A stretch of 64,000 bases of DNA from Terricaulis silvestris (GTDB taxonomy: Bacteria > Pseudomonadota > Alphaproteobacteria > Caulobacterales > Aquidulcibacteraceae). The stretch is taken from contig NZ_CP047045.1 in NCBI RefSeq assembly GCF_009792355.1, forward strand, positions 3,684,501-3,748,500. The letters are read 5' to 3'. The notes below the pieces were generated by a model. That model had not been told where the DNA came from and did not search any database. It saw only the letters and a list, made by a program, of their open reading frames with translations. Position 1 is the first letter of the stretch. The number at the start of each line of letters is the position of its first letter. The position numbers and the translations under genes are program-made. This document shows, one piece after another, positions 1 to 64,000 of this stretch.

Positions 1-76
1 GTGCGGGATGTTCAGGCGGATTGACGTCCGCGAGGTAGCGAACGATTTCGGGTGAAAGGCCGAGTGATGAGGACAT
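1..76 (-). CDS. Partial gene, probable class I SAM-dependent O-methyltransferase (5' end only)
   Basis: Only the first 25 codons lie in the window; the gene runs off the left edge. It starts with ATG at 76, 8 nt after the metK stop, so it is probably co-transcribed with metK. The visible N-terminus (MSSSLGLSPEIVRYLADV...) resembles the start of a family of caffeoyl-CoA O-methyltransferase-like proteins of alphaproteobacteria. A SAM-using enzyme beside SAM synthetase would make sense. The assignment rests on this short stretch and the context, so it is tentative; a tRNA methyltransferase such as TrmB is another possibility. Confidence 0.5.
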   Translation of the reverse strand, partial: MSSSLGLSPEIVRYLADVNPPEHPA

Positions 77-84
77 GCGCCGTC

Positions 85-1305
85 TTACGACAGGCGCCGC
101 AATTCCTCCACCAGATCGTCGCGTTCCCAGGTGAAGCCGCCTTCATTGTCCGGCTGGCGGCCAAAGTGGCCGTACGCGGCGGTGCGGGCGTAGATCGGAC
201 GATTGAGCTTCAGGTGCGTGCGGATCCCGCGGGGCGTGCAGCCGCCCATCAATTCCGGCAGCTTCGCTTCCAGGATCGCCGGATCGATGGTGTCGGCGCC
301 GTGGAGATCGACATAGAAGCTCGTCGGCGTCGCGACACCAATCGCGTAGCTGATCTGAATGGTGCAGCGATCGGCGAGGCCGGCGGCGACGACGTTCTTC
401 GCGAGGTAGCGGCATGCGTACGCGGCGGAGCGATCGACTTTAGTCGGATCCTTGCCGGAGAACGCGCCGCCGCCGTGCGGGCTGGCGCCGCCGTAGGTGT
501 CGACGATGATCTTGCGGCCGGTGAGGCCGCTATCGCCGTCGGGGCCGCCGATCTCGAACTTGCCGGTCGGGTTGATGTGCCACTTGGTTCGCTTGGTGAT
601 CAGGCCCGCTGGGAAAACCGACTCAGCATAGGGCCGCACCAGATCGGCGAAGCGCTTCTGCGAGTACGAGGATCCACCGAGCTTTTTCTTGTGCTGATGG
701 CTGACGACAATGGCGACAACTTCAACTGGCTTGCCGTTCTCGTAGCGCAGCGTGACCTGGCTCTTGGCGTCCGGCTCGAGTTCTACGCGTTCACCTGAAT
801 GGCGCACTTCGGCCAGGCGCTTCAGGATGTTGTGCGAATATTGCAGCGTGGCCGGCATCAGCTCCGGCGTTTCGCTGCAGGCGTAGCCGAACATGATGCC
901 TTGGTCGCCGGCGCCTTCTTCCTTCTTCGCCGTCGAGTCGACGCCTTGCGCGATGTGCGCGGACTGGCCGTGGAGATAGTTGGCGTAACGCGCCTTCTCC
1001 CAATGAAAACCCTTCTGCTCGTAACCGATGTCCTTCACCGCCGCGCGCACCTTCGGCTGCAGCGATGCGATGATCTCTTTGGTGAACGCCTTGCTCTCGG
1101 CTTTCGATTGACCCGGCTTGGAAGCGCGGACTTCGCCGGCGAGGATGATGCGATTGGTCGTCACCATCGTCTCGCAGGCGACGCGCGCTTCCGGGTCGGC
1201 TTCGATGAAGGCGTCGACGACGGTATCGGAGATCCGGTCCGCGACTTTGTCCGGGTGGCCTTCGGACACACTTTCGCTGGTGAACACGTACGAGCTTCTG
1301 ACCAC
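85..1305 (-). CDS. metK: S-adenosylmethionine synthetase
   Basis: Makes S-adenosylmethionine from methionine and ATP in the cytoplasm, supplying methyl groups for the cell. At 406 aa it is a little longer than the usual 385-400. Family signatures are clear: GHPDK at residues 16-20 in the N-terminal ATP-binding region, [12 protein letters not shown] at 131-142, and the glycine-rich GGGAFSGKD loop in the C-terminal half. The start is GTG at 1305 with GGAG about 8 nt upstream; there is no in-frame ATG near it. I could not recognise a SAM riboswitch in the 79 nt between this gene and the upstream regulator gene. Confidence 0.97.
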
Positions 1306-1384
1306 GCGGATTCTCCGGAATTCAGGGATTCGAGCCGCGCTTCATAGGGATTGACGAGGATTCAGGCAAATCGCTTCGCGCGTT

Positions 1385-1801
1385 TCAGCTGCCGCGCTTG
1401 CCCTCGGCGCCCTCTTCCGTCAGCGCTTTAACCAGTTCCACCACCCGGCGGCGGACCTTTTGGCTCTTGATCGCAGCAAACAGCGCCATGAGCTGGGCCC
1501 CCTCCGGGGTAGCAAGCGCATCGTCGATATAGTCTTTGGTCGATTCCGCGACGCCTGGACCGCGCCCTGCGGCGATGCCCTCGTAGAAGCGCGCCACCGG
1601 GAGCTCGAGCGCCGAAGCGATGTCGTGCAGGCGGCTCGCGGCGATGCGGTTAACGCCCTTCTCGTACTTTTGGACCTGCTGGAAGGTGACGCCGAGAAGT
1701 TCAGCGAGCCGCTCCTGACTCATGCCGATCTCAAGCCGACGTGTACGCACGCGCTGACCCAGCTTTCGATCGATGGGTTTCGCCGCGCGCTCGTCGTTCA
1801 T
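1385..1801 (-). CDS. XRE-family helix-turn-helix regulator
   Basis: 138-aa cytoplasmic DNA-binding protein. An HTH_3 domain occupies roughly residues 13-70 (GQRVRTRRLEIGMSQERLAELLGV followed by TFQQVQKYEKG), where the recognition helix is well conserved. The C-terminal half is charged and probably mediates oligomerisation. The reading frame extends further upstream, but ATG at 1801 overlaps the lnt stop as ATGA, which argues for translational coupling and this start. Proteins with the VTFQQVQKYEKG motif are common regulators in Caulobacterales and Rhizobiales. The target is unknown; its place between lnt and metK suggests envelope or methionine-linked control, which is a guess. Confidence 0.85.
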   Translation of the reverse strand: MNDERAAKPIDRKLGQRVRTRRLEIGMSQERLAELLGVTFQQVQKYEKGVNRIAASRLHDIASALELPVARFYEGIAAGRGPGVAESTKDYIDDALATPEGAQLMALFAAIKSQKVRRRVVELVKALTEEGAEGKRGS

Positions 1802-3456
1802 TCTCGTCGCCCTGTCCCCCGCATTTGCACGGGAGCAAATCGCAGCGCTGCAATGAGTGAAACTAGCAACAGCAGCAACCAATTACCCCACAATGCGAAA
1901 GCCGTCTCATCAAGTGCAAGCGGCAATTGCGCTTCCGTCGCGGCGCCTACGCGACGGGTGGACCGAATGTCGCGACCGTACGCGTCGATTATACCGGAGA
2001 TGCCGCCAGCAGCGGCGCGCGCCATCGGCAAACCTTCTTCAATCGCGCGATAACGCGCCATCGCGAAATGCTGATACGGGCCGCTGCCGTTGCCGAACCA
2101 AGCGTCATTTGTAACGCTGATTATCCAACCCGGACGTTCATCGCCGCGCGGCGTGAGGCCAGGAAAGATTGCTTCATAGCAGATCAAAACGATAGCTGGC
2201 GGCGCTTCTGGAATGATGAGGCGCGTCGGGCGATCACCAGGGGTGAAACCCGCGCCAATGCGCTGCAACGGCGCGATATTGAACTGGCTAATCGTCGACC
2301 AGAACGGAATGTATTCGCCGAACGGTACGAGATGGTACTTATCGTAGGTCTGGCTCAAGCGCGGAACGCCGCTGACTCCATCGATCACCGCAGCGGAATT
2401 GTAGAGACGCAAACCGGCAACGCCGCCCTCCCCGCGCATGAATGCGTCGCATCCTGGTTGCGGTTCGCAGCGCGTGATGCCGGTGACAAGCGCGCGGTCA
2501 CCGAGGGCGGCGCCAATCGCGTTCAGGAATTCCGGATTGTCGAGCGTGAAGAAGTTGAGCGTCGGGATTGCGCCTTCGGGCCAGATCACAATCGCTGCAC
2601 GGCTTTCATCTTGCGTGCCGGTGACTTCGAGATAGCGCTGCAACACGCGCCATTCCTGGTCAGGGCGATAGCGCCACTTTTCAGCTTGGCTCAAACCGGA
2701 ATCGGCGACGCGCACGAACGGCAATTCGGATCCCGGCAGATTGATCGGCGCGCGCCCCGTACGCTGCGCGCCCCAACCGAAAATGAGACCAAGCACGAGC
2801 GCCACGCCAATCATCGGTGCGAAGCGGCGGCCAGCACTTGCTTGTCCGTCGGCCACAGTCGCGACAGCGCCGGCGACGAGCAGCGTAAGCAGCGATAGGC
2901 CGTAGATGCCAACGAGAGATGCGAGCTGCGACACTGGTTCGCCTGGCGTCCAAACGTAGCCCGGCAAAAGCCAAGGAAAGCCGGTGAGAATATTGCCGCG
3001 CAGCCATTCCACAACGAAAAGGCTAACCGCGAAGACGGCAGCGCGGCGCAGATCACTGGTCCAAAACGCGATCGCCAGCAAGCAACCCGCACCCCAAAAC
3101 AACGCGAGGGAGCCGGCTAGCGCGATGACCGCGGCAACGCCCGCACCAATGCCCCATGTGTCGGCGTCGACGAGAAACGCGGAGGCGATCCAGTAGAGTC
3201 CCGTCGCGAAGTGGCCGAGCGCGAACCACCACCCTTGCGTGAATGCGGAGCCAAAGCGCGACTTGCTTGTGGACGCCGCGTCCAAGAGCCAAACCAACAC
3301 CACCAACGCCGCGATATAGATCGGCGTCAGCTGGAATGGCGCGTGGCCAAGCGTGGCGGCGGCGCCCGCAACCAGCGCGATGCCGCGGCGCTGCCATGGC
3401 GTGCGCACGGCAAACCAATTCTGGATGCGCGAGTGCTGCGCGGATGTGGTGGTCAA
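1798..3456 (-). CDS. lnt: Apolipoprotein N-acyltransferase
   Basis: Inner-membrane enzyme that adds the third acyl chain to the N-terminal cysteine of lipoproteins, the last step of lipoprotein maturation. 552 aa. The N-terminal ~230 residues are hydrophobic with several membrane spans, followed by a periplasmic nitrilase-like domain and a final span. The Glu-Lys-Cys triad is visible: E294 in IWPEG, K373 in YDKYH and C426 in ICYEAIF. It lies 65 nt downstream of corC, as in many alphaproteobacteria, and overlaps the XRE gene start by 4 nt. The window encodes several lipoproteins that would be substrates. Confidence 0.96.
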   Translation of the reverse strand: MTTTSAQHSRIQNWFAVRTPWQRRGIALVAGAAATLGHAPFQLTPIYIAALVVLVWLLDAASTSKSRFGSAFTQGWWFALGHFATGLYWIASAFLVDADTWGIGAGVAAVIALAGSLALFWGAGCLLAIAFWTSDLRRAAVFAVSLFVVEWLRGNILTGFPWLLPGYVWTPGEPVSQLASLVGIYGLSLLTLLVAGAVATVADGQASAGRRFAPMIGVALVLGLIFGWGAQRTGRAPINLPGSELPFVRVADSGLSQAEKWRYRPDQEWRVLQRYLEVTGTQDESRAAIVIWPEGAIPTLNFFTLDNPEFLNAIGAALGDRALVTGITRCEPQPGCDAFMRGEGGVAGLRLYNSAAVIDGVSGVPRLSQTYDKYHLVPFGEYIPFWSTISQFNIAPLQRIGAGFTPGDRPTRLIIPEAPPAIVLICYEAIFPGLTPRGDERPGWIISVTNDAWFGNGSGPYQHFAMARYRAIEEGLPMARAAAGGISGIIDAYGRDIRSTRRVGAATEAQLPLALDETAFALWGNWLLLLLVSLIAALRFAPVQMRGTGRRE

Positions 3457-3521
3457 AACTCAGACCTCGCTCGGTTGGGAGCGGCGTTTGGAGCGCGACC
3501 GGGCGCTGGCGTCAACCGCGA

Positions 3522-4472
3522 TCAGGCGCTGCGTTCACGCGCCGCAGGCGTCGCCGTGTCGGCGGCGGGCCGACCAGGCGCAGATTCGGTTGTCTTCTTG
3601 ATACGGATGCGCTTCACGCGCCGCGGATCGGCGTCGACGATCTCGACATCGAAGCCTGCTGGGTGGTGCAAAATTTCGCCTCGCTGCGGCAGGCGTCCGG
3701 CCAATGCGACCGCGAGGCCTGCGGCGGTGTCGAACTCGTCTTCGTGATCGGGAAGCGCAAGGCTGACGCTCAGCTTGGCTTCAAGCTCATCAATCGGCGC
3801 GCGGCCATCGGCTTCGAAGGCGCCGCCGGGGCGATCGAGCACCAGCGCCGACTCAACGTCATGTTCGTCATCGATGGCGCCGACGATTTGCTCGACCAGA
3901 TCTTCCATCGAGACGAGGCCATCGGTGCCGCCGTATTCATCGACAACAAGCGCCAAGTGAATGCGGCTCGACTGCATTTTCAAGAACAATGTCGCAAGCG
4001 TCATCGATTGCGGTACGAACAGGATGTCGCGGCGGATGCGCGCGAGCGAGCGATCGCTAAAGCGGCCGCGCGACTCGCCCTCTTCCGTCGGCGCCATCAT
4101 CGTCAGCACGTCACGGACGTGGATGAAGCCTTGCGGATCGTCGAGTGTTTCGCCGTAGATCGGCAGACGCGAATGCTGGCTCTCGGAAAACACACGCGCG
4201 GCTTCGCCCAATGTGGATCCAGCTTCGACGGCGACAATCTCCGCGCGCGCGCGCATCACGTCGGCAACCTTCAGGCGATCGAAGCGCGCGGCGCGCAGGA
4301 TCATGTCCTTGTGCGCGCCCTGGATGATCTCGCCGTTCTCTTCGCGCTCGCGCAGCGCTTCTTCGACGGCAGCGGCGGACCCCAATTTCCCGCGCTGGAA
4401 CATGCGCGTTAGTTTCTGAACAAGGCCCGCGCGTCTTCGCGAGGGTTCGCCGTCTTCTGTCGTCTCAACCAT
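3522..4472 (-). CDS. corC: CBS-pair / CorC_HlyC protein (hemolysin-related, CorC)
   Basis: 316-aa soluble protein with a tandem CBS pair (about residues 60-190) and a C-terminal CorC_HlyC domain (about 220-300). In the family it is linked to magnesium/cobalt efflux or membrane metal homeostasis; the exact role is uncertain. It lacks the membrane DUF21 domain found in longer paralogues, matching the short CorC/YbeX class. The order ybeY-corC-lnt is a classic cluster (ybeY-ybeX-lnt in enterics), which supports orthology to YbeX. The start ATG is at 4472, 30 nt after the ybeY stop. Confidence 0.9.
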   Translation of the reverse strand: MVETTEDGEPSRRRAGLVQKLTRMFQRGKLGSAAAVEEALREREENGEIIQGAHKDMILRAARFDRLKVADVMRARAEIVAVEAGSTLGEAARVFSESQHSRLPIYGETLDDPQGFIHVRDVLTMMAPTEEGESRGRFSDRSLARIRRDILFVPQSMTLATLFLKMQSSRIHLALVVDEYGGTDGLVSMEDLVEQIVGAIDDEHDVESALVLDRPGGAFEADGRAPIDELEAKLSVSLALPDHEDEFDTAAGLAVALAGRLPQRGEILHHPAGFDVEIVDADPRRVKRIRIKKTTESAPGRPAADTATPAARERSA

Positions 4473-4502
4473 AATGTGGTCGTCGCACTCCCAATGGCGG
4501 CG

Positions 4503-4970
4503 TCACGCGTAGGGATCTTCTATCCCAATCGAGACGAGGATAGCGCGTTCGCGCGCCTCCATGGCCTCGGCGTCAGCCGGCTTCATGTGATCATAGCCTA
4601 TCAGGTGCAAAAAACCGTGCACGACCAGATGCGCGGCGTGGTTTTCGAACCGTTTGCCCTGAAAATTGGCTTCCTCGACAATGGTTTCGGCCGCGAGCGC
4701 GATGTCGCCCAGGAACCCTGGCTCGTTCTCCCCACCGGCCGCCGGCGGGAACGAGAGCACGTTGGTGGGACCGTTCTTGCCGCGGAATTGTTGGTTAAGG
4801 GCGGCGATTGAGGCGTCGTCGCCCAGCATCAACGACACCGAACCGGCCTTGCCTTCGGCGGCGGCGGCTGCCGCGAGCGCGCTGGCAAGCAGGGTCTCGT
4901 GGCCCTTCCACAGCGCCGAGCTGCCGAGAATATCGACGGTCAAAGCTTGCTCAGGCACGTCCGTTCTCAT
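4503..4970 (-). CDS. ybeY: Endoribonuclease YbeY (16S rRNA maturation)
   Basis: 155-aa zinc-dependent RNase involved in 16S rRNA 3'-end maturation and ribosome quality control. The family motif HGxxHLxGYDH is present as HGFLHLIGYDH, giving ligands H118, H122 and H128 near the C-terminus. A GTG three bases upstream (4973) could also start it; I prefer the ATG. The start lies inside the 3' end of phoH with a 20-nt overlap, so the two are translationally linked. The phoH-ybeY pairing is strongly conserved in bacteria and supports the call. Confidence 0.95.
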   Translation of the reverse strand: MRTDVPEQALTVDILGSSALWKGHETLLASALAAAAAAEGKAGSVSLMLGDDASIAALNQQFRGKNGPTNVLSFPPAAGGENEPGFLGDIALAAETIVEEANFQGKRFENHAAHLVVHGFLHLIGYDHMKPADAEAMEARERAILVSIGIEDPYA

Positions 4971-5949
4971 CACGGTGATAAGCTTCGACGACGCGTGCGA
5001 CGAGCCTGTGACGAACGACGTCTTGCGCCGCGAAGCGGATGACTTCGACGCCGGGCAAATCTTCCAGGATCGAGATCGCGTGCGCGAGGCCGGATTGATC
5101 GGGGCGCACCAGGTCGATCTGCGATGGATCGCCGGTGACCACCATGCGCGAGCCTTCGCCCAGGCGCGTCAGCACCATCTTCATTTGCAGGATCGTCGCG
5201 TTCTGCGCTTCGTCGGCGATCACAAAAGCGTTCGAAAGCGTACGCCCGCGCATGAAGGCGACGGGCGCCACTTCGATTTGGCGGCGCTCGCGGCGCGTCT
5301 TCAAATCGTTCTCGCTCATCTGGCTGCGGAACGCGTCCCAGATCGGCTGCAGATAGGGGTCCACTTTCTCGGCAAGATCACCCGGCAGAAAACCGAGCCG
5401 CTCCCCTGCCTCGACGGCGGGGCGTGTCACGACGATGCGATCAACTCGTTCTTGCTTCAGCGCTTCCACAGCCGCCGCGACCGCGAGAAACGTTTTGCCC
5501 GTACCGGCCGGGCCGACGCCGAAGATCAAATCAACCTTCTCGTCGCGCAATGCGTCGACGTAATGCACTTGGCGCGGCGTCCGTAGTGTGAGCCCGCCGA
5601 GTTGCGGCAGCTTCAGGGGGCCAGGCGCTTCGGCGCCACCCTCGGAGAACGAGATGGCGGCCAGCACGTCGCCCTCGCGTACGCTGCCTTTGCGGCGCGC
5701 GATATCGGCCAGTGCATCGACGATGCGTTGCACGCGTTCCAATTCGGCGGTCGAGCTGGCGCGGACGGTGAGACGATCGCCTTGTGCGTCGAGCGTAACA
5801 CTATAGGCGGGTGCGCCACGGGGCGCGTCCGGATCGCGGAACGCTTCCTGGATGTGCGCGAGGTGGCGATGCAGCGGGCCGAACACGGCTTGCGCGACGC
5901 CAGCTTCGCTGAGCGTGATCACGCGCTCCTGAGCTTTGCCGTTGCTCAC
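4951..5949 (-). CDS. phoH: PhoH-family ATPase (PhoL type)
   Basis: 332-aa cytoplasmic P-loop NTPase of the PhoH/PhoL family, probably an RNA-linked ATPase working with YbeY. An N-terminal KH-like region is followed by the ATPase domain with Walker [11 protein letters not shown] at residues 144-153. Further on, residues VIADEAQN (Walker B region) and [12 protein letters not shown] match the family. The open frame extends to 6180, but GTG at 5949 overlaps the miaB stop as GTGA, gives the usual protein length, and removes an arginine-rich stretch that looks like read-through. Confidence 0.94.
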
Positions 5950-7292
5950 GCAACCTCCGGCGTCCGCGCCAGGCGCGCGCCTGAGAGCGAGTTCTGCGTG
6001 GCAGCCTCGATGCGAACGGAGACGATGTCGCCGTTCTGTGCTGCGGTGTCGTTGAAATGCACGGATTGGAGATATGGGGAGCGCCCGTGCTTCTGGCCAG
6101 CGCGGCGCCCGTCGCCGGTGACGAGGATGGGCAGAACCCGGCCGACTTGCGCCACGTTGAACGCAGTCTGTTGTTCCCAAAGCAGCGCTTGGAGGCGGAG
6201 CAGCCGTTCCGTTTTCACTTCGTCCGGGATCTGCGCCAGCATCGCGGCGGCGGGCGTCCCGGGGCGCGGCGAGTATTTGAACGAAAACGCCGAGGCAAAG
6301 CCGATGTTGCGGACCAGCTGCATCGTGTCTTCGAAATCCTGTTCGCGCTCGCCGGGAAAGCCGACGATGAAATCGCTCGATAGCGCGACGTCCGGGCGGA
6401 CTTTGCGCACGCGCTCGATGATGTCGCGATAGAACGCGCCATCGTGCTTTCGGTTCATGGCTTTTAGGACGCGGTCTGAACCGGACTGCACCGGGAGATG
6501 GAGGAACGGCATCAGCTTCGGCTCTTGGCCGTGCAACGCGATGAGATCGTCGGTCATCTCGACCGGATGCGACGTCATGTAACGGAGGCGTTCGATGCCT
6601 TCGATTTGCGCCAAGGCGAGCAGCAAATCCGCGAACGATGCGCCACCGTGATAGGCATTGACGTTCTGTCCGAGCAGCGTGATCTCGCGAACGCCTTTAT
6701 CCGCCAGCGCGCGGGCTTCGGCAATCACATCGGCAAGCGGGCGCGAATATTCGGCGCCGCGTGTGTAAGGCACGACGCAGAAGGTGCAAAACTTGTCGCA
6801 ACCTTCCTGGATCGAGAGAAACGCGGTGACGCCATCGGGCGCGCGCGCAGGCAACGCGTCGAACTTTTCTTGCGCGGTGAAATCGGCGGCCAAACGCTCG
6901 CCGGTCTTGCGCGCGGCGCGGGCGATCAGCTCCGGCAGTTTGTGATAGGCTTGCGGGCCAACGACCAGATCAACCTCGGGGGCGCGGCGGATGATCTCTT
7001 CGCCCTCGGCCTGCGCAACGCAGCCGGCGATGGCGATGGTCATGCCCTTTCCTTCGGCGATGCGACGCTCTTTGTGCGCGCGCAAACGGCCGATTTCGGA
7101 ATAGACTTTCTCCGTCGCCTTCTCGCGGATGTGGCAAGTGTTGAGCACAACGAGGTCGGCGTCATCAGGCTTATCGACTGGCGCGTAGCCCAGCGGCGCC
7201 AACACATCGCGCATGCGCTCGCTGTCATAGACGTTCATCTGGCAGCCATAGGTCTCGATGAAGAGACCCTTCGGCGTGCGGGCGTCTGCCAT
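5946..7292 (-). CDS. miaB: tRNA-i6A37 methylthiotransferase
   Basis: Radical SAM enzyme that adds the methylthio group to N6-isopentenyladenosine at tRNA position 37. 448 aa, normal length. The N-terminal UPF0004 domain carries the auxiliary cluster cysteines C17, C53 and C91. The radical SAM motif is CDKFCTFC with C165, C169 and C172. A C-terminal TRAM domain follows (about residues 375-440). It lies 2 nt after the fur-like gene and overlaps phoH, so it belongs to the same operon. Confidence 0.97.
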
Positions 7293-7294
7293 AA

Positions 7295-7723
7295 TTACTT
7301 TTTGCCCGCCTTGGCTTTGTCGTCGAGCGGCACGCCGTAGAGTTCGAGCCGGTGATCGACGAGCTTGTAGCCGAGCCGTCGCGCGATCTCCTGCTGCAGC
7401 CGCTCGATCTCGGGCTCAACAAACTCCACCACCCGGCCCGTTTTCATGTCGATGAGGTGATCGTGGTGCGTCTCGGGCACTTCCTCGTAGCGCGAGCGGC
7501 CGTCGCGGAAATCGTGGCGCTCCAGGATGCCGGCCTCTTCGAACAAACGAACCGTCCGGTAGACCGTGGCGATCGAGATGCCGGAATCGACCGCTGCCGC
7601 GCGGCGGTGCAGTTCTTCGACGTCGGGGTGATCATGGCTGCCCGAGACGATGCGCGCGATGACGCGGCGCTGCTCGGTCATGCGCATACCCTTCTCGACG
7701 CAGAGTTTTTCGATGCGATCCAT
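7295..7723 (-). CDS. fur: Fur-family metal/heme-responsive regulator
   Basis: 142-aa regulator. A winged-helix DNA-binding domain (residues 1-80, with [19 protein letters not shown]) is followed by a dimerisation domain with the metal-binding HHDH at 86-89. The frame extends upstream, but ATG at 7723 starts the typical [20 protein letters not shown]-terminus. The only cysteine is C8, so the C-terminal CxxC structural zinc sites of enterobacterial Fur are absent. That is common in alphaproteobacterial Fur/Mur and Irr proteins, and I cannot tell Fur from Irr or Mur with certainty. It sits between rimI and miaB. Confidence 0.9.
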
Positions 7724-7772
7724 GGGCGAGCAATACAACTTGGCGGCCCGTGATGTCCACCGCAGACGCGCG

Positions 7773-8222
7773 TCAGACGACGGGGCGCGGCAGGGTCCGG
7801 TGCATGACAATTGCGTCAACCGAACCGCCTTCGCCCGCATAATAGGCGTGACGCCGGCCCGCCTCTTCGTAGCCTAGCTTGGCGTAGAGCGCGCGCGCGG
7901 CGGCGTTATCTTCGGCGACTTCGAGGTGCATGGAGGCAGCGCCGCGCACCAGGGCGGCGACGCCGGCCGACGTGACGAGCGACGCGCCGACGCCCTTGCG
8001 CCGGGCTTCCGGAACGACGGCCACGGTGAGCAACTCGGCGTCTCCGGCAGCGGCCCAGGCCATGACGAAACCCTGCGCGTCCGCGCCGCGCGAGATCAGC
8101 GCGAACACGGCGGTGTTTTCCATCAGTTTGGCAATCTCGCTGGCGGACCAGCCCTTGTCGAACGCGCGCGCATGCAGGTCGCCAAGCAGTTCGGCCTGCT
8201 CGGCCCGAGCCGCTTCGATCAC
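7773..8222 (-). CDS. rimI: GNAT N-acetyltransferase, RimI-like
   Basis: 149-aa GNAT acetyltransferase, probably acetylating the N-terminus of ribosomal protein S18 or other proteins. The acetyl-CoA binding motif A is visible as LTVAVVPEARRKGVGASLV, and the C-terminal NAAARALYAKLGYEEAGRR is typical of RimI. The frame stays open to 8321, but GTG at 8222 overlaps the upstream stop as GTGA, which decides the start. The usual partner tsaB is not present here. Confidence 0.88.
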   Translation of the reverse strand: MIEAARAEQAELLGDLHARAFDKGWSASEIAKLMENTAVFALISRGADAQGFVMAWAAAGDAELLTVAVVPEARRKGVGASLVTSAGVAALVRGAASMHLEVAEDNAAARALYAKLGYEEAGRRHAYYAGEGGSVDAIVMHRTLPRPVV

Positions 8223-8797
8223 ACCACCTGCTCCACCCGATTCACTTCGGGCACGTAGTGGCGGAGCATGTTCTCGATGCCTTGCTTCAGCGTGATCGTG
8301 GACGACGGGCAGCCAGCACACGAGCCGCGCATGTTGAGGCGAACGACGCCCTGCTCATGATCCCAGGAGTGAAAGGTGATGTCGCCACCATCGCGCGCCA
8401 CGGCGGGGCGGACGCGGGCGTCGATAATTTCCTTCAGCTCTTTGACGATATCGGCGGCCTCGCCTTCGTAGACGATGTCGGCTTCGTCAGTTTCATCCAC
8501 CGGCGCCGATGCGTCGCCAAGCACGGGTCGCCCGGACGTGAAGTGGTCCATGATCGCGGCGAGCACGTGCGGCTTCAGGTGCGGCCACTCGATGCTTTCG
8601 CTCTTGGTGATGGTGAGGAAGTCGCTGCCAAGATAGACGCGCTCGACGCCATCGATGGCAAACAGTTCCATCGCCAAAGGCGATGACTCCGCCGCCTCCG
8701 CGCCGGCATATTCGCGGCTGCCCTGGCCCAGCACGTCGCGGCCAGGCAGGAACTTCAGCGTGCGCGGATTCGGCGTCGATTCCGTTTGAATGAACAT
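8219..8797 (-). CDS. NifU-family Fe-S cluster carrier (Nfu type)
   Basis: 192-aa Fe-S scaffold/carrier. The N-terminal Nfu_N domain begins with the family-typical MFIQTESTPNPRTLKFLPG. The C-terminal NifU domain has the cluster-binding CxxC as C160-A-G-C163. It delivers [4Fe-4S] clusters to client proteins; miaB, nth and hemW in this window are Fe-S enzymes and possible clients, which is inference. It overlaps rimI by 4 nt and follows the universal stress gene by 31 nt. Confidence 0.94.
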   Translation of the reverse strand: MFIQTESTPNPRTLKFLPGRDVLGQGSREYAGAEAAESSPLAMELFAIDGVERVYLGSDFLTITKSESIEWPHLKPHVLAAIMDHFTSGRPVLGDASAPVDETDEADIVYEGEAADIVKELKEIIDARVRPAVARDGGDITFHSWDHEQGVVRLNMRGSCAGCPSSTITLKQGIENMLRHYVPEVNRVEQVV

Positions 8798-8828
8798 GAT
8801 GGTCAGGTGGCCCTTCGTGCGGAACCGG

Positions 8829-9347
8829 TCAAGCGGCAGGCGGCTCTTCCGGCGGCGCCGTGACCGCGACCGGCAGCGCCAGCCTGCGTACCTCTTCGCG
8901 GGTCAGCGCGCCGGGCACCACGATCACGGGCACCGGACGCGGTCCCAGCCCCGCGCTCTTGCCGAGCTGAGTCACCAGCGGCCCAGGCCCACCGGGACCG
9001 TGCGCGGCGGCGAGCACCACCAGCTTGATGGAGAGTTCCTGCTCAATCAGCTTGCGCAGCTCGGGTTTCAGATCGCCTTCGCGCAGCACCGGCTCGGCGG
9101 TGACGCCGCATTCGGCCCAGACCTCGGCGGCGAAGCGCTGCGTGAGTGACTCGGCTGCGTCCTGGGCCTGCCGGCGCATCTCGTCGGTGATGGAGGCCCA
9201 GGGCGCGGGATCGGACGGCTCGATCACGCGCAGGATCACCAGCCGCCACCCGGTGTTGCGGCAGATGAGACCGGCGTAGATCAGCGCGTCCGGGAACTCC
9301 TCGCTCTCGTCGGCGATGACCAAAACGGCGAAGCGCTCGTCACTCAT
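8829..9347 (-). CDS. Universal stress protein (UspA family)
   Basis: 172-aa cytoplasmic protein with a Usp alpha/beta fold. The N-terminal strand (FAVLVIADESEE) and a C-terminal nucleotide-loop-like region (VVLAAAHGPGGPG ... VPVIVVPG) are recognisable. A proline/alanine-rich tail of about 25 residues follows the fold. The ligand and role are unknown; Usp proteins act in stress survival. It lies between trpS and nfu in the same direction. Confidence 0.8.
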   Translation of the reverse strand: MSDERFAVLVIADESEEFPDALIYAGLICRNTGWRLVILRVIEPSDPAPWASITDEMRRQAQDAAESLTQRFAAEVWAECGVTAEPVLREGDLKPELRKLIEQELSIKLVVLAAAHGPGGPGPLVTQLGKSAGLGPRPVPVIVVPGALTREEVRRLALPVAVTAPPEEPPAA

Positions 9348-9370
9348 GGCTTGTGTCTAGCGGCTCGCGC

Positions 9371-10405
9371 TCACGCGCGCCAGAAGCCGACCACGTCGCG
9401 GACCTCCGCCATGATCGGCTGAGCGATGGCGCGCGCCTTCTCGGCGCCGTCCTTCAGGATCGCATCCAGCGCGGCGGGATCGGCGTTGAGGCGGCGCATC
9501 TCGGCGGCGATGGGCGAAAGCTTGGCGGCGAGCACCTCGGCCAGCGCTGGCTTAAACTCGCCGAAGCCTTTGCCGCCGAACTCGTTCAGCACGTCTTCCT
9601 TGGTCCGCTCGGTTGTGGCGGCGAAAATGCCGACCAGGTTCTCGACCTCGGCGCGGCCCTTCAGCTCTTCGACGCTCGCGGGCACCGGCAGGGAATCCGT
9701 GGTCGCCTTCTTGATCTTCGACATGATCGCGTCGGCGGCGTCGGTCATGTTGATGCGCGTCATGTCGGAGGGATCGGACTTCGACATTTTCTTCGTGCCG
9801 TCACGAAGACTCATGATCCGGGCGCCTGGGCCTTGGATCAAAGGCTCAGGCAACGGGAAGAATCCCGGCGCGTTGAAGTCGTTGTTGAACTTTTGAGCGA
9901 TGTCGCGCGACAGTTCGAGGTGCTGTTTCTGGTCTTCACCGACTGGCACGTGCGTGGCTTTGTAAACCAGAATGTCGGCCGCCATCAGCACGGGATAGTC
10001 GAACAGGCCAACGCTCATGCGCTCTTCGTGCTTGCCGGCCTTGTCCTTGAACTGCGTCATGCGCTGCATCCAGCCCATGCGTGCGACGCAATTGAAAATC
10101 CAGGTGAGCTCGGTGTGCTCACGCACCGCGGACTGGACGAAAATTATCGAGCGCTTCGGATCGACGCCCGCGGCAATGTAAGCGGCCGCGACTTCGCGGC
10201 AGCGGCTCACAAGTGTGGCCGGGTCGGGATCGACGGTGATGGCGTGCAGATCGACGACGCAATAAATGCAGTCGTATTGATCCTGCAGCCTCACCCACTT
10301 CTGCAGAGCGCCGAGATAATTGCCGAGGTGCAGCCCGTTGGTCGGCTGCATGCCTGAGAATACGCGTTGCGGGCCCTTGTATTGGGGCAGCTGGGCGTCG
10401 GTCAT
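9371..10405 (-). CDS. trpS: Tryptophanyl-tRNA synthetase
   Basis: Class I aminoacyl-tRNA synthetase that charges tRNA-Trp. 344 aa. The HIGH-equivalent is LHLGN at residues 25-29 after GMQPTNG, and KMSKS is intact at 206-210. The start is ATG at 10405 with CGGAG about 8 nt upstream. The Shine-Dalgarno lies immediately next to a long imperfect hairpin in the untranslated region between murJ and trpS (see the feature at 10417-10499). Confidence 0.97.
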
Positions 10406-10416
10406 GGAAAACTCCG

Positions 10417-10499
10417 GAACATGAGAACGGGCGCGCGGCTGGCGCGCGGAAGCGGCGTCAGGTCAGGCCCGCCATCGCCAGAGGTGCGTTCTCGTGTTC
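10417..10499 (-). promoter_or_regulatory. Long imperfect stem in the murJ-trpS spacer, next to the trpS RBS
   Basis: The 110-nt spacer holds 13-nt arms at 10417-10429 and 10487-10499 that pair at 12 of 13 positions, enclosing about 57 nt of GC-rich sequence with an inner GCGCGC repeat. In the trpS message the 3' arm ends one or two bases before the GGAG ribosome site. It could be a translation-control, processing or stabilising structure. I see no T-box or trp-leader peptide. No terminator U-run follows. Confidence 0.4.
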
Positions 10500-10515
10500 A
10501 TGGGGCGGGCTTCTA

Positions 10516-12120
10516 TCAGCCGTCCAAGCCCGGCGGCAAGCCGCCTCCCTCGCCGGCGGGTCCACGTTCCCGCCGGAACGCGGCGCGCACCTCGGTAATG
10601 CTGACCGCGCCGACCAAAAAGAGCACGATGAAGTAGGCCGTGCCGCCGCCGAGGATCATCACCGCGACCGCGATTTCCTTGTTGCCGAACAGCGCAACGA
10701 CCGCGTCTCGATTGAGCTGGCAAAGGTACATGGCGGCCCCAAGCACGGCGGACACCAAGGCGATGCGGATCAGCCGGCTGGTCGCCCGCGCGGAAGGCGC
10801 GTAATTGCCCGCTCGGCTAAGCGCGCCGATCATTAGAATGACATTCGCCCACGCCGCGACGCTGGTGGCGATCGCAAGGCCAGGAAAGCCGGCGACGCCG
10901 GACGCGCGCAACGCAAAAAAGAAGATGGCGCCGAGCACGATGTTGAGCGCCATGGAGATGAGCGCAAAGCGCATCGGCGCTTTCGTATCCTCGCGAGCGA
11001 AAAAGCCCGGCGCATAGATTTTCGCCAGCACGAACGCAGGCACGCCCCAGCCGTAGTGAAATAGTGCGAGAGCGCAGTTGCGGGCGTCCTCCTCGGTGAA
11101 CGCGCCGCGAGAAAACAAGCCGTCCAGCAGAAATGTCGGCGCCGCCAACATTGCCGCTGCCGCAGGCAATGTGAAAGCCATGGAGAGATTGACGGCCTCG
11201 TCCATGGCGCCGCGTGCGCCATCCTGATCGCCGGCCGCGACCAATCTCGACAAGCGCGGCAACATGGCGACGCCGACGGCGACGCCGATCAATCCGAGCG
11301 GCAGTTGGTAGAGACGATCGGCAAAATTCAGCAGCGAGATCGCGCCCTCCTCCAGGGAGGCCAGAATCTGGCTGATCATCACATTGATCTGCAGCGCGCC
11401 GCCCGCGATCGCCGCCGGCGCGGCGAGCGTCAGCAGGCGAACGACGTTTGGCGTCAGCGCCGGCGCGGCAGGGCGGGTTTTGACGCCGCTACGGCGCGCG
11501 CCCAACGCAACCCACAAAGCCTGCAACACGCCGGACACCGAAACGGCCACCGCGGCGGCGTAGGCGGCGATCTGCGGATCGTCGCGGTAAAACCAGAGCG
11601 CCGCGACCAAGCAGATGTTCAGCAACGATGGCGCGGCGGCGGCGGCGAAGAAACGGCCGCGCGCGTTCAGCGCGCCCGCAAACAAGGTCGCGGCGCTGAT
11701 CGCGATCAGATACGGCATGGTGATCTGCGTCAGCACCGTCGCGAGATTGAAAATCTCCGGATTGTCGCGATAGCCGGCGAACAACACCAGATTGATCCAC
11801 GGCATGCAAAGGATTGCGATCGCCGTGATCAGCGTTGTCGCCAACACCAGCACCGCAAGCGCTTCGCTGGCTAGCGTGTCGGCGGCTTTCTCGCCCTGCT
11901 CGGCCAACGTCTTCGAATAAACCGGCACGAACGCCTGGCTGAAAGCCCCTTCAGCAAAGAGCCGGCGAAACAGATTCGGGAAGCGCAGCGCAGCGTAGAA
12001 CGCATCCGCAATTGGTCCCGCGCCAAGCGCTGCCGCCAGCAACAAGTCGCGCACAAAACCGAGTAAGCGCGAGATCAAGGTGAGCCCGCCTATGACGGCG
12101 GTATTGCGGGCAAGGCTCAT
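10516..12120 (-). CDS. murJ: Lipid II flippase MurJ
   Basis: 534-aa inner-membrane protein of the MOP superfamily that flips lipid II for peptidoglycan synthesis. The N-terminus (SLARNTAVIGGLTLISRLLGFVRDL) and ADAFYAALRFPNLFRRLFAEGAFSQAFVPV are hallmark MurJ sequence, with conserved arginines lining the cavity. About 14 hydrophobic segments are visible. It lies 33 nt downstream of glnD; the glnD-murJ-trpS order recurs in alphaproteobacteria. Confidence 0.96.
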   Translation of the reverse strand: MSLARNTAVIGGLTLISRLLGFVRDLLLAAALGAGPIADAFYAALRFPNLFRRLFAEGAFSQAFVPVYSKTLAEQGEKAADTLASEALAVLVLATTLITAIAILCMPWINLVLFAGYRDNPEIFNLATVLTQITMPYLIAISAATLFAGALNARGRFFAAAAAPSLLNICLVAALWFYRDDPQIAAYAAAVAVSVSGVLQALWVALGARRSGVKTRPAAPALTPNVVRLLTLAAPAAIAGGALQINVMISQILASLEEGAISLLNFADRLYQLPLGLIGVAVGVAMLPRLSRLVAAGDQDGARGAMDEAVNLSMAFTLPAAAAMLAAPTFLLDGLFSRGAFTEEDARNCALALFHYGWGVPAFVLAKIYAPGFFAREDTKAPMRFALISMALNIVLGAIFFFALRASGVAGFPGLAIATSVAAWANVILMIGALSRAGNYAPSARATSRLIRIALVSAVLGAAMYLCQLNRDAVVALFGNKEIAVAVMILGGGTAYFIVLFLVGAVSITEVRAAFRRERGPAGEGGGLPPGLDG

Positions 12121-12153
12121 GTGTGGAAACGACTCAGTGGCGGAGGCATCTGC

Positions 12154-14967
12154 CTAGCGCGCCGTCGATGCCCGCGCCACCGCCAAGGCCTTTTTCGCGG
12201 GATCCGCAGGCGCCGCGGGTTCAGCGGCACGCAAAACGGCCTCAAGTTTGTTACGCAGCGTTGCGATGCGCTGTGGATTGCTCACTTGCCCGCCGCCCTC
12301 TTCCTGCACGTAGAACACGTCAGACGCGCGCTCGCCCAGCGTATCGATGTGCGCGCTGACGATGGAGACTTTGGCTTCTGCAAACACGTGCGCGAGCTCC
12401 GCCAGCAGGCCAACGCGGTCGCGGCCGGAGGCTTCAAGCACCGTCGAGCACGGCGTCAGCTCGTTATCGAGACGCACCCATGGTTCGATCGAGAACGCGG
12501 CGAAGCGGCGCGGGGCGGGTTTGGCGTCTGGCAGCGGGTGATCGCTGAGCGCTGCGCGATGGAGTCTTTCGGTCAACGACACCAGCAAAGCCGGGTCGCG
12601 CAGGCCGAACGGCTTGTGATCGGTGGTTTGGATCGAAAACACATCGAACGCCGCGCCATCCTTCGTGGTGTGAACGCGTGCGTCCGCGATATCGGCGCCG
12701 CTGGCGGAGACGGCCGCGCTCAGGCTGGCGAACAGACCGGGGCGATCGGCAGCGTAGACAAGAACCTCCGTGACGCCCTGCGTCTCGCGGAACCGTGTCG
12801 CAACGTGGGGAATGGCTTTGGCGTTGCGCGCGGCCAGCACTTCGCACGTGTGCCAGACGCGCGCTTCAGCGTCGTGATTGATCCAATAGCCGTCTTCGAG
12901 CGCGCCGAGCCAGGGCGCTAGCACGCTTTCATCCTCGCCGATGTCGCCGAGCAATTGCTCTTTCGCGTTGCCGGCAATTTCAGCGAGGTGCGCGCGTACG
13001 CCTTCTTCGTCAGAGCGCCCCCCGTGCAGCGCCGCTTCAGTGAGGCGGTAGAGATCGCGCAGCAGCTGGCCCTTCCAGTCGTTCCAGATCGTCGGGCCGA
13101 CAGCGCGGATGTCGGAAACGGTGAGGACAAGCAAGAGACGCAGTCTCTCGACTGTCCCGACCGTCTCAGCGAATGTCGCGATTGTCCGAGGATCTGAAAT
13201 ATCGCGTTTCTGCGCGACATCGCTCATCACCAAATGGTTGCCGACGAGCCAGGCGACAAGCTCGACTTCTTCCTTCGGCAGACCAAGGCGCGTGCACGCG
13301 GCGCGCGCGGATTTGGCGCCTTCGATCTGCTGATCGCCGTCGCCCTTGCCGGTGTCGTGCAGTAGCATGGCGAGGTAGAGCGCGCGGCGGTTGATGATCT
13401 TGGAGAAGATCTCCGTTGCGAGCGGGTGCTGATCCTTGTGCCGGCCGTGCTCGATCTCCGACATCGCGTCGATGGCTTGCAGCGTGTGCTCGTCCACGGT
13501 GTAGTGGTGATACATGTTGAACTGCATCTGCGCGACGATGCGGCCGAACTCCGGCACGAATTTCCCGAGCACGCCCGCTTCGTTCATGAGCCGCAGCGCT
13601 GCGCCTGGATGACGCTCTGATGTCGCGACCTTCAGGAACGACGCGCGCGCGCCTTCGTCCTTGCGCCATTGCGGCGTCATGCGGCGCGTCCGGCGCGCAG
13701 CTTCACCGAGGGCGTTGGGATGCACGTCGAGATCGCGGCGTTCTGCGATTTCGAACAAGCGAACAACATTGCTCGGCGTGTCGAGCACCTTCGCTGACTC
13801 GATATTGAGACGTCCGCCTTCGATGACAAAGCCGGGCGTATCGGGTCCGACTTGCTTGCGGCTTGGCGGCAAAAACCGTTGCAAACCGCGTGGCGCGTTC
13901 TTGGCGTGATCGGCTTCGAGTCGCGCGCAGAGCACGCGCGTCAGCATGCCGACTTCCTTCGCAACCAAGAAATAGCGCTTCATGAAGCGCTCAACGTCGG
14001 TCTGGTTGGCGCGGCTGTGGTAGCCCATGCGCTTGGCCATTTCTGGCTGCACGTCAAAGGTCAGCCGCTCTTCGCCGCGCGCGGTGAGGAAATGGAGGTG
14101 GCAACGCGCGGTCCACAGGAAGCGCAGCGCGCGGCGGAAAATGAAGCGCTCTTCTTCCGTGAACACGCCGTTCGTGACGTAGTCTTCGGGCTTTTCGAAG
14201 CCGTAGCGGTGCCGCGCCATCCAGAACAGTGTGTGTAGATCGCGCAGGCCACCCTTCCCTTCTTTGATGTTGGGTTCGACCATGTAGCGCGACGCGCCAA
14301 CGCGCTGGTGGCGCTCGTCGCGCTCCTTCAGCTTGGCGGCAATGAAGCCGGCGTGATCCTTCTGCGCGACTTCCTTGCGGAAGCGCACCAGCAACTCTTC
14401 AGCGAGCGATTGATCGCCCGCGATGCGCCGCGCTTCGAGAAGCGCCGTCTGAATGGTGTGATCTTCGCGCGCGAGCTTCAGACTCTCATCGACATTGCGC
14501 GACGCGTGGCCGACCTTCAGCCCCATGTCCCAGAGCATGTAGAGCATGTACTCGGTCACACTCTCGCTGAAGGCGGTGGGCTTGTAGGCGCGGAGGAACA
14601 GCAGATCGAGATCGGAAGATGGCGCGAGTTCGCCGCGGCCATAGCCGCCGACGGCCATTACGGTGAAGCGCTCGCCCTCGGTCGGGTTGCGGGCGCGAAA
14701 GAGGTGGACGGTGGTGTAATCGTAGAGTGCGCTGACGACTTCATCGGCCACTTGCGCCAGGAGCCGCGCTACCGCGAGCCCGTCCTCTCCGGCCTCGAGC
14801 CGTTCCTTGGCGATCATGCGCCCCCGAAAGAGCGCGTGGTGGAGCAGGTTCTTGACCGACGCCCGCGCGTTCTCGCCCTCGCTCAAGGCGACTGCGCTCA
14901 GTTGAGCACGCAGCCTGTGGCCATCGACCACATGCTCGATCCGAGCGGGTTTGAAGCGGGGGATCAT
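12154..14967 (-). CDS. glnD: Bifunctional PII uridylyltransferase / uridylyl-removing enzyme
   Basis: Nitrogen sensor that uridylylates PII when glutamine is low and removes UMP when it is high. 937 aa. Domain order: nucleotidyltransferase (GGYGRGELAPSSDLDLLFL at 107-125, with D119 and D121 as metal ligands), a linker, an HD hydrolase domain (LLHDTGKGDGD), and two C-terminal ACT domains that bind glutamine (about 735-800 and 845-915). Nothing is truncated. The substrate glnB/glnK is not in this window. Confidence 0.97.
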   Translation of the reverse strand: MIPRFKPARIEHVVDGHRLRAQLSAVALSEGENARASVKNLLHHALFRGRMIAKERLEAGEDGLAVARLLAQVADEVVSALYDYTTVHLFRARNPTEGERFTVMAVGGYGRGELAPSSDLDLLFLRAYKPTAFSESVTEYMLYMLWDMGLKVGHASRNVDESLKLAREDHTIQTALLEARRIAGDQSLAEELLVRFRKEVAQKDHAGFIAAKLKERDERHQRVGASRYMVEPNIKEGKGGLRDLHTLFWMARHRYGFEKPEDYVTNGVFTEEERFIFRRALRFLWTARCHLHFLTARGEERLTFDVQPEMAKRMGYHSRANQTDVERFMKRYFLVAKEVGMLTRVLCARLEADHAKNAPRGLQRFLPPSRKQVGPDTPGFVIEGGRLNIESAKVLDTPSNVVRLFEIAERRDLDVHPNALGEAARRTRRMTPQWRKDEGARASFLKVATSERHPGAALRLMNEAGVLGKFVPEFGRIVAQMQFNMYHHYTVDEHTLQAIDAMSEIEHGRHKDQHPLATEIFSKIINRRALYLAMLLHDTGKGDGDQQIEGAKSARAACTRLGLPKEEVELVAWLVGNHLVMSDVAQKRDISDPRTIATFAETVGTVERLRLLLVLTVSDIRAVGPTIWNDWKGQLLRDLYRLTEAALHGGRSDEEGVRAHLAEIAGNAKEQLLGDIGEDESVLAPWLGALEDGYWINHDAEARVWHTCEVLAARNAKAIPHVATRFRETQGVTEVLVYAADRPGLFASLSAAVSASGADIADARVHTTKDGAAFDVFSIQTTDHKPFGLRDPALLVSLTERLHRAALSDHPLPDAKPAPRRFAAFSIEPWVRLDNELTPCSTVLEASGRDRVGLLAELAHVFAEAKVSIVSAHIDTLGERASDVFYVQEEGGGQVSNPQRIATLRNKLEAVLRAAEPAAPADPAKKALAVARASTAR

Positions 14968-15116
14968 CTGGCTGTTATTTCACCGCTTTGGTGCATTGGC
15001 GCCACCCTTCCGACTGTAAGGCATGACTTCTTGGTAAATCTTCGCACCCAAACTTGCCTCATTTCCCGGTCACAGCCACAAAGGAACAACGGGCGACCGC
15101 CCTGGGAGAGCTATCG

Positions 15117-15464
15117 ATGCGCAGCAAGGGCGGCCGGACCATCAAACTGAACCCGGTCGATGACGACCATCAGATCCACGATCACCCAGCCCGCGCGGGC
15201 ATGGAAGCGATCATGGATCAGAAGTTGTTCCATCAGCGCATCAAGAGCGAGCGCTCATCCGCCTATTGGTTCGCCGCCTCGCTCTGGGGCGTGACCGGCC
15301 TGATCCTGGGCGTCATCCTCGGCGTCTACATGACCATGGTGGTTCAGACTGGCTCGGCCGACATCTGGCGCAACAACTTCATTGCCGGCGCCGCCTCAGA
15401 CGCCGCGCGTGAATCGGTCGACAGCCGCGAACCGCTGCTGCCATCAGACCCGGCCCAGCCGTAA
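15117..15464 (+). CDS. Small single-span membrane protein, unknown function
   Basis: 115 aa. One strong hydrophobic segment at about residues 51-77 (from WFAASLWGVTGLILGVILGV onward) lies between a charged, histidine/aspartate-rich N-terminus and an acidic, proline-ending tail. I do not recognise the family. The frame is open from 15054, but ATG at 15117 has GGGAG about 7 nt upstream and is the likely start. It is transcribed divergently from glnD; its stop codon directly abuts the mutS stop, with no spacer. Confidence 0.7.
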   Translation: MRSKGGRTIKLNPVDDDHQIHDHPARAGMEAIMDQKLFHQRIKSERSSAYWFAASLWGVTGLILGVILGVYMTMVVQTGSADIWRNNFIAGAASDAARESVDSREPLLPSDPAQP

Positions 15465-18131
15465 TCAGTTTTCGTCTTTAAGTGACTTCAGCTTGTAGAG
15501 CGCATCGAGCGCCTGCTTGGGGCTAAGTGCATCCGGATTGATGGCGTCGAGCGCGGCTTCAAGCGGCGACGTTTTGTTCTCTTCCATCACTTGCGCGAAC
15601 AGCGGCAGCTCGTCGGCGATATCAACGCGCGTCGCGCCGCCATTGGCTTCGAGCCGCTGCAACACCGCACGGGCGCGTTCAACGGCGCTCTTTGGGACGC
15701 CGGCGAGCTTGGCGACTTGGATACCATAGGAGCGATCGGCGGCGCCGGGCGCGACTTCATGCAGGAAGACGAGATCGCCTTTCCATTCCTTGGCGCGGAG
15801 GTGCGCGTTGGCGCCGGCTTCGAGCTTGTCGGCGAGGCGCGTCAACTCGTGGTAGTGCGTGGCGAAGACAGCGCGGCACTTGTTGGCTTCGTGCAAATGC
15901 TCGGCGACGGCCCAGGCGATGGCGAGGCCGTCGAACGTCGCGGTGCCACGGCCGATTTCATCGAGCACGACAAGCGCGCGCGGACCGGCCTGGTGCAGGA
16001 TCGCGGCGGTTTCGACCATCTCAGTCATAAACGTAGAGCGGCCGCGCGCGAGATCGTCTGAAGCGCCAACGCGGGCGAAGACGCGATCGACGATGCCGAG
16101 ACGCAGTTTCTTCGCCGGGACGTATGAGCCAGCTTGCGCCAGCACGGCGAGCAGCGCGATCTGGCGCAGATACGTGCTCTTGCCCGCCATGTTCGGGCCA
16201 GTGACGACCATCAGGCGCGGCCCGGATTTACCCTCGGCGTCGAGCCGCGCGTCGTTCGGCGTGAAGCCCTGACCGTCGCGGCGGACGCCTTCCTCCGCCA
16301 CGGGATGGCGCGCAGCTTCGGCGAGCAGCGCGGTGGTGTCATCGATCTCCGGGCGCGTGGCTTGCGCTTCTTCGGCCCACACCGCGAGGCCGGCGGCAAC
16401 ATCGAGCGACGCGAGTGCTTCGGCGGCGGCGCGGATGTCCTTTTCCTGCGCGGCGGCGCGGGCGGCGAAGTCCTTGAACAACGCCAGCTCGCGCGAGAGA
16501 GACGCTTCACCGGCGCGGGAAATCTTGGCGTCGAGTTCGGCCAACTCCGTTGTGGTGAAGCGGATCGAGCCGGCGTTGGTTTGTCGATGGATGAAACGCG
16601 CGTTCAGCGGCGGCGCCATCAACGCTTCGGCCTGCTTGGTGGTGGCGTCGATGTGATAGCCGAGGACGCCGTTGTGCTTCAGTTTCAGCCCAGCGATGCC
16701 GGTTTCCTCGGCGTAGCTGGCTTGCAGCGCCGCGATGACTTTGCGGCTGTCGTCGCGGAGCGCGCGGGATTCGTCGAGCACTGCGTCGTAGCCCGGCGCG
16801 ATAAAACCGCCGTCTCGCGTTAGCAGGGGCAATTCCGGCGCGAGCGCGCGGGCCAAAGTTTGCGCGAGGCTAGCGCAGTCGGGATGTGCCGCGACCGAAA
16901 GCGCTTCGCAGGCGCGCGCGATTTCGCCGGGCGTATCGCCGTTAGTTCCCGCGCAGCGCGCAGCAGCGCGATCGCCAGCACTCAAACCATCGCGCACTTG
17001 CGCCAAATCGCGTGGACCGCCGCGGCCGAGCGCAAGCCGCGTCACCGCGCGGGCAAGATCGCCGGCAACACGCAACTCTTCGCGGACACCTTCGCGTTTG
17101 CCGCGCTCGTCGAGGAAGAACTGCACCGCATCGAGACGCGCAGTGATGGCCGTGCGATCGGTCAGCGGCCGGCCGATGCGTTCGGCCAGCATGCGCCCGC
17201 CTGCTGACGTCACAGTGCGGTCGATGCAGGCGAGCAGCGAGCCCTCTCGCGCGCCGCGCGTGGAGCGCTCGATTTCCAAACCTGCCCGCGTGGCGGCGTC
17301 GATGGCCATGAAGGCGCGCTCGGCGTTGCGGCGCGGCGGCATCAGACGCGGCGCGGCGCCGGCTTGGGTGAGTTCGATATAGTCCAGCAGCAGGCCCATG
17401 GCCGACAGCTCGGCGTCACTGAATTCGCCGAAAGCATCGAGCGCGGCGACTTCAAACGCGCTCTTGATCCGGCGCGCTGCTGCCTTGGCGTCGGCCTTCA
17501 CGGCGGGCCGTTGCGTGACCACGGCACCCGAAATACGCGCAGCTTCGTTGACACGTGGCGTATCAGCCTCAACGACAAGCAGCTCCGCAGGCGACAGCGC
17601 GGCTAGCTCTTCCTCCACATCGCGCGCCGCGATCGCCCGCGTCTCGAACGCGCCGGTTGAAACATCCGCCCACGCAATTGCTGCGCTCTCACCATCAAAT
17701 GCACACGCCGCAAGACGATTGGCGCTGCGCGCATCGAGCAACCCCTCCTCCGTCAGCGTTCCGGGCGTGACGACGCGGACGACGCCGCGATTGACGATGG
17801 ATTTCGCGCCCCGCTTCTTCGCTTCGGCCGGATCTTCAAGCTGTTCGCAAACTGCAACCTTGAAGCCAGCGCGGATCAGTTTGGAGAGATAGTTCTCGGC
17901 CTGGTGCCACGGTACGCCAGCCATCGGGATCGGCTCGCCGCCGTGTTGGCCGCGCTTGGTGAGCGTGATGCCGATGGCGGCGGACGCCTTCACCGCATCG
18001 TCGAAGAATATCTCGTAGAAATCGCCCATGCGGAAGAACACGAGTGAATCCGGATGTTCCGCCTTGGCGGCGAGATACTGCGCCATGAAGGGCGACGCCT
18101 TCGGCGGCGGTACGTGCGAGGAATCGGCCAC
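15465..18131 (-). CDS. mutS: DNA mismatch repair protein MutS
   Basis: Recognises base mismatches and starts mismatch repair. 888 aa. The mismatch-reading Phe-x-Glu is F38-Y-E40 in GDFYEIF. The ATPase domain has Walker A TGPNMAGKST and Walker B VVLDEIGRGT, followed by the signature histidine region FATHYHELT. All MutS core domains appear intact, with a C-terminal dimerisation tail. It is divergent from maeB and convergent with the small membrane protein gene, with adjacent stop codons. Confidence 0.98.
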   Translation of the reverse strand: MADSSHVPPPKASPFMAQYLAAKAEHPDSLVFFRMGDFYEIFFDDAVKASAAIGITLTKRGQHGGEPIPMAGVPWHQAENYLSKLIRAGFKVAVCEQLEDPAEAKKRGAKSIVNRGVVRVVTPGTLTEEGLLDARSANRLAACAFDGESAAIAWADVSTGAFETRAIAARDVEEELAALSPAELLVVEADTPRVNEAARISGAVVTQRPAVKADAKAAARRIKSAFEVAALDAFGEFSDAELSAMGLLLDYIELTQAGAAPRLMPPRRNAERAFMAIDAATRAGLEIERSTRGAREGSLLACIDRTVTSAGGRMLAERIGRPLTDRTAITARLDAVQFFLDERGKREGVREELRVAGDLARAVTRLALGRGGPRDLAQVRDGLSAGDRAAARCAGTNGDTPGEIARACEALSVAAHPDCASLAQTLARALAPELPLLTRDGGFIAPGYDAVLDESRALRDDSRKVIAALQASYAEETGIAGLKLKHNGVLGYHIDATTKQAEALMAPPLNARFIHRQTNAGSIRFTTTELAELDAKISRAGEASLSRELALFKDFAARAAAQEKDIRAAAEALASLDVAAGLAVWAEEAQATRPEIDDTTALLAEAARHPVAEEGVRRDGQGFTPNDARLDAEGKSGPRLMVVTGPNMAGKSTYLRQIALLAVLAQAGSYVPAKKLRLGIVDRVFARVGASDDLARGRSTFMTEMVETAAILHQAGPRALVVLDEIGRGTATFDGLAIAWAVAEHLHEANKCRAVFATHYHELTRLADKLEAGANAHLRAKEWKGDLVFLHEVAPGAADRSYGIQVAKLAGVPKSAVERARAVLQRLEANGGATRVDIADELPLFAQVMEENKTSPLEAALDAINPDALSPKQALDALYKLKSLKDEN

Positions 18132-18224
18132 CGGCCAGCTTTAGCGTCTCGCGCGCCGGACTTCCATTGACCAGGGAAGTCGCACCGTTAGGGTGCGCCC
18201 AAACTACCAACGAGCTCCCAATAC

Positions 18225-20510
18225 ATGCCCGATTCCAGGAAGACGTTCACCGACGCTGAGGCGCTGGACTTTCACCGCCTGCCTACGCCGGGCAAGATTT
18301 CCATTCTCCCCACCAAACCGATGGCGACGCAGCGCGATTTGTCGCTGGCGTATTCGCCAGGCGTCGCCGTGCCGGTGAAGGCGATCGCCGAGAACCCGGA
18401 CCTCGCCTACGACTATACATCCAAGGGCAATTTGGTGGCTGTGATCTCGAACGGCACCGCGATCCTGGGGCTCGGCAATCTCGGCGCGATGGCGTCGAAG
18501 CCGGTGATGGAAGGCAAGAGCGTCCTCTTCAAACGCTTCGCCGACGTGGACTCGATCGACATCGAAGTGACGACGCAAGATGTCGAAGAGTTCATCACCA
18601 CGGTGCGCAACATCGGGCCGACGTTCGGCGGCATCAATCTGGAGGATATCAAGAGCCCGGAGTGCTTCATCATCGAGAGCCGGCTGCGCGATGAGTTGGA
18701 CATCCCGGTTTTCCACGATGACCAGCACGGCACGGCGATCATCGCGGCGGCTGGCTTGCTCAATGCGTGCGAACTGACGGGCCGTCGGCTCTCGGACATC
18801 AAGGTTGTCGTCAACGGCGCCGGCGCCGCCGGGCTTTCGTGCATTGCTCTGATCAAGCAGCTCGGCGTACCGCATGAGAATGTCATCGCGTTGGACCGCG
18901 AAGGCGTGATCTATCGTGGCCGCGAAAAAGGCATGGACCAATTCAAATCCGTGCACGCGATCGACACCAAGGCGCGCACGCTCGACGACGCGATCAAGGG
19001 CGCCGACGTGTTCATGGGCTTATCGGTCGCCGGCGCGATGACGCAGGACATGGTCCGGGCGATGGCGAAAAAGCCGATCATCTTCGCCATGGCCAATCCC
19101 GATCCGGAGATCACGCCAGAGGAAGTCCACGCCGCGCGCAAGGATGCGATCGTGGCGACGGGCCGGTCGGACTATCCGAACCAGGTCAACAACGTACTGG
19201 GCTTTCCCTACATCTTCCGCGGCGCGCTCGACGTGCGCGCGCGGACGATCAACGAAGAGATGAAAGTCGCCGCAGCGCGTGCATTGGCGGAGCTGGCGAA
19301 GCAAGACGTGCCGGATGAAGTCGCCGCGGCGTATCACGGCAAGCGGCTGAAGTTCGGGCCGGATTATATCATCCCCTCTCCGTTTGATCCGCGCTTGATC
19401 TCGGAGATTCCGCCCTATGTGGCGCAGGCCGCGATGGATTCCGGCGTCGCACGCAAGCCCATCGCCGACATACAGGCTTACAAGCACAGCCTGGCGCAAC
19501 GGCTCGATCCGACCGCGGCGATGATCCAGCGCGTGCAAACCGTAGTGCGCCGTACGCCGCGCTGCATCGTGTTCGCCGAAGGCGAAGAGCCGGCGGTGAT
19601 CCGCGCGGCCTTCGCGTTTCAGGAGCTGGGCCTTGGGCGCTCCGTCCTCGTCGGCCGCGAGGACACCGTGCGCGATAACATGGCGCAAGTCGGCGTGCCG
19701 GAGAGTGCGAACCTCAACATCGTCAACGCGCGGCTCTCGCACAACAACGAGATCTACGCCGACCACCTCTACAAGCGGCTGCAGCGCTTCGGCTTCCTGC
19801 AGCGCGACGTGCAGCGGCTGGTCAACCAGGATCGCAACGTCTTTGGCGCGTGCATGGTCGCGGCTGGCCACGCCGACGGCATGGTGACCGGCGTGACGCG
19901 CAACTACGCCACCGTACTCGACGACGTGCTGAAGGTGATCGATCCCGCGCGCGGCGAGCGCGTGATGGGCATGTCGATCGTCCTGATGAAAGGCCGCACG
20001 CTCTTTATCAGCGACACGGCCGTCGCCGAGTTTCCCGAACCGCAGGAGCTAGCGCAGATCGTGCTCCAATCCGCGGCGATGGCGCGCCAGTTCGGCGCGA
20101 TCCCGCGCGTGGCGCTGCTCTCGCACTCCACGTTCGGCAATCCGAAGATGGAACGTTCGGAGAAAATTCGCGACGCGGTATCGATCCTGGATCGCCGCGA
20201 GGACATCGATTTCGAGTACGAAGGCGAGATGAACGTCGATGTGGCGCTCAACGCTAACATCAAGGACCTTTACCCGTTCTCGCGCCTGAGCGAGGCGGCC
20301 AACGTGCTGGTGATGCCGGCGCTGCACTCGTCCTCGATCGCTACCAGCCTGCTCGCCACCGCTGGCGGCGCGACGGTGATCGGCCCGGTGCTGACTGGGC
20401 TAGCTAAGCCAATTCAGATCGCGCCGCTCGGCGGCACGGTGTCGGACATCGTGACGTACGCAACCGTCGCCGCGTTCCAGGCTGCGGAGGCCGTGGAAGC
20501 GAAGGCCTAG
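18225..20510 (+). CDS. maeB: NADP-dependent malic enzyme with phosphotransacetylase-like domain
   Basis: Oxidatively decarboxylates malate to pyruvate, producing NADPH. 761 aa, the standard MaeB fusion. The N-terminal malic domain (about 20-155, SLAYSPGVAVP) and NAD(P)-binding domain (about 165-400, VVVNGAGAAGLSC) are followed by a phosphotransacetylase-like domain (about 430-755) that in this family is regulatory and binds acetyl-CoA. A small hairpin with 6-bp arms (CGCACC/GGTGCG) lies at 18181-18197 in the leader. Its stop shares the bases CTAG with the convergent ampG stop. Confidence 0.95.
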   Translation: MPDSRKTFTDAEALDFHRLPTPGKISILPTKPMATQRDLSLAYSPGVAVPVKAIAENPDLAYDYTSKGNLVAVISNGTAILGLGNLGAMASKPVMEGKSVLFKRFADVDSIDIEVTTQDVEEFITTVRNIGPTFGGINLEDIKSPECFIIESRLRDELDIPVFHDDQHGTAIIAAAGLLNACELTGRRLSDIKVVVNGAGAAGLSCIALIKQLGVPHENVIALDREGVIYRGREKGMDQFKSVHAIDTKARTLDDAIKGADVFMGLSVAGAMTQDMVRAMAKKPIIFAMANPDPEITPEEVHAARKDAIVATGRSDYPNQVNNVLGFPYIFRGALDVRARTINEEMKVAAARALAELAKQDVPDEVAAAYHGKRLKFGPDYIIPSPFDPRLISEIPPYVAQAAMDSGVARKPIADIQAYKHSLAQRLDPTAAMIQRVQTVVRRTPRCIVFAEGEEPAVIRAAFAFQELGLGRSVLVGREDTVRDNMAQVGVPESANLNIVNARLSHNNEIYADHLYKRLQRFGFLQRDVQRLVNQDRNVFGACMVAAGHADGMVTGVTRNYATVLDDVLKVIDPARGERVMGMSIVLMKGRTLFISDTAVAEFPEPQELAQIVLQSAAMARQFGAIPRVALLSHSTFGNPKMERSEKIRDAVSILDRREDIDFEYEGEMNVDVALNANIKDLYPFSRLSEAANVLVMPALHSSSIATSLLATAGGATVIGPVLTGLAKPIQIAPLGGTVSDIVTYATVAAFQAAEAVEAKA

Positions 20511-22273
20511 GCGGGCGCCGGCGCCTCCTTCGCGGCATCCGTCGCCGGAGGCGTACGACGCATCACGGCGAGCGCAAAGACCAGCGCCGCAATGCCAATG
20601 ATCGCCGAGTAGATAAAGAACGTCATATAGCCCGCTGCAAACGCTTCGGCGGGAATGCCGCGCTCCGTTGAGAGACGCGCGAAGGCCGTCGGCGACATGC
20701 CCGTGAACCAGCCGCGCAGCCAATCGCTCTCCCCTGCAGCGGATGCGGCAACCGCGCCTTCCACGATGCGGCCGGAGATCGCCGCGAGAATCTTACCGGG
20801 CAACGCGTAGAGCGAGGAGAACAAAGCGTACTGCGTCGCGGTGAAGCCGAGGCTGGTGAGGCTCGACATGTAGGCGATCAGTGCTGTGCCAGCGACGCCG
20901 GCGGAAATGTTGTCGATCGCGATGCACGCGTAGAGCCCGGGTAGTGACGGCCCCGTAAACACAAGGGCGCCGAACGCGATGTTCGAGAGCGGCTGCAGGA
21001 TTGCGCCGACGACGAGCGACCGCATCAGTCCGAAGCGCGCGACCATCCAGCCGCCAAAGCCAATGCCGATCATCGACATGACGACGCCGAACAACTTCCG
21101 CGCGCCGGCGATCTCATCGAGCGTGAAGCCGACATCGACGTAGAACGCCGTCATCAGATTGAGCACGAAATCGGCGATGCGGTAGACGCAGATCATCGCC
21201 AAAATCAGCGCGCCGGTGCTGCGATAGCGCTTGAAGAAATCTTCCAGTGGCTCTTTCAGCGTGCCCGCGAAGTACGCGCTCGGGCGTGATTTGATCATCG
21301 GATACGTCGCGAACGCGACGATGGCCAAGCCCACGGCGACAGCGAAGACTTGCCACACGGCCCCCCAAGGCTTGCTGGCCCACAGTTCGGCAAACCCGGG
21401 CACGGCATCGGTCAGGCCCATCCACGGAAACATGAACGCCAGCGGCTCAGGCTTGCCGGACAAGCCGGCCCCGATGAAGCAGGCGCCGAACGCCATCAGC
21501 GCGATGCGCGCGATCCACTCGAGTGCTTCCATCCAGACCGGCGTCGTCCGGGGCGGAAATGGCTTCGGTTCAACGCTGTTCTCGCGCGGCGCCAGCAGTA
21601 CGCCCAGCACGCCGACAACCATGACGAGCGCCATAGCGGAGTAAGCGCCGGTCCAGCCGATGCGCGACGCGAGCAACAAGGGCGCGGCGCCCGAGACGAC
21701 GATGGCGATCCGATAGCCCCACTGATACGCCGCAGCCATCGCGCCTTGCCGTTCCACGGCGGCGACTTCGATGCGCCATGCGTCGATCGCGATGTCTTGC
21801 GTCGCGCCGAAGATCGCGGTGATCGCGGCGAGAATGGCAACCGTTCCGATCAGGCTTAGGTTCGGATCAGGCTGCACCGCGCCTTCAACGCTGCCTGCGA
21901 CGGCAGCAGACACTGGTGGCATCGTGACGGCGATCGCCCAAATGCCAAACACGATGCCGGCCTGCGCCAGCAGCATCCATGAGCGCCGCTTGCCGAGCAG
22001 CTGGTGAAGCCCGGGAATCTTCACGCGGTCGACGATCGGCGCCCAAAGGAATTTGATGGCGTAGGTGATCGTCACCAGACTGAAGAGCGTAATGACGTCG
22101 AGCGGGACCCCGGCCTGACGCATCCACGCGGAAATGGTGTCGTAAAGCAGTAGGTTTGGCAGACCGGCCGCGAAGCCGAGCATCAGCATCACGATGGTGC
22201 GATGCTCGAAGAATACGGCGAGGGCGTCCCATGTGGAGCGCTTCGGCGCGGCGGCTTCGGTGGCGTTCGTCAT
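20507..22273 (-). CDS. ampG: AmpG-type muropeptide MFS transporter
   Basis: 588-aa polytopic inner-membrane permease of the major facilitator superfamily. AmpG proteins import GlcNAc-anhydro-muropeptides for cell-wall recycling and beta-lactamase signalling. The N-terminal GFAAGLPNLLLYDTISAWMRQAGV and the loop FLWAPIVDRVKIP match the AmpG group. It is longer than the E. coli protein (491 aa), with an extra hydrophobic insertion in the middle. It starts 17 nt downstream of the hybrid kinase, so the two may share a transcript. No ampD/ampR is seen here. Confidence 0.87.
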   Translation of the reverse strand: MTNATEAAAPKRSTWDALAVFFEHRTIVMLMLGFAAGLPNLLLYDTISAWMRQAGVPLDVITLFSLVTITYAIKFLWAPIVDRVKIPGLHQLLGKRRSWMLLAQAGIVFGIWAIAVTMPPVSAAVAGSVEGAVQPDPNLSLIGTVAILAAITAIFGATQDIAIDAWRIEVAAVERQGAMAAAYQWGYRIAIVVSGAAPLLLASRIGWTGAYSAMALVMVVGVLGVLLAPRENSVEPKPFPPRTTPVWMEALEWIARIALMAFGACFIGAGLSGKPEPLAFMFPWMGLTDAVPGFAELWASKPWGAVWQVFAVAVGLAIVAFATYPMIKSRPSAYFAGTLKEPLEDFFKRYRSTGALILAMICVYRIADFVLNLMTAFYVDVGFTLDEIAGARKLFGVVMSMIGIGFGGWMVARFGLMRSLVVGAILQPLSNIAFGALVFTGPSLPGLYACIAIDNISAGVAGTALIAYMSSLTSLGFTATQYALFSSLYALPGKILAAISGRIVEGAVAASAAGESDWLRGWFTGMSPTAFARLSTERGIPAEAFAAGYMTFFIYSAIIGIAALVFALAVMRRTPPATDAAKEAPAPA

Positions 22274-22290
22274 GCGGTATCTCCGCCGCT

Positions 22291-24090
22291 TTATTCGGCG
22301 TCGAACGTGGCGGGGTTCGGGCGGGTGGTAAAGCGTTCAGCGACAGCGAGCAGGCGGTTGGCGTCGATCGGTTTGGTGAGGAAATCGTCCATGCCGACCT
22401 TGAAGGCGCGGGCGCGCTCTTCCTCGCCGGCGTCGGCGGTCAGCGCAACGATCGGCGCGCGCGAAGATGGCCCTGCCCCGGCGCGGATGCGCTCAGCGGC
22501 CTCTAGCCCATCGACCCGCGGCATACGGATGTCGAGCAGAATGAGATCGTAGGCGCCAGACGCCGCGATTGCGACCGCCTCCTCGCCATCCTGCGCTAAA
22601 CTGACCATGCAGCCCTCGCGCGTCAGCAAGGTGCGCGCGAGCAGCGCGTTGATCGGGTTGTCTTCGGCTAGTAGCACGCGGAGCCCGAGCAAGGGCTGCT
22701 GGGGCGGTGCCGCGTCGGGTTCTTCCACGGCAGCGTCGGAGGTTCCGTCTTCTCCGAGCGCTGCTTTGATGCGCTCCGCGAGTGAGCGCCGGCGGACGGG
22801 TTTCAGCGTGTAGTGCACCACGCCGGCCGCGCGGCACTCGGCGATCGCGTCGCGCTGCTCTTGCGGCGCGAGCGCGATGACGGCGCGCGCAATTCGCTTC
22901 AGCGCAACGATCTGTTCGGCGCTAACGCCGGCGCGCCAATCGTAGAGCACGACGTCCGGGCGATCATCGATCTCGACCGGCAGGCCGCCCATCGCTGACA
23001 CTGTCGCGCGTAGCGCTTGGGTCAATACATTGGATTGGCTGAGCACGCAGACGCGGATGCCGGAAATCACCTGGGGCTGCGTGTCCGATTCCACTGGGGC
23101 CAACGGCAGCTCAACCCAAAAGCTTGCGCCAAAACCAAGTTTACTGACGAGACCGACCTCGCCGCCCATGGCGGTGGCGAGCTTCTTCACGATAGCAAGG
23201 CCAAGCCCGGTGCCGCCGTGCCGGCGCGCAACGCCTGCATCAGCTTGTGCGAACTCCTCGAAGATCAGCGTCTGCTTGTCGGGCGGCACGCCTGGGCCGG
23301 TGTCGCGCACGTTGAAGCGTAAGCGCCCGCCTGGACGCGCCGCCATCTCAATGACGACGCCGCCGGTCTCGGTGAACTTCACCGCGTTGCCGGCGAGGTT
23401 GAAGAGGATTTGCCGCAAGCGGCCATCATCGCCCATCACCAGCGCTGGCGCGCTGCTGCGCGCAACGACCGCCAATTCGAGGTTCTTATCGTGCGCTTTC
23501 GGCGAGAGCAGTTCGGCCACACTTTGCATCGTCGCTTCAGGATCGAACGGCGCCGATTCGAGCGCGAGGTGGCCAGCTTCTAGGCGCGAATAATCCAGAA
23601 TCTCCGTGATGAGGTCGAGCAGCAATTCACCGGATTGCTTGATGGCGCCGACATAAGTGCGTGCGTTGGGTTCGAGTTTGCCGAGATCGAGCAAACCGGC
23701 CATGCCGAGAATGCCGTTCAGCGGCGTGCGTAGTTCGTGCGTGAGCGTCGCGAACAATGTGGTCTTGGCGCGCAGCGCGTCTTCAGCGGCGCGGACGTGG
23801 CGGGTGATGTCGTGAGCGACGACGAGCGTCGCGCCATCGGGCAGCTGGCGCTCGACCCATTCGAAGCGGCGGCCATCCGGCGTCGGCGCTTCGATATGGC
23901 GTTCGCCGTTTTCGAACGCCGGCGCCGGCGCCCTGCCCCAGGGCGGACGCTGCGGCCCGACCCAGTGTTTGATCGCCGCGCGAAACGCAGGGTTGGCGCG
24001 CAGCAAAGCGCCATCCGCCGCGAGGATTGCGGCGGGCGCTGGCAGTGCGTCGAACGCATCGAACGCTTGCACGGCGGCAGGCTGGCCCAT
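22291..24090 (-). CDS. PAS-containing hybrid histidine kinase / response regulator
   Basis: 599 aa, no transmembrane segment, so probably cytoplasmic. Domain order: PAS-like (about 10-100), HisKA with phosphoacceptor H118 in THELRTPLNG, HATPase with N box NLAGNAVKFT and G boxes DTGPGVP and GGTGLGLAIVKKL, a degenerate receiver (about 343-450), and a complete C-terminal receiver with D520 in LILLDIRMP and lysine in LTKP. The first receiver keeps LYDW and LKP but has lost the acidic pocket. The signal and partners are unknown. It sits directly upstream of ampG. Confidence 0.9.
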   Translation of the reverse strand: MGQPAAVQAFDAFDALPAPAAILAADGALLRANPAFRAAIKHWVGPQRPPWGRAPAPAFENGERHIEAPTPDGRRFEWVERQLPDGATLVVAHDITRHVRAAEDALRAKTTLFATLTHELRTPLNGILGMAGLLDLGKLEPNARTYVGAIKQSGELLLDLITEILDYSRLEAGHLALESAPFDPEATMQSVAELLSPKAHDKNLELAVVARSSAPALVMGDDGRLRQILFNLAGNAVKFTETGGVVIEMAARPGGRLRFNVRDTGPGVPPDKQTLIFEEFAQADAGVARRHGGTGLGLAIVKKLATAMGGEVGLVSKLGFGASFWVELPLAPVESDTQPQVISGIRVCVLSQSNVLTQALRATVSAMGGLPVEIDDRPDVVLYDWRAGVSAEQIVALKRIARAVIALAPQEQRDAIAECRAAGVVHYTLKPVRRRSLAERIKAALGEDGTSDAAVEEPDAAPPQQPLLGLRVLLAEDNPINALLARTLLTREGCMVSLAQDGEEAVAIAASGAYDLILLDIRMPRVDGLEAAERIRAGAGPSSRAPIVALTADAGEEERARAFKVGMDDFLTKPIDANRLLAVAERFTTRPNPATFDAE

Positions 24091-24130
24091 GCCCCGATCA
24101 AGCCCGCGCCCGGTTAAGAAAGCTTAGCGT

Positions 24131-25654
24131 TTACGAGGCGCGGACCATGCCGCCCTGATCGGCCCCGGCCCATTGGCGTTTCAGGCTCAAGGCTTCCGCG
24201 ACATGAATGCGACGGACGGCCTCTGAGCCGTCGAGATCGGCGATGGTGCGCGCGACTTTGAGGGTGCGGTGATACGCGCGGGCCGACAGCGAAAGCGTCT
24301 CCGCCGCCTTCGCCAGCAGCGCGGCGCCGGGTCCATCGGGTGCGGCGAAGCGTTCGAGTGAATCGAGATCGAGCACCGCGTTGAGACCGCCGCCGCGTTC
24401 GGCTTGCGCGCCGCGCGCGTGCAGCACGCGGTTGGCCGCTTCGGCGGTGCCTTCGATCGGCGGCGGCAGAGCGAGATCGGCGGCTGTGACGGCTGGGATG
24501 TCGAGCTGAATGTCGATGCGATCGAGCAAAGGCCCCGAGAGACGCGCTTGGTAGTCGATCGCGCAGCGCGGCCCACGCCGGCATTGGCCCGCGCCTGGGC
24601 CACCACCGCAGCGGCACGGGTTCATCGCGGCGGCCAATAGAATGCGTGCGGGATATGTGACGTGATGATTCGCGCGCGCGATCAGCACTTGGCCGGACTC
24701 GAGTGGCTGGCGCAGCGCATCCAGTGCTTGCTGTGAGAACTCGGGCAATTCATCGAGGAAGAGCACGCCTTGGTGCGCCAAGCTGATTTCGCCCGGCTTC
24801 GCGCGCAAACCACCACCAACAAGCGCCGCCATCGATGCGGAATGGTGCGGCGCGCGGAAGGGGCGCGTGCGTGTCAAACGTCCGCGTTCCAGCAAACCCG
24901 CAACAGAATGCAGCATCGATACTTCAAGCAATTCTTCGCTGGAAAGCGCCGGCATTAGGCCCGGCAGCCGTTGCGCCAGCATGGATTTCCCTGCGCCGGG
25001 CGGGCCGACGAAGAGAATGTTGTGCGCGCCGGCAGCGGCGATTTCGAGCGCGCGCTTGCCTTGCTCCTGGCCGCGCACGTCGCGCAAATCGGGGACGGCA
25101 GCTCCAGAGATCAGATCGCCACGCTCAGGCGGCTTGATCGCAGCGCCGCCGCGGAAATGATTGACCAGTGAGAGCAATGACGGCGCAGCGATCACTTCGC
25201 CGCCGGCCCACGCCGCCTCCGAGCCGCACGCTTCGGGACAAATGAACGCCGCGCCCATGCCGTGCGCGGCCATCGCCGCCGGCAGCGCACCCGGCGCGGG
25301 CGCCAACGCGCCGTCCAATCCGACTTCGCCGAAGCAGACGACATTGTCGAGCGCGTCGTGCGGCAGTGCGCCGATCGCGGCCATCATGGCGAGCGCGATC
25401 GGCAAATCGTAGTGCGTCCCCTCTTTCGGGAGATCCGCAGGCGCGAGGTTGACCACCAAGCGGCCTGCTGGAATTGCAAGTCCGATAGACGCAAACGCAG
25501 CCCGCACGCGCTCCCGGCTTTCGGAAACGGCCTTGTCGCCGAGCCCAACAATGACGATGCCGTGCGTGCCGCCGGCCAGTTGTGCTTGAACTTCGACGCG
25601 GCGCGTTTCGAGACCCGCGAAAGCCACCGTCACCGCATTGGCGCACGTCTGCAT
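24131..25654 (-). CDS. comM: YifB/ComM family Mg-chelatase-like AAA+ ATPase
   Basis: 507 aa. ComM is a hexameric helicase that promotes branch migration in natural transformation. An N-terminal ChlI-like Lon-type domain (IVGLGDKAVSESRERVRAA) precedes the AAA+ domain with Walker A GPPGAGKS at 217-224, then a cysteine-rich MNPCRCGG...CRRGPRC zinc-like motif and a C-terminal lid domain. The ATG at 25654 gives the usual family start and length; another start lies 21 nt upstream. A transposon begins 33 nt before the start codon, so the native promoter may be displaced. Confidence 0.93.
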   Translation of the reverse strand: MQTCANAVTVAFAGLETRRVEVQAQLAGGTHGIVIVGLGDKAVSESRERVRAAFASIGLAIPAGRLVVNLAPADLPKEGTHYDLPIALAMMAAIGALPHDALDNVVCFGEVGLDGALAPAPGALPAAMAAHGMGAAFICPEACGSEAAWAGGEVIAAPSLLSLVNHFRGGAAIKPPERGDLISGAAVPDLRDVRGQEQGKRALEIAAAGAHNILFVGPPGAGKSMLAQRLPGLMPALSSEELLEVSMLHSVAGLLERGRLTRTRPFRAPHHSASMAALVGGGLRAKPGEISLAHQGVLFLDELPEFSQQALDALRQPLESGQVLIARANHHVTYPARILLAAAMNPCRCGGGPGAGQCRRGPRCAIDYQARLSGPLLDRIDIQLDIPAVTAADLALPPPIEGTAEAANRVLHARGAQAERGGGLNAVLDLDSLERFAAPDGPGAALLAKAAETLSLSARAYHRTLKVARTIADLDGSEAVRRIHVAEALSLKRQWAGADQGGMVRAS

Positions 25655-25667
25655 GAGAGCCCCGCCT

Positions 25668-25676
25668 TTATCCACA
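25668..25676 (+). promoter_or_regulatory. Perfect DnaA box
   Basis: TTATCCACA, an exact match to the DnaA-box consensus, lies in the native DNA between the comM start and the transposon. It is 3 nt from the target duplication. A single box is weak evidence for function. Confidence 0.4.
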
Positions 25677-25687
25677 GACCGGGTCTC

Positions 25688-25706
25688 GGTACTGTCTCAG
25701 TTTGAA
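25688..25706 (+). repeat. Left terminal inverted repeat of the transposon
   Basis: GGTACTGTCTCAGTTTGAA, identical over 19 bp to the complement of 30137-30155. The similarity weakens just inside (matches at inner positions 22 and 24-26). Confidence 0.95.
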
Positions 25707-25782
25707 ATCGGAACAAGCTTGACCGGGCGTTGAAAAATAGGCCGGAGCGGGCCATGCTTAGCGGCAGGCATGGGAGGCTCGC

Positions 25783-26076
25783 ATGAGCAATATCGATGCG
25801 ATTGAGACCTACATCGAGCGGATGAAAGAAGCCGCAGACAAGAACATTCCGATTTCGGTGGCGTTCTATGGACACCAAGCAAACGTCGTCGCCACTATGG
25901 CCGTCCACCACGAACTTTGGCTGCTGGTCGAAGAAATAAGGGCGCTCCGTTCTGAGTTGGCGCTGGCGCGCAATCCGACATCAACCGCACCGCCGCCACC
26001 GCCAGTTCCGCCCCCACGTCCGGCGCCACAGGCAGACCTGAACTATCGCGGCCCATCTCCATTCAAGCGGTTTTGA
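25783..26076 (+). CDS. Transposon cargo: small protein with proline-rich tail
   Basis: 97 aa, family not recognised. The first 60 residues look helical and amphipathic (DAIETYIERMKEAADKN ... VEEIRALRSELALAR), possibly a coiled coil. They are followed by a proline-rich stretch (about 67-82) and a short basic-aromatic end (SPFKRF). The ATG is preceded by a strong GGGAGG site at 5-6 nt. It lies 3 nt before the next gene, so the two form an operon reading into the element. An AGCTTGACC sequence at 25717-25725, also found before the gene at 26384, could be a shared -35 region. Confidence 0.7.
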   Translation: MSNIDAIETYIERMKEAADKNIPISVAFYGHQANVVATMAVHHELWLLVEEIRALRSELALARNPTSTAPPPPPVPPPRPAPQADLNYRGPSPFKRF

Positions 26077-26079
26077 TCC

Positions 26080-26325
26080 ATGCCTAAAGGCCCACGCGGC
26101 GAACGCCGCCCCACAGACGTTATAGGCGCCGCCATAAAGGTTGGTCGCCTTGCTGTAGGCGATGACACCGAAGACCTGAAAGACGATGGGAAAGACCCAG
26201 CCGCTAAAGCGCTAGGGGCTAAGGGCGGCGCTGCGCGGGCTAAGAGTCTAAGCGCCTCAAAACGCTCGGAAATCGCCAAGAAGGCGGCGGCGAAGCGTTG
26301 GGGCTCCCCGAAAAAGCGAAAGTAG
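26080..26325 (+). CDS. Transposon cargo: small basic protein with AAAKRW motif
   Basis: 81 aa, strongly basic toward the C-terminus. It starts MPKGPRGERRPTDVIGAAIKVGRLA and contains ALGAKGGAARAKSL followed by EIAKKAAAKRW. Small proteins with this architecture are widespread in alphaproteobacteria, often as orphans and usually labelled hypothetical or RNA-binding; I cannot assign a function. The lysine/alanine repeats suggest nucleic-acid contact, which is inference. It is 3 nt downstream of the proline-rich protein gene. Confidence 0.72.
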   Translation: MPKGPRGERRPTDVIGAAIKVGRLAVGDDTEDLKDDGKDPAAKALGAKGGAARAKSLSASKRSEIAKKAAAKRWGSPKKRK

Positions 26326-26336
26326 AGCTTGACCAT

Positions 26337-26378
26337 TGTCCCAAATTCCTGCATCAAATGATGCAGAGTTTTGGGACA
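26337..26378. promoter_or_regulatory. 42-bp two-tier palindrome, candidate operator
   Basis: Outer arms TGTCCCAAA/TTTGGGACA (9 bp) and inner arms CTGCATCA/TGATGCAG (8 bp) are arranged symmetrically around AA, with 3-nt mismatched spacers. The palindrome ends 5 nt before the ATG at 26384. A TTGACC that could be a -35 element lies just before it (26329-26334), so a bound protein would block the promoter. The XRE protein encoded two genes on is the natural candidate repressor. Equally, it could form an RNA hairpin at the start codon. Confidence 0.6.
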
Positions 26379-26383
26379 TCAAT

Positions 26384-27019
26384 ATGACCGACACCGTTCT
26401 CCGGGAATCCCACGAAGTCGTTCCCTTCCTGACGACGCTCAGCTTGGACGTGGAAGGGTTGGTCGAGGCGGTGAGGTACGCTGAGAGCCAGCGCGCACTC
26501 TGCACCAGCAATGACGTCCACGGCTTCTCTCAGATGACGGTCTACGACAAAGCCGCGCGCGGCTTGCGCGAGGTCTATTGCGGTAGAGACGGCTGGGAAA
26601 AGGACGAGACGAACAATCAAGCGGGCATCTGCAATCCCGCTCTGAAAATTCGCGTAGTCCCCTGCAACTTTACGATTGAATGCGGAACGTCGGTTGAGCC
26701 GACGAACCGTTCGCCTAAGGGCGAAGTCAGCAAAGCGAAAGCGCGATGCAATGCGACTGGCTGGCTTCCCGGTTTGCCGGACATCGAAGCGCAAGAAGGT
26801 AGCGAATACAAAACTTGGATACTTGGAATCTACGCGGTCGGCGGTGAACCGTTGAAAGCGGAGCTTTCTTTCCCGGTCGCCTTCGACGGAAAGTATTTCA
26901 CGCGGTTTGAGACGCGCGTCATCCTTCTGCGTGGCAGCGAAGACGACGACACGCCAACCGGTCGCCGTGACGCGCCGGAGCCAACGGAAGTGGTAGACAT
27001 TCCAATCGCACGGCGCTGA
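26384..27019 (+). CDS. Transposon cargo: unknown protein paired with XRE-ImmA protease
   Basis: 211 aa, no recognisable family. Predicted largely beta-rich, with several cysteines in the first half (CTSNDVHG, REVYCGRDGW, GICNPALKIRVVPC, FTIECG), no signal peptide and an acidic-rich C-terminus. The frame extends to 26336, but ATG at 26384 lies just after the palindrome and avoids coding through it. No Shine-Dalgarno is visible in front, so it may be leaderless or start at the upstream TTG. Its stop is 3 nt before the XRE-ImmA gene. In ImmA/IrrE systems the neighbour is often the regulated target or partner, so this may be a substrate, effector or antitoxin. Confidence 0.72.
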   Translation: MTDTVLRESHEVVPFLTTLSLDVEGLVEAVRYAESQRALCTSNDVHGFSQMTVYDKAARGLREVYCGRDGWEKDETNNQAGICNPALKIRVVPCNFTIECGTSVEPTNRSPKGEVSKAKARCNATGWLPGLPDIEAQEGSEYKTWILGIYAVGGEPLKAELSFPVAFDGKYFTRFETRVILLRGSEDDDTPTGRRDAPEPTEVVDIPIARR

Positions 27020-27022
27020 GCC

Positions 27023-28093
27023 ATGCCAAATCCTGATCGAATTGAGTTGGTCCGGCGGCGGCTTGGACTGACTAAGAGCGGACTCGCTGATCGGCTAAAG
27101 ATCGATCGCAAAGTTCTGCAACGTTTCGAAAGTGGCGAGTTCGGATTTCCTGATCCGAGCCTAGATGCGCTGTGTCGAGAAACCGGGTACCCGCGCGCCT
27201 TCTTTGAAAAAGGCACGTTCGAATTTCCTAGCGCACACGGCGTGAGCTTCCGTTCGCTACGCTCTTTGACTGCGGGCACCCGCGACGCTGCATTGGCAGC
27301 GGGAGCGCTGGCGTTTGAGTTCGATGACTGGATTGCAGCGCGCTACGCATTGCCAGCGCATCAAATCCCCCAGATCGAACAACAGTCACCCGAGCAAGCG
27401 GCGGCGTTTGTCCGCGCCAAGTGGGGCATAGGCGAGCGCCCCATCGGCAACATGCTGAACCTTTTGGAGTCTAAAGGCGTTCGCGTGTTCTCTCTCGCGG
27501 AGGAGACGCGCCATTTGGATGCGTACTCATTCTGGCGCGATGACAAACAGCCTTATGTGTTTCTCAACACCCTAAAGACGGCTGAGCGCACTCGCTTTGA
27601 TGCCGCGCATGAGCTTGGGCATTTGGTGATGCACCGGCATTCGGGCTCGACGAATCCTAGCGCTGAGAATGAGGCCAATGCGTTCGCATCGGCGTTTCTA
27701 ATGCCGCCAGCCGATCTGCTCGCTGAGATTCCTCGTGTTCGTTCGCTAGAACAAATCATCGAGAAGAAAACTCGCTGGGGCGTGTCTGCTTCTGCGCTCT
27801 GCTACGCGCTGAACAAGCATGAGCGAATGACCGAATGGAATTACCGAGGCTACAATGTCTCGCTCGCGCAAATGAAGAGCGAGCCGAATGCGTTGCCGCG
27901 CGAGACCTCACAAATTTGGACGAAAATTCTTACTGACCTTTGGCGGCAAGGCATCCCGCTGTCGCGCGTATCTGACGAGCTTTTGATTCCTGAGTGGGAA
28001 TTGAACGCGCTCCTCTTCGGTATCGCCTCCACGCAGGCCCCCGGCGCACCGCCGCCTGCCGCCGCGCCACTCCGATTGGTCGGAGATGCTTGA
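27023..28093 (+). CDS. XRE regulator fused to ImmA/IrrE zinc metallopeptidase
   Basis: 356 aa. An N-terminal HTH_XRE domain (about 5-60) is followed by a linker and an ImmA/IrrE (peptidase_M78) domain. The zinc site is intact: HELGH at 196-200 and a downstream glutamate (E217) in ENEANAFASAFLMP. Relatives act as proteolytic switches: ImmA cleaves the repressor of ICEBs1 and IrrE cleaves DdrO; fused forms can also be toxin-antitoxin partners. Here it could control the element's own genes through the palindrome at 26337-26378. A proline/alanine-rich tail ends the protein. The stop lies just before the transposase gene. Confidence 0.9.
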   Translation: MPNPDRIELVRRRLGLTKSGLADRLKIDRKVLQRFESGEFGFPDPSLDALCRETGYPRAFFEKGTFEFPSAHGVSFRSLRSLTAGTRDAALAAGALAFEFDDWIAARYALPAHQIPQIEQQSPEQAAAFVRAKWGIGERPIGNMLNLLESKGVRVFSLAEETRHLDAYSFWRDDKQPYVFLNTLKTAERTRFDAAHELGHLVMHRHSGSTNPSAENEANAFASAFLMPPADLLAEIPRVRSLEQIIEKKTRWGVSASALCYALNKHERMTEWNYRGYNVSLAQMKSEPNALPRETSQIWTKILTDLWRQGIPLSRVSDELLIPEWELNALLFGIASTQAPGAPPPAAAPLRLVGDA

Positions 28094-28096
28094 CGC

Positions 28097-28115
28097 TAAG
28101 CATAAAGTTCAGTAT
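28097..28115 (+). repeat. Internal copy of the right subterminal sequence, before the transposase gene
   Basis: TAAGCATAAAGTTCAGTAT matches 17 of 19 bases, in direct orientation, with 30119-30137 just inside the right end. It sits between the XRE-ImmA stop and the transposase start. It could be a transposase-binding site used for autoregulation, or a relic of an older element end. Confidence 0.55.
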
Positions 28116-28124
28116 AACCGGGGA

Positions 28125-29030
28125 ATGGCAAACGTGCTGCCCCTCGCGAAACGCGTTCAAATCCTGAACCTGCTCAACGAGGGCATGTCGATGCGGGCGA
28201 TCTCCCGCGTCGCTGACGTGAGCATCAACACGGTCTCCAAGCTCTTGGTGGACGCGGGCGAAACCTGCCTCGATCTGCACGACCAGCTCGTCACGCACGT
28301 TCAAGCGAAGAACCTGCAAGCCGACGAGATTTGGTCATTCTGCTACGCCAAGCAAAAGAACGTCCCCGACGCCAAGGCCGCTCCTGAGGGCGCCGGCGAC
28401 GTGTGGACGTGGACTTGCTTGGACAGCGACTCCAAGCTGATCGTCTCCTACCTGGCCTCAGGACGCACGCAGAGCGCCGCCATTCACTTCATGAAGGACG
28501 TGGCGAGCCGCATCACGGGGCGCGTGCAACTCACCACGGACGGCCACAACAGCTACCCTTACGCGGTGCATGTCGCGTTCGGTAAGAACGTGGACTTCGC
28601 TCAGCTTGTGAAAACCTACGGCGCGGAAGGCGGCTCTGGCCCCGAGCGCAAGTACTCTCCCCCGGTTTGCACCGGCGCGCACAAGGTTGTGCGCCAAGGC
28701 AACCCGGATCAATCGAAGATCTCAACGTCGCACGTTGAGCGCGCCAATCTCACCATGCGCATGGGAATGCGCCGCTTTACGCGCCTGACCAACGCGCATT
28801 CCAAGAAGTACGCGAACCACCTCTACGCGCTGGCGCTTTTCTTCATGCACTACAATTTCGTGCGCCAGCACAAGGCGCACAAACTCTCGCCCGCGATGGC
28901 GGCCGGGATTACCGATCGGCTTTGGTCTATGGAAGATATTGCAGAGCGGATTGAAACGCGCGTGAACCAGCCGAAGGCACGCGGCCCCTATAAGGTCCGC
29001 AAGCCCCGTTCCGAGGATGATGCGCGATAA
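28125..29030 (+). CDS. IS1-type DDE transposase
   Basis: 301 aa from ATG 28125; an ATG at 28086 would add 13 residues, but MANVLPLAKRVQIL is the usual family start. An N-terminal HTH (about 10-42, MRAISRVADVSINTVSKLL) is followed by the catalytic domain with D67 in ADEIW, D139 in TTDGH and E205 in HVERAN, a complete DDE triad. The MRRFTRLTNAHSKK and HYNFVRQHK segments match transposases annotated as IS1 family in alphaproteobacteria. No frameshift is needed, unlike classical IS1 InsA-InsB. It presumably acts on the 19-bp ends at 25688 and 30155. Confidence 0.92.
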   Translation: MANVLPLAKRVQILNLLNEGMSMRAISRVADVSINTVSKLLVDAGETCLDLHDQLVTHVQAKNLQADEIWSFCYAKQKNVPDAKAAPEGAGDVWTWTCLDSDSKLIVSYLASGRTQSAAIHFMKDVASRITGRVQLTTDGHNSYPYAVHVAFGKNVDFAQLVKTYGAEGGSGPERKYSPPVCTGAHKVVRQGNPDQSKISTSHVERANLTMRMGMRRFTRLTNAHSKKYANHLYALALFFMHYNFVRQHKAHKLSPAMAAGITDRLWSMEDIAERIETRVNQPKARGPYKVRKPRSEDDAR

Positions 29031-29058
29031 TCGCCTTTTGCATTCTGCGGAGGCGATA

Positions 29059-29238
29059 ATGCGACTAGTGCGACACGGCGACTTCATCGCCGTTGAACCC
29101 GACACCGACAGCGACGCTCGTATTCTAGACGCCGCTATTCTCGGCGGGGCCATTACCCTTCAGCCGGCCCCAGCTTCTCAACTAGCCACTCATTCACCGG
29201 CGGGAAGCCCCAACCACTCATCGGACGCGCAAGCGTAA
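29059..29238 (+). CDS. Transposon cargo: small hypothetical protein
   Basis: 59 aa, MRLVRHGDFIAVEPDTDSDARILD..., family unknown. The main support is a perfect GGAGG ribosome site 5 nt before the ATG. Its last 86 nt overlap, on the opposite strand, the 3' end of the Cas2-like gene, and the C-terminal part (QPAPASQLATHSPAGSPN) has low complexity, so the true gene might be shorter or non-functional. It is 28 nt downstream of the transposase gene. Confidence 0.45.
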   Translation: MRLVRHGDFIAVEPDTDSDARILDAAILGGAITLQPAPASQLATHSPAGSPNHSSDAQA

Positions 29239-29446
29239 TCACGTAGAGCGTGTCGTTGTCGTCGAGATACTGGCGAAGCGCTTGCTTGATGGCGGACGCT
29301 GAACTCTGCGTCTGAATCGCATACGCGGACTCAGAGAGCTTCGCCCATGCCCACGTCTTTTTAATGTGGGCGAGAAGCTTGTTGCGGTCATTCAACCAAC
29401 CGCGACGCTCCTTGTTCATATCGTAGGCAACTAATCGTACTGACAT
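29153..29446 (-). CDS. Transposon cargo: Cas2-like / SinR-family small protein
   Basis: 97 aa from ATG 29446, with GGAG 8 nt upstream. The pattern is a first strand SVRLVAYDMN, a helix with KLLAHIKKTWAWAKLSESAYAIQT, and a later strand DTLYVITLARPMSGWGF. This is the ferredoxin-like layout of Cas2 and VapD relatives annotated as SinR-family protein (not the Bacillus SinR regulator). There is no cas1 or CRISPR array nearby. Related proteins are orphan, and an RNase or nucleic-acid role is only inferred. It is the only gene on the minus strand of the transposon. Confidence 0.7.
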   Translation of the reverse strand: MSVRLVAYDMNKERRGWLNDRNKLLAHIKKTWAWAKLSESAYAIQTQSSASAIKQALRQYLDDNDTLYVITLARPMSGWGFPPVNEWLVEKLGPAEG

Positions 29447-29564
29447 TGTTAGCTCCAATCGGAGCCCACTTGACGGCTTTGCCAAACCCTTTGTTAACTC
29501 TCAGGACATAGCTTCGCCGTGTCTCGCCGTGGGCATTTTGCGCGAGACTGGTTCACTCGATTTG

Positions 29565-29592
29565 CCCTCTGCGAGTTCGCACCTCGCAGGGG
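29565..29592. repeat. Inverted repeat in transposon cargo
   Basis: CTGCGAG and CTCGCAG form 7-bp arms around a 7-nt loop, with CCC/GGG outside one mismatch. It lies in the 255-bp spacer between two divergent cargo genes. It could be an operator or a hairpin; no T-run follows. Confidence 0.35.
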
Positions 29593-29701
29593 GATCGAGC
29601 TTCCCGTCTTCATCATCATGGATGACCGGTTAATCCGGGGTTGAAGCTGTCCCGCTTCGGCACAACTTTCTCCGCGCATGGGGTCGTCTGGGGAGACGAC
29701 C

Positions 29702-29884
29702 ATGGAAGAAGAACCGGAGCAGCCTTCGCTCTTTCCGCCGAACGACCGGTTGAAAGACTTGTTTCAACCGAACCCGCACCCGCCAGGGACAGTGATCAAA
29801 CGCGAGCCGATCAAGAAGCGCCGGCGCCGCAAGGGTCCGCAGAATGACAGCGGCTGGCCGGATGATACAAAGGCCGATGCCTGA
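29702..29884 (+). CDS. Transposon cargo: small charged protein
   Basis: 60 aa, family unknown. An acidic, proline-rich N-terminus (MEEEPEQPSLFPPNDRLKDLF) is followed by a very basic stretch (KREPIKKRRRRKG) and an acidic end. Likely soluble; the basic run could contact nucleic acid. GGGGAG lies 6 nt before the ATG. Its last 8 nt overlap the start of the next small gene. Confidence 0.6.
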   Translation: MEEEPEQPSLFPPNDRLKDLFQPNPHPPGTVIKREPIKKRRRRKGPQNDSGWPDDTKADA

Positions 29885-30017
29885 GTATTGGCCCCCTCCA
29901 GAAGAGCACGAGCGCGAGCGCCGGCGCCTAGATGCGATCCGGCCTTGGCATCAAGCTGTGGCGGCTGGGCTGGCGCTCATGTTGATCGCGGCGGTTGTGA
30001 TCGCAGTTCGGGGATAA
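29877..30017 (+). CDS. Transposon cargo: 46-aa single-span membrane peptide
   Basis: Very small gene starting ATG 29877 inside the end of the preceding gene (8-nt overlap) and ending TAA 30017. The N-terminus is charged and proline-rich (MPEYWPPPEEHERERRRLDA). It is followed by one hydrophobic segment (AVAAGLALMLIAAVVIAV) and a short RG tail, giving a clear N-in/C-out type membrane span. Overlap with a well-placed upstream gene and the clean hydrophobic helix support reality. Small toxins and holin-like peptides look like this, but so do many harmless ones. Confidence 0.5.
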   Translation: MPEYWPPPEEHERERRRLDAIRPWHQAVAAGLALMLIAAVVIAVRG

Positions 30018-30054
30018 CGCGGAACAAAGCGAGCAATATCAACGCACTATAAAC

Positions 30055-30063
30055 TGTGGATAA
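30055..30063 (-). promoter_or_regulatory. Perfect DnaA box inside the transposon right arm
   Basis: TGTGGATAA is the exact complement of the DnaA-box consensus TTATCCACA. It lies 92 nt inside the right end, in the 119-nt noncoding stretch before the terminal repeat. Some transposons carry DnaA boxes near an end (Tn5 outside end), but function here is untested. Confidence 0.4.
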
Positions 30064-30136
30064 CTCTGTGGGCGGCGCAAACGCCGAAAAGCGCTGCAAT
30101 AACAGCGCCGTAAGCCCATAAGCATAAGTTTCAGTA

Positions 30137-30155
30137 TTCAAACTGAGACAGTACC
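30137..30155 (-). repeat. Right terminal inverted repeat of the transposon
   Basis: The complement reads GGTACTGTCTCAGTTTGAA, identical to the left end. It is followed directly by CGGGTCTC, the second copy of the 8-bp target duplication. Confidence 0.95.
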
Positions 30156-30238
30156 CGGGTCTCAGATCGTACACATGAAGAACAAACGCGCAACAAAAAT
30201 CGAACGCTTTGCGCGCGGTCGGTGCGATAGGCGGTGAG

Positions 30239-30261
30239 GTTACCCCCAGGTTGGGAGTAAC
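30239..30261 (-). terminator. Hairpin downstream of the BON lipoprotein gene
   Basis: 10-nt arms (30239-30248 and 30252-30261) around a 3-nt loop, fully paired in the minus-strand transcript when one G-U is allowed. It lies 30 nt after the BON stop. No U-run follows, so it is a transcript-end stabiliser or a weak terminator. Confidence 0.4.
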
Positions 30262-30291
30262 GCTACGGGTCGCCGGGTCCTGGAGAGAATT

Positions 30292-30996
30292 TTAGTAAGC
30301 GCCGTCCTGCGCGCCGTCGGCCTGCTCTTGCACCGGTGCGCCGCGATAATCCGGCGTGGCAGGGCCGCGATACTCAGGCGCCGCTGGGCCGGTGTTGGCC
30401 TGCGCGTAGTACGGCGTCGGCGGCGTGCGCACTTGCATGAAGGAGACGACGCGACGAACGCCGCCAACAACGCTCGCGATCTCGGCGGCGCGTTGCAGTT
30501 CGTGTTCGCTGCGTGCGGTGCCCATCAAGTACACGTTGCCCTGAAACGTCTCAATGTTGACGTTGATCGCGCGCACGGAGGGGCTCGCGGTCAAACGCGT
30601 GCGGATTTGCGCGGTGATCAGTTCATCCTGCGCGTTGCGCACGAGGCTCGAGTGCGGGCCGACGAAAATTTCGTTGTAGAAATTGTCGATGGTGCCAGCG
30701 CTGCGAGCGATGGTCTCGGCGGCTTGCTTGTGTTCTTCGGTCGGCACCGCGCCAGAGAGCAGCAGATTGCCGCCGGCGACTTCGACATCGACTTCCTGGA
30801 ACGCCCCACTATCGGCAGCCATCAGGCGCATTTTCACTTGGTTGGACGCGGCGGCGTCATCAATGCCTTCGCCAATGGTGCGGTCCTGCACCGCATAGAC
30901 GCCGACGCCGGCTACGGCGCCAAGCGCGGCTGTCATGCATCCGCTGACGGACCCACATGCGGCCATGGCCGCGAGAGTGATAAAAGCTGTACGCAT
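30292..30996 (-). CDS. BON-domain lipoprotein (OsmY/DolP-like)
   Basis: 234 aa. A signal peptide with lipobox VSGC predicts a lipoprotein with C20 as the acylated residue. Two BON domains follow (about 45-115 and 120-190, containing VEVAGGNLLLSGAVPTEEHKQAAE and VNIETFQGNVYLMGTARSEHELQRA), the arrangement of DolP/YraP, which supports outer-membrane integrity. The tail is rich in Pro, Tyr and Gly. It follows yraN by 42 nt; yraN and dolP are also neighbours in E. coli, which supports the call. The ATG at 30996 is the likely start. Confidence 0.85.
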   Translation of the reverse strand: MRTAFITLAAMAACGSVSGCMTAALGAVAGVGVYAVQDRTIGEGIDDAAASNQVKMRLMAADSGAFQEVDVEVAGGNLLLSGAVPTEEHKQAAETIARSAGTIDNFYNEIFVGPHSSLVRNAQDELITAQIRTRLTASPSVRAINVNIETFQGNVYLMGTARSEHELQRAAEIASVVGGVRRVVSFMQVRTPPTPYYAQANTGPAAPEYRGPATPDYRGAPVQEQADGAQDGAY

Positions 30997-31038
30997 TTGG
31001 CACACTGTGCACACGGGTTGTTTCGGGACGTTTAATTT

Positions 31039-31404
31039 TCAGCCGACGCGGCGCTCATCGAACCACGCGCCGCGTTCATGTCTCGGCAACAGACCTGAAC
31101 CAATCACTACCAAATCAAAGCGTATCGGCGCTGCGGTGAGCCGCCAGCGGCCTGCTAGTGTTTGCGCGGCGCGGACAATGCGCTGCTGGCTCATTGGCGT
31201 GACGGCATACGCGCCAGCGTCGTAGGTATTGCGCGCTTTCACCTCGATGATGACGAGAACGCCGTTTTTCCAAGCTGCGAGGTCGATTTCGCCGTAGGGC
31301 GTGCGCAGGCGATGGCCGAGAATGCGATAGCCCTTGCAGGTCAGGAACAGCATCGCCGCCCATTCGGCCACGCGACCGCGCTGCTCGGCCTTGGCGCGGC
31401 TCAC
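31039..31404 (-). CDS. yraN: YraN family (UPF0102) nuclease-like protein
   Basis: 121 aa, restriction-endonuclease-like fold. The candidate catalytic residues are visible: E39 and D41 in GEIDL, E54 and K56 in IEVKAR. The family is near-universal in bacteria but its function is poorly known. It starts with GTG at 31404, overlapping the rsmI stop as GTGA. The rsmI-yraN-dolP order is conserved in proteobacteria. Confidence 0.9.
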   Translation of the reverse strand: MSRAKAEQRGRVAEWAAMLFLTCKGYRILGHRLRTPYGEIDLAAWKNGVLVIIEVKARNTYDAGAYAVTPMSQQRIVRAAQTLAGRWRLTAAPIRFDLVVIGSGLLPRHERGAWFDERRVG

Positions 31405-32300
31405 GCGCGGCCCTTCAGTTCAAGCGCGCGCGCATAGGCGCGCTTGCGCGGCACGCCGAGATCGCGCGCCGCTTCGCTGGCGGCGTCCTTCACGCCACGC
31501 GGCAGCGCCTTGAGCAAGAAAGCGTCGAGCGCCTCGTCACTCACCTCGCCTTTCGGCGGTGGCGGGCCGACGAGCACGACAATCTCCCCTTTCGGCGCGC
31601 CGGCGTCGGCGTAGTGCGCGGCCAGCGCGTCGAGCGTACCGCGCCGCGTTTCCTCGAACATCTTGGTGAGTTCGCGTGCGACGGCGGCGCTGCGGGCGCC
31701 CAGCATTTCGGCCATGTCCGCGAGCGAGTCCGCCAAGCGCGGTCCTGACTCGTAGAAGATCAATGTGGCTTCGACATCGGTGAGTTCAGCCAATTCAGAG
31801 CGGCGCGCCCCCTGCTTGGACGAGAGAAAGCCAGCAAACAGGAAGCGGTCGCTTGGCAGACCCGATGTCACTAGGCCAGCCAGCAAAGCCGAGGCGCCCG
31901 GAATTGGAAACACGCGATGGCCCGCCTCGATCACCGCGCGCGCCAGTTTGAAGCCTGGGTCGGAAACGAGCGGCGTACCCGCGTCGGAAGTCAGCGCAAC
32001 GCTCTCGCCGGCGCTGAGAGCGTTGAGAATGTCTTCACGAGCGGCTTCGGCGTTGTGCTCGTGATAGGCCGCCAAGCGCGGTTTGAGGCCATACGTGTCC
32101 AGCAGCTTCCGTGCGACGCGGGTGTCCTCGGCATAGACGCGTGTCGCGGCGGCCAAAATGTCCAGCGCGCGCAAGGTGATGTCGCGCAAGTTCCCAATCG
32201 GCGTCGCCACCACATAAAGGCCCGGTTCGAGCGGTTGAACGCTTTGGCGGGCGCCGGTACCGTCGCGCGCGAAATCTCGGGGTTGTTGAGGGTCATCCAT
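31401..32300 (-). CDS. rsmI: 16S rRNA C1402 2'-O-methyltransferase
   Basis: 299-aa SAM-dependent enzyme that 2'-O-methylates C1402 in the decoding centre of 16S rRNA. The tetrapyrrole-methylase fold is shown by LYVVATPIGNLRDITLRA near the N-terminus, YAEDTRVARKLLDTYG and LTSDAGTPLVSDPG. The frame is open to 32501, but that part reads as the antisense of the divergent lipoprotein gene. ATG 32300 gives the family length. The start codon overlaps the divergent start codon at 32299 within CCATGG. Confidence 0.94.
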   Translation of the reverse strand: MDDPQQPRDFARDGTGARQSVQPLEPGLYVVATPIGNLRDITLRALDILAAATRVYAEDTRVARKLLDTYGLKPRLAAYHEHNAEAAREDILNALSAGESVALTSDAGTPLVSDPGFKLARAVIEAGHRVFPIPGASALLAGLVTSGLPSDRFLFAGFLSSKQGARRSELAELTDVEATLIFYESGPRLADSLADMAEMLGARSAAVARELTKMFEETRRGTLDALAAHYADAGAPKGEIVVLVGPPPPKGEVSDEALDAFLLKALPRGVKDAASEAARDLGVPRKRAYARALELKGRA

Positions 32301-33540
32301 GGCGATTGCCAAATCATCGGCGCGGACGCGCGTCGCGCCAAGCCTGAAGACGACTGTTGCGGTCAGCTTTGCCGCGCTTATGGCCGCGTGCGCAACCGCG
32401 CCAAGCCCTGGACCTGGTCCAAGCACCGGGCCAGGGCCGGTCACGACGCCGCCGCCGGACTCGATCGTCCAGTCGCGCGACGGGGTGACACCGCCCTTCA
32501 TGCGCGGCCGCCAGATCGTGCGCGTCGGCCTACTTCTGCCGTTCTCGATCCGCCCGCAGGACGCCGCGGCGCTCTATAATGCTGCCGAGCTCGCGCTATT
32601 CGACCACGGCAACCAGAACACGCTGCTGATCCCGCGCGACGCCGGATCGGACGAAGCCTCCGCCAACGCTGCCGCACGCGCGCTGCTGAACGACGGCGCC
32701 GACATCATCATTGGCCCGGTGCTGCGCGAAGGCGTGGCCGGCGCCGCGAACGCCGCGCGCTCACAGAATGTGCCGGTCATTGGCTTCTCCTCGGACCGCA
32801 CGGTGGGCGGCAACGGCGCCTACCTCTTGAGCTTCCAGCTCGAAGACGAGATCACGCGTATCGTTGCCTACGCAGCGGCGCAGAACATCCGCTCCATCGC
32901 TCTGCTGGCGCCGTCGAACGAATATGGGCGTCGCGTCGAGAGCGCGTTGCGCGCGGAAGCACAGGCGCGCGGCGTCACCATCGTGCAAGCGCAGCTTTAT
33001 AATCGCACCGATGCAGACGCGTCCGCGGCAGCGACCGCTTTGGCCGGTGCGATCCAAGGCTCGCCCGTGCAAGGCATTCTGATCGCCGAAAGCGGCACGC
33101 CGCTGCGTGCGATCGGCGCCGCGCTTGTGCGTGGCGGCGTCGATCAACGGCGCATTCGCTTCATGGGCACCAGCGTTTGGGCCGCGGACGCGCAACGCGA
33201 GCCGACCTTGGCGGGCGGCTGGTACGTCGCACCGGATCCGACTGCGCGCACCGATTTCGAGAGCCGCTACCAAGCGGCCTTCGGCGTCGCGCCGACGCGA
33301 CTTTCGAGCTTGGGCTATGACGCCGTGGCGTTGGCCGCCCTGCTCTCGCGCGATCGCGGCGCGCAAGGCTTCGGCCGCGCGGCTATCGAGAACAGCGAAG
33401 GCTTCGCCGGGTCGGATGGGCTTTTCCGGTTTGGATCGAACGGCGCGATTCAGCGCGGACTTGCGATCATCGAAGTGCGGCCGACGGAAGTCACCGTACT
33501 CGACGCTGCGCCGCGTCGCTTCCCCGCCAGCGGCACCTAA
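32299..33540 (+). CDS. Penicillin-binding protein activator lipoprotein (LpoA-like)
   Basis: 413 aa. Signal peptide with lipobox LMAAC, C31 as the lipidated residue, then a proline/glycine-rich linker and a type-1 periplasmic-binding-protein fold (about 70-400, VGLLLPFS, IIIGPVLREGV, IALLAPSNEYGRR). This matches the C-terminal half of LpoA, which activates PBP1a from the outer membrane; shorter versions like this are usual in alphaproteobacteria. Divergent from rsmI, as in many proteobacteria. The stop shares CTAA with convergent hemW. Confidence 0.87.
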   Translation: MAIAKSSARTRVAPSLKTTVAVSFAALMAACATAPSPGPGPSTGPGPVTTPPPDSIVQSRDGVTPPFMRGRQIVRVGLLLPFSIRPQDAAALYNAAELALFDHGNQNTLLIPRDAGSDEASANAAARALLNDGADIIIGPVLREGVAGAANAARSQNVPVIGFSSDRTVGGNGAYLLSFQLEDEITRIVAYAAAQNIRSIALLAPSNEYGRRVESALRAEAQARGVTIVQAQLYNRTDADASAAATALAGAIQGSPVQGILIAESGTPLRAIGAALVRGGVDQRRIRFMGTSVWAADAQREPTLAGGWYVAPDPTARTDFESRYQAAFGVAPTRLSSLGYDAVALAALLSRDRGAQGFGRAAIENSEGFAGSDGLFRFGSNGAIQRGLAIIEVRPTEVTVLDAAPRRFPASGT

Positions 33541-34670
33541 ACCGAAAGCTCAAGCGCGATCTTGTTCGCCAAGGCGCGACCGCGCTTGGTGAGGCGGATG
33601 CGTGCGTCGTCAGGTTCGATCAGCTCTTGCTCTGTGAGCCATGCAACGGCGTCGGCTTTCAGCGGCATGCCGCGTAGTTCTTCGAGGCGCGCGATTTCGA
33701 CGCCTTCATCCGTGCGAATGCCCATAAGCAGCGTTTCGTCGGCGATTTCTTGCTGGGTGAGCGCCGCATCACTGATCCAGCCGACGCCGTGTTCGCTCAC
33801 CGCGTCGATGTAATCGGCCGGCCTGCGTTGCGCTTCGATAGCGACGCGGGCGCCATTGTGGGTGACGCGACCATGCGCGCCGGGGCCGACACCAATCCAA
33901 TCGTCGCTGCGCCAATAGAGTAGATTGTGCCGCGCGCGTGCGCCTTCGTCTCGGGCGTGGTTGGAGATTTCATAGGCCGGGAAACCGGCGGCCTCGCAGA
34001 CCTCTTGGGTGACTTCGTAGAGTTCGGCGCCCGTATCGGCATCTGGCGGTGTGAGTTGGCCTCGATCGACGCGGCGCGCAAACGCGGTCTCCGGTTCGAT
34101 GGTGAGCTGGTAGAGCGAGACATGCTCCACCGGTAGCGCCAGTGCGCGTGTGAGTTCGGCGCGCCAATCATCCACGCTCTGCCCTTCTCGTGCATAGATG
34201 AGATCCAGCGAGACGCGTTGATGCGTCGCTGCGGCGGCTTCGACGGCGCGCAAGCTTGCATGCGCGTCGTGATGGCGGCCGAGAGCGCGCAAGGCGTCGT
34301 CGTCGAGAGCTTGCGCACCAATCGAAAAGCGGTTGATCCCCGCCGCGGCTTGCTCGGCGAACAAAGCGGAATCTTCGGGGTTCGCCTCCAGCGTAATCTC
34401 GCAGTCGGCCGCGAGCGTGAAGGCGCTCGACGCTGCGTCGATCAAACGCGCGATCTCGTCGCCACGCAGCAAAGACGGTGTGCCACCGCCGAAGAAGAGG
34501 CTTGTCGCCTGGCGCTTGCCGAAGCGCGCGGCGTGCCCAGCCATGTCCGCTTCGATCGCGGCGATCAGCGGCGCATTGGTGGCGCCCCGCGCGCGGTAGA
34601 CGTTGAAATCGCAGTACGGACAGATCGCGGCGCAGTACGGCCAGTGCACATAGATGCCGAAGTCACTCAT
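33537..34670 (-). CDS. hemW: Heme chaperone HemW (radical SAM)
   Basis: 377 aa. HemW binds heme and hands it to respiratory proteins; it was long mis-annotated as coproporphyrinogen oxidase. The radical SAM cluster motif is C13-x3-C17-x2-C20 ([11 protein letters not shown]), without the fourth cysteine typical of HemN. The [20 protein letters not shown] segment is conserved in HemW. The ATG at 34670 overlaps the rdgB stop as ATGA and discards an arginine-rich upstream frame. The rdgB-hemW pairing is widespread. Confidence 0.93.
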
Positions 34671-35272
34671 CTGAGCGCCGCGAGCAGTTTCTCGAACGCG
34701 CGCGCGCGATGGGTGAGCGGAAGTTTTTCGTCGTGCGTCATCTCGCCGAACGTTCGCGTCTGGCCGTCGGCGACGAAGATCGGGTCGTAGCCGAAGCCTT
34801 TGTCGCCGCGCGGCGGCCACACGATCACGCCGCGCGCTTCGCCCTCGAACACTTGCGTCTCGCCATCAGGCCGACTCAGCGCCAGCGCGCACACGAAGCG
34901 CGCGGAGAAATCCTGCGTCCCCTTCTCTTGCAGCGCACGCCACACGCGCTCCATCGCAGCGTTGAAATCCTTCGATGGTCCGGCCCAGCGCGCGGAGTAG
35001 ACGCCGGGATCTCCGCCGAGAGCGAACACCTCCAGCCCCGAGTCATCGGCCAATGCGGGCAGCCCAGACGCGGCAGAAGCGGCGCGCGACTTGAGCGCGG
35101 CGTTGCCGGTGAAGGTCGTTTCCGTCTCTTCCGGCTCGGGCAGGCCCAGCGCGCCGGCGGACACGGCCTCCACGCCCAGCGGGGCCAGGAGCGCGCCGAT
35201 TTCGTGGACTTTTCCGGAATTGTGGCTGGCGACGACCAGGCGGCCGGCCAAAAGCGCCTGAGGGCGGGGCAT
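34667..35272 (-). CDS. rdgB: Non-canonical purine NTP pyrophosphatase
   Basis: 201-aa house-cleaning enzyme that hydrolyses dITP/ITP and XTP so they are not built into nucleic acids. The N-terminal [15 protein letters not shown], the [13 protein letters not shown] active-site region and GFGYDPIF are all conserved. ATG 35272 fits the family start; the frame extends 17 codons further. It heads the rdgB-hemW unit and is divergent from the DUF2975 gene. Confidence 0.95.
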
Positions 35273-35314
35273 GATTGCAACACTTGTTTGACTAGAGGAG
35301 CCGGGGTCTATATC

Positions 35315-35328
35315 GTTTATCAATAAAC
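35315..35328. promoter_or_regulatory. Palindrome behind a possible promoter, candidate operator
   Basis: GTTTAT-CA-ATAAAC is a perfect inverted repeat. It follows a possible promoter (TTGACT at 35288-35293, TATATC at 35309-35314, spacing 15, short of ideal). It lies 37 nt before the DUF2975-XRE operon, whose XRE protein could bind it. It stands out as an AT-rich patch in GC-rich DNA. Confidence 0.45.
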
Positions 35329-35365
35329 TCCGGCTAGGCTGGTCCGGAACGAGGTTTCAAGCAGC

Positions 35366-35974
35366 ATGAAAGCCCTGGGCAAAGGCTCAATCGCATCGTG
35401 GGTCCGGATCGGGCTCTTGGTGGCGTGGTGGGTGATGTGGTTCTCGGCGGTGTGCCTCGTCGCGTTCGCCGTTGGCTATGCGGCGCTGCTGCTGTTGGTC
35501 CAGAACGGCATCATCGATCCTCAGGTGCTGACCGGTGGCGAGGGTCAGGTCCGGCTTGGTGACGCCGACGGCAGCTCGTTCAACATCACCTACGACGAAC
35601 CCGGCGGTCTCACCTGGCCCGTGGTTCTGCCGGGCATCCTGATTGCCGGCGTCGCTGTTGCCGGTTCGCTCATCATCATTTGGCGCCTGCGCAAACTGTT
35701 TGAGAGCTTCACCTCGGGCGAGCCGTTCCGGCGCGAGAACGCGCAGCATCTGCGCGTGATCTGGATCACCATGGTGGTGATCGAAGTGTCGCGATGGATC
35801 CTGGCTGCGCTGACCGCTGTGCTGGTGGTCCAGTTCAGCAACGTCGAACACATCAGCATCGAGCCCGAAGGCGATCCGCTGACAACGTGGATGGCGATCT
35901 TCGTTCTGATTTGTCTGGCTGAAGTTTTCCGTGAAGGCGCGCGCCTTAAGGAAGAACAGGAGCTGACGATCTGA
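35366..35974 (+). CDS. DUF2975 membrane protein
   Basis: 202 aa with four hydrophobic segments (about 12-45, 85-108, 128-152, 170-188). The pattern matches DUF2975 proteins, which are typically paired with a small XRE regulator just as here. The function is unknown; such pairs occur across bacteria and resemble small regulated membrane modules. The stop overlaps the regulator start as TGATG, so the two are translated together. Confidence 0.85.
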   Translation: MKALGKGSIASWVRIGLLVAWWVMWFSAVCLVAFAVGYAALLLLVQNGIIDPQVLTGGEGQVRLGDADGSSFNITYDEPGGLTWPVVLPGILIAGVAVAGSLIIIWRLRKLFESFTSGEPFRRENAQHLRVIWITMVVIEVSRWILAALTAVLVVQFSNVEHISIEPEGDPLTTWMAIFVLICLAEVFREGARLKEEQELTI

Positions 35975-36216
35975 TGGCGATCCGCGTCACCCTCGACCGC
36001 ATCCTGCTCGACCGCCGCATGTCGCTCACCGACTTGAGCGAAAAGGTGGGCGTGACGCTGGCGAACCTCTCGATCCTGAAAACCGGCAAAGCCAAAGCGA
36101 TCCGGTTTTCCACGCTGAACGCGCTCTGCCGCGTGCTCGATTGTCAGCCGGGCGAGTTGCTGAGCTACGAGCCGAGCGACAACGACGCGGAGTTGGAAAA
36201 AGCCGAAGCGGACTAA
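35974..36216 (+). CDS. Small XRE/Cro-type regulator (YozG-like)
   Basis: 80-aa helix-turn-helix protein. The first 65 residues are the HTH (LDRILLDRRMSLTDLSEKVGVTLANLSILKTGKAKAIRFSTLNALCRVLDCQPGELL), closely matching the YozG-like group; the rest is an acidic tail. It probably controls its own operon, perhaps through the palindrome at 35315-35328. The stop shares CTAA with convergent dgkA. Confidence 0.9.
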   Translation: MAIRVTLDRILLDRRMSLTDLSEKVGVTLANLSILKTGKAKAIRFSTLNALCRVLDCQPGELLSYEPSDNDAELEKAEAD

Positions 36217-36578
36217 AGCGCCAGGACGTACGGCGCGAATACCTGGGCGCCGATTACAACCGCGCCGATAACGCAAATCAACACCGCGCCAGCGGCAATG
36301 TCCTTCGACCGTTGCACCGAGGCGTGAAATTCGGGCTGAACCACGTCGCAGAGATGCTCGAACGCCGTGTTGATGGTCTCGGCCACCCAGACAAGAACAA
36401 TGGCCACCACCAGCCATCGCCAGTCGCTCGCGCTAATCCGCAGCGCGAAACCCGTTGCGACGACCACGAACGTGGCAATCAAGTGCAGCCACGCATTGTG
36501 TTGCGTGCGCAGCATGTAGGCGATGCCCGCGAAAGCGTACTGGAAGCTCTTAAGGCGCGCGCGAATAGAAAAGCGCAT
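36213..36578 (-). CDS. dgkA: Diacylglycerol / undecaprenol kinase
   Basis: 121-aa inner-membrane kinase with three spans. The signature WVAETINTAFEHLCD (catalytic Glu and metal-binding Asn/Glu) and VQRSKDIAAGAVLI are conserved. In Gram-negatives it recycles diacylglycerol to phosphatidate. The region resembles both DgkA and the undecaprenol-kinase type. It overlaps the upstream lipoprotein stop by one nucleotide (TGATG), so it belongs to the rph-lipoprotein-dgkA unit. Confidence 0.92.
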   Translation of the reverse strand: MRFSIRARLKSFQYAFAGIAYMLRTQHNAWLHLIATFVVVATGFALRISASDWRWLVVAIVLVWVAETINTAFEHLCDVVQPEFHASVQRSKDIAAGAVLICVIGAVVIGAQVFAPYVLAL

Positions 36579-37075
36579 CAGTGCGCCGGCGGCATCACCG
36601 CCGCTTCGCCATCCATGAAGCGCACTTCCATCACCGCTTCGTGCGCCGGTTGGTCAACGGTGAAGAGCTCATAGACAATGCTGCCATCCACGGGTTGGCG
36701 GCTTTCGATGACGCGCACCGGTTCGAATCCATTCGGCGCGGCCGCCACCGCGTCGCGCACCACTTGCGGCGCCTCTTGCCACGGAATGTCGCGCTGAATC
36801 TCCAGCACCGAAAAACCGGCGCTCGACTGCATGATATCGAACTCGTACGGCGTCCCTTGCGCGTCCGTGCCGCCGATCTCCCACTCGGTTTGCCCGCCAA
36901 CGTCTTCGCGCTCGACTGTCATGATGGTGAAGCCAGGCATTGCGGCTTCCACCAAAGCGGCTGCTTCGCCCGGCGCTTCAGCAACAACACTTGGTCCAGC
37001 GGGCGTCTCGGGTTCAGAGGCGGGCGGTGTGCACCCGGCCAACGCCACTAGGCTTGCGATGACAAAACGCTTCAT
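36578..37075 (-). CDS. Small lipoprotein with PepSY-like region, unknown function
   Basis: 165 aa. A short signal peptide ends in lipobox LVALAGC with C15 as the acylated residue. A Pro/Glu-rich linker precedes a folded part in which VVRDAVAAAPNGFEPVRVIESR and IVYELFTVD resemble PepSY/BLIP-like repeats, an inference from pattern. GGGGAG lies just before the ATG. It lies 9 nt after rph and overlaps dgkA. Confidence 0.75.
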   Translation of the reverse strand: MKRFVIASLVALAGCTPPASEPETPAGPSVVAEAPGEAAALVEAAMPGFTIMTVEREDVGGQTEWEIGGTDAQGTPYEFDIMQSSAGFSVLEIQRDIPWQEAPQVVRDAVAAAPNGFEPVRVIESRQPVDGSIVYELFTVDQPAHEAVMEVRFMDGEAAVMPPAH

Positions 37076-37084
37076 GGTTCTCCC

Positions 37085-37798
37085 CTAGCCTGCTGCCTTG
37101 AGCTGCGCTTCGAACAAATGCGCGCAGCCGAGTTTGGCCAGACGCATCAGCGCAGCGAACTCATCGTCGCTAAACGGGCGATGCTCGCCGGTCGCCTGAA
37201 TCTCGATCATGCGGCCATCGCCGGCGAGGATGAAGTTGGCGTCGACGTCGGCGTTGGAATCTTCCGCGTAATCGAGATCGAGTACAGGCGCATTTTCGAA
37301 CACGCCGCACGATACCGCCGCGACTTGGCCGGTGATCGGCGACGCTTTCAGCACTTTCTCTTCCACCAGATATGCGCACGCCTTGGAGAGCGCGACCCAG
37401 GCGCCGGTGATCGCCGCGGTGCGGGTGCCGCCATCGGCTTGGATCACGTCGCAATCGATGGTGATGGTGCGGTCGCCCAGAAGCTTGAGATCGACGACCG
37501 AACGCAAGCTGCGGCCGATCAAGCGTTGGATCTCCTGCGTCCGTCCGCTTTGTTTGCCTTGGGCGGCTTCGCGCCGGCCGCGGGTGTGCGTCGCGCGCGG
37601 CAGCATGCCGTACTCGCCGGTGACCCAGCCTTTGCCCTGACCTTTGAGCCAACCGGGCACGCCAGTTTCGACGCTCGCCGTGCAGAGCACATGGGTCTGA
37701 CCGAACTTCGCCAAGCACGAGCCTTCGGCGTAACGCGAAACGGCAACTTCGAGCGCAATCTCGCGCAATTGATCTGGGGCGCGGCCTGATGGGCGCAT
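37085..37798 (-). CDS. rph: Ribonuclease PH
   Basis: 237-aa 3'-5' phosphorolytic exoribonuclease that trims tRNA 3' ends. The family core [34 protein letters not shown] and the phosphate-binding [18 protein letters not shown] are present. Length is standard, with no truncation of the kind seen in E. coli K-12. It is divergent from hrcA, a conserved neighbour in alphaproteobacteria. Confidence 0.97.
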
Positions 37799-37852
37799 GT
37801 GGTCTCCTTAATTCCGGGCTGCATGACCGAAGCAGCGCGCCGCGTCCAGCCA

Positions 37853-37873
37853 CGCTTGCGTAGCGAGCAAGCG
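37853..37873. promoter_or_regulatory. Inverted repeat upstream of hrcA
   Basis: CGCTTGC/GCAAGCG, 7-bp arms around a 7-nt loop, 19 nt before the hrcA start. A second pairing, GTAGCG with CGCTAC (to 37880), overlaps it. It is not the CIRCE sequence. It may affect hrcA translation or be a regulator site. Confidence 0.35.
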
Positions 37874-37892
37874 GCGCTACCTAGGGGACGCC

Positions 37893-38984
37893 ATGGCGCT
37901 GCCACCCTCCTCCTCCGATCTCTCGACGCTCGACGCACGGGCGCGCGAGATTTTCCGCGAGATCGTGGAGTCGTACCTGACGACGGGCGAGCCGGTTGGG
38001 TCGCGGACATTATCGCGCCTGGGCGGCGTCGGGCTTTCGCCAGCGTCGATCCGCAACACGATGGCTGATCTGGTTGGCCTGGGGCTGCTGGAAGCGCCGC
38101 ACGCGATGGCCGGACGTCGGCCGACGCAGCAGGGTTTGCGCTTCTTCGTCGATAGCTTGCTGCAGCTCGGCGATCTGCCCGAGGACGAAAAGCGCGAGAT
38201 CGATGCGCGCATCGGCAATGCCGGCGCCAACCCGCAAGACGTGATGGGCGCTGCGTCCGAACTGCTTTCTGGTCTCGCCGGTGGCGCGGGACTGGTCGTC
38301 ACGCCGGAGCGCGATGCGCCGGTGCGTCACGCCGAGATCGTCTCGATCGGGCCTGGGCAAGCTCTGTTGGTCCTCGTGTTTGAAGACAACCAGGTCGAAA
38401 ACCGCGTCATCAACACACCGGCGGACATGCCATCGGGCGCGTTGGCCGAAGCCGCCAATTATCTCAACGCCCGCTTCAAAGGCCGCACACTGGCCGAAGC
38501 GCGCGCCGAAGCCTCGGACGCGCTGACGCGCGATCGCGCAGCGCTCGATCAAGCCGCCGCGAAGCTGGTGGAAAGCGGCTTGGTCGAATGGTCTGGCGAG
38601 GATCCGACGCTCGGGCGCTCGCTCATCGTGCGCGGGCGCGGCAACCTGCTCCAAGATCAGCAGGCCGTCGCCGACCTTGAGCGGGCGCGCCGCCTGTTCG
38701 ACGACCTGGAAAAGACCCGGGAACTCATACAGGTGCTCGATCTGGCCAAGGCCAGCGACGCCGTGCGTGTCTTCATCGGCTCGGAAAACTCGCTATTTTC
38801 CCTGTCGGGGTCGAGTTTGATCGTCGCGCCCTATATGAACGCCGAACGGCGAGTCGTGGGCGCCCTGGGCGTGATCGGCCCGACCAGACTGAACTATGCC
38901 CGGGTCATACCCGTGGTGGATTATACAGCACGCGTTGTCGGCCGGGTGCTCGACGGACGCGGCAAGGAACGAGGACGGGAATGA
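37893..38984 (+). CDS. hrcA: Heat-inducible transcription repressor HrcA
   Basis: 363 aa. HrcA binds CIRCE elements before groESL-type operons and needs GroEL to stay active. An N-terminal winged helix ([27 protein letters not shown] ... [16 protein letters not shown]) is followed by the HrcA C-terminal domain with the ending [13 protein letters not shown] ... [20 protein letters not shown]. The target groESL is not in this window and I found no CIRCE here. The stop overlaps grpE as ATGA. Confidence 0.96.
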
Positions 38985-39526
38985 CGGACGAAAGCAACGC
39001 CACGGTCGATGACGCGCCGGAGACGGACGCTGCCTCCCCCACAGCCGCGCTCGAAGCGGAACTGGCAAAGGCGCGTGACGAAATGTTGCGCGCGCTGGCG
39101 GAGGTCGAGAACACCCGCCGCCGCGCCGACCGCACGGTGCAGGATGCGCGTACCTACGCGATCGACCGCTTCGCCGCGGACCTGTTGCCGGTGGCCGATT
39201 CATTGTCTCGCGCGCTTGCCGCGGCGCCGCGCGACGATGTCGACGAAGGCTTCCGCAATCTGCTGACCGGCGTCGAGCTCACGGAGAAAGCGCTGCTGGA
39301 GGCGTTCGCGCGACACGGGCTGAGGCGCGTTGGCGCCAAGGGCGACGCCTTCAATCCGAACATCCACCAAGCCGTGGCGCAGGCGCCGGGCGACACACCT
39401 GCCGGGACGGTGCTTGAAGTGATGCAACCCGGCTATGTGCTGGGCGATCGCACAGTGCGCGCAGCGATGGTGCTGGTTTCGGCCGGCCCCGCTGGTGGCG
39501 CGCCGAACGTCGACATCACGGTCTGA
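38981..39526 (+). CDS. grpE: Nucleotide exchange factor GrpE
   Basis: 181-aa co-chaperone that releases ADP from DnaK. An acidic, disordered N-terminus is followed by a long coiled coil (about 25-75, [27 protein letters not shown]) and the C-terminal beta domain ending in VLQPGY-like sequence ([22 protein letters not shown]). It is co-translated with hrcA. Its partners dnaK and dnaJ lie 7 kb away in the same window. Confidence 0.96.
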
Positions 39527-39633
39527 CCGTTCTCCACAAGCAGCTATGCGCCGGCCTCGCGAGGGTCTGCATTTGCGCGTCGGAAAGCCGTGTTTCGGCC
39601 CGAATCCGGCTTTGCGCGGAACATGAATGATCG

Positions 39634-39667
39634 TTAACCATGGCGACGAGCGGCATTCGCCGTGGTT
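39634..39667. promoter_or_regulatory. CtrA-type half-site and hairpin upstream of the PPC protein gene
   Basis: TTAACCAT at 39634-39641 matches the CtrA half-site of Caulobacterales. It overlaps an inverted repeat (39636-39646 and 39657-39667, 10 of 11 bp, 10-nt loop). It lies about 40 nt before the start of the next gene. It may instead act as the 3' hairpin of grpE. Confidence 0.35.
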
Positions 39668-39707
39668 CAAGTGCGCTCGCTAGAAGGCGGGAATCGAGGA
39701 GACGACG

Positions 39708-41879
39708 ATGCGGGGGAAGCTGTTTTTCGGCGCGGCCACGGCTGCGCTTTTGATGTTCACGGCTTCGGCCTCGGCGCAGCAGTCCGATCCCGCCGGTGAC
39801 GCGAGCACAACAGCGCGGCTGGACGGCGCCGCCAGTGGCGAACTCTCCCCTGCCGGCGACAAGGATTGGTACCGGCTCCGCGTCGAACAAGGCCAACGCT
39901 ACAGCTTCGCTTTGGATGGCGTGCCGGACGCTGAAGGCGCCGCCGTCGATCCGATGATCGGCATCTACGACGCGGAGGGCAACCAGCTCGCCTTCAACGA
40001 CGACGCCAACGGCACGCTGAACGCCGCGCTGCAATGGTCGCCGTCGGAAAGCGGCGACGTGTTCGTCGAAGTCGGCGCATTCATGGACACCGGCATGGGT
40101 CCGTATCGCCTGGCGGTTTCATCCGGCCCGGCGCCCACTGATGACGTCGGCAACGACGTGAGCACCCGCGCGCGCATTCAGGCAGGACGCCCGGTCACTG
40201 GCAACATCGAATACGAAGGCGACGGCGATTTCTACCGGCTCAGCGCCCGCACAAGCCAGCGCTACAGCATCACCCTCTCCAACGCAGGCGGTGACGGCGG
40301 GCTGGCGGACCCCTTCCTGCGCGTTGTTGACGGAGAAGGAAACGAACTCGCCAGCAATGACGATGCCGACGACCTGAACTCGGCGCTTGAGTTCGTTCCG
40401 ACCCAAAACGGCGACGTGTTCGTCGAGGCGCGCGGTTTTGCCGACGCCAATACCGGGGCCTACACGCTCAGCGTTAGCACCGAGCGCGCGCCGAGCGACA
40501 ACACCTCGGGAGATCGCAACACGCGTGGCCGGATCAATGCCGGTGGCAACGTTGAAGGCGATCTGAGCTTTCCGGCGGATCAGGATTGGTACCGCATTCG
40601 CTTGCAGGAAGGGCAATCTTACCGCTTCACGCTGAACAGCGCAGGCGCCAACCCGCTCTCCGATCCGCTCTTGCACGTTTATAACAGCGCTGGCGAAGAA
40701 GTCGGCGTGGACGACGATGGCGGCGAAGGCTTCAACTCGTATCTTGAGTTCACCGCGCCCAGCACCGGCAATTACTTCCTCGGCGCCAGCGCCTTCGGCG
40801 AAGCATCGACCGGCGGCTACGCGCTCGGCGTGCGCGAGGGCGACATTCCGGCCGACAACACCACCGACGCATCGCTCACGCCCGATGGCGACTATCGCGA
40901 AGGCGTGCTTTCGCCTGCTGGCGATCGCGACTGGTATCGCCTCAACCTCGCTGAAGGCCAAGGCTTGCGCGTTGGCCTCGCCGGCACGGGCACGCCGGAT
41001 ACACTCGGCGACCCTCTGCTCGTCCTCTACGGGCCGGACGGCGCGGAAATCTTGCGCGACGATGATGGCGGTGACGCACTGAACGCGTGGTTCGAGTACT
41101 CGGCGACGCAAGCCGGGACGCATTACCTCGAAGTGCGCGGCTTCACCGAAGACGCCGCGGGCCGTTATGCGGTTTCCATCACGGGCGGTGAAATCGGCGG
41201 CTCAGCGGAAATGGCCGAGTACATCGCGCCGAACGGCGAAGGCCGCGTCAGCACGATCGGCACGCCGGACGACACCGACTGGTATTCAGTCGAGTTGATC
41301 GAGGGGCGGCCCTATCGCTTCTATGCCGATGGCATGGATCCCGATCCGCTCGCCGATCCGCTACTCACGATCTACGACTCGCAAGGCGCACAAGTCGCGG
41401 TCGATGATGACGGCGGCTCTGGCGTGAATTCGTATCTTGGCTTCACCTCGCCAACCGGCGGTTCGTACTTCGCGGGCGTCTCGTCCTTCAACTCATCGGG
41501 CGCCGGGCGATATCAGCTGCGCGTCATCGACACAGACGTGCCGGGCCATGCTTACACCGACGAAATGCTCGATGCCGCCGGCGACGATCGCATCGGCAAC
41601 ATCGAAATCTCTGGGGACATCGATGCCTATCGCGTCGAACTGGAGGCTGGCGTGCGCTACGTGATCGAGGTCAACGGCCACGGCGACGATCCGCTCGGCG
41701 ACGCATTCCTCACCATTGCCGACGGTGAAGGCACACGCGTCACCTCGGACGATGACAGCGGCTCGGGCATGGACGCGCGCTTGCAGTTCACGCCGGAGAA
41801 TGCGGGCACTTTCCTCATCCAGGCGAGCGGCCTTGGCGGCTCGACGGGGTGGTATCAAGTATCGATCATGCGTCAGTAG
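39708..41879 (+). CDS. Secreted protein of six tandem PPC-like beta domains
   Basis: 723 aa. Signal peptide with cleavage after ASASA (about residue 23), then six repeats of 110-120 aa filling the whole protein. Each starts near a D-x-D-W/F/A-Y motif (about residues 51, 172, 292, 407, 523, 637) and carries an acidic calcium-type loop such as VDDDGG. The pattern matches bacterial pre-peptidase C-terminal (PPC) domains, which are usually attached to secreted peptidases. No catalytic domain is present, so binding or adhesion is more likely than enzymology. It ends before a clear terminator. Confidence 0.85.
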   Translation: MRGKLFFGAATAALLMFTASASAQQSDPAGDASTTARLDGAASGELSPAGDKDWYRLRVEQGQRYSFALDGVPDAEGAAVDPMIGIYDAEGNQLAFNDDANGTLNAALQWSPSESGDVFVEVGAFMDTGMGPYRLAVSSGPAPTDDVGNDVSTRARIQAGRPVTGNIEYEGDGDFYRLSARTSQRYSITLSNAGGDGGLADPFLRVVDGEGNELASNDDADDLNSALEFVPTQNGDVFVEARGFADANTGAYTLSVSTERAPSDNTSGDRNTRGRINAGGNVEGDLSFPADQDWYRIRLQEGQSYRFTLNSAGANPLSDPLLHVYNSAGEEVGVDDDGGEGFNSYLEFTAPSTGNYFLGASAFGEASTGGYALGVREGDIPADNTTDASLTPDGDYREGVLSPAGDRDWYRLNLAEGQGLRVGLAGTGTPDTLGDPLLVLYGPDGAEILRDDDGGDALNAWFEYSATQAGTHYLEVRGFTEDAAGRYAVSITGGEIGGSAEMAEYIAPNGEGRVSTIGTPDDTDWYSVELIEGRPYRFYADGMDPDPLADPLLTIYDSQGAQVAVDDDGGSGVNSYLGFTSPTGGSYFAGVSSFNSSGAGRYQLRVIDTDVPGHAYTDEMLDAAGDDRIGNIEISGDIDAYRVELEAGVRYVIEVNGHGDDPLGDAFLTIADGEGTRVTSDDDSGSGMDARLQFTPENAGTFLIQASGLGGSTGWYQVSIMRQ

Positions 41880-41904
41880 GCAGAACGCCGGGGGATGCAT
41901 GCGG

Positions 41905-41940
41905 AGCGGCGGCGCTGGACAAGAGCGCCGCCGCTTTTTT
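41905..41940 (+). terminator. Rho-independent terminator, possibly bidirectional
   Basis: AGCGGCGGCGCT pairs perfectly with AGCGCCGCCGCT (12 bp) around a 7-nt loop and runs into six Ts. It sits 25 nt after the PPC protein stop and 20 nt before the convergent aldo/keto reductase stop. It is the clearest terminator in the window. Confidence 0.92.
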
Positions 41941-41960
41941 ATGCGCGGTGTTTTGAGCGA

Positions 41961-43028
41961 CTAGCTCAGATTAGCCGTGCGCTCGCCGCCTTGGCGCTCG
42001 AGCATCCAGCCCGGATATTCCGGCTTCAGCTTCGACACATCGTGCAAACGCTTCAGATCATCGCTCGATAATTCGACGCTGGTAGCGGCGAGATTGTCCG
42101 CGAGCTGCTGCTCGTTCTTGGCGCCGATGATGACGCTGGTGACGTGCTTCTGGTGCAAGAGCCACGAGAGAGCGATCTGCGCAACCGAGACACCGCGCGC
42201 ATCGCCGATCTCCTTCATCACGTCGATGATGTCGTAGGCCTTTTCTTTATCGACCGGCGGGAAGTCGAACGCTACACGACGCGCGCCTTCCGTCGGTGCG
42301 CCGGAGCGCGTGTATTTGCCGGAGAGGAATCCGCCAGCGAGCGGGCTCCACGGCAAAATGGCGAGCTGGGAATCCTTGGCCAGCGGCACAATCTCGCGCT
42401 CAAGATCGCGGCCGGCGATGGAGTAATACATCTGCAGCGAGTCAAACCGCGCCAGCGCGTTCCTGTCCGACACCGCCAGCGATTTGGCGATCTGCCAAGC
42501 GGCAAAGTTGCAAAGACCGATGTAGCGGACCTTGCCGGAGCGCACGAGATCGTCGAGCGCACCAAGCGTTTCCTCCAACGGCGTCACCGGGTCGAAGGCG
42601 TGAACTTGATAGAGATCGATGTAGTCGATCTGCAAGCGCTTCAGGCTGTCCTCGACCGAGTCGAAGATGTGCTTGCGCGAGAGGCCCCAAACGTTGGTGT
42701 TGTCGAAACGGCGTTGCGCTTCCGGCGAGCGCTCGCCGGCGCCGTAGGCGCCCATGCGGCCGAACACCTTGGTGGCGATCACCAATTCGTCCCGCGGCAA
42801 GTCCTTGATCGCCTCGCCTGTCACCTGCTCCGACATGCCGTTGGAATAGATGTCCGCCGTGTCAATGAAGGTGACGCCTTTGTCGAACGCCGACTTCACC
42901 AGCTTGGTGACGGTGTCCTGCTCCAGCGCACCGATGACTTTCCAGAAACCGTCGCCGCCGAACGTCATGGTGCCGAGGCAAATTTCGGAGACGGCAAGGC
43001 CGGTGCGGCCCAGTTTGCGATAGCGCAT
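41961..43028 (-). CDS. Aldo/keto reductase
   Basis: 355-aa NADPH-dependent oxidoreductase of the AKR superfamily, close to the YajO/YghZ/general stress 69 type. The catalytic tetrad is present: D56 and Y61 in FIDTADIYSNG, K87 in IATKVFG and H143 in YQVHAFD. The substrate is unknown. ATG 43028 (MRYRKLGRTGLAVSEICLG) is the family start; the open frame extends a further 44 codons without similarity. It appears to stand alone, with a 174-nt spacer in which I see nothing notable upstream. Confidence 0.9.
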   Translation of the reverse strand: MRYRKLGRTGLAVSEICLGTMTFGGDGFWKVIGALEQDTVTKLVKSAFDKGVTFIDTADIYSNGMSEQVTGEAIKDLPRDELVIATKVFGRMGAYGAGERSPEAQRRFDNTNVWGLSRKHIFDSVEDSLKRLQIDYIDLYQVHAFDPVTPLEETLGALDDLVRSGKVRYIGLCNFAAWQIAKSLAVSDRNALARFDSLQMYYSIAGRDLEREIVPLAKDSQLAILPWSPLAGGFLSGKYTRSGAPTEGARRVAFDFPPVDKEKAYDIIDVMKEIGDARGVSVAQIALSWLLHQKHVTSVIIGAKNEQQLADNLAATSVELSSDDLKRLHDVSKLKPEYPGWMLERQGGERTANLS

Positions 43029-43202
43029 GCTCAAGTTCCTTATGGACGCGAAAGTCCGGCCTGCGTTCGAGCAATCGCGGGCGCACGCGTGTGCGGCGTC
43101 ATGAGAGCGATGTGAGACGTGAAGGTCGGAGAGCCGCGCCAGATTTGGCGCGACCTTCATTTACTAACATGAGATCGGCGTTTTGTCGAGATTGTCGTGG
43201 CG

Positions 43203-44081
43203 TCAGCGCACGCCGTGCTGGCGGAACCACGCCAACGCACGCGCCCAACCATCCGCCGCGGCCTCTGCATTGTAGCTATCGCGATAGTCGGCGTGAAAGC
43301 CGTGATGAACGCCCGGATAGACGACAATCTCCGAGCCCGTCGGATTGTCGGCCGCCGCCAAGCCCGCGCGCATGCTCTCGACAGTCTGCAGCGGAATGCC
43401 TTGGTCCTCGCCGGCGTAGAGCCCGAGCACGGGCGCCTCGATCAACGCAGCAACGTCATATGGCCATTGCCGGCCGGCCTCATTCGCGAAGCCACCAGGC
43501 TCGGGCGACACCAGGCGCCCGTACCACGCAACGCCGGCCTTGATGTTGGTGAGATGTGCGGCCGCCATCCATACAACTGTGCCGCCCCAACAGAAGCCGG
43601 TGATCCCAATGGCGTCGTCATTCACGAATGACTGCGCCTTCAGCCAATCGATCGCGCCTGACGTATCGCCCATCACTTGCGAGTACGTCGCCGCGCCCAC
43701 GATTTCGCGAATGGCGTTGAAATCCGTCATCGGCGCCGGATCGCCGGCGCGGTCGAAATAGTCCGGCGCGATGGCGCCGTAACCTTCGCGCGCAAAGCGG
43801 CGGCAGACATCCTTGATGTAATCATGGATACCGAAAATCTCATTGACGACGATGATTGCACCCTTGCGGCCCGCGCTGCTCGGCCGCGCGACATAAGCGG
43901 GCAAACGATAATTGTTGAAGCCGGGAATGTGTACGTCTTCCACGATCAGTTCATCGCTTGGCGTCGTCACCGGCGACGCGCACGAGGACACCGCAGCGGA
44001 GGCGTAGCCGGCGAAGAAGAGCGACGTCGCAATGGTGCGGCGGGTGGGATCGAAATTGCCTTCGGGCGTCAGCAGTCTCAC
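43203..44081 (-). CDS. Dienelactone hydrolase-family protein, exported
   Basis: 292 aa. An N-terminal twin-arginine-like sequence (TRRTIATSLFFAGYASAAVSSC) suggests export, possibly as a lipoprotein. The alpha/beta hydrolase core has the DLH-type nucleophile C164 in GFCWGG, D226 in AGEDQ and H260 in VHHGFH, so the Cys-Asp-His triad is complete. It probably hydrolyses lactones or esters. The start is GTG 44081 with GGGGAG about 9 nt upstream. It is divergent from the M48 peptidase gene. Confidence 0.85.
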   Translation of the reverse strand: MRLLTPEGNFDPTRRTIATSLFFAGYASAAVSSCASPVTTPSDELIVEDVHIPGFNNYRLPAYVARPSSAGRKGAIIVVNEIFGIHDYIKDVCRRFAREGYGAIAPDYFDRAGDPAPMTDFNAIREIVGAATYSQVMGDTSGAIDWLKAQSFVNDDAIGITGFCWGGTVVWMAAAHLTNIKAGVAWYGRLVSPEPGGFANEAGRQWPYDVAALIEAPVLGLYAGEDQGIPLQTVESMRAGLAAADNPTGSEIVVYPGVHHGFHADYRDSYNAEAAADGWARALAWFRQHGVR

Positions 44082-44186
44082 GCGCGGGCTCCCCTATCGC
44101 AAACGGACCGCGCGCCACGCGCGTCCCCTTGCGCGAGATGTGGGGCGGCGTAAGGCTGGCGGCCAGAAAAATCTTGGGGGATCGGG

Positions 44187-45569
44187 ATGCGTTTGATCGG
44201 ATTGGCCGCGTTCGCGGCGATGGTTCTGTTTGCTGCGCCGGCAATGGCCGCGGCGCCTGCTTTCGACCCCGAAGCCGCGACCCGCGCCTGGCTTGACACC
44301 ATGGGGCCCGAAGCAACCGCGCGATCGAACCGCTATTTCGAAGGCGGCTACATCATCGCATTCGTCGGGCCGATCCTGTCGATCGCGATTTCGATGGTCA
44401 TGATGATGCTAGGCTGGGCCAAGAGTGTGCGCTCGGGGCTCGAGAAGACGGTGAAGCTCTACTTCCTCGTCGCGCTCGGCATGGCGCTGTTCTACCAGTT
44501 CGTCTCCACCGTCCTCACTTTCCCGTTCAGCTACTACGTCGGCTTCGTGCGCGAACACGAATTCGGACTCTCGACGCAAGATTTTGCGCACTGGTTCACC
44601 GAGTATCTGCAAGCCTCGGCTATCGGCTTGGCGATTGGCGCCATCGCGATCGCCCTGCTCTATCTCATCATCCGCGCCACCAAACGCACCTGGTGGATCT
44701 GGGGCACGATCTTCGCGGGCGCGTTCGCCGCTGTGGCGGTGATGCTCGCGCCCGTCTACATCGCGCCGATTTTCAACGAGTACCAGCCGATGCGCGAAGG
44801 CGCGCTGAAGGTCAGCATTCTGCAAATGGCGCAGGCCAACGGCGTTCCGGTGAACGATGTGCTGGAGTTCGACATCTCGCGCCAAACCAACCGTGTCACC
44901 GCAAACGTTTCGGGCTTTCTCGACACTACCCGCGTTTCACTGTCCGACACCTTGATCGAGCGCGCATCGCCTGGCGCGGTGCGGTCCGTGATGGGGCACG
45001 AGATCGGCCACTATGTCTTGCGGCACGTGATGTCGATTCTGCTGATGTTGTTGGTGCTGATCGCGATCACATTCGCGCTGGCGAACTTGATCTTCGAGCG
45101 CGTCAGTAAAGGCGAGCGATGGGGCGTCCGAGGCGTCGCCGATCCCGCCGGCATGCCGCTCCTGTTCGCGATCATCTCGTTCCTCGGCATCATCTCCATG
45201 CCGATCAACAACAACATCGTGCGTTTCCACGAGAGTCAGGCCGACATCTTCGGCTTGAACGCTTCGCGCGAACCGGATGGTTTCGCTGAAGCCGCGCTGC
45301 TGCTCAGTGAGTATCGCAAGATGGAGCCAAGCGCGCTCGAGGAATGGTTCTTCTACGATCACCCGTCGGGTTACGCGCGCGTGCGCATGGCGATGCAATG
45401 GAAAGCGCACGAAATGGCGGCAGGTCGCTATCCCGCTGGCCCCGGCGGACCGCCTGCCGGTTGGCGACCGGACTTCGTCGTCATGAGCGCGCGTCCTGAA
45501 AACGCGCCGAGCGCTACTGTTGCGCCTGCTGAGCCTGCGCCGCCGGCATCGTCACCCGCCGCACCGTGA
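44187..45569 (+). CDS. M48 zinc metallopeptidase (Ste24/CAAX-prenyl-protease-like)
   Basis: 460-aa membrane peptidase. An N-terminal M48_N region with several spans precedes the catalytic domain with H271-E-I-G-H275 and a third ligand glutamate in FHESQADIFGLN. The first 20 residues look like a signal or membrane anchor. Bacterial Ste24-like enzymes probably act in membrane protein quality control; prenylated substrates are not expected. A proline/alanine-rich tail overlaps the 3' end of alkB on the opposite strand by 56 nt. Confidence 0.9.
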   Translation: MRLIGLAAFAAMVLFAAPAMAAAPAFDPEAATRAWLDTMGPEATARSNRYFEGGYIIAFVGPILSIAISMVMMMLGWAKSVRSGLEKTVKLYFLVALGMALFYQFVSTVLTFPFSYYVGFVREHEFGLSTQDFAHWFTEYLQASAIGLAIGAIAIALLYLIIRATKRTWWIWGTIFAGAFAAVAVMLAPVYIAPIFNEYQPMREGALKVSILQMAQANGVPVNDVLEFDISRQTNRVTANVSGFLDTTRVSLSDTLIERASPGAVRSVMGHEIGHYVLRHVMSILLMLLVLIAITFALANLIFERVSKGERWGVRGVADPAGMPLLFAIISFLGIISMPINNNIVRFHESQADIFGLNASREPDGFAEAALLLSEYRKMEPSALEEWFFYDHPSGYARVRMAMQWKAHEMAAGRYPAGPGGPPAGWRPDFVVMSARPENAPSATVAPAEPAPPASSPAAP

Positions 45570-46164
45570 GATTGATCCGGCCGCCTTTCGGCAACAGCCG
45601 CGAGGTGCCCGGCATCACGCGATCGACGCCGTGATACGCGCGCCGGCTTGGGCCCCCGAGCATGCACACGTCGCCTGATGCAAGGCGCACGCTGCGCGTC
45701 GGGTCGGAGCGCAACACGCCGCCGATACGAAACAGCGCGGTGTCACCAAGCGAGATCGACAGCACCGGCGCATCCCACGCGTCTTCGTCGCTATCGACGT
45801 GAAGGCCCATGCGCGAATCCGTCTCGTAATAGTTCACGAGGCATGCCTCCGGCGGCGCGGCGTAACCGGAAAGCTCGTCCCACAATTCCCGCACGCGCGG
45901 CGGCATCGCTGGCCACGGATGATCGGTGTCGGGATGCGTCGCCTGGTAGCGATAGCCGTGCTCTTTGTCGGTGACCCAACCGAGCGGGCCGAAGTTGGTC
46001 ATGCGCACGCTCATAGGCGCGCCGGATTTCGGCATGCGCGGAATGTAGAGCGGCCCTGCCCGCATCCGCGCGAACACCTCGTCGCGCAACGCCTCCTGCT
46101 CGGCGCGGCTGAGCAAGCCGGGCCACAGGCGGAAGCCATCAAGATCGGCGCTCGCGCGGGTCAT
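45514..46164 (-). CDS. alkB: AlkB-type 2-oxoglutarate/Fe(II) dioxygenase
   Basis: 216 aa. Repairs alkylated bases by oxidative demethylation. The iron ligands H122-x-D124 and H178 and the 2-oxoglutarate-binding R196 are seen in LHVDSDE, YHGV and GRINLTVRR. The N-terminal NFGPLGWVTDKEHGYRY matches AlkB nucleotide-recognition-lid sequence. No ada gene is present beside it. The protein ends in a Gln/Ala-rich tail coded opposite the M48 gene's tail. Confidence 0.92.
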   Translation of the reverse strand: MTRASADLDGFRLWPGLLSRAEQEALRDEVFARMRAGPLYIPRMPKSGAPMSVRMTNFGPLGWVTDKEHGYRYQATHPDTDHPWPAMPPRVRELWDELSGYAAPPEACLVNYYETDSRMGLHVDSDEDAWDAPVLSISLGDTALFRIGGVLRSDPTRSVRLASGDVCMLGGPSRRAYHGVDRVMPGTSRLLPKGGRINLTVRRVTMPAAQAQQAQQ

Positions 46165-46319
46165 CTTCTCCGCCTATCTAGGCATTCGGTTTCTTTTTTG
46201 TTCCGCCGCCCCGCAACCCATCCCCTATTCCCATGCGGCGAATGCGGATAGGTCGCCGGAAAGGCTTGCACCTTCCGGGGGATACACCACATGAACCCGG
46301 AACGAAGGCGGCTCGAAGC

Positions 46320-46347
46320 TTGAGGGGGCGACGGGCCGATTTAATAT
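46320..46347 (+). promoter_or_regulatory. Probable dnaK promoter
   Basis: TTGAGG (46320-46325) and TAATAT (46342-46347), spacing 16, about 95 nt before dnaK. The 277-nt spacer between alkB and dnaK holds no other gene. A second CTTGCA near 46272 could belong to a heat-shock promoter, but I could not find a convincing sigma-32 -10 element. Confidence 0.55.
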
Positions 46348-46441
46348 TTGGACTAGAGGCAGGACGCGCGCATCGGGGACGCCAAGATTTGGGTCCAAGA
46401 AGCCGAGCCGCGCCGCTGAAGAAAGGAATGAGGACGTAGAG

Positions 46442-48370
<1,929 letters not shown>

Positions 48371-48445
48371 GCGCGGATCGGCTTTGAGGTTAAGCGATGC
48401 GGCGGCGCTTTCTTCCAACTGACACGAGGCGGCGCTCCTCCTTGC

Positions 48446-48459
48446 GAGGCGGCCGCCTC
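48446..48459. terminator. Palindrome in the dnaK-dnaJ spacer
   Basis: GAGGCGGCCGCCTC is a perfect 14-bp palindrome followed by TTTCTC, 20 nt before dnaJ. It may be a weak terminator or attenuator that lowers dnaJ relative to dnaK, or an RNA-end stabiliser. Confidence 0.5.
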
Positions 48460-48479
48460 TTTCTCATGTCAGTGCAATC

Positions 48480-49643
48480 ATGAGCGCCGGTCGCGATTAT
48501 TACGAAGTGCTGGGCGTCGCCCGCGACGCTGACGCGGCCACGATCAAGTCGTCCTTCCGCAAGCTCGCGATGAAGCTGCACCCGGACCAGAACCCGGGCT
48601 GCAAAGTCTCCGAAGATAAGTTCAAGGAAATCGGCGAAGCCTATTCCGTGCTCTCGGATCCCGAGAAGCGCGCGGCCTACGATCGCTATGGCAAAGCCGC
48701 GTTCCAAGGCGGCGGCCCTGGCGGCGGCTTCGGCGGCGCCGCAGGCGCTGGCGACTTCTCCGACCTCTTCAACGAAATCTTCGGCGGCGGCTTCGAGGAG
48801 ATGTTCTCGCGCGGCGGCCGTGCTGGTCCGCGCAACGGCCCGCAACGCGGCAACGACCTGCGCTACGACGTCGAGATCACGCTCGAGCAAGCTTTCCGCG
48901 GCAGCGAGCGCGAAATCGTCGTGCCGCGCGCGCAAGCGTGCGAACCGTGCGGCGGTACCGGCTCTGAAGGCAAAGCGCCGCTCGAAACCTGCGCCACCTG
49001 CCAAGGCGCCGGCCAAGTGCGCGCCAGCCAAGGCATGTTCCGCATCGTGCGCACCTGCCCTGCTTGTCACGGCCGCGGTCAATCGATCAAAACGCCGTGC
49101 AAGAGCTGCGGCGGCCGCGGGCTCACCCAGAAGGAGCGCACGCTCTCCGTGAAGATCCCCGCTGGCGTCGAAGACGGCACCCGCATCCGTCTCGCCGGCG
49201 AAGGCGATGGCGGCATCCGCAACGGCCCGCCGGGCGATCTCTATCTCTTCCTCTCGGTGAAACCGCACGCGCTGTTCGAGCGCGACGGCGCCGATCTCTA
49301 CTGCCGCGCCCCCGCGCCGATGTGCAAAGCTGCGCTCGGCGGCGAGATGGAAATCCCAACCATCGACGGCGATCGCGCCAAGGTCACCATTCCCGCCGGC
49401 GCCCAAACCGGCCGACGCTTCCGCCTCAAGGGCAAAGGCATGACCCATCTCCGCGGCAAAGACCGCGGCGATCTCCATGTCGAGCTCTTGGTCGAAACGC
49501 CGGTAAACCTCACCGCCAAGCAAAAGAAGCTGTTGGAAGAATTCTCCAAGGACTGCACCGAAGAAGCCCACCCGCAGTCCAAAGGCTTCTTCGACAGCAT
49601 GAAGCACTTCTTCGAAGCCAACACTGAGCCACCGACGCGGTAG
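48480..49643 (+). CDS. dnaJ: Co-chaperone DnaJ (Hsp40)
   Basis: 387 aa, type I. The J domain (1-75) has HPD in KLHPDQNPG. A Gly/Phe-rich linker is followed by four zinc-binding CxxCxGxG-type repeats (CEPCGGTG, CATCQGAG, CPACHGRG, CKSCGGRG) and the C-terminal substrate domains. Stimulates DnaK ATPase and delivers clients. It follows dnaK after a 109-nt spacer that contains a palindrome. No gene is seen in the 141 nt after it. Confidence 0.97.
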   Translation: MSAGRDYYEVLGVARDADAATIKSSFRKLAMKLHPDQNPGCKVSEDKFKEIGEAYSVLSDPEKRAAYDRYGKAAFQGGGPGGGFGGAAGAGDFSDLFNEIFGGGFEEMFSRGGRAGPRNGPQRGNDLRYDVEITLEQAFRGSEREIVVPRAQACEPCGGTGSEGKAPLETCATCQGAGQVRASQGMFRIVRTCPACHGRGQSIKTPCKSCGGRGLTQKERTLSVKIPAGVEDGTRIRLAGEGDGGIRNGPPGDLYLFLSVKPHALFERDGADLYCRAPAPMCKAALGGEMEIPTIDGDRAKVTIPAGAQTGRRFRLKGKGMTHLRGKDRGDLHVELLVETPVNLTAKQKKLLEEFSKDCTEEAHPQSKGFFDSMKHFFEANTEPPTR

Positions 49644-49784
49644 GGTCGGTGGTTCGAAGGGAGTGGACGTTCTGTCTTCATAGACCTCCGCGAGACCCTC
49701 CGGGCTTGGCGCTATGAGGATTTGCCTTGAACGCCAAAGGCAATGCGGATGCGCCCCTGATCCATCGGCGCGCCGCGCGCGCAT

Positions 49785-50483
49785 TCAATGGCCAGCTTGC
49801 CGTGTTGGGAGCGTCCTTGGCGCGAACCCTGGGAAGGTCTCCGCTAGCGATGCCGCATCGGGCAAGATGTAGAACACTCCGCCTCTCTCGAACGTGGAAA
49901 GGACGACGCTTTCGTAAAACTCGGGCGCGACGTTGATGCAGCCGTGGGTGATACGGTTGTCGTCCGGCGAGGGCGATGCCAAGCGTTCGGCGCGTCTCTC
50001 CGTCGCGACGCCCGTAGCGGTAGGGTGGATGGAGACCGCGGACTCGTAATCCACCCACAGCACGCGCCCCGCGTCGATTGACGGGCCGAAACCGCCTATA
50101 AAGCGACCAGCAGGCGTTGTGCGATCACGGCCCGGGATTTCGCGAAGCGCGAGACCAGCGATGCCCGGTGCAACATGATCTCCGGTCGCCGAGCCAAAGA
50201 GCCCAGGCGCCGCACCGCGAAGACGGCCGTCGGGACCGAACACCAAGATCTGTGCGGCGCGCTTGTCGATGATCGCGAACGGATAGCCTTGGCTATCCCT
50301 GGTGGCGACAACCCAGCCCGCGAGTTCAATCGCGGTCTCGGACACATCCTGGCCTGGCGGAAGCTGATCGACGGCGGAATCCGCTTGTGCGCCGGCATCC
50401 TCGGCTTCGGCCACGCCGAAGGTCGCGAACGCCAGCGCCAGCGAGCCAACAACGGCCCTGATTGTTTGCCTCCACATGCTCAT
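49785..50483 (-). CDS. L,D-transpeptidase (YkuD fold)
   Basis: 232 aa. A signal peptide (cleavage near AEAED) sends it to the periplasm. The YkuD catalytic motif is present as H180-G-C182-I-N in ITHGCINV, with conserved H153 upstream. These enzymes make 3-3 crosslinks in peptidoglycan or attach lipoproteins to it. The spacing of this domain matches the ErfK/YkuD group. It lies 57 nt downstream of an Lpp-like lipoprotein gene in the same direction, a suggestive pairing. Confidence 0.88.
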   Translation of the reverse strand: MSMWRQTIRAVVGSLALAFATFGVAEAEDAGAQADSAVDQLPPGQDVSETAIELAGWVVATRDSQGYPFAIIDKRAAQILVFGPDGRLRGAAPGLFGSATGDHVAPGIAGLALREIPGRDRTTPAGRFIGGFGPSIDAGRVLWVDYESAVSIHPTATGVATERRAERLASPSPDDNRITHGCINVAPEFYESVVLSTFERGGVFYILPDAASLAETFPGFAPRTLPTRQAGH

Positions 50484-50540
50484 GAGGCGGTTCCCTATCT
50501 CCCCGAGTCAAACCGTCGTCACGAATTGTGCAGGACGGTA

Positions 50541-50798
50541 CTAACCGCGCGCCCGGCGAGCCGGTTGCGTTTCGAGCTGCTGGATGCGGCCTTCCATTTG
50601 GTCCAGCCGTTGGTTGGCGCGCTGCGCCGACTGATTGGCGGATTCGGCGCTCTGGGCCGCGCTCTGCACACGCGCGTCGATTGAATCGAGGCGCGAATTA
50701 ATCGCTTCAATGTCGCTCCGGGTGGCGCAGGCGCCAAGGCTCAGAGCGGCGAAGATCACGACGCCGAGTGTACGCGCCGCTGTCAGATATTGTTTCAT
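50541..50798 (-). CDS. Lpp-like alanine-zipper outer-membrane lipoprotein
   Basis: 85 aa. Signal peptide with lipobox LSLGAC and lipidated C24. The mature 62 residues form a long heptad pattern rich in Ala, Ser, Asn and Gln (SRLDSIDARVQSAAQSAESANQ ...), the trimeric coiled-coil style of Lpp/OprI. The C-terminus is RARRARG rather than the lysine that E. coli Lpp uses for covalent wall attachment. Lysine-free, so it may be unanchored or linked differently. Neighbouring L,D-transpeptidase supports a cell-envelope role. Confidence 0.85.
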   Translation of the reverse strand: MKQYLTAARTLGVVIFAALSLGACATRSDIEAINSRLDSIDARVQSAAQSAESANQSAQRANQRLDQMEGRIQQLETQPARRARG

Positions 50799-51161
50799 TC
50801 TAAAGTTCCCTCATTCTGCGCGGTTGCGGATCGCAACGTACCCCCTCACCGCAAGCGGCCTCCCAAGCGGACGCAACGCGGATGGCAAGAAGTTGTTCCT
50901 CGGCAGCGTGTCAGCCGCCGCATAACGCGCCGGCTTTCAAGCAAGGAAAACGACCGGAAAACGGGGCGCGCGAAGCGCGCAGCGCGGTTCAGAGATGAAC
51001 AGCCCTACGGACTACCGATGTGCGGACCGCGCGCCCCGCTCCCACTTTCGTGTGAGCGAAAGTGTCCCGCCGAAGCCTTGGCGAAGGCGGACGGCACGAA
51101 GCAAAGGCCAGAAACCGGCGCGCCGCTTGCGGGTAACGCCGCGAACCGTCATGAGGTGAGC
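50799..51161 (+). promoter_or_regulatory. 363-bp structured region upstream of dapB
   Basis: No gene is supported here. Near dapB it contains several pairings: GGGGCGCGCG (50963-50972) with CGCGCGCCCC (51028-51037), competing with a local GCGCGC-GAA-GCGCGC hairpin (50966-50980); an 8-bp stem CACTTTCG/CGAAAGTG (51043-51064); and a stem with a symmetric GAA/GAA internal loop (51067-51090). It could be a dapB leader RNA, a small RNA or a multicopy repeat. I do not recognise a known riboswitch. Confidence 0.45.
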
Positions 51162-51968
51162 ATGACTGTTTCCATTGCCGTCGCCGGCGCGGCCGGCCGC
51201 ATGGGGCGCGCCATCATCGCCGCCGCCGCCGCCGACAACCGCTTCCGTCTCGCCGGCGGCACCGAACGCACCGACTCACACGCGCTCGGCATGGATCTGG
51301 GCGCGCTTGCGGGCGGCGACGGCTTCGGCATCGCCGCCGCCGATAGCGTCCACACCGCCGCCACCAGCGCCGATGTCTGGCTCGATTTCACAACCCCCGA
51401 AGCAACGCTCGACGCGCTCGATGCGTTGGCGTCCACGCAAGTGAAAGCCGCCGTGATCGGCACCACCGGCTTGAGCGCCGAACAAGAAGCGCGCGTCGCC
51501 GACGCCGCCAAGCGCATCGCCATCGTCCGCTCCGGCAATTTCAGCTTGGGCGTGAACCTGCTCGCCGGCCTCGTGCGCCAAGCCGCGGCAAAGCTCGGCC
51601 AAGGCTGGGACATCGAGATCACCGAAGCCCACCACCGCCGCAAAGTCGACGCGCCCTCCGGCACCGCCCTGCTCCTCGGCGAAGCCGCTGCGCAAGGCCG
51701 CGACGTCTCGCTCGACAACACGCGTCTCAAACTGCGTGAAGGCATCACCGGCGAGCGCCCCGACGGCGGCATCGGCTTCTCCGCCATTCGCGGCGGCGGC
51801 ATCGTCGGCGATCACGACGTGGCGTTCGTCTCCGAGCGCGAGATCGTCACGCTCTCCCACCGCGCCCTCGATCGCGCCGTGTTCGCCGATGGCGCGCTGG
51901 CGGCAGCACTCTGGGTCGCGGACAAACCGCCGGGGCTCTATTCGATGCAAGATGTGCTCGGTCTCTAA
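51162..51968 (+). CDS. dapB: 4-hydroxy-tetrahydrodipicolinate reductase
   Basis: 268 aa. Reduces 4-hydroxy-tetrahydrodipicolinate with NAD(P)H in the lysine/diaminopimelate pathway, feeding peptidoglycan. N-terminal nucleotide site VAGAAGRMGRAI, catalytic region EAHHRRKVDAPSGTA with H and K residues, and FVSEREIVTLSHRA are conserved. The ATG at 51162 follows GAGGTGAGC; the frame stays open 124 codons upstream, but that part lies in the structured region. The stop shares CTAA with the convergent gene. Confidence 0.96.
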   Translation: MTVSIAVAGAAGRMGRAIIAAAAADNRFRLAGGTERTDSHALGMDLGALAGGDGFGIAAADSVHTAATSADVWLDFTTPEATLDALDALASTQVKAAVIGTTGLSAEQEARVADAAKRIAIVRSGNFSLGVNLLAGLVRQAAAKLGQGWDIEITEAHHRRKVDAPSGTALLLGEAAAQGRDVSLDNTRLKLREGITGERPDGGIGFSAIRGGGIVGDHDVAFVSEREIVTLSHRALDRAVFADGALAAALWVADKPPGLYSMQDVLGL

Positions 51969-52456
51969 GCGCCGCGTTTGGCGCGAAACAACGCCGCGTC
52001 CAACGCCGCCGCAAACGACTCGCATTCCTTCGGCGAGAGAAACGCGCCGATCCGCATTTGCCCCTTCCCTGCGCGAATGAGTACACCCGGCCCGTCGCGC
52101 GCCACCCGCGCCCACAACGGATTAAGCACCCAGTGCCGTTCGCCATCGGAATCAAAGCTGGCCACATGCACCTTGCCCGCGACGACGCGCACCCGCTCCA
52201 CACGCCGCGCGGCCTTGTAATTGAACCGAAACGCCAACCACAACGCCAACACGTCCAGCCCAAGAAAACCCGCAACCGGAAACGCGCCCTGCACCCAAAA
52301 GAACACCGCCACCGCAACGTTGATCACGATCACGCCGATCAGCATCAGCTTGAACGCGGCGACGCTCAGGCTGCGATGCGGCCGCAGCTCCGCATCCATA
52401 TAAAGCGCGCCATCCAGCTCCGGCGGCGCGGGCGTGCGTTCCCAGCGCGGGGTCAT
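51965..52456 (-). CDS. DUF2244 membrane protein
   Basis: 163 aa. Two hydrophobic segments (about 35-75, starting at FKLMLIGVIVINVAVAVFFW) are followed by a soluble beta-rich part with RVERVRVVAGKVHVA and RIGAFLSPKECESFAAALDAAL. This matches the DUF2244 family of alphaproteobacterial integral membrane proteins, function unknown, often near respiratory genes. ATG 52456 is the likely start. It is divergent from nth (46-nt gap). Confidence 0.8.
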   Translation of the reverse strand: MTPRWERTPAPPELDGALYMDAELRPHRSLSVAAFKLMLIGVIVINVAVAVFFWVQGAFPVAGFLGLDVLALWLAFRFNYKAARRVERVRVVAGKVHVASFDSDGERHWVLNPLWARVARDGPGVLIRAGKGQMRIGAFLSPKECESFAAALDAALFRAKRGA

Positions 52457-52502
52457 GCGCGTTAGACTAACGCCGCCGCGCCGCGCGCCAAGGGACCTTT
52501 CA

Positions 52503-53201
52503 GTGGCAAAACGCCTGACCAAAGCCAAAGCCAAAGAGCTCTACGCGCGCCTCGCCAAAGTTCGGCCCGATCCCAAGACGGAGCTGGACTACGTCAACCC
52601 GTACACACTTTTGGTGGCCGTGGTGATGTCCGCGCAAGCCACCGACAAAGGGGTAAACCGCGCGACAGCCGAGCTGTTCAAGACCGTCAACACGCCAGAA
52701 AAAATGGTCGCGTTCGGCGAAGAAAAACTCGGCAAGCAGATTCAAACCATCGGCCTCTGGCGCAACAAAGCCAAGAACGTCATCGCGCTATCGGAAGCGC
52801 TCATCGCCAACCACAACAGCGAAGTCCCGCACGACCGCGAAGCGCTCGAAGCCCTCCCCGGCGTCGGCCGCAAGACCGCAAACGTGGTGCTGATGGAGAT
52901 CTTCGGCGAAGGCACAATCGCGGTGGACACGCACGTCTTCCGCGTCGCCAACCGCACCGGCCTCGCCGACGGCAAGACACCCGCGGACGTCGAAACACAA
53001 CTGATGCGCATCACGCCGCCAGCATATCTCCACGGCGCACACCACTGGCTGATCCTGCATGGCCGCTACACATGTCTCGCGCGCAAACCCGAATGCCCGC
53101 GTTGCGTCATCGCCGATATCTGCTTGTATCAGCCCAAGACGCGCGCGATCGCGTCGACAAAGAAGCCGGCGCCCTCAGGCGCGAAGTCCAAGAAGAGATA
53201 A
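52503..53201 (+). CDS. nth: Endonuclease III (DNA glycosylase/AP lyase)
   Basis: 232 aa. Removes oxidised pyrimidines. Helix-hairpin-helix LPGVGRKTANV (118-128) contains catalytic K124, with D142 in VDTHVFR. The [4Fe-4S] cluster is C191-x6-C198-x2-C201-x5-C207. The start is GTG 52503, preceded by AAGGGA. The frame is open upstream to 52434 without similarity. The C-terminal 25 codons overlap the opposite-strand ATP-grasp gene. Confidence 0.96.
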   Translation: MAKRLTKAKAKELYARLAKVRPDPKTELDYVNPYTLLVAVVMSAQATDKGVNRATAELFKTVNTPEKMVAFGEEKLGKQIQTIGLWRNKAKNVIALSEALIANHNSEVPHDREALEALPGVGRKTANVVLMEIFGEGTIAVDTHVFRVANRTGLADGKTPADVETQLMRITPPAYLHGAHHWLILHGRYTCLARKPECPRCVIADICLYQPKTRAIASTKKPAPSGAKSKKR

Positions 53202-54010
53202 GGTTCGATCGCCTCGATCTCGATCACACGCCAACTGCCGTCGTTGGCCATGACGAGATCGATGCGAACATAAAGCAAATCCTGCGGCGCTCGAGCCCGC
53301 GCCGCTTCGGCAGCTTCCATCGCAGCAGCAGGCGCTGCTTCCGCAACAAAGTGAGTTTTCCCTGGAATGTTCGCCAGCCAATCGCCGCTCGCCGGCACCT
53401 TACGGATCGCATGCGAAAACACGCCGCCAAACCAAAACAGCGAGCGCTCCCCTTCCGTCGCGATCGAATTGAGGAACGGTTGGATCATCGCGGCGCCCGG
53501 CGGACCGTCGGCGAGATCGCCCGCGCTCCACGCGTTTTTCTTCAAACGTACCGTAGCCACCGAGCCCGCGCCGACTTGCGGTTTCACCACAATCTCGTCT
53601 GCGCCAAGCTCGTCAAACGCACGCGTCACCGTGGCTTCATCGACCTTGTCCGCCCACACCGTCTCGATCGCCGCAGCGCCAAGGTCTTTCAGATATGTCT
53701 TGCGAAAATTCCAGCGCACAACGTCGGACGAATTCAGCACGCGCAGGCCAGCGCTCTCATGCGCGCTCAACGTATCGAGAAACTGTCGCGCACGGCTCGT
53801 GTAATCCCAGCAGGTGCGGATCACCGCCAGCTCGTACCCGCGCGACGCCAAATCCATCTCGTCCCAATAGACGACATCGAACGCAATCCCGCGTGCGGCG
53901 CCCGCGTCCTTGATCAGGCCAAGACTTACAGTCTCAGCATCCGGCACCACGCCTGGCGGCAACGGCGTGCCGCGATACGAGCGCCCCGTCAGATACGCAA
54001 CGCGCCGCAT
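53129..54010 (-). CDS. ATP-grasp domain protein, unknown substrate
   Basis: 293 aa. An N-terminal Rossmann-like part (RRVAYLTGRSY ... GYELAVIRTCWDYTSR) is followed by an ATP-grasp-like domain with IVVKPQVGAGS, MIQPFLN and acidic metal-binding positions near the end (IDLVMANDGSWRVIEIEAIEP). It resembles glutathione-synthetase-type ligases. The substrate is unknown. ATG 54010 is chosen because the upstream frame is arginine/cysteine junk and because it lies 1 nt after the preceding lipoprotein stop. Its 3' end overlaps nth by 73 nt. Confidence 0.75.
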   Translation of the reverse strand: MRRVAYLTGRSYRGTPLPPGVVPDAETVSLGLIKDAGAARGIAFDVVYWDEMDLASRGYELAVIRTCWDYTSRARQFLDTLSAHESAGLRVLNSSDVVRWNFRKTYLKDLGAAAIETVWADKVDEATVTRAFDELGADEIVVKPQVGAGSVATVRLKKNAWSAGDLADGPPGAAMIQPFLNSIATEGERSLFWFGGVFSHAIRKVPASGDWLANIPGKTHFVAEAAPAAAMEAAEAARARAPQDLLYVRIDLVMANDGSWRVIEIEAIEPYLFLDFAPEGAGFFVDAIARVLG

Positions 54011-54011
54011 C

Positions 54012-54401
54012 TTACGAACCGCGGTTCGATGCTTCCGCCGCGCATGTTTCCAAGCTCGGCGCCGGCTCGCTTGGCCGCCGTGCGCTCGGATGCGCTTCCG
54101 CGAGCCGCATAGCGTTGCGCTGATCGGCGACGAACAACAGCAACAGCGCGCAATTCTCAAGACGGTACGTCAGCGCCGTGCCCGCACCCTCGTGGCGCTC
54201 GATATCGGGTGCGCCAAGCAAGCGGACCACATCCGCTTGGGTTGCAGCGTTATCGCGCCCCGCGGTCGCAAGCATCTGCCCAACACGCGACGACGCCGGC
54301 GCCGAAGCGGTTGGCGTGGGGGTCGCGGTCGGCGCTGTTGCCGTCGTTGTTTCGCACGCGGCGAGCAGGGCAAGGGCGACGAGCGGAATGATGAATCGCA
54401 T
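54012..54401 (-). CDS. Small lipoprotein, unknown function
   Basis: 129 aa. Signal peptide with lipobox LLAAC and C16 as lipidated residue, a threonine/alanine/proline-rich linker (about 17-38), and a folded region with ATQADVVRLLGAPDIERHEGAGTALTYRLENCALLLLFV. That pattern resembles SmpA/OmlA (BamE-like) domains, a tentative reading. It is 1 nt before the ATP-grasp gene, so co-transcribed. Confidence 0.7.
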   Translation of the reverse strand: MRFIIPLVALALLAACETTTATAPTATPTPTASAPASSRVGQMLATAGRDNAATQADVVRLLGAPDIERHEGAGTALTYRLENCALLLLFVADQRNAMRLAEAHPSARRPSEPAPSLETCAAEASNRGS

Positions 54402-54493
54402 GGCGCGACAATGCCGCTCAAAACCCGACACCGCAATGCTTGCCAGACCAACCGCCACGCGCTTAAACGCCTCAACCCCCACAGGATTCCGTA

Positions 54494-55492
54494 ATGTCCA
54501 ATTCGAGCTACGACGTCGTCGCCGTCGGCAATGCCATCATCGACATTCAGCAACAGGTCTCCGAGACATTCCTGGTTGAAGAAGGCATCACCAAGGATGC
54601 GATGACTTTGATCGACGAGCCGCGCGCCGATCACCTCACGGCGCGGCTCACGTCGGCCACGCCAGCCGCGGGCGGGTCTGCCGCGAACACGGTGACAGGC
54701 GTTTCAAGCTTCGGCGGCCGCGCGGGGTATATCGGCAAAGTCGCTGACGACGAACTCGGCGCACGATTCACGCAAGAGTTCCGCGCCGCGGGCGTGAGGT
54801 TCAACACGCCGCCGCGGTCCGCTCCGCCAGGCACGGCGCGATCGCTGATCGTGATCACGCCAGACGGCCACCGGTCGATGAACACGTATCTCGGCGCATC
54901 CACCTTGCTATCGCCGGAAGACATCGACGCCGATCTCATCGGCGCCGGTGAGACGCTGTTTCTTGAAGGCTATCTATTCGACCGCGACGAAGCAAAGGCG
55001 GCTTTCGTTCATGCCGCGGAGATCGCGCGTACTGCAAAGCGTAAAGTTGCGCTCACCTTGTCCGATAAATTCTGCGTCGACAGGCACCGCGATAGCTTTC
55101 GCCATTTGGTTTCCGGACACGTCGACATTCTGTTCGCGAATGAATCGGAGATCCTTTCGCTGTACGAAAGCGACGACCTCGGCGTGGCCATGGCGGCCGC
55201 GCGCAGGGATTGCCCGGTGGTCGCTGTCACGCGCGGGGCGTCCGGATCGTTGATCGCGGCGCGCGGGGCCACGGTCGAGGTAAAGGCTTTCCCGGTGGAC
55301 CAAGTGGTCGATTCCACCGGCGCCGGCGATCTCTACGCTGCCGGGTTCCTGTTCGGTTTCGCACAGGAGCGGCCATTGGCCGAGTGCGGCAGTTTCGCTT
55401 CATTGGCAGCTGCGGAAGTAATCTCGCATATGGGGCCGCGCCCGGAGCAAAATCTCCGCGCGCTCGCGCTGAAGCACGGCTTTCGCGTTTAG
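54494..55492 (+). CDS. PfkB-family sugar/nucleoside kinase (adenosine-kinase-like)
   Basis: 332 aa. Ribokinase fold: GNAIIDI and AGGSAANT in the N-terminal half, and the catalytic motif STGAGD (274-279, D279 as base). Alphaproteobacterial members are annotated as adenosine or sugar kinases; the substrate cannot be fixed from sequence. The gene is divergent from the lipoprotein gene. Its stop shares TTAG with convergent hslU. Confidence 0.88.
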
Positions 55493-56847
55493 AGAATAAA
55501 CCGCGACAGATCAGCGTTCTTGGCGAGATCGCCAACGTGTATGCGCACGTACTCAGCGTCAACGTGCACGGTTTCGCCGTTGCGGTCCGGCGCAGTGAAG
55601 CTGATGTCGTCGAGCAGCCGTTCCATCACGGTTTGCAGCCGGCGCGCGCCGATATTCTCGACGGCGGCGTTCACGTCCGCCGCTGTCGCCGCGATCGCCG
55701 CCACGGCTTCATCGGTAATGTCGAGCGTCACGCCCTCAGTTAGCATTAATGCTTTGTACTGCTTGACCAGGCTCGCTTCCGGCTCGGTCAGAATGCGGCG
55801 GAAATCCTCCCGCGTAAGCGCTTTCAACTCCACACGAATCGGCAAGCGGCCTTGCAATTCCGGCAGTAAATCCGACGGCTTGGCGACATGGAAAGCGCCC
55901 GAAGCGATGAACAGGATGTGGTCCGTCTTCACCGGACCATGCTTGGTGCTGACGATGGTGCCTTCGATCAACGGCAGCAGATCGCGCTGCACGCCCTCGC
56001 GGCTGACATCCCCGCCGCCCACCCGTTCGGAACGCGATGCGATCTTGTCCAGCTCATCCAGAAACACGATACCGTCTTCGGCCGTCACGCGGAGCGCTTC
56101 CTTCACCAGCGCGTCCTGATCGACCAGCTTGTCGCTCTCTTCGCGGATCAGCGGCTCGTAAGCCTCATCCACGGTCATGCGCACGCGCTTCGTCCGCCGG
56201 CCGAACGCCTTGCCGAAAATGTCGCCAATATTGACCATACCCACGCCGGGTTGGCCGGGAATATCGATGGCGCCGAGCGGCGAACCCATGTCCTCGACAT
56301 CAATCTCGACCGCCGATTGGCCAAGCTCGCTGTTGCGCAGCTTCTTGCGAAACGACTCCCGCGTCGCCGCCGACGAGCCCTGCCCCACCAGGGCATCCAG
56401 TACGCGCTCTTCGGCCGCCGCTTCGGCGCGCGCGCGCACTTCGCGGCGGCGCGTCTCGCGCACCATGTTTAGTGCGACTTCAACGAGATCGCGGATGATT
56501 TGCTCGACGTCGCGGCCGACATAGCCGACCTCGGTGAACTTGGTGGCTTCCACCTTCAGGAACGGGGCGTTCGCTAGTTTAGCCAGCCGCCGCGCGATTT
56601 CGGTTTTGCCGACGCCCGTTGGCCCGATCATCAAGATGTTCTTCGGCGTCACTTCCTCGCGCAGATCCTCCGGCACTTGCTTGCGTCGCCAGCGATTGCG
56701 CAGCGCAATGGCGACGGCGCGCTTGGCGTCGTGCTGGCCGACAATGTAGCGATCGAGTTCCGAGACGATTTCGCGCGGCGAGAAATGGGTCAATGGGCCC
56801 TGACTTAACGGGCCGGATGGCGCGCGTGAAGGGCGGCGCACGGTCAC
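55489..56847 (-). CDS. hslU: HslU ATPase subunit of the HslVU protease
   Basis: 452 aa. AAA+ unfoldase that feeds substrates to HslV. Walker A GPTGVGKT, pore-loop-type [14 protein letters not shown] and Walker [12 protein letters not shown] are present, followed by the C-terminal domain ending in RFIL, the tail that docks into HslV. The frame continues to 56895; I chose GTG 56847, which overlaps the hslV stop as GTGA. A second GTG two codons later is possible. Confidence 0.96.
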
Positions 56848-57392
56848 GTTTCGGACAACGTTTCCACGGTCAGATTGCCGTTGGTGTAGACGCAAATATC
56901 GGCTGCAATAGCCATGGATTTGCGCGCGATGGCTTCGGCGTCGTCCATGTGGTCGTAAAGCGCGCGCGCCGCAGCCAGCGCGTAATTGCCGCCGGAGCCG
57001 ACCGCAATCACTTTGTGCTCAGGATCAAGCACATCGCCGGCGCCGGTGATGAGAAACGTCTCCCGCGCGTCCGCCACGATCAGCATCGCATCAAGACGCC
57101 GGAGCGCGCGATCCGTGCGCCAGTCCTTCGCCAGCTCAACGCAAGCGCGCGCAAGCTGACTGGGAAACCGTTCCAGCTTCTGCTCGAGCCGTTCGAATAG
57201 GGCGAATGCATCGGCCGTGGCGCCGGCAAATCCCGAGATCACGGCGCCGTTCGCCAGTGGGCGCACCTTGCGCGCATTGCCTTTTAGAATGGTCGGTCCC
57301 GCCGAGACTTGCCCGTCTCCGGCGATCACGACCTTGCCGCCCTTGCGCACGCACAGGATCGTCGTGCCATGCCAATTTTGTTGTTCGCTCAT
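56844..57392 (-). CDS. hslV: HslV peptidase subunit of the HslVU protease
   Basis: 182 aa. N-terminal nucleophile hydrolase: after a 9-residue propeptide ending HG, the mature protein begins at T10 ([21 protein letters not shown]). The MLIVAD and [14 protein letters not shown] segments are conserved. ATG 57392 gives this propeptide; the upstream frame is arginine-rich junk. Lies 31 nt after the EAL gene and overlaps hslU by 4 nt. Confidence 0.96.
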
Positions 57393-57423
57393 GCCGCTGA
57401 TGTGGCGGACGGACCCGCCGCAA

Positions 57424-59532
57424 TCAAGCCGCGTCTTCGGCTTCGATCTCTTCGCCGGCCTGGCGGCGCAGCATTTCGCCGAACTCGGGCGCCGACACGG
57501 CCGCGCCAAAGAGGAAGCCCTGCACCCAATGGCAGCCGCGCGCCGCGACGAAGTCCACGTCTTCGCGCCGCTCCACGCCTTCAGCCACGACTTCCATGTT
57601 GAGCGTGCGCGCCAGCGCCAAGATCATCTCGACGATTGCCGCGGACTGTGGATCGCCGCGCTCCAACGCGCGAATGAATTGCTGATCGATCTTGATCACA
57701 TCGAACGGCAGCTTCGACAACGCGGCCAAGCTCGAATGCCCGCAGCCGAAATCATCGATCGCCAACCGGACACCCGCTTCCTTCAGCGGGCGGATCACGT
57801 GTAGCGCCCGATCGGGATCTTCCATCACTACCGACTCGGTGATTTCCAATTCGAGTTGCGAGGGCGCGAGGCCGGCGTGCTGGACGATGCGCAGTACCTG
57901 ATCGGCGAACTTGTCGCCTCGGAACTGCAGCGCCGAGACGTTCACCGCGACATTCGTCGGCCGCCCTGCTCGCGCCCAGGACGCCGCCTTCCAGCACGCT
58001 TCGCGCATGATGGCGTCCGACAAGGCGCCGATCAGCCCGCTCTCTTCGGCGACCGGAATGAAGCGACCGGGGCTGATGATGGTACGGTCTGGACGGATCC
58101 AACGCGCCAGGGCTTCGCACGCTTCGATCCTGCCGGTCGCCAAATTGATCTTGGGCTGGAAGTAGGCGCGAAACTCGTTGCGCTCCAATGCGCCGCGCAT
58201 TTCGCGCTCGAGGGTGATGCGGGCGACAGCTTCGCGGTCGAGAGAGGGCGTGAACACTTTGAGCCGCGCAGGCGCGGTCTGTGCTGCGCCCAAGGCCATG
58301 CGTGCGTGGCGGATCACCGAGTCCGCGTCGCGTCCATCGCGCGGCGCCATTGCCACACCGCAACATGCGCCCAGCGTCAGCTTGTGGCCGCGCCAATCGA
58401 AGGCTTGGTTAAGCGCGGCGTTCAAATGCTGTGCAAAGCGCGCGGCGTCGGCCTGCGACGCAACCCCAGGGGCGAACACCGCGAACTCCGCGACGCCGAT
58501 CCGCGCTACGGTTGCGCCGCGTTCGGTCGCAGCACACAAGCGAATGGTGCGATCGACCGTGCGCACAGAAGCGGTCAGGCGTTCAGCCACAACGCGCAAG
58601 AACTCGCGCGCCGTGAGGTTGTCCAAGGTTTGCATCAAGCGCGGCAGCCGTTGCAGCTCGAACACCGCAACAACACCAGTTTCCGGCTTTTCGGCCGTCT
58701 GCAGGATGAAGTGATCGATTTCACGCACAAACCGATCCTGGTTCGGCAACCGTGTCACCGGATCGACGAACGCGATTTCCTGGATTTGCCGCATCGACGC
58801 GTCGAGGCGGCTCGTCATACTGTTGAAGGCGTTTGCCAGGGTCTCGAACTCATCGCCGGTGCGCAAGTCGATCGGCGCCGCTTCTCCCCGCTCAGCGACG
58901 CCTTCAGCAAACCGTGCGAGTTCGTCCAACGGCGCGATGGCGCGGCGAACGAGGTAGGCCGTCAACGGAATCGCGGCGAGGCCGATGCAGGCGATGATCA
59001 GCAAGAACGGCGCAAGCGCCGAGAAGGCGGCAAACCGGTAAGCACTGCCATCCCACATGATGAGCGCGACACCGACGAAGTGTCCGTCGCGCACAATGGG
59101 TGCGCCCAAGGCCAAGCCGTCGTCTCGACTGCGCTGGAATTGGAACGTTTGCGTTTGCAGCACGCTCGCCGCCACGGATTCGATCACCAGTGCGTCCGGC
59201 ATCGCGCCGCCGCTTTCCATGATCACCGCGCCCGATGCGTCGCGCACCGAGAGCCGGCGTACATCCGCGCGCTCGGCGGTTTGCGTGATCATGGCCCGCA
59301 TCGTGGCCATGTCCCCTTCGGCCATCATCTCGCCGGTTATCGTGGCCATGTGCATGGCGAGCGCGCGCGTAGTTTGGAGCTGCTGGCGCTCGCTTTCGCG
59401 CTGCGCGCCGAACAGCAGCGTCGCCGCCGACACAGCCGCTGTCACGGCGAGCAACAAGCTGGTGAACAGCACCGCGCGCGCAGCCAGCCCCTTGGGGCGG
59501 CGCAGCGAAGCGAGGCTCTTAATCGGCCGCAT
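57424..59532 (-). CDS. Membrane GGDEF-EAL protein, probable c-di-GMP phosphodiesterase
   Basis: 702 aa. Two transmembrane segments flank a periplasmic sensor part (about 20-195), then HAMP (about 205-260), a GGDEF domain and an EAL domain. The GGDEF signature is replaced by GVAEF, so cyclase activity is unlikely. The EAL domain has [24 protein letters not shown] and EGVE residues expected for hydrolysis. ATG 59532 has GGAG 5-6 nt upstream. A TTGACA at 59644-59649 on the minus strand could be a -35, but no -10 is clear. Confidence 0.92.
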
Positions 59533-59679
59533 GACGTCTCCAGAGAGCGCGCATAAGCGCGCACGCGCGTGGGACATTTGCGGCGATTTGGTTAGGGCGG
59601 GCTGAATAACGCTCTGTTTTCAGCGCGTTTTTTGGAAAGACTCTGTCAACCACGTTTAAGCAAGCATTGCGAAAAGCGG

Positions 59680-60189
59680 TCAATCCCGCGGACGCTTCAG
59701 GAAAACGTAGTACGCGCCAGTGCCGCCATGGCTGCGATGCGCTTGCGCGAAGCCGCTCACGAGCGCACGCAAATCACTATCCGCCAGCCACTCCGGCAAG
59801 GCCCGCTTCAGCACCCCCTCCCCACCGCGACCAGCGCCCGTAATCACGATGACGGTGCGCTCGCCCCGCTTTGCCGCCCCGTGCAAAAAGCGGCCAAGCG
59901 CAGCACGACCGCTGTCTTGCGTATGGCCATGCAGGTCCAGTGAAGCACCGATATCCAGCTTGCCGCGACGCACGCGCTTTTCGCCGGCGCGGTTTGCCGG
60001 CGGTGTGGCAACAGGGCATTTGACGACTGGCGTTTGTGGCCGCGGCGTCGGCGATGCACGCGCCGGTCGCTCGCGCGCGACATCCCGCGCGGGCTCCGGC
60101 GACAGCTTCTTGCGCGTCTTTACGTGTGACGCCACGCGACGCCACAGAGCTTTTTCTTCGTCAGTGAGATCGCGGCCGCGCTTGCTCAC
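59680..60189 (-). CDS. Smr-domain protein
   Basis: 169 aa. A basic, proline-rich N-terminal half is followed by an Smr domain (about 85-165, LDLHGHTQDSGRAALGRFL and VIVITGAGRGGEGVLKRALPEWL). Smr domains act as nucleases or nucleic-acid binders, here probably RNA-linked. GTG 60189 overlaps the Tim44-like stop as GTGA, which fixes the start; the open frame goes to 60255. Confidence 0.9.
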   Translation of the reverse strand: MSKRGRDLTDEEKALWRRVASHVKTRKKLSPEPARDVARERPARASPTPRPQTPVVKCPVATPPANRAGEKRVRRGKLDIGASLDLHGHTQDSGRAALGRFLHGAAKRGERTVIVITGAGRGGEGVLKRALPEWLADSDLRALVSGFAQAHRSHGGTGAYYVFLKRPRD

Positions 60190-60785
60190 GCAGCGGTGAC
60201 ACGCGCCAAACGCCAGTTCGGATCGGGCGAACGCACATCGCGCTCGAACGTCCACTTTTCGCGCGCATCGCGCACGCCATGGGCGCCCTCGGCCAATTCC
60301 GCTTCGAACTTCACGGTCACGCGCGCGATATCGCCTTGCAGAGCCGCGTCGGCGATCTCGCCGCTCTTCAAGCGCACCAGCTCGGGTCCAAGCTCGCCCT
60401 TCTCTTCACGGGCAGTGATCGCCGCCACGTAAGACTCATACACACGCGGCGTAAGCAGATCGCGCAGCGCGTCTTTGTCGCCCTTGGCGAAAGCGTTGAC
60501 GATAAGTTCATAAGCGCCACGCGCGCCCGAGACGAAGTACTCGGCGTCGAAGCTCGGGTCGGCGCGGACGATCGCCATCAAACCATCCGCTGCGGCCCCA
60601 CCTTGCAGTGCGGCGGGAAACGGCGTTGGCGCTGCGACATCAGGCGCCAATCCGGCCTGCGCGGGGGCCGGGCGCGGCTCTGGGCGCTCAGCGCCAGTGC
60701 GGCGGCCAAGCGTGGTGTAGAGCCGGAACAGAACGAAACCGGCGACGAACGCCAGCACCAGAATCTCGATCGTGCCCTGATCCAA
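60186..60785 (-). CDS. Tim44-like domain protein (TimA)
   Basis: 199 aa. A single N-terminal transmembrane segment (EILVLAFVAGFVLFRLY) is followed by a Pro/Ala linker and a C-terminal Tim44-like domain (about 85-197). The alphaproteobacterial homologue of mitochondrial Tim44, membrane-anchored and of unclear role in envelope biogenesis. It starts with TTG at 60785, preceded by GGGAG with ideal spacing; no ATG or GTG is available. It is divergent from secB, a conserved arrangement in Caulobacterales. Confidence 0.87.
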   Translation of the reverse strand: MDQGTIEILVLAFVAGFVLFRLYTTLGRRTGAERPEPRPAPAQAGLAPDVAAPTPFPAALQGGAAADGLMAIVRADPSFDAEYFVSGARGAYELIVNAFAKGDKDALRDLLTPRVYESYVAAITAREEKGELGPELVRLKSGEIADAALQGDIARVTVKFEAELAEGAHGVRDAREKWTFERDVRSPDPNWRLARVTAA

Positions 60786-60940
60786 CGAACTGCTCCCGAG
60801 CGCCCCAAACCGACGGGGTTAGCACATACCCACATAAGATAGTGCCAACAGGCGCCCTCCGCCAGCTTGGTTGCGTTGGCGCCGGACCCGCAGCATGGTA
60901 GCGGGCCTCCCCCCGGCCATTTTCAAACACGAGTTGGCGC

Positions 60941-61450
60941 ATGAACCAGCACGCCGCCACGCCTGAAGGCGCCCCTGTACCAGCGGATTCCCCGCATCTG
61001 AGAGTTCTCACACAGTACGTGAAGGAACTGTCATTCCGTAATCCTGCAGCCGCCGTGGCGCAGGCCTACGATGTGCAGCCCACCATCGACATGGGCGTCG
61101 AAGTAAAGTCGCGGTCGATGGGCGAGCGCAGCGACGCCTTCGAGGTCGATCTCTGCGTCAATGTCACTGCGCGGCGAAGCGACGAGACGATGTTCTCGGT
61201 GAACTTGGTTTATTCCGGCGTCTTCCAATTCATGAACGTGCGCCAAGAAGACATCGAGCCGTTGATCTGGGTCGAGTGCCCGCGCCTGTTGTTTCCATTT
61301 GCGCGCCAGATCTTGGCTGAGATCACGCGCGAGGGCGGCTACCCGCCGCTGCTGATCAACCCGATCGACTTCACGCCGCTCTACTGGGCCGAGCTACGCG
61401 AACGCCAAGAACGGGGCGCGGAGCCGCTCGCAAAGCAAGCCGGCTTCTAG
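60941..61450 (+). CDS. secB: Protein-export chaperone SecB
   Basis: 169-aa tetrameric chaperone that keeps precursors unfolded for SecA. The N-terminal LRVLTQYVKELSFRNP, SVNLVYSGVFQF and LFPFARQILAEITREGGYPPLLINPIDF are family-typical. Transcribed toward dnaQ; the stops share CTAG. The 155-nt upstream region holds both this promoter and that of the divergent Tim44-like gene; I see no clear boxes. Confidence 0.97.
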   Translation: MNQHAATPEGAPVPADSPHLRVLTQYVKELSFRNPAAAVAQAYDVQPTIDMGVEVKSRSMGERSDAFEVDLCVNVTARRSDETMFSVNLVYSGVFQFMNVRQEDIEPLIWVECPRLLFPFARQILAEITREGGYPPLLINPIDFTPLYWAELRERQERGAEPLAKQAGF

Positions 61451-62187
61451 CTTCCGGTTTTCAGCCAGAGCGCGTTGGGGCCGAGCGTCGCGATGAACGC
61501 TTCGTGCGCCGCCATCTCTTCAGTGTTCATGCGTGACGCAAGCGGCGCCGTGCGCGGTTCGCGACGCATGAACTGCACCGGCCGCGCTGATTCCGCGCTC
61601 TCGATCGGAACTTCCGCCTCGAACACAAGCCGCTGTTCGCGGCCGCCTCTGAGCTGAAGATATACTTCTGCCAGAATGCGCGCGTCGATCAGAGCGCCGT
61701 GGCCCCCCGCCCCTTTGCGCGCGGCAAGGTCGAAGCCGTAGCGATCAAGCTGATAACGCCTTGCCAACGCATCGAGCGAGCAGGACGCGCCGGGAAATTT
61801 CTTGCGTGCGATCTGAAGCGTGTCGATGAAGCGATCCGACGGCGCCTCCGTGCGGCCGAGCCGGCGTAGCTCTGCGTTGATGAAGCCTTGATCGAACGCG
61901 GCGTTGTGCGCGACCAGCGGAGAGTCCCCGACGAACTCAAGGAACAAGTCCGCGACTTCCGCGAATTTGGAGTGCTGCAGCAGAAAATCGCGCGTGAGGC
62001 CATGCACGCGCACGACCTCTTCCGGCACGCTGCGCTCGGGGTTGAGATAGACGTGAAACTCACGGCCGGTGCGTTCGAGATTGACGATCTCGACGCATCC
62101 GATCTCGACGATGCGGTCGCGGAATTCCGCTTCCGCGTGGTCCGGGAAGACACCCGTTGTTTCCGTATCGAACACGATTTCGCGCAT
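61447..62187 (-). CDS. dnaQ: DNA polymerase III epsilon subunit (proofreading exonuclease)
   Basis: 246 aa. 3'-5' exonuclease of the replicative polymerase. DEDDh residues: D7 and E9 in FDTETTG, D99 in HNAAFDQGF, H163 and D168 in GGHGALIDA. The C-terminal part is the alpha-binding tail. Lies 9 nt downstream of coaE, giving the classic aroE-coaE-dnaQ string. Confidence 0.97.
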   Translation of the reverse strand: MREIVFDTETTGVFPDHAEAEFRDRIVEIGCVEIVNLERTGREFHVYLNPERSVPEEVVRVHGLTRDFLLQHSKFAEVADLFLEFVGDSPLVAHNAAFDQGFINAELRRLGRTEAPSDRFIDTLQIARKKFPGASCSLDALARRYQLDRYGFDLAARKGAGGHGALIDARILAEVYLQLRGGREQRLVFEAEVPIESAESARPVQFMRREPRTAPLASRMNTEEMAAHEAFIATLGPNALWLKTGS

Positions 62188-62196
62188 GAATCCGGG

Positions 62197-62790
62197 CTAT
62201 TCCTGTTCGCGCAGCGCGTCCAGTACGGCTCTGACTTGCGCCCGAGTCGCGTCAAGTTCGCCGCTGGTATCGATCACGAAATCCGCCCGGGCGCGCTTTT
62301 CGGCGTCGGGCAGCTGGCGAGCTAGCAGCGCTTCAAACTTCTCCTCCGTCATACCTGGTCGCGACAGAACACGCGTGCGCTGCACTTCCGCCGGCGCCGA
62401 CACGACGACAATCTTGTCCACCAGCGCCGAGCCGCCGCTTTCGAACAGGAGTGGAATGTCCAGCACAACGGCGCTGACGCCAGCGTCTCGATTGGCTTGC
62501 AGGAACTCTGCCTGGGCTTGCCGGACGAGCGGATGCACGATGCGTTCAAGCCGTGCGATGGCTTCGTCATTGTTCACGACTTGCGCGGAGAGCAGCGCGC
62601 GGTCGACGGCGCCATCGCGCACCACGCCGGGAAACGCTTCTCTTACCGGGGCCACTGCCGCGCCGCCGGGGGCGTAGAGTGCATGCACCGCGTCGTCGGA
62701 GTTGAACGCCGGCGCGCCCTGCTCGGCGAACATCGCGGCCACGGTCGACTTACCCATGCCGATCGAACCGGTGAGACCAATAACGATCAT
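62197..62790 (-). CDS. coaE: Dephospho-CoA kinase
   Basis: 197 aa. Last step of coenzyme A synthesis. P-loop [13 protein letters not shown] at the N-terminus, and the LID-type segment [22 protein letters not shown] near the end. ATG 62790 overlaps the aroE stop as ATGA; the frame extends 20 codons upstream without similarity. Confidence 0.96.
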
Positions 62791-63608
62791 TTCAGCGCCG
62801 CGATCAAACGTTCGCGAGCCTTCGCCGTATCCGGCTTGATGCCGAACCACAGATCAAATGCGCGCGCGCCCTGATGGATCAACATCCCGAGACCGTCCAT
62901 CCCAAGCAGTCCCCGCGCACGCGCGGCGCGCAAGAACTCGGTTTCCAGCGGGCGATAGACGATATCGGCGGCGATCACCGTCGGCCGGCAATAGTCGAGC
63001 GGCCAAACCTGCTCGGGCTGACCGTCCATGCTCAGCGTCGTCGTTTGCACCACCAGATCCGCGGCGCCGAAGCCGCGCTCAAGATCATCCCAGCGCAACA
63101 CACGCCCGTTGCGGATCGCGCTGGCTGCCGTTTCCGCGCGTGCTGCGGTCCGGTTGGCGAAGTGGATGGTGACGACGTGCGGTGACAGCGCTTGGCCAAT
63201 TGCTTGCGCCGCACCGCCGGCGCCGAGCATCAGCACGCGTTGCACCCGTCCGCGCCAATCCGGGGCGGTTTCGCTCAGCGCGTCGAGAAAGCCCGCGCCA
63301 TCGGTGTTGAACGCCGAGACCGAGCCGTCCTCTTCCCAGCGCAACACGTTGGCGACTGCGCCTTCGCTGCGGTCAGCAGCCGCGGCAGCCGCTTCCTTGT
63401 GCGGCACCGTGACGTTCAAGCCCGAGAAGCCTAAGCCTTTCATTGCGCGGATAGCGGCGGTGGGGTCGTCGCTCTTCAGTGGCAGCGCGACATAAACCGC
63501 GTCCAGACCGTGATCAGCGATCCAAGCATTGTGCATGATCGGCGACAAAGAATGGCCGACTGGATCGCCGATGATGCCGAAAACTTTGGTGGCGGCAGTG
63601 ATGCTCAT
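62787..63608 (-). CDS. aroE: Shikimate dehydrogenase
   Basis: 273 aa. Reduces 3-dehydroshikimate to shikimate with NADPH. The N-terminal [14 protein letters not shown] and NVTVPHKE (catalytic K71) and NTDG are conserved, and [11 protein letters not shown] is the nucleotide-binding loop. The start overlaps the maf stop as ATGA. Confidence 0.96.
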
Positions 63609-64000
63609 GCTTGCGCGATACCGTGTTCGCGCAGGAACGCCAGCAGCGGCAGCAGCGGTAAGCCGAGCACTGAAAAGTAGTCCCCGTCCACGCGCTCGAA
63701 CAATTGTGCGCCGAGACCTTCGAGCTGATAGGCGCCGACTGAATGCAACGTCGTGTCACCGGCGCGCGCGAGATAATCATCCAAGAAGGCATCCGAGAAC
63801 GCGCGCATCTTCAGCTTGGGCGTATCGACATGCCGCCAAATGATCGCGCCCTCGCGCGCCACCACGGCGGCCGTCAGCAATTCATGCGTCCGACCACGCA
63901 GCCGCAGCAAATGCTCGCGCGCTTCGGCAACGCTCTTCGGCTTGTCCAGCGTATCGCCTTCAATCGCCAGCATCTGATCGGCGCCGATGACGAACCCGTC
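63605..64000 (-). CDS. maf: Maf-like nucleotide pyrophosphatase, 5' end beyond the window
   Basis: Visible C-terminal 131 codons of a Maf/YceF/YhdE nucleoside triphosphate pyrophosphatase, which removes non-canonical nucleotides. The edge sequence reads DGFVIGADQM, the family's signature, so the gene continues right of the window. The downstream part (DTPKLKMRAFSDAFLDDYLA ... GAYQLEGLGAQLFERVDGDYFSVLGLPL) is typical. The maf-aroE-coaE-dnaQ order is the origin-proximal cluster of Caulobacter-type genomes. Confidence 0.94.
   Translation of the reverse strand, partial: DGFVIGADQMLAIEGDTLDKPKSVAEAREHLLRLRGRTHELLTAAVVAREGAIIWRHVDTPKLKMRAFSDAFLDDYLARAGDTTLHSVGAYQLEGLGAQLFERVDGDYFSVLGLPLLPLLAFLREHGIAQA

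What the first reader, a model, noticed from the sequence alone, without database searches (positions are those of the whole stretch)
25680..30163. Complete cargo-bearing IS1-type transposon with perfect ends and target duplication
Seen: 19-bp perfect inverted repeats (25688-25706, 30137-30155) and an 8-bp direct repeat CGGGTCTC directly outside both. Inside is a DDE transposase plus seven to eight other genes, unusual for an IS1-type element that is normally about 1 kb. Known: IS1-group transposition gives 8-9 bp duplications. Inferred: a recent insertion that mobilises a small gene module.
Basis: partly seen in the sequence, partly recalled or inferred. Interest (0 to 1): 0.82.

Follow-up and report, generated by a model that had tools for sequence, protein, structure and literature searches.

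The report
Promoter-targeting transposon carrying phage-defence genes
A 4.5-kb jumping gene carries a likely phage-defence toxin-antitoxin pair, and its relatives share the same two core genes and similar ends, carry differing other genes, and tend to land a fixed distance in front of the start signals of other genes.

Summary
25688-30155 is a complete 4,468-bp transposon: perfect 19-bp ends, 8-bp target duplication, single copy, and empty homologous sites in relatives. It is not an odd IS1. It belongs to a widespread family of distant IS1 relatives: I delimited 91 elements, all 2.1-4.9 kb, none near 1 kb. Its core is a DDE transposase plus a small basic protein, here called KGG (89 of 91), without a significant Pfam or NCBIfam match. 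Around them sits exchangeable cargo that includes many toxin-antitoxin and anti-phage modules; here it is a full RmrT-RmrA (RosmerTA) pair.

The family also has a target rule: the -35 box of a sigma-70-type promoter starts 7 bp beyond the duplication. TTGAC (at least 4 of 5) lies at that offset in 23 of 57 elements and 10 of 27 held-out ones, against 0-4 at any other offset. Some alphaproteobacterial members sit before recA (twice) and an imuA relative. The window's site, before a comM/YifB-type gene, lacks TTGAC but is occupied at the same nucleotide in four genomes with largely different cargo.

This register is published for TnGBS/ISLre2/ISKra4 (Mutator transposases); my searches found no report for IS1 relatives. 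Function is inferred, not assayed.

The parts
25680..25687 (.). left copy of the 8-bp target duplication CGGGTCTC
25688..25706 (+). left terminal inverted repeat, 19 bp perfect
   Evidence: only other genomic copy is the right end
25783..26076 (+). open frame of 97 aa, no significant family match; unsupported as a gene
26080..26325 (+). small basic core protein (KGG), 81 aa
   Evidence: profile hits 89 of 91 elements and nothing in 825 kb of flanks of the first 55; codon-position differences 5/3/31 against L022 suggest protein-level selection
26384..27019 (+). RmrT, toxin component of RosmerTA
   Evidence: PADLOC PDLC03935, E=2.1e-27, residues 4-211 of 211; no Pfam or NCBIfam family
27023..28093 (+). 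RmrA, HTH plus ImmA/IrrE (M78) protease-type antitoxin
   Evidence: PADLOC PDLC03949, E=1.8e-125; Pfam Peptidase_M78, E=6.7e-23
28086..29030 (+). DDE transposase, 314 aa, overlapping the end of RmrA by 8 bp; conserved part starts at about 28125; predicted catalytic D80, D152, E218
   Evidence: NF033558 IS1 model, 63 bits; alignment A2; model pLDDT 85.7 with RNase-H-fold transposase and integrase matches
29156..29446 (-). 97-aa protein of phrog_1090 (unknown function), weakly Cas2-like
   Evidence: phrog_1090, E=1.2e-12; Cas2 models below cut-off
29682..29701 (.). perfect 8-bp stem hairpin GGTCGTCT-GGGG-AGACGACC, conserved in three of the four same-site elements
30137..30155 (-). right terminal inverted repeat, 19 bp perfect
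30156..30163 (.). right copy of the target duplication
25668..25676 (+). TTATCCACA (matches the DnaA-box consensus, recalled) beside the insertion point, present in 22 of the 23 aligned genus sequences by eye
30180..30205 (+). three LexA-type half-sites GAAC-N7-CAAC-N7-GAAC flanking the insertion (alphaproteobacterial LexA motif recalled)
24131..25654 (-). comM/YifB-type Mg-chelatase-like AAA ATPase gene whose 5' region holds the insertion
   Evidence: TIGR00368, E=1.7e-144

Best explanation
This is an intact, recently inserted transposon of a family distantly related to IS1. The family is a two-gene mobile core: a DDE transposase and a small basic KGG protein, usually near the left end. It carries exchangeable cargo, often toxin-antitoxin or anti-phage modules, here RosmerTA. 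The transposase cuts at the GGTA(G/C)TG... ends, moves everything between them and makes 8-bp duplications. Insertion is often steered to promoters: the duplication ends 7 bp before the -35 hexamer, in either orientation, so the neighbouring gene keeps its core promoter. Shown here: ends, duplications, core conservation, differing cargo, an offset-specific promoter signal, empty sites, and two identical copies in one genome of a relative. Inferred: that this transposase is active, that KGG helps transposition or targeting, that RosmerTA defends this host, and that recognition of promoter DNA or promoter-bound polymerase sets the offset.
For: Family: of 81 loci examined (window plus 80), 55 gave a credible end pair, 52 of them with a perfect 8-bp duplication. 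Adding 9 of 12 further loci and 27 of 40 held-out loci gives 91 elements, 87 with a perfect duplication, 2,104-4,866 bp, median 3,073. Core: KGG in 89 of 91, left of and co-directional with the transposase in 84 of 91; the profile was built from 37 first-set members, and the held-out elements gave 26 of 27. In 386 class genomes 34 of 43 KGG places lie within about 4 kb of a transposase match (my count). Cargo: RmrA models match 8 of 111 first-set and 6 of 103 further cargo frames, PD-Lambda-2_B 3 and 5; neither matches any of 111 flank proteins. On a quick transposase tree 12 RosmerTA, 10 P63C and 7 PD-Lambda-2 carriers need 12, 10 and 7 changes. Target: at least 4/5 TTGAC at offset 7 in 23 of 57 (background mean 1.7, binomial P 1.9e-20) and 10 of 27 held-out (background 0.67, P 4.8e-10). 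Joint -35/-10 score of 8 or more of 12 in 26 of 84, at most 3 at any other offset 0-59, 0.5% background; in the 51 elements without TTGAC the first T of -35 (46 of 102 flanks, P 5.7e-9) and the -11 A (40 of 102, P 7.9e-6) are still enriched. Mobility: two 3,316-bp copies with 0 differences in Sphingopyxis sp. PET50 at unrelated sites with different duplications. Empty sites.
Against: No transposition was observed directly. The window's own site does not fit the TTGAC rule: neither flank has the motif at offset 7. 51 of 84 elements lack a clear TTGAC. No shuffled-label control was made for the cargo tree, sampling is sparse and the tree was a quick one. After correcting the P63C class, my seed searches name a cargo class in about 51 of 91 elements, so about 40 are unnamed. 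L085 and L231 lack a KGG hit; in seven of 91 the best hit is not left of and co-directional with the transposase, or absent; a few hits are weak. L108 has two KGG-like frames outside its element, and 9 of 43 KGG places have no transposase match nearby. KGG is predicted with low confidence (pLDDT 66, pTM 0.28). Transposase matches are rare on plasmids (19 of 72,556 records), so how the family spreads between cells is open.
Confidence: 0.8

Rival explanations
1. The offset signal is not promoter recognition but sequence mimicry. The same transposase domain that reads TTGA(A) inside its own ends also reads TTGAC in the target, and selection later removes insertions inside genes, leaving promoters.
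For: The ends read ...GTTTGAA, with TTGAA starting at the 15th base inside the junction, while target TTGAC starts at the 16th base outside it in mirror orientation. The sixth -35 base shows no preference for A.
Against: In the 51 elements without TTGAC, a -10 box (at least 4/6 in 21 of 51 at offset 7; 1-13 at 15 other offsets tried, the higher values near the element) and the -11 A are still enriched, which a bare TTGAC reader would not predict.
Confidence: 0.35
2. The four elements at the comM-type site are one ancestral insertion whose cargo was later exchanged by recombination in the shared core, not repeated insertions.
For: Same alignment position in all four. Outside the ends, KGG, transposase and short stretches they mostly do not align.
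Against: Each genome has two identical duplication copies, but the duplications differ between genomes (1 of 8 identical between window and G004), in step with local sequence. G001 has 93-98% identical flanks to G011 but is empty. G004 and G027 could still share one event (duplications 7 of 8 alike).
Confidence: 0.15
3. An ordinary IS1-like element that happened to trap neighbouring genes once; cargo and KGG are accidental hitchhikers.
For: In three plasmid records the transposase is named 'IS1 family transposase' and the KGG protein 'hypothetical protein' or 'histone H1'.
Against: KGG is in 89 of 91 elements across phyla and absent from 825 kb of flanks of the first 55; none of the 91 elements is near 1 kb; KGG shows protein-level selection.
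Confidence: 0.05
4. KGG is itself part of the cargo, for example a general antitoxin or a regulator of cargo expression, and not a transposition factor.
For: A KGG-like segment also occurs in larger cargo proteins, P63C ones among them, and in phage family phrog_2384.
Against: KGG stays while cargo differs, usually at the same end of the element.
Confidence: 0.3

Closest known systems
IS1 family (IS1A of E. coli K-12 used as yardstick)
   Same: DDE transposase kinship: InsA helix-turn-helix and InsB catalytic blocks align to the family profile; most family ends and IS1A ends start GGTRRTG; short target duplications.
   Different: 63 bits against the 100-bit model cut-off; single frame with no separate InsA; elements 2.1-4.9 kb with cargo and KGG, against 768 bp for IS1A.
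TnGBS / ISLre2 / ISKra4-group elements (prokaryotic Mutator-like transposases; PMC3942029: abstract, passages and sections 11 and 15 read)
   Same: Insertion 15-17 bp upstream of the -35 box of sigma-A promoters; elements with near-perfect repeats have promoters on both sides; 8-9 bp duplications; some carry extra genes.
   Different: Their transposases are Mutator-like. The one here has no Mutator, IS256 or ISKra4 model among its hits in Pfam or NCBIfam. KGG and defence cargo are not mentioned in the parts I read.
RosmerTA anti-phage toxin-antitoxin (PMC10440598, passages read)
   Same: Adjacent RmrT and RmrA; RmrA is HTH plus ImmA protease.
   Different: Here it rides a transposon core. Only 3 of 8 RmrT places (one model) found in 372 class genomes lie in such an element or beside its remains.
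tIS (IS with passenger genes, e.g. IS1595 family) - recalled, not tested
   Same: Transposase plus passenger genes between short ends.
   Different: A fixed second core gene and a defence bias are not something I recall for them.

Membership tests
IS1 family | transposase reaches the curated IS1 model cut-off (NF033558) | tested here: not met
   63.3 bits, cut-off 100
IS1 family | InsA-type HTH and InsB-type DDE blocks | tested here: met
   profile of 33 family members against IS1A InsA and InsB, i-E 9.5e-8 and 1e-6 in a two-sequence search
IS1 family | two overlapping frames insA/insB | tested here: not met
   one 314-aa frame here, single frames in the 33 rows I aligned; IS1A has two
IS1 family | short element without passengers | tested here: not met
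   91 elements, 2,104-4,866 bp; IS1A 768 bp
IS1 family | ends starting GGTRRTG | tested here: inconclusive
   most members GGTAGTG, the window GGTACTG; IS1A GGTGATG/GGTAATG
TnGBS/ISLre2/ISKra4 | fixed insertion upstream of -35 | tested here: met
   for the family; the window's own site does not show it
TnGBS/ISLre2/ISKra4 | Mutator-like transposase | tested here: not met
   no such model among hits up to E=1 in Pfam and NCBIfam
RosmerTA | RmrT and RmrA encoded side by side, both matching nearly full length | tested here: met
   3-bp gap between the two genes
RosmerTA | toxicity, neutralisation and phage protection | not testable with these tools
   needs bench work

The most novel reading that the evidence does not exclude
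A cross-phylum family of IS1-derived transposons is a dedicated vehicle for anti-phage and toxin-antitoxin modules. It is built on a fixed transposase plus KGG core, swaps its cargo wholesale, and has independently evolved promoter-upstream insertion, with KGG or the transposase reading the promoter or the polymerase on it. One alphaproteobacterial branch prefers SOS promoters (comM-type, recA, imuA), tying transposition to DNA damage or phage attack.
Probability: 0.3. Interest if true: 0.88.

Novelty: new variant of a known kind. Interest (0 to 1): 0.74.

Why it matters
How small defence and toxin-antitoxin modules move between genomes is an open question. Here is a compact, recognisable vehicle for some of them, with a transposase match in roughly one in seven alphaproteobacterial genomes searched if fragments count (55 of 386). 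Its promoter-upstream target rule would make insertion nearly harmless to the neighbour and gives a clean system for asking how a transposase reads a bacterial promoter. The KGG protein marks such elements and could be used to look for new defence genes between it and the transposase.

Tried and rejected
DnaA-box targeting: TTATCCACA lies beside the four comM-site insertions, but only 3 of 84 independent sites (window included) have a box with at most one mismatch within 45 bp (control windows 0.84%), so I do not claim it as a rule.

SOS targeting as the general rule: rejected. Of the downstream genes named, most are ordinary (htpG, galU, typA, glgB, porC, an enoyl-CoA hydratase and others). 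It is kept as a branch-level lead: exact LexA-type boxes near 3 of 84 sites against 0.18% of 2,848 control windows, and boxes with at most one mismatch near 11 of 84 against 4.0%.

P63C count: a first seed search gave 23 elements, inflated by the shared KGG segment; with that segment removed it is 10. Several other class labels (MazF-like, AbiEii-like, coiled-coil/wHTH, Panacea, NYN seeds) were given by eye.

A tblastn of the window's KGG protein against plasmids found nothing, although the profile finds it in the three plasmid elements. KGG structure: low confidence, not searched further. RmrT has no sequence relative among solved structures. ImuB beside L222 was named by eye; two searches gave no match.

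Rows dropped before the target counts: L051 (wrong pair), L025, L039 and L084 (no perfect 8-bp duplication), L027 (copy of L028), L022, L023 and L105 (same site as the window). L109 (7 of 8 in the duplication) was kept. The 40 held-out loci were the strongest places I chose; 13 were dropped: 7 without an end pair, 4 without a duplication, L226 (7 of 8) and L200 (duplicate of L037). Of loci L102-L113, L110-L112 gave no usable pair. Cargo scans were given 111 of 151 and 103 of 124 listed frames of about 120 aa or more; overlapping and antisense frames are among them.

Literature: ten searches, read as listings, showed no account of IS1-related elements with this core, cargo or target rule. Only open-licence papers are held, so this is weak evidence of absence.
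Full report
What was checked. The element is 4,468 bp and single copy in its 3.86-Mb genome. The 19-bp end occurs nowhere else with up to three mismatches, and the KGG profile hits once.

Genes inside. The cargo pair 26384-27019 and 27023-28093 matches RmrT (E 2.1e-27) and RmrA (E 1.8e-125) over almost their whole length, the two halves of the RosmerTA anti-phage toxin-antitoxin family (PMC10440598, passages read). RmrA has an HTH and an ImmA/IrrE-type M78 domain. The transposase at 28086-29030 is a distant IS1 relative with an RNase-H-type predicted fold; its best solved matches are retroviral integrases, Mos1, ISCth4, MuA and TnsB, at modest TM-scores. Invariant D, D and E residues in the alignment are the likely catalytic triad. 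A small basic protein at 26080-26325 has no significant Pfam or NCBIfam match (two relatives, Pfam only) and shares a short segment with phage family phrog_2384.

The family. A search with the transposase kept 80 loci of 98 confirmed. With the window, 55 of 81 gave a credible end pair and 52 of those a perfect 8-bp duplication; some of the rest are cut by contig ends. Record titles span Proteobacteria, Nitrospirota, Acidobacteria, Planctomycetes, Actinobacteria, Chloroflexi, Bacteroidota and others; many are MAGs, but Mycobacterium interjectum, Oxalobacter formigenes, Stella and Sphingopyxis are not labelled MAG. With 9 of 12 more loci and 27 of 40 held-out ones there are 91 elements, all between 2.1 and 4.9 kb. 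The small-protein profile, built from 37 first-set members, hits 54 of 55 first-set elements and none of 825 kb of their flanks, 26 of 27 held-out elements, and 89 of 91 in all. Against this: L108 has two such frames outside its element. In 386 class genomes KGG was found at 43 places in 36 genomes; by my count 34 places lie within about 4 kb of a transposase match, 9 do not, and 33 of the 36 genomes have a transposase match somewhere. Against L022 its codon-position differences are 5, 3 and 31, a sign of selection on the protein. On plasmids, 19 of 72,556 records hold a transposase match.

Cargo. PADLOC scans of 111 first-set cargo frames (of 151 listed) gave 339 families at E 1e-3, of which 25 were shown; RmrA, RmrT, HTH, HEC-09, capP, NYN and PD-Lambda-2 models led, and single proteins matched others such as type IIG restriction. 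The further 103 frames (of 124) gave, at E 1e-8, 6 RmrA, 5 PD-Lambda-2_B and 2 SoFic among 34 families. A control of 111 flank proteins drawn from 408, on average 358 aa and so not matched for length, gave 15 families at E 1e-8: none of these, but scattered others such as mads genes, PrimPol and restriction enzymes. Pfam added P63C, NYN, Fic, SocA/Panacea and Gp49. Seed searches first placed 59 of 91 elements in a class; after the P63C correction I count about 51. On a quick tree of 88 transposases, 12 RosmerTA carriers need 12 changes, 10 P63C carriers 10 and 7 PD-Lambda-2 carriers 7 (an eighth, L058, was labelled P63C). So cargo does not follow the transposase at this sampling; no shuffled control was made. 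Two identical copies in Sphingopyxis sp. PET50, 0 of 3,316 bases different, sit at unrelated places with different duplications: good evidence that a whole unit with cargo moved recently in that genome.

The site. Joined flanks of the window were found without an insert in relatives. The alignment holds 4 occupied and 19 empty sites; of the 30 genus genomes searched, the other 7 were not placed in it. The four occupied genomes (window, G011, G004, G027) are filled at the same alignment position. Each has two identical duplication copies, yet the duplications differ between genomes (window against G004: 1 of 8 alike) in step with local divergence. G001, 93-98% identical to G011 around the site, is empty. 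Repeated insertion at one nucleotide is the simplest reading, at least three times over. The four share ends, KGG and transposase (73-87% for the two genes) and short stretches; window and G004, which both carry RosmerTA, also share 219 bp at 70%. G027 carries P63C and NYN proteins, and G011's cargo I could not name. The flanking gene is of the comM/YifB type. I read the insertion as lying between its likely promoter and its start codon; that is inference.

The target rule. Looking outward from the duplications, TTGAC starts at offset 7 in 16 of 113 flanks and elsewhere in the first 50 nt twice. At least 4 of 5 matches occur at offset 7 in 23 of 57 elements. A held-out set, whose ends were set without looking beyond the duplication, gave 10 of 27. 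Of 34 such flanks, 18 have a -10-like hexamer (at least 4 of 6) 15-19 bp further on, against 10% at displaced places and 23% in other flanks. A joint promoter score peaks at this offset: 26 of 84 elements score 8 or more of 12, at most 3 at any other offset 0-59. Elements without TTGAC still show the first -35 base and the -11 A. Both sides are used about equally (16 left, 18 right; my count). This is the register published for TnGBS, ISLre2 and ISKra4 elements (PMC3942029), whose transposases are of another superfamily; it looks like convergence.

SOS branch. L026 lies 74 bp before recA, L107 next to recA, L222 before an imuA relative (E 1.8e-16, 60.6 bits, below the 150-bit cut-off), and L236 some 370 bp before a DNA polymerase III alpha gene, with LexA-type boxes at the junction. 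With the comM-type site this is suggestive. The LexA motif and the SOS membership of these genes are recalled, the numbers are small, and the spacing is not shared. It remains a lead.

What is not shown. No activity, no role for KGG, no defence phenotype. RosmerTA is not tied to this vehicle alone: of 8 RmrT places (one model) in 372 class genomes, 2 lie in intact elements, 1 beside a decayed one, and 5 show no transposase, KGG or end in the stretches fetched. Names such as IS1595/tIS are recalled.

Noticed in passing
window 29682-29701; L023 and L105 elements: A hairpin GGTCGTCT-GGGG-AGACGACC with its surroundings (31-35 bp, 97-100% identical) is conserved in three of the four same-site elements right of the transposase; the longer motif was not found in the flanks of the 91 elements.
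   Followed up: partly
window 29156-29446 (minus): Small protein of phrog_1090 with weak Cas2 similarity, a possible extra cargo gene.
   Followed up: partly
L251, 3182-5986: A decayed family member: one end, a KGG remnant and broken transposase pieces beside an RmrT gene.
   Followed up: partly
L022, L030, L033, L044, L049, L078, L105: The KGG segment also occurs in larger cargo proteins, several of them P63C proteins, suggesting a shared binding module.
   Followed up: partly
L108, 10215-10397 and 9668-9817 (minus strand): Two further KGG-like frames outside the delimited element, perhaps another element (given there in reverse-complement coordinates).
   Followed up: no
L225 and L227, left flanks: DnaA-box-like sequences beside these insertions too; L227 lies before a gene that reads by eye like a B12-dependent ribonucleotide reductase.
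   Followed up: no
L102, 4922-5760: A RES/Xre toxin-antitoxin pair lies right at and beyond the element's right end in an Acidiphilium plasmid, a possible source of new cargo.
   Followed up: no

What the first reader, a model, noticed from the sequence alone, without database searches (positions are those of the whole stretch)
25680..30163. Complete cargo-bearing IS1-type transposon with perfect ends and target duplication
Seen: 19-bp perfect inverted repeats (25688-25706, 30137-30155) and an 8-bp direct repeat CGGGTCTC directly outside both. Inside is a DDE transposase plus seven to eight other genes, unusual for an IS1-type element that is normally about 1 kb. Known: IS1-group transposition gives 8-9 bp duplications. 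Inferred: a recent insertion that mobilises a small gene module.
Basis: partly seen in the sequence, partly recalled or inferred. Interest (0 to 1): 0.82.

Follow-up and report, generated by a model that had tools for sequence, protein, structure and literature searches.

The report
Defence-carrying transposon that lands beside promoters
A complete small jumping element carrying a predicted anti-phage toxin-antitoxin pair belongs to a widespread, typically cargo-bearing family whose insertions often lie at a fixed distance from promoter sequences, repeatedly beside DNA-repair genes such as recA.

Summary
The transposase is IS1-related (single ORF, below the curated IS1 cut-off). Cargo includes a RosmerTA toxin-antitoxin pair (PADLOC) and a weakly Cas2-like protein. 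It belongs to an alphaproteobacterial family: 78 delimited elements (this one included) share ends, duplications and transposase; 76 share an unnamed ~80-aa gene, with a variable 758-2,130-bp stretch before the transposase.

Target choice is not random. A -35-like TTGAC (at least 4/5) lies exactly 7 bp outside the duplication in 32 of 75 sites (control 2.9%), and again in new sets (5/22, 17/49, 6/19). recA, dnaE, comM or mmcB flank 12 of 119 sites; counting two bare ends, 12 of 14 such insertions have a LexA-like box 23-26 bp from the tip. In this genus the comM site was hit at the same base in four species with different perfect duplications, plus one decayed end; 14 congeners are empty.

Promoter-upstream targeting is known for TnGBS/ISLre2/ISKra4, whose transposases differ. 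New here: the IS1-related lineage, defence cargo, the ~80-aa gene, LexA-box spacing. Mechanism is inferred.

The parts
25680..25687 (.). left copy of 8-bp target duplication CGGGTCTC
25688..25706 (+). left terminal inverted repeat, 19 bp (26-nt arm to 25713 at 88%)
25754..25762 (.). ATGCTTAGC motif near left end, inverted copy of GCTAAGCAT at the transposase start (possible operator; inferred)
   Evidence: exact 7-mer core near the left end in 47 of 77 elements, at the transposase start in 34 of 77; about 1% expected per 120 bp
25783..26076 (+). 97-aa ORF, no family found, in no cluster shared with the other elements
26080..26325 (+). 81-aa core protein (MPKGP..KGG..KKAAxKRW), homologues in 76 of 78 elements (not L031, L126); no Pfam/NCBIfam family; predicted helical, weak model
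26337..26378 (.). inverted repeat (20-nt arms, 85%) just upstream of rmrT; candidate toxin-antitoxin operator (inferred)
   Evidence: I3
26384..27019 (+). RmrT-like toxin of a RosmerTA pair (ORF opens at TTG 26336; ATG 26384 likelier)
   Evidence: PADLOC RmrT 2.4e-27, match starts at residue 20
27023..28093 (+). RmrA-like antitoxin: XRE HTH plus ImmA/IrrE (M78) domain, HELGH motif intact
   Evidence: PADLOC RmrA 1.8e-125; Pfam M78 6.7e-23
28125..29030 (+). IS1-related single-ORF DDE transposase (ORF opens 28086); D80, D152, E218 of the 314-aa ORF invariant, taken as the triad (inferred)
29153..29446 (-). weakly Cas2-like small protein (PHROG_1090, unknown function; PADLOC Cas2 1.9e-4; Pfam Cas2 below its cut-off); second cargo slot (ORF opens 29485); homologue in L025
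29678..29884 (+). 68-aa ORF, no family
29844..30017 (+). 57-aa ORF; homologue in the comM-site element of G011 (L019)
   Evidence: cluster 30
30137..30155 (-). right terminal inverted repeat, 19 bp
30156..30163 (.). right copy of 8-bp target duplication CGGGTCTC
30180..30194 (.). LexA-like box GAACAAACGCGCAAC in the comM upstream region, 24 bp from the right tip; target feature, outside the element
24131..25675 (-). comM, the flanking target gene, intact here, starting about 13 bp left of the element

Best explanation
The region is a complete, probably functional cargo transposon of an IS1-related family. SHOWN: core of 19-bp ends, a ~80-aa gene and a single-ORF DDE transposase; variable cargo, here a RosmerTA pair and a weakly Cas2-like gene; insertion with an 8-bp duplication; two recurrent geometries outside the ends. 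Geometry (a): a TTGAC -35-like box begins 15 bp from the element tip, beside either end. Geometry (b): at recA, dnaE, comM and mmcB a GAAC-N7-(GAAC/CAAC/GTAC) box usually begins 23-26 bp from the tip, on the right-end side wherever the end is known, reading outward. INFERRED: the transposase, perhaps with the ~80-aa protein, captures target DNA by recognising these promoter and operator sequences or proteins bound there. This puts insertions mostly between genes at little cost (usually leaving the promoter intact, though at comM it probably separates promoter and gene), lets fresh elements reuse the same sites, and spreads toxin-antitoxin and anti-phage cargo.
For: Ends and duplication. Family of 78 and its core genes. 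Cargo annotation. TTGAC at one offset: 32 of 75 sites at least 4/5, control 2.9%; 19 of 75 perfect, control 0.2%; first set plus the 22, two short flanks dropped: 36 of 95; mean 2.78 and maximum 8 at the other offsets; p 2e-30; inward-facing motif 0 at that offset; -10-like signal p 2e-4. New sets alone: 5 of 22, control 2.7%; 17 of 49, mean 1.39 elsewhere; not checked against the other sets for shared sites; 6 of 19. Repeated site use: comM four times with different perfect duplications, a fifth decayed end; recA four of 119 sites plus one solo end, dnaE three, mmcB one. LexA-like spacing. Exact LexA-type box within 60 bp: 7 of 97 sites, 0.34 expected from surrounding DNA.
Against: By data set 57-77% of sites lack a 4/5 TTGAC at that offset. 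The comM site fits only geometry (b). The LexA spacing was found after the fact; in the set of 19 sites for which it was fixed beforehand only two LexA-like boxes were seen, one where predicted (L289, recA, same genus as L025) and one not (L299, left end, offset 45). L130 has boxes at 14 and 32 and L102 an exact box at 49. The LexA control is whole flanking DNA, largely coding, so part of that enrichment may only reflect promoters. 19 of 97 sites fall inside a called ORF (some look like over-extended starts). The comM tree is weakly supported. No transposition, LexA binding or defence was measured. The ~80-aa structure model is weak (pTM 0.35).
Confidence: 0.84

Rival explanations
1. The comM-site elements descend from one ancestral insertion, with cargo swapped later by recombination between the conserved core genes.
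For: Four congeners carry it at the same base. They share end regions, the 80-aa gene and the transposase, while most other DNA differs. The comM tree has weak support at the relevant nodes (0.31-0.80).
Against: Duplications are 8/8 identical within each genome but differ between genomes (CGGGTCTC, AGGGATCC, GATGCGAG, GATGCGGG) although flanks are only about 75-80% identical. Occupied species are interspersed with empty ones. The same pattern holds at recA in L025 and L289.
Confidence: 0.1
2. No real target recognition: insertions are random and only intergenic, promoter-sparing ones survive.
For: 78 of 97 junctions lie outside called ORFs of 100 aa or more, by rough gene calls; selection against gene disruption is expected.
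Against: The TTGAC peak is one base wide and recurs in four data sets, and the inward-facing control is 0 at that offset; selection on position would hardly give that. The same base was hit repeatedly at comM.
Confidence: 0.04
3. The transposase reads only DNA sequence similar to its own ends (inner TTTGAA at end positions 14-19 against TTGAC at target positions 16-20); -35 and LexA boxes are simply where such sequence sits between genes, with no RNA polymerase or LexA involved.
For: Sequence resemblance and similar spacing (ends, targets). Elements lie next to another element's right end in L114, L115, L130.
Against: Registers differ by about one base. A -10-like signal follows the half-site, and genes read away from half-site sides more often, weakly (28 of 38 against 82 of 150, p 0.04). 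LexA-like spacing is seen on the right-end side although both ends are near identical.
Confidence: 0.4
4. It is a canonical IS1 element that captured cargo once, a local oddity.
For: NCBI names homologues IS1 family transposase; 8-bp duplications.
Against: 76 of 78 delimited elements share the same organisation (ends, ~80-aa gene, a stretch of at least 758 bp, transposase); single ORF; NF033558 below cut-off.
Confidence: 0.03

Closest known systems
IS1 family (NCBIfam NF033558; single-ORF IS1 relatives)
   Same: DDE transposase homology (2.9e-17), about 20-bp ends starting GG, 8-bp duplication; homologues are annotated IS1 family transposase.
   Different: Single ORF of roughly 290-314 aa, median element length 3.2 kb, ~80-aa gene in 76 of 78 and variable cargo, below the curated cut-off, promoter/LexA-linked targeting.
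TnGBS / ISLre2 (p-MULT 3) and ISKra4 (p-MULT 4) elements, PMC3942029 (abstract and passages read)
   Same: Insertion 15-17 bp upstream of the -35 of housekeeping promoters; elements with near-perfect inverted repeats are found with promoters on either side, as here (-35 starts 15 bp from the tip).
   Different: Mutator-like transposases; no such family among the hits up to E = 1. LexA-box geometry and defence cargo are not in the passages read.
RosmerTA (RmrT/RmrA), PMC10440598 (passages read)
   Same: Both genes match PADLOC models, adjacent, toxin first.
   Different: Carried here as cargo of a small transposon with its own transposase; function untested.
IS1595 family and transporter ISs with passenger genes (Siguier 2009, seen only as a citation; rest recalled)
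   Same: Small elements with passenger genes at the border of IS and transposon.
   Different: Not among the family hits (that the library holds an IS1595 model is recalled).

Membership tests
IS1 family | curated NCBIfam equivalog cut-off (100 bits) | tested here: not met
   63.3 bits, E 2.9e-17
IS1 family | two frames joined by programmed frameshift (classic IS1, recalled) | tested here: not met
   one ORF of 314 aa, single ORFs in the 8 relatives aligned
IS1 family | 8-9-bp target duplication and about 20-bp ends starting GG (recalled) | tested here: met
IS1 family | DDE catalytic fold and conserved acidic triad | tested here: met
   D80, D152, E218 invariant in 9 sequences (triad assignment inferred); model matches integrase/DDE structures
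RosmerTA | ImmA/IrrE antitoxin RmrA with HTH | tested here: met
   PADLOC 1.8e-125, Pfam M78
RosmerTA | cognate toxin RmrT adjacent | tested here: met
   PADLOC 2.4e-27; 3 bp between the two genes
RosmerTA | toxicity, neutralisation, phage protection | not testable with these tools
   needs bench work
Promoter-targeting Mutator-like elements (TnGBS/ISLre2/ISKra4) | Mutator-like (p-MULT) transposase | tested here: not met
   no such family among hits to E = 1; presence of such models in the libraries is recalled
Promoter-targeting Mutator-like elements (TnGBS/ISLre2/ISKra4) | -35 box at fixed 15-17 bp from the end | tested here: met
   as a recurrent but not universal feature: TTGAC 15 bp from the tip in 32 of 75, 5 of 22, 17 of 49, 6 of 19
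LexA (SOS) operators as targets | box GTTCN7GTTC / GAACN7GAAC (PMC9578287 table, Caulobacter) | tested here: inconclusive
   exact box within 60 bp at 7 of 97 sites, 0.34 expected; comM and recA sites mostly have variant boxes; LexA binding not tested

The most novel reading that the evidence does not exclude
The transposon uses the LexA-operator complex (or the SOS box itself) as a landing pad: the right-end transpososome docks at a fixed distance from the LexA box, so SOS-type promoters (recA, dnaE, comM, mmcB) are reusable attachment sites and movement of anti-phage cargo is tied to the host DNA-damage system.
Probability: 0.25. Interest if true: 0.88.

Novelty: new variant of a known kind. 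Interest (0 to 1): 0.68.

Why it matters
It describes a compact, widespread vehicle (30 of 387 sampled alphaproteobacterial genomes at E <= 1e-60) that carries toxin-antitoxin and anti-phage-like modules as exchangeable cargo. It gives a second, unrelated transposase lineage whose insertions lie a fixed distance upstream of promoter sequences, useful for asking how a transposase finds a promoter. The link to LexA boxes is directly testable and, if real, would connect transposon target choice with the SOS system. The ~80-aa core gene is an obvious, uncharacterised accessory factor.

Tried and rejected
DnaA-box targeting: TTATCCACA lies 3 bp left of the duplication at comM, and ATCCACAG occurs near 4 of 97 sites (0.37 expected), but spacing varies between sites; kept as unexplained. 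Palindromic target: both half-sites occur together in only one site (L150), so rejected. Tandem insertion at one site: three loci have another right end beside the element, but no complete neighbour was shown. Rfam: one sub-threshold match only. Fold of the ~80-aa protein: pTM 0.35, not searched. Paper searches: none of the titles and abstract starts listed described this family; led to PMC3942029. Da Rocha 2008 on the Caulobacter SOS regulon is not held, so LexA control of dnaE and comM rests on boxes and recall. ISfinder could not be consulted. Gene calls in scripts use GC-position bias and are rough. Rows dropped before counts: one search kept 78 of 97 loci scanned (19 dropped: no end pair, weak ends, no duplication, or L085 as duplicate of L019), so keeping required a duplication with at most one mismatch; one search gives the unselected figure. 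Searches left out three of the four comM sites. One search kept 22 of 35 loci (5 already used, 4 without end pair, 4 without duplication); one search dropped 2 of 97 for short flanks; one search kept 49 of 80 (19 ends without duplication, 9 no end pair, 3 duplicates); one search kept 19 of 32 (5 already used, 5 without duplication, 3 without pair). Cargo scan A2 used 117 of 124 called cargo ORFs, leaving out the 7 of L031.
Full report
Observation. The element is 4,468 bp and single copy in a 3.86-Mb one-contig genome. It lies between comM (minus strand, start about 13 bp to the left) and a gene that by eye looks like a BON-domain lipoprotein. The end motif with up to 2 mismatches is found in 11 of 61 genomes (own one included) and its reversed control in none. 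With end pairs chosen on ends alone the flanking 8-mers are identical in 72 of 80 loci.

Gene content. From left to right: a 97-aa ORF without relatives among the other elements; an 81-aa protein; RmrT-like toxin and RmrA-like antitoxin (RosmerTA, PADLOC 2.4e-27 and 1.8e-125); the transposase; on the other strand a weakly Cas2-like protein (PHROG_1090 1.8e-12; PADLOC Cas2 1.9e-4; Pfam Cas2 below its cut-off); two small ORFs. RosmerTA systems are described as anti-phage toxin-antitoxin pairs (PMC10440598, passages read); function here is inferred from homology only.

Transposase. Closest curated model is IS1 (NF033558, 63.3 bits, cut-off 100); Pfam gives HTH and DDE hits below their cut-offs. 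Three acidic residues (D80, D152, E218) are invariant in nine homologues. The predicted structure (pLDDT 71) matches retroviral integrase, ISCth4, Mu and TnsB structures. It is a single ORF. NCBI annotates plasmid homologues at 57-59% identity as IS1 family transposase, beside a RES/Xre pair or an XRE gene. I file it as IS1-related, not as a canonical IS1 member.

Family. With 16 regions from relatives and the window, 97 loci were scanned for paired ends and 78 distinct elements kept, the window included. Median length is 3.2 kb, range 1.9-9.7 kb. All 78 hold the transposase (the search bait) and 76 hold the ~80-aa gene. The gap between that gene and the transposase is 758-2,130 bp; in 10 of 78 elements no further ORF of 100 aa or more was called. 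Among 117 cargo proteins scanned, single RmrA models matched up to 15, RmrT 7, PD-Lambda-2_B 5, HEC-09 4, PD-T4-5 3, PtuA 3, HEC-04 2; Pfam gave M78 15, P63C 7, nSTAND1 4, NYN 4, PemK 2 and single dCTP deaminase and Fic matches. A short motif recurs inverted near the left end (47 of 77 exact) and at the transposase start (34 of 77 exact), suggesting a shared operator. In the class, 30 of 387 genomes carry a match at E <= 1e-60; in the order, 37 of 398.

Target geometry, -35 type. In 75 sites (comM counted once), a TTGAC at least 4/5 matched lies 7 bp outside the duplication (15 bp from the tip) in 32, control 2.9%; 19 are perfect, control 0.2%. First set plus the 22 new sites, two dropped for short flanks: 36 of 95, mean 2.78 and maximum 8 at other offsets, p 2e-30; the inward-facing motif scores 0 there; right end 21, left end 16, one site counted in both; a -10-like score is higher on the half-site side (3.0 against 1.86, p 2e-4). 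New sets alone: 5 of 22, 17 of 49 from viral contigs (not checked for overlap with the other sets), 6 of 19. Guerillot et al. 2014 (PMC3942029, abstract and passages) report insertion 15-17 bp upstream of the -35 for TnGBS/ISLre2 and some ISKra4-group elements, with promoters on both sides when the ends are near identical; the geometry here is the same in an unrelated transposase.

Target geometry, SOS type. Of 119 delimited sites tested against recA, dnaE, comM and mmcB, 12 lie beside one of them: recA in L023, L025, L130, L289; dnaE (Pol III alpha) in L102, L115, L143; mmcB in L116; comM in the window, L019, L020, L022. Pfam confirms three recA, the three dnaE and mmcB. Two bare ends add recA in G028 and a decayed end at the same comM position in G023. 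In the window's genus, of 8 genomes with matching ends, five are at comM, two at recA, one elsewhere. Exact GAAC-N7-GAAC boxes lie within 60 bp of 7 of 97 sites (0.34 expected from surrounding, largely coding DNA); the box is that listed for Caulobacter, and mmcB is called SOS-regulated, in PMC9578287 (passages); LexA control of comM and dnaE is inferred from the boxes and recall. GAAC-N7-(GAAC/CAAC/GTAC) boxes start 24 bp from the tip in all five comM cases, 24 in L025 and L115, 23 in L023, 25 in L143 and G028, 26 in L116, and 26 in L184 (gene not identified), and 24 in L289; so 12 of the 14 insertions at the four genes fit. They are on the right-end side where the end is known, reading outward. 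L130 (14, 32) and L102 (exact box at 49, though a GAACAAA lies at 24) do not fit; L115 has a second box at 50. The pattern was found after the fact. The test fixed beforehand on 19 further sites met two boxes, one as predicted (L289, same genus as L025) and one not (L299, left end, 45).

Independent use of one site. The four comM duplications are perfect within each genome and differ between genomes; flanks are about 75-80% identical. In a comM tree occupied species group with empty ones (G004/G029 support 0.66, G027/G024 0.80, G011 with G021+G025 0.31), and 14 congeners are empty (the other 11 of 30 genus members unresolved). Shared DNA between the four elements is essentially end regions, the 80-aa gene and the transposase, plus short blocks; the rest differs. 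L025 and L289 repeat this at recA. Separate insertions explain this best. Because comM reads leftward, the insertion probably separates it from its promoter (inferred); comM is intact in the window and G004, broken or truncated in G011 and G027.

Mechanism. Shown: ends, duplication, geometry, cargo differences. Inferred: DDE cut or copy transposition, target capture through promoter or operator DNA (or bound RNA polymerase or LexA), role of the ~80-aa protein. Sequence reading alone remains a strong rival (0.4), because the inner end motif TTTGAA resembles TTGAC at nearly the same spacing.

Verdict. A genuine cargo transposon, first-reader reading supported; new variant of a known kind; most novel open reading is LexA-guided integration (0.25).

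Noticed in passing
G012, G020, G022, G045, G050: comM itself is split on one contig by about 4, 12, 7, 4 and 14 kb, as if it hosted other inserts; comM as an island hotspot is recalled from the literature.
   Followed up: no
window 25668-25676 and 30055-30063; L189, L192: DnaA-box-like TTATCCACA sits 3 bp left of the duplication and again about 100 bp inside the right end; ATCCACAG also lies close to two other insertion sites.
   Followed up: partly
G040:C3:9132-10011 (L045, L053, L054): Three nested copies of the ends, by eye with a piece of the ~80-aa gene, look like stacked decayed elements; no transposase was found in G040.
   Followed up: partly
L035 (G036) and L086 9438-9577: A solo end in the window's family and the L086 element share the same target locus (about 78% DNA identity over 98 bp beside the end), with GAAC-rich sequence; gene not identified.
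   Followed up: partly
L031 8910-18614: A distant relative (35% transposase identity) with similar ends and an 8-bp duplication spans 9.7 kb and carries what look by eye like CzcCBA-type efflux genes.
   Followed up: no
window 26337-26378: Strong dyad just upstream of rmrT, a candidate autoregulatory operator of the toxin-antitoxin pair.
   Followed up: no
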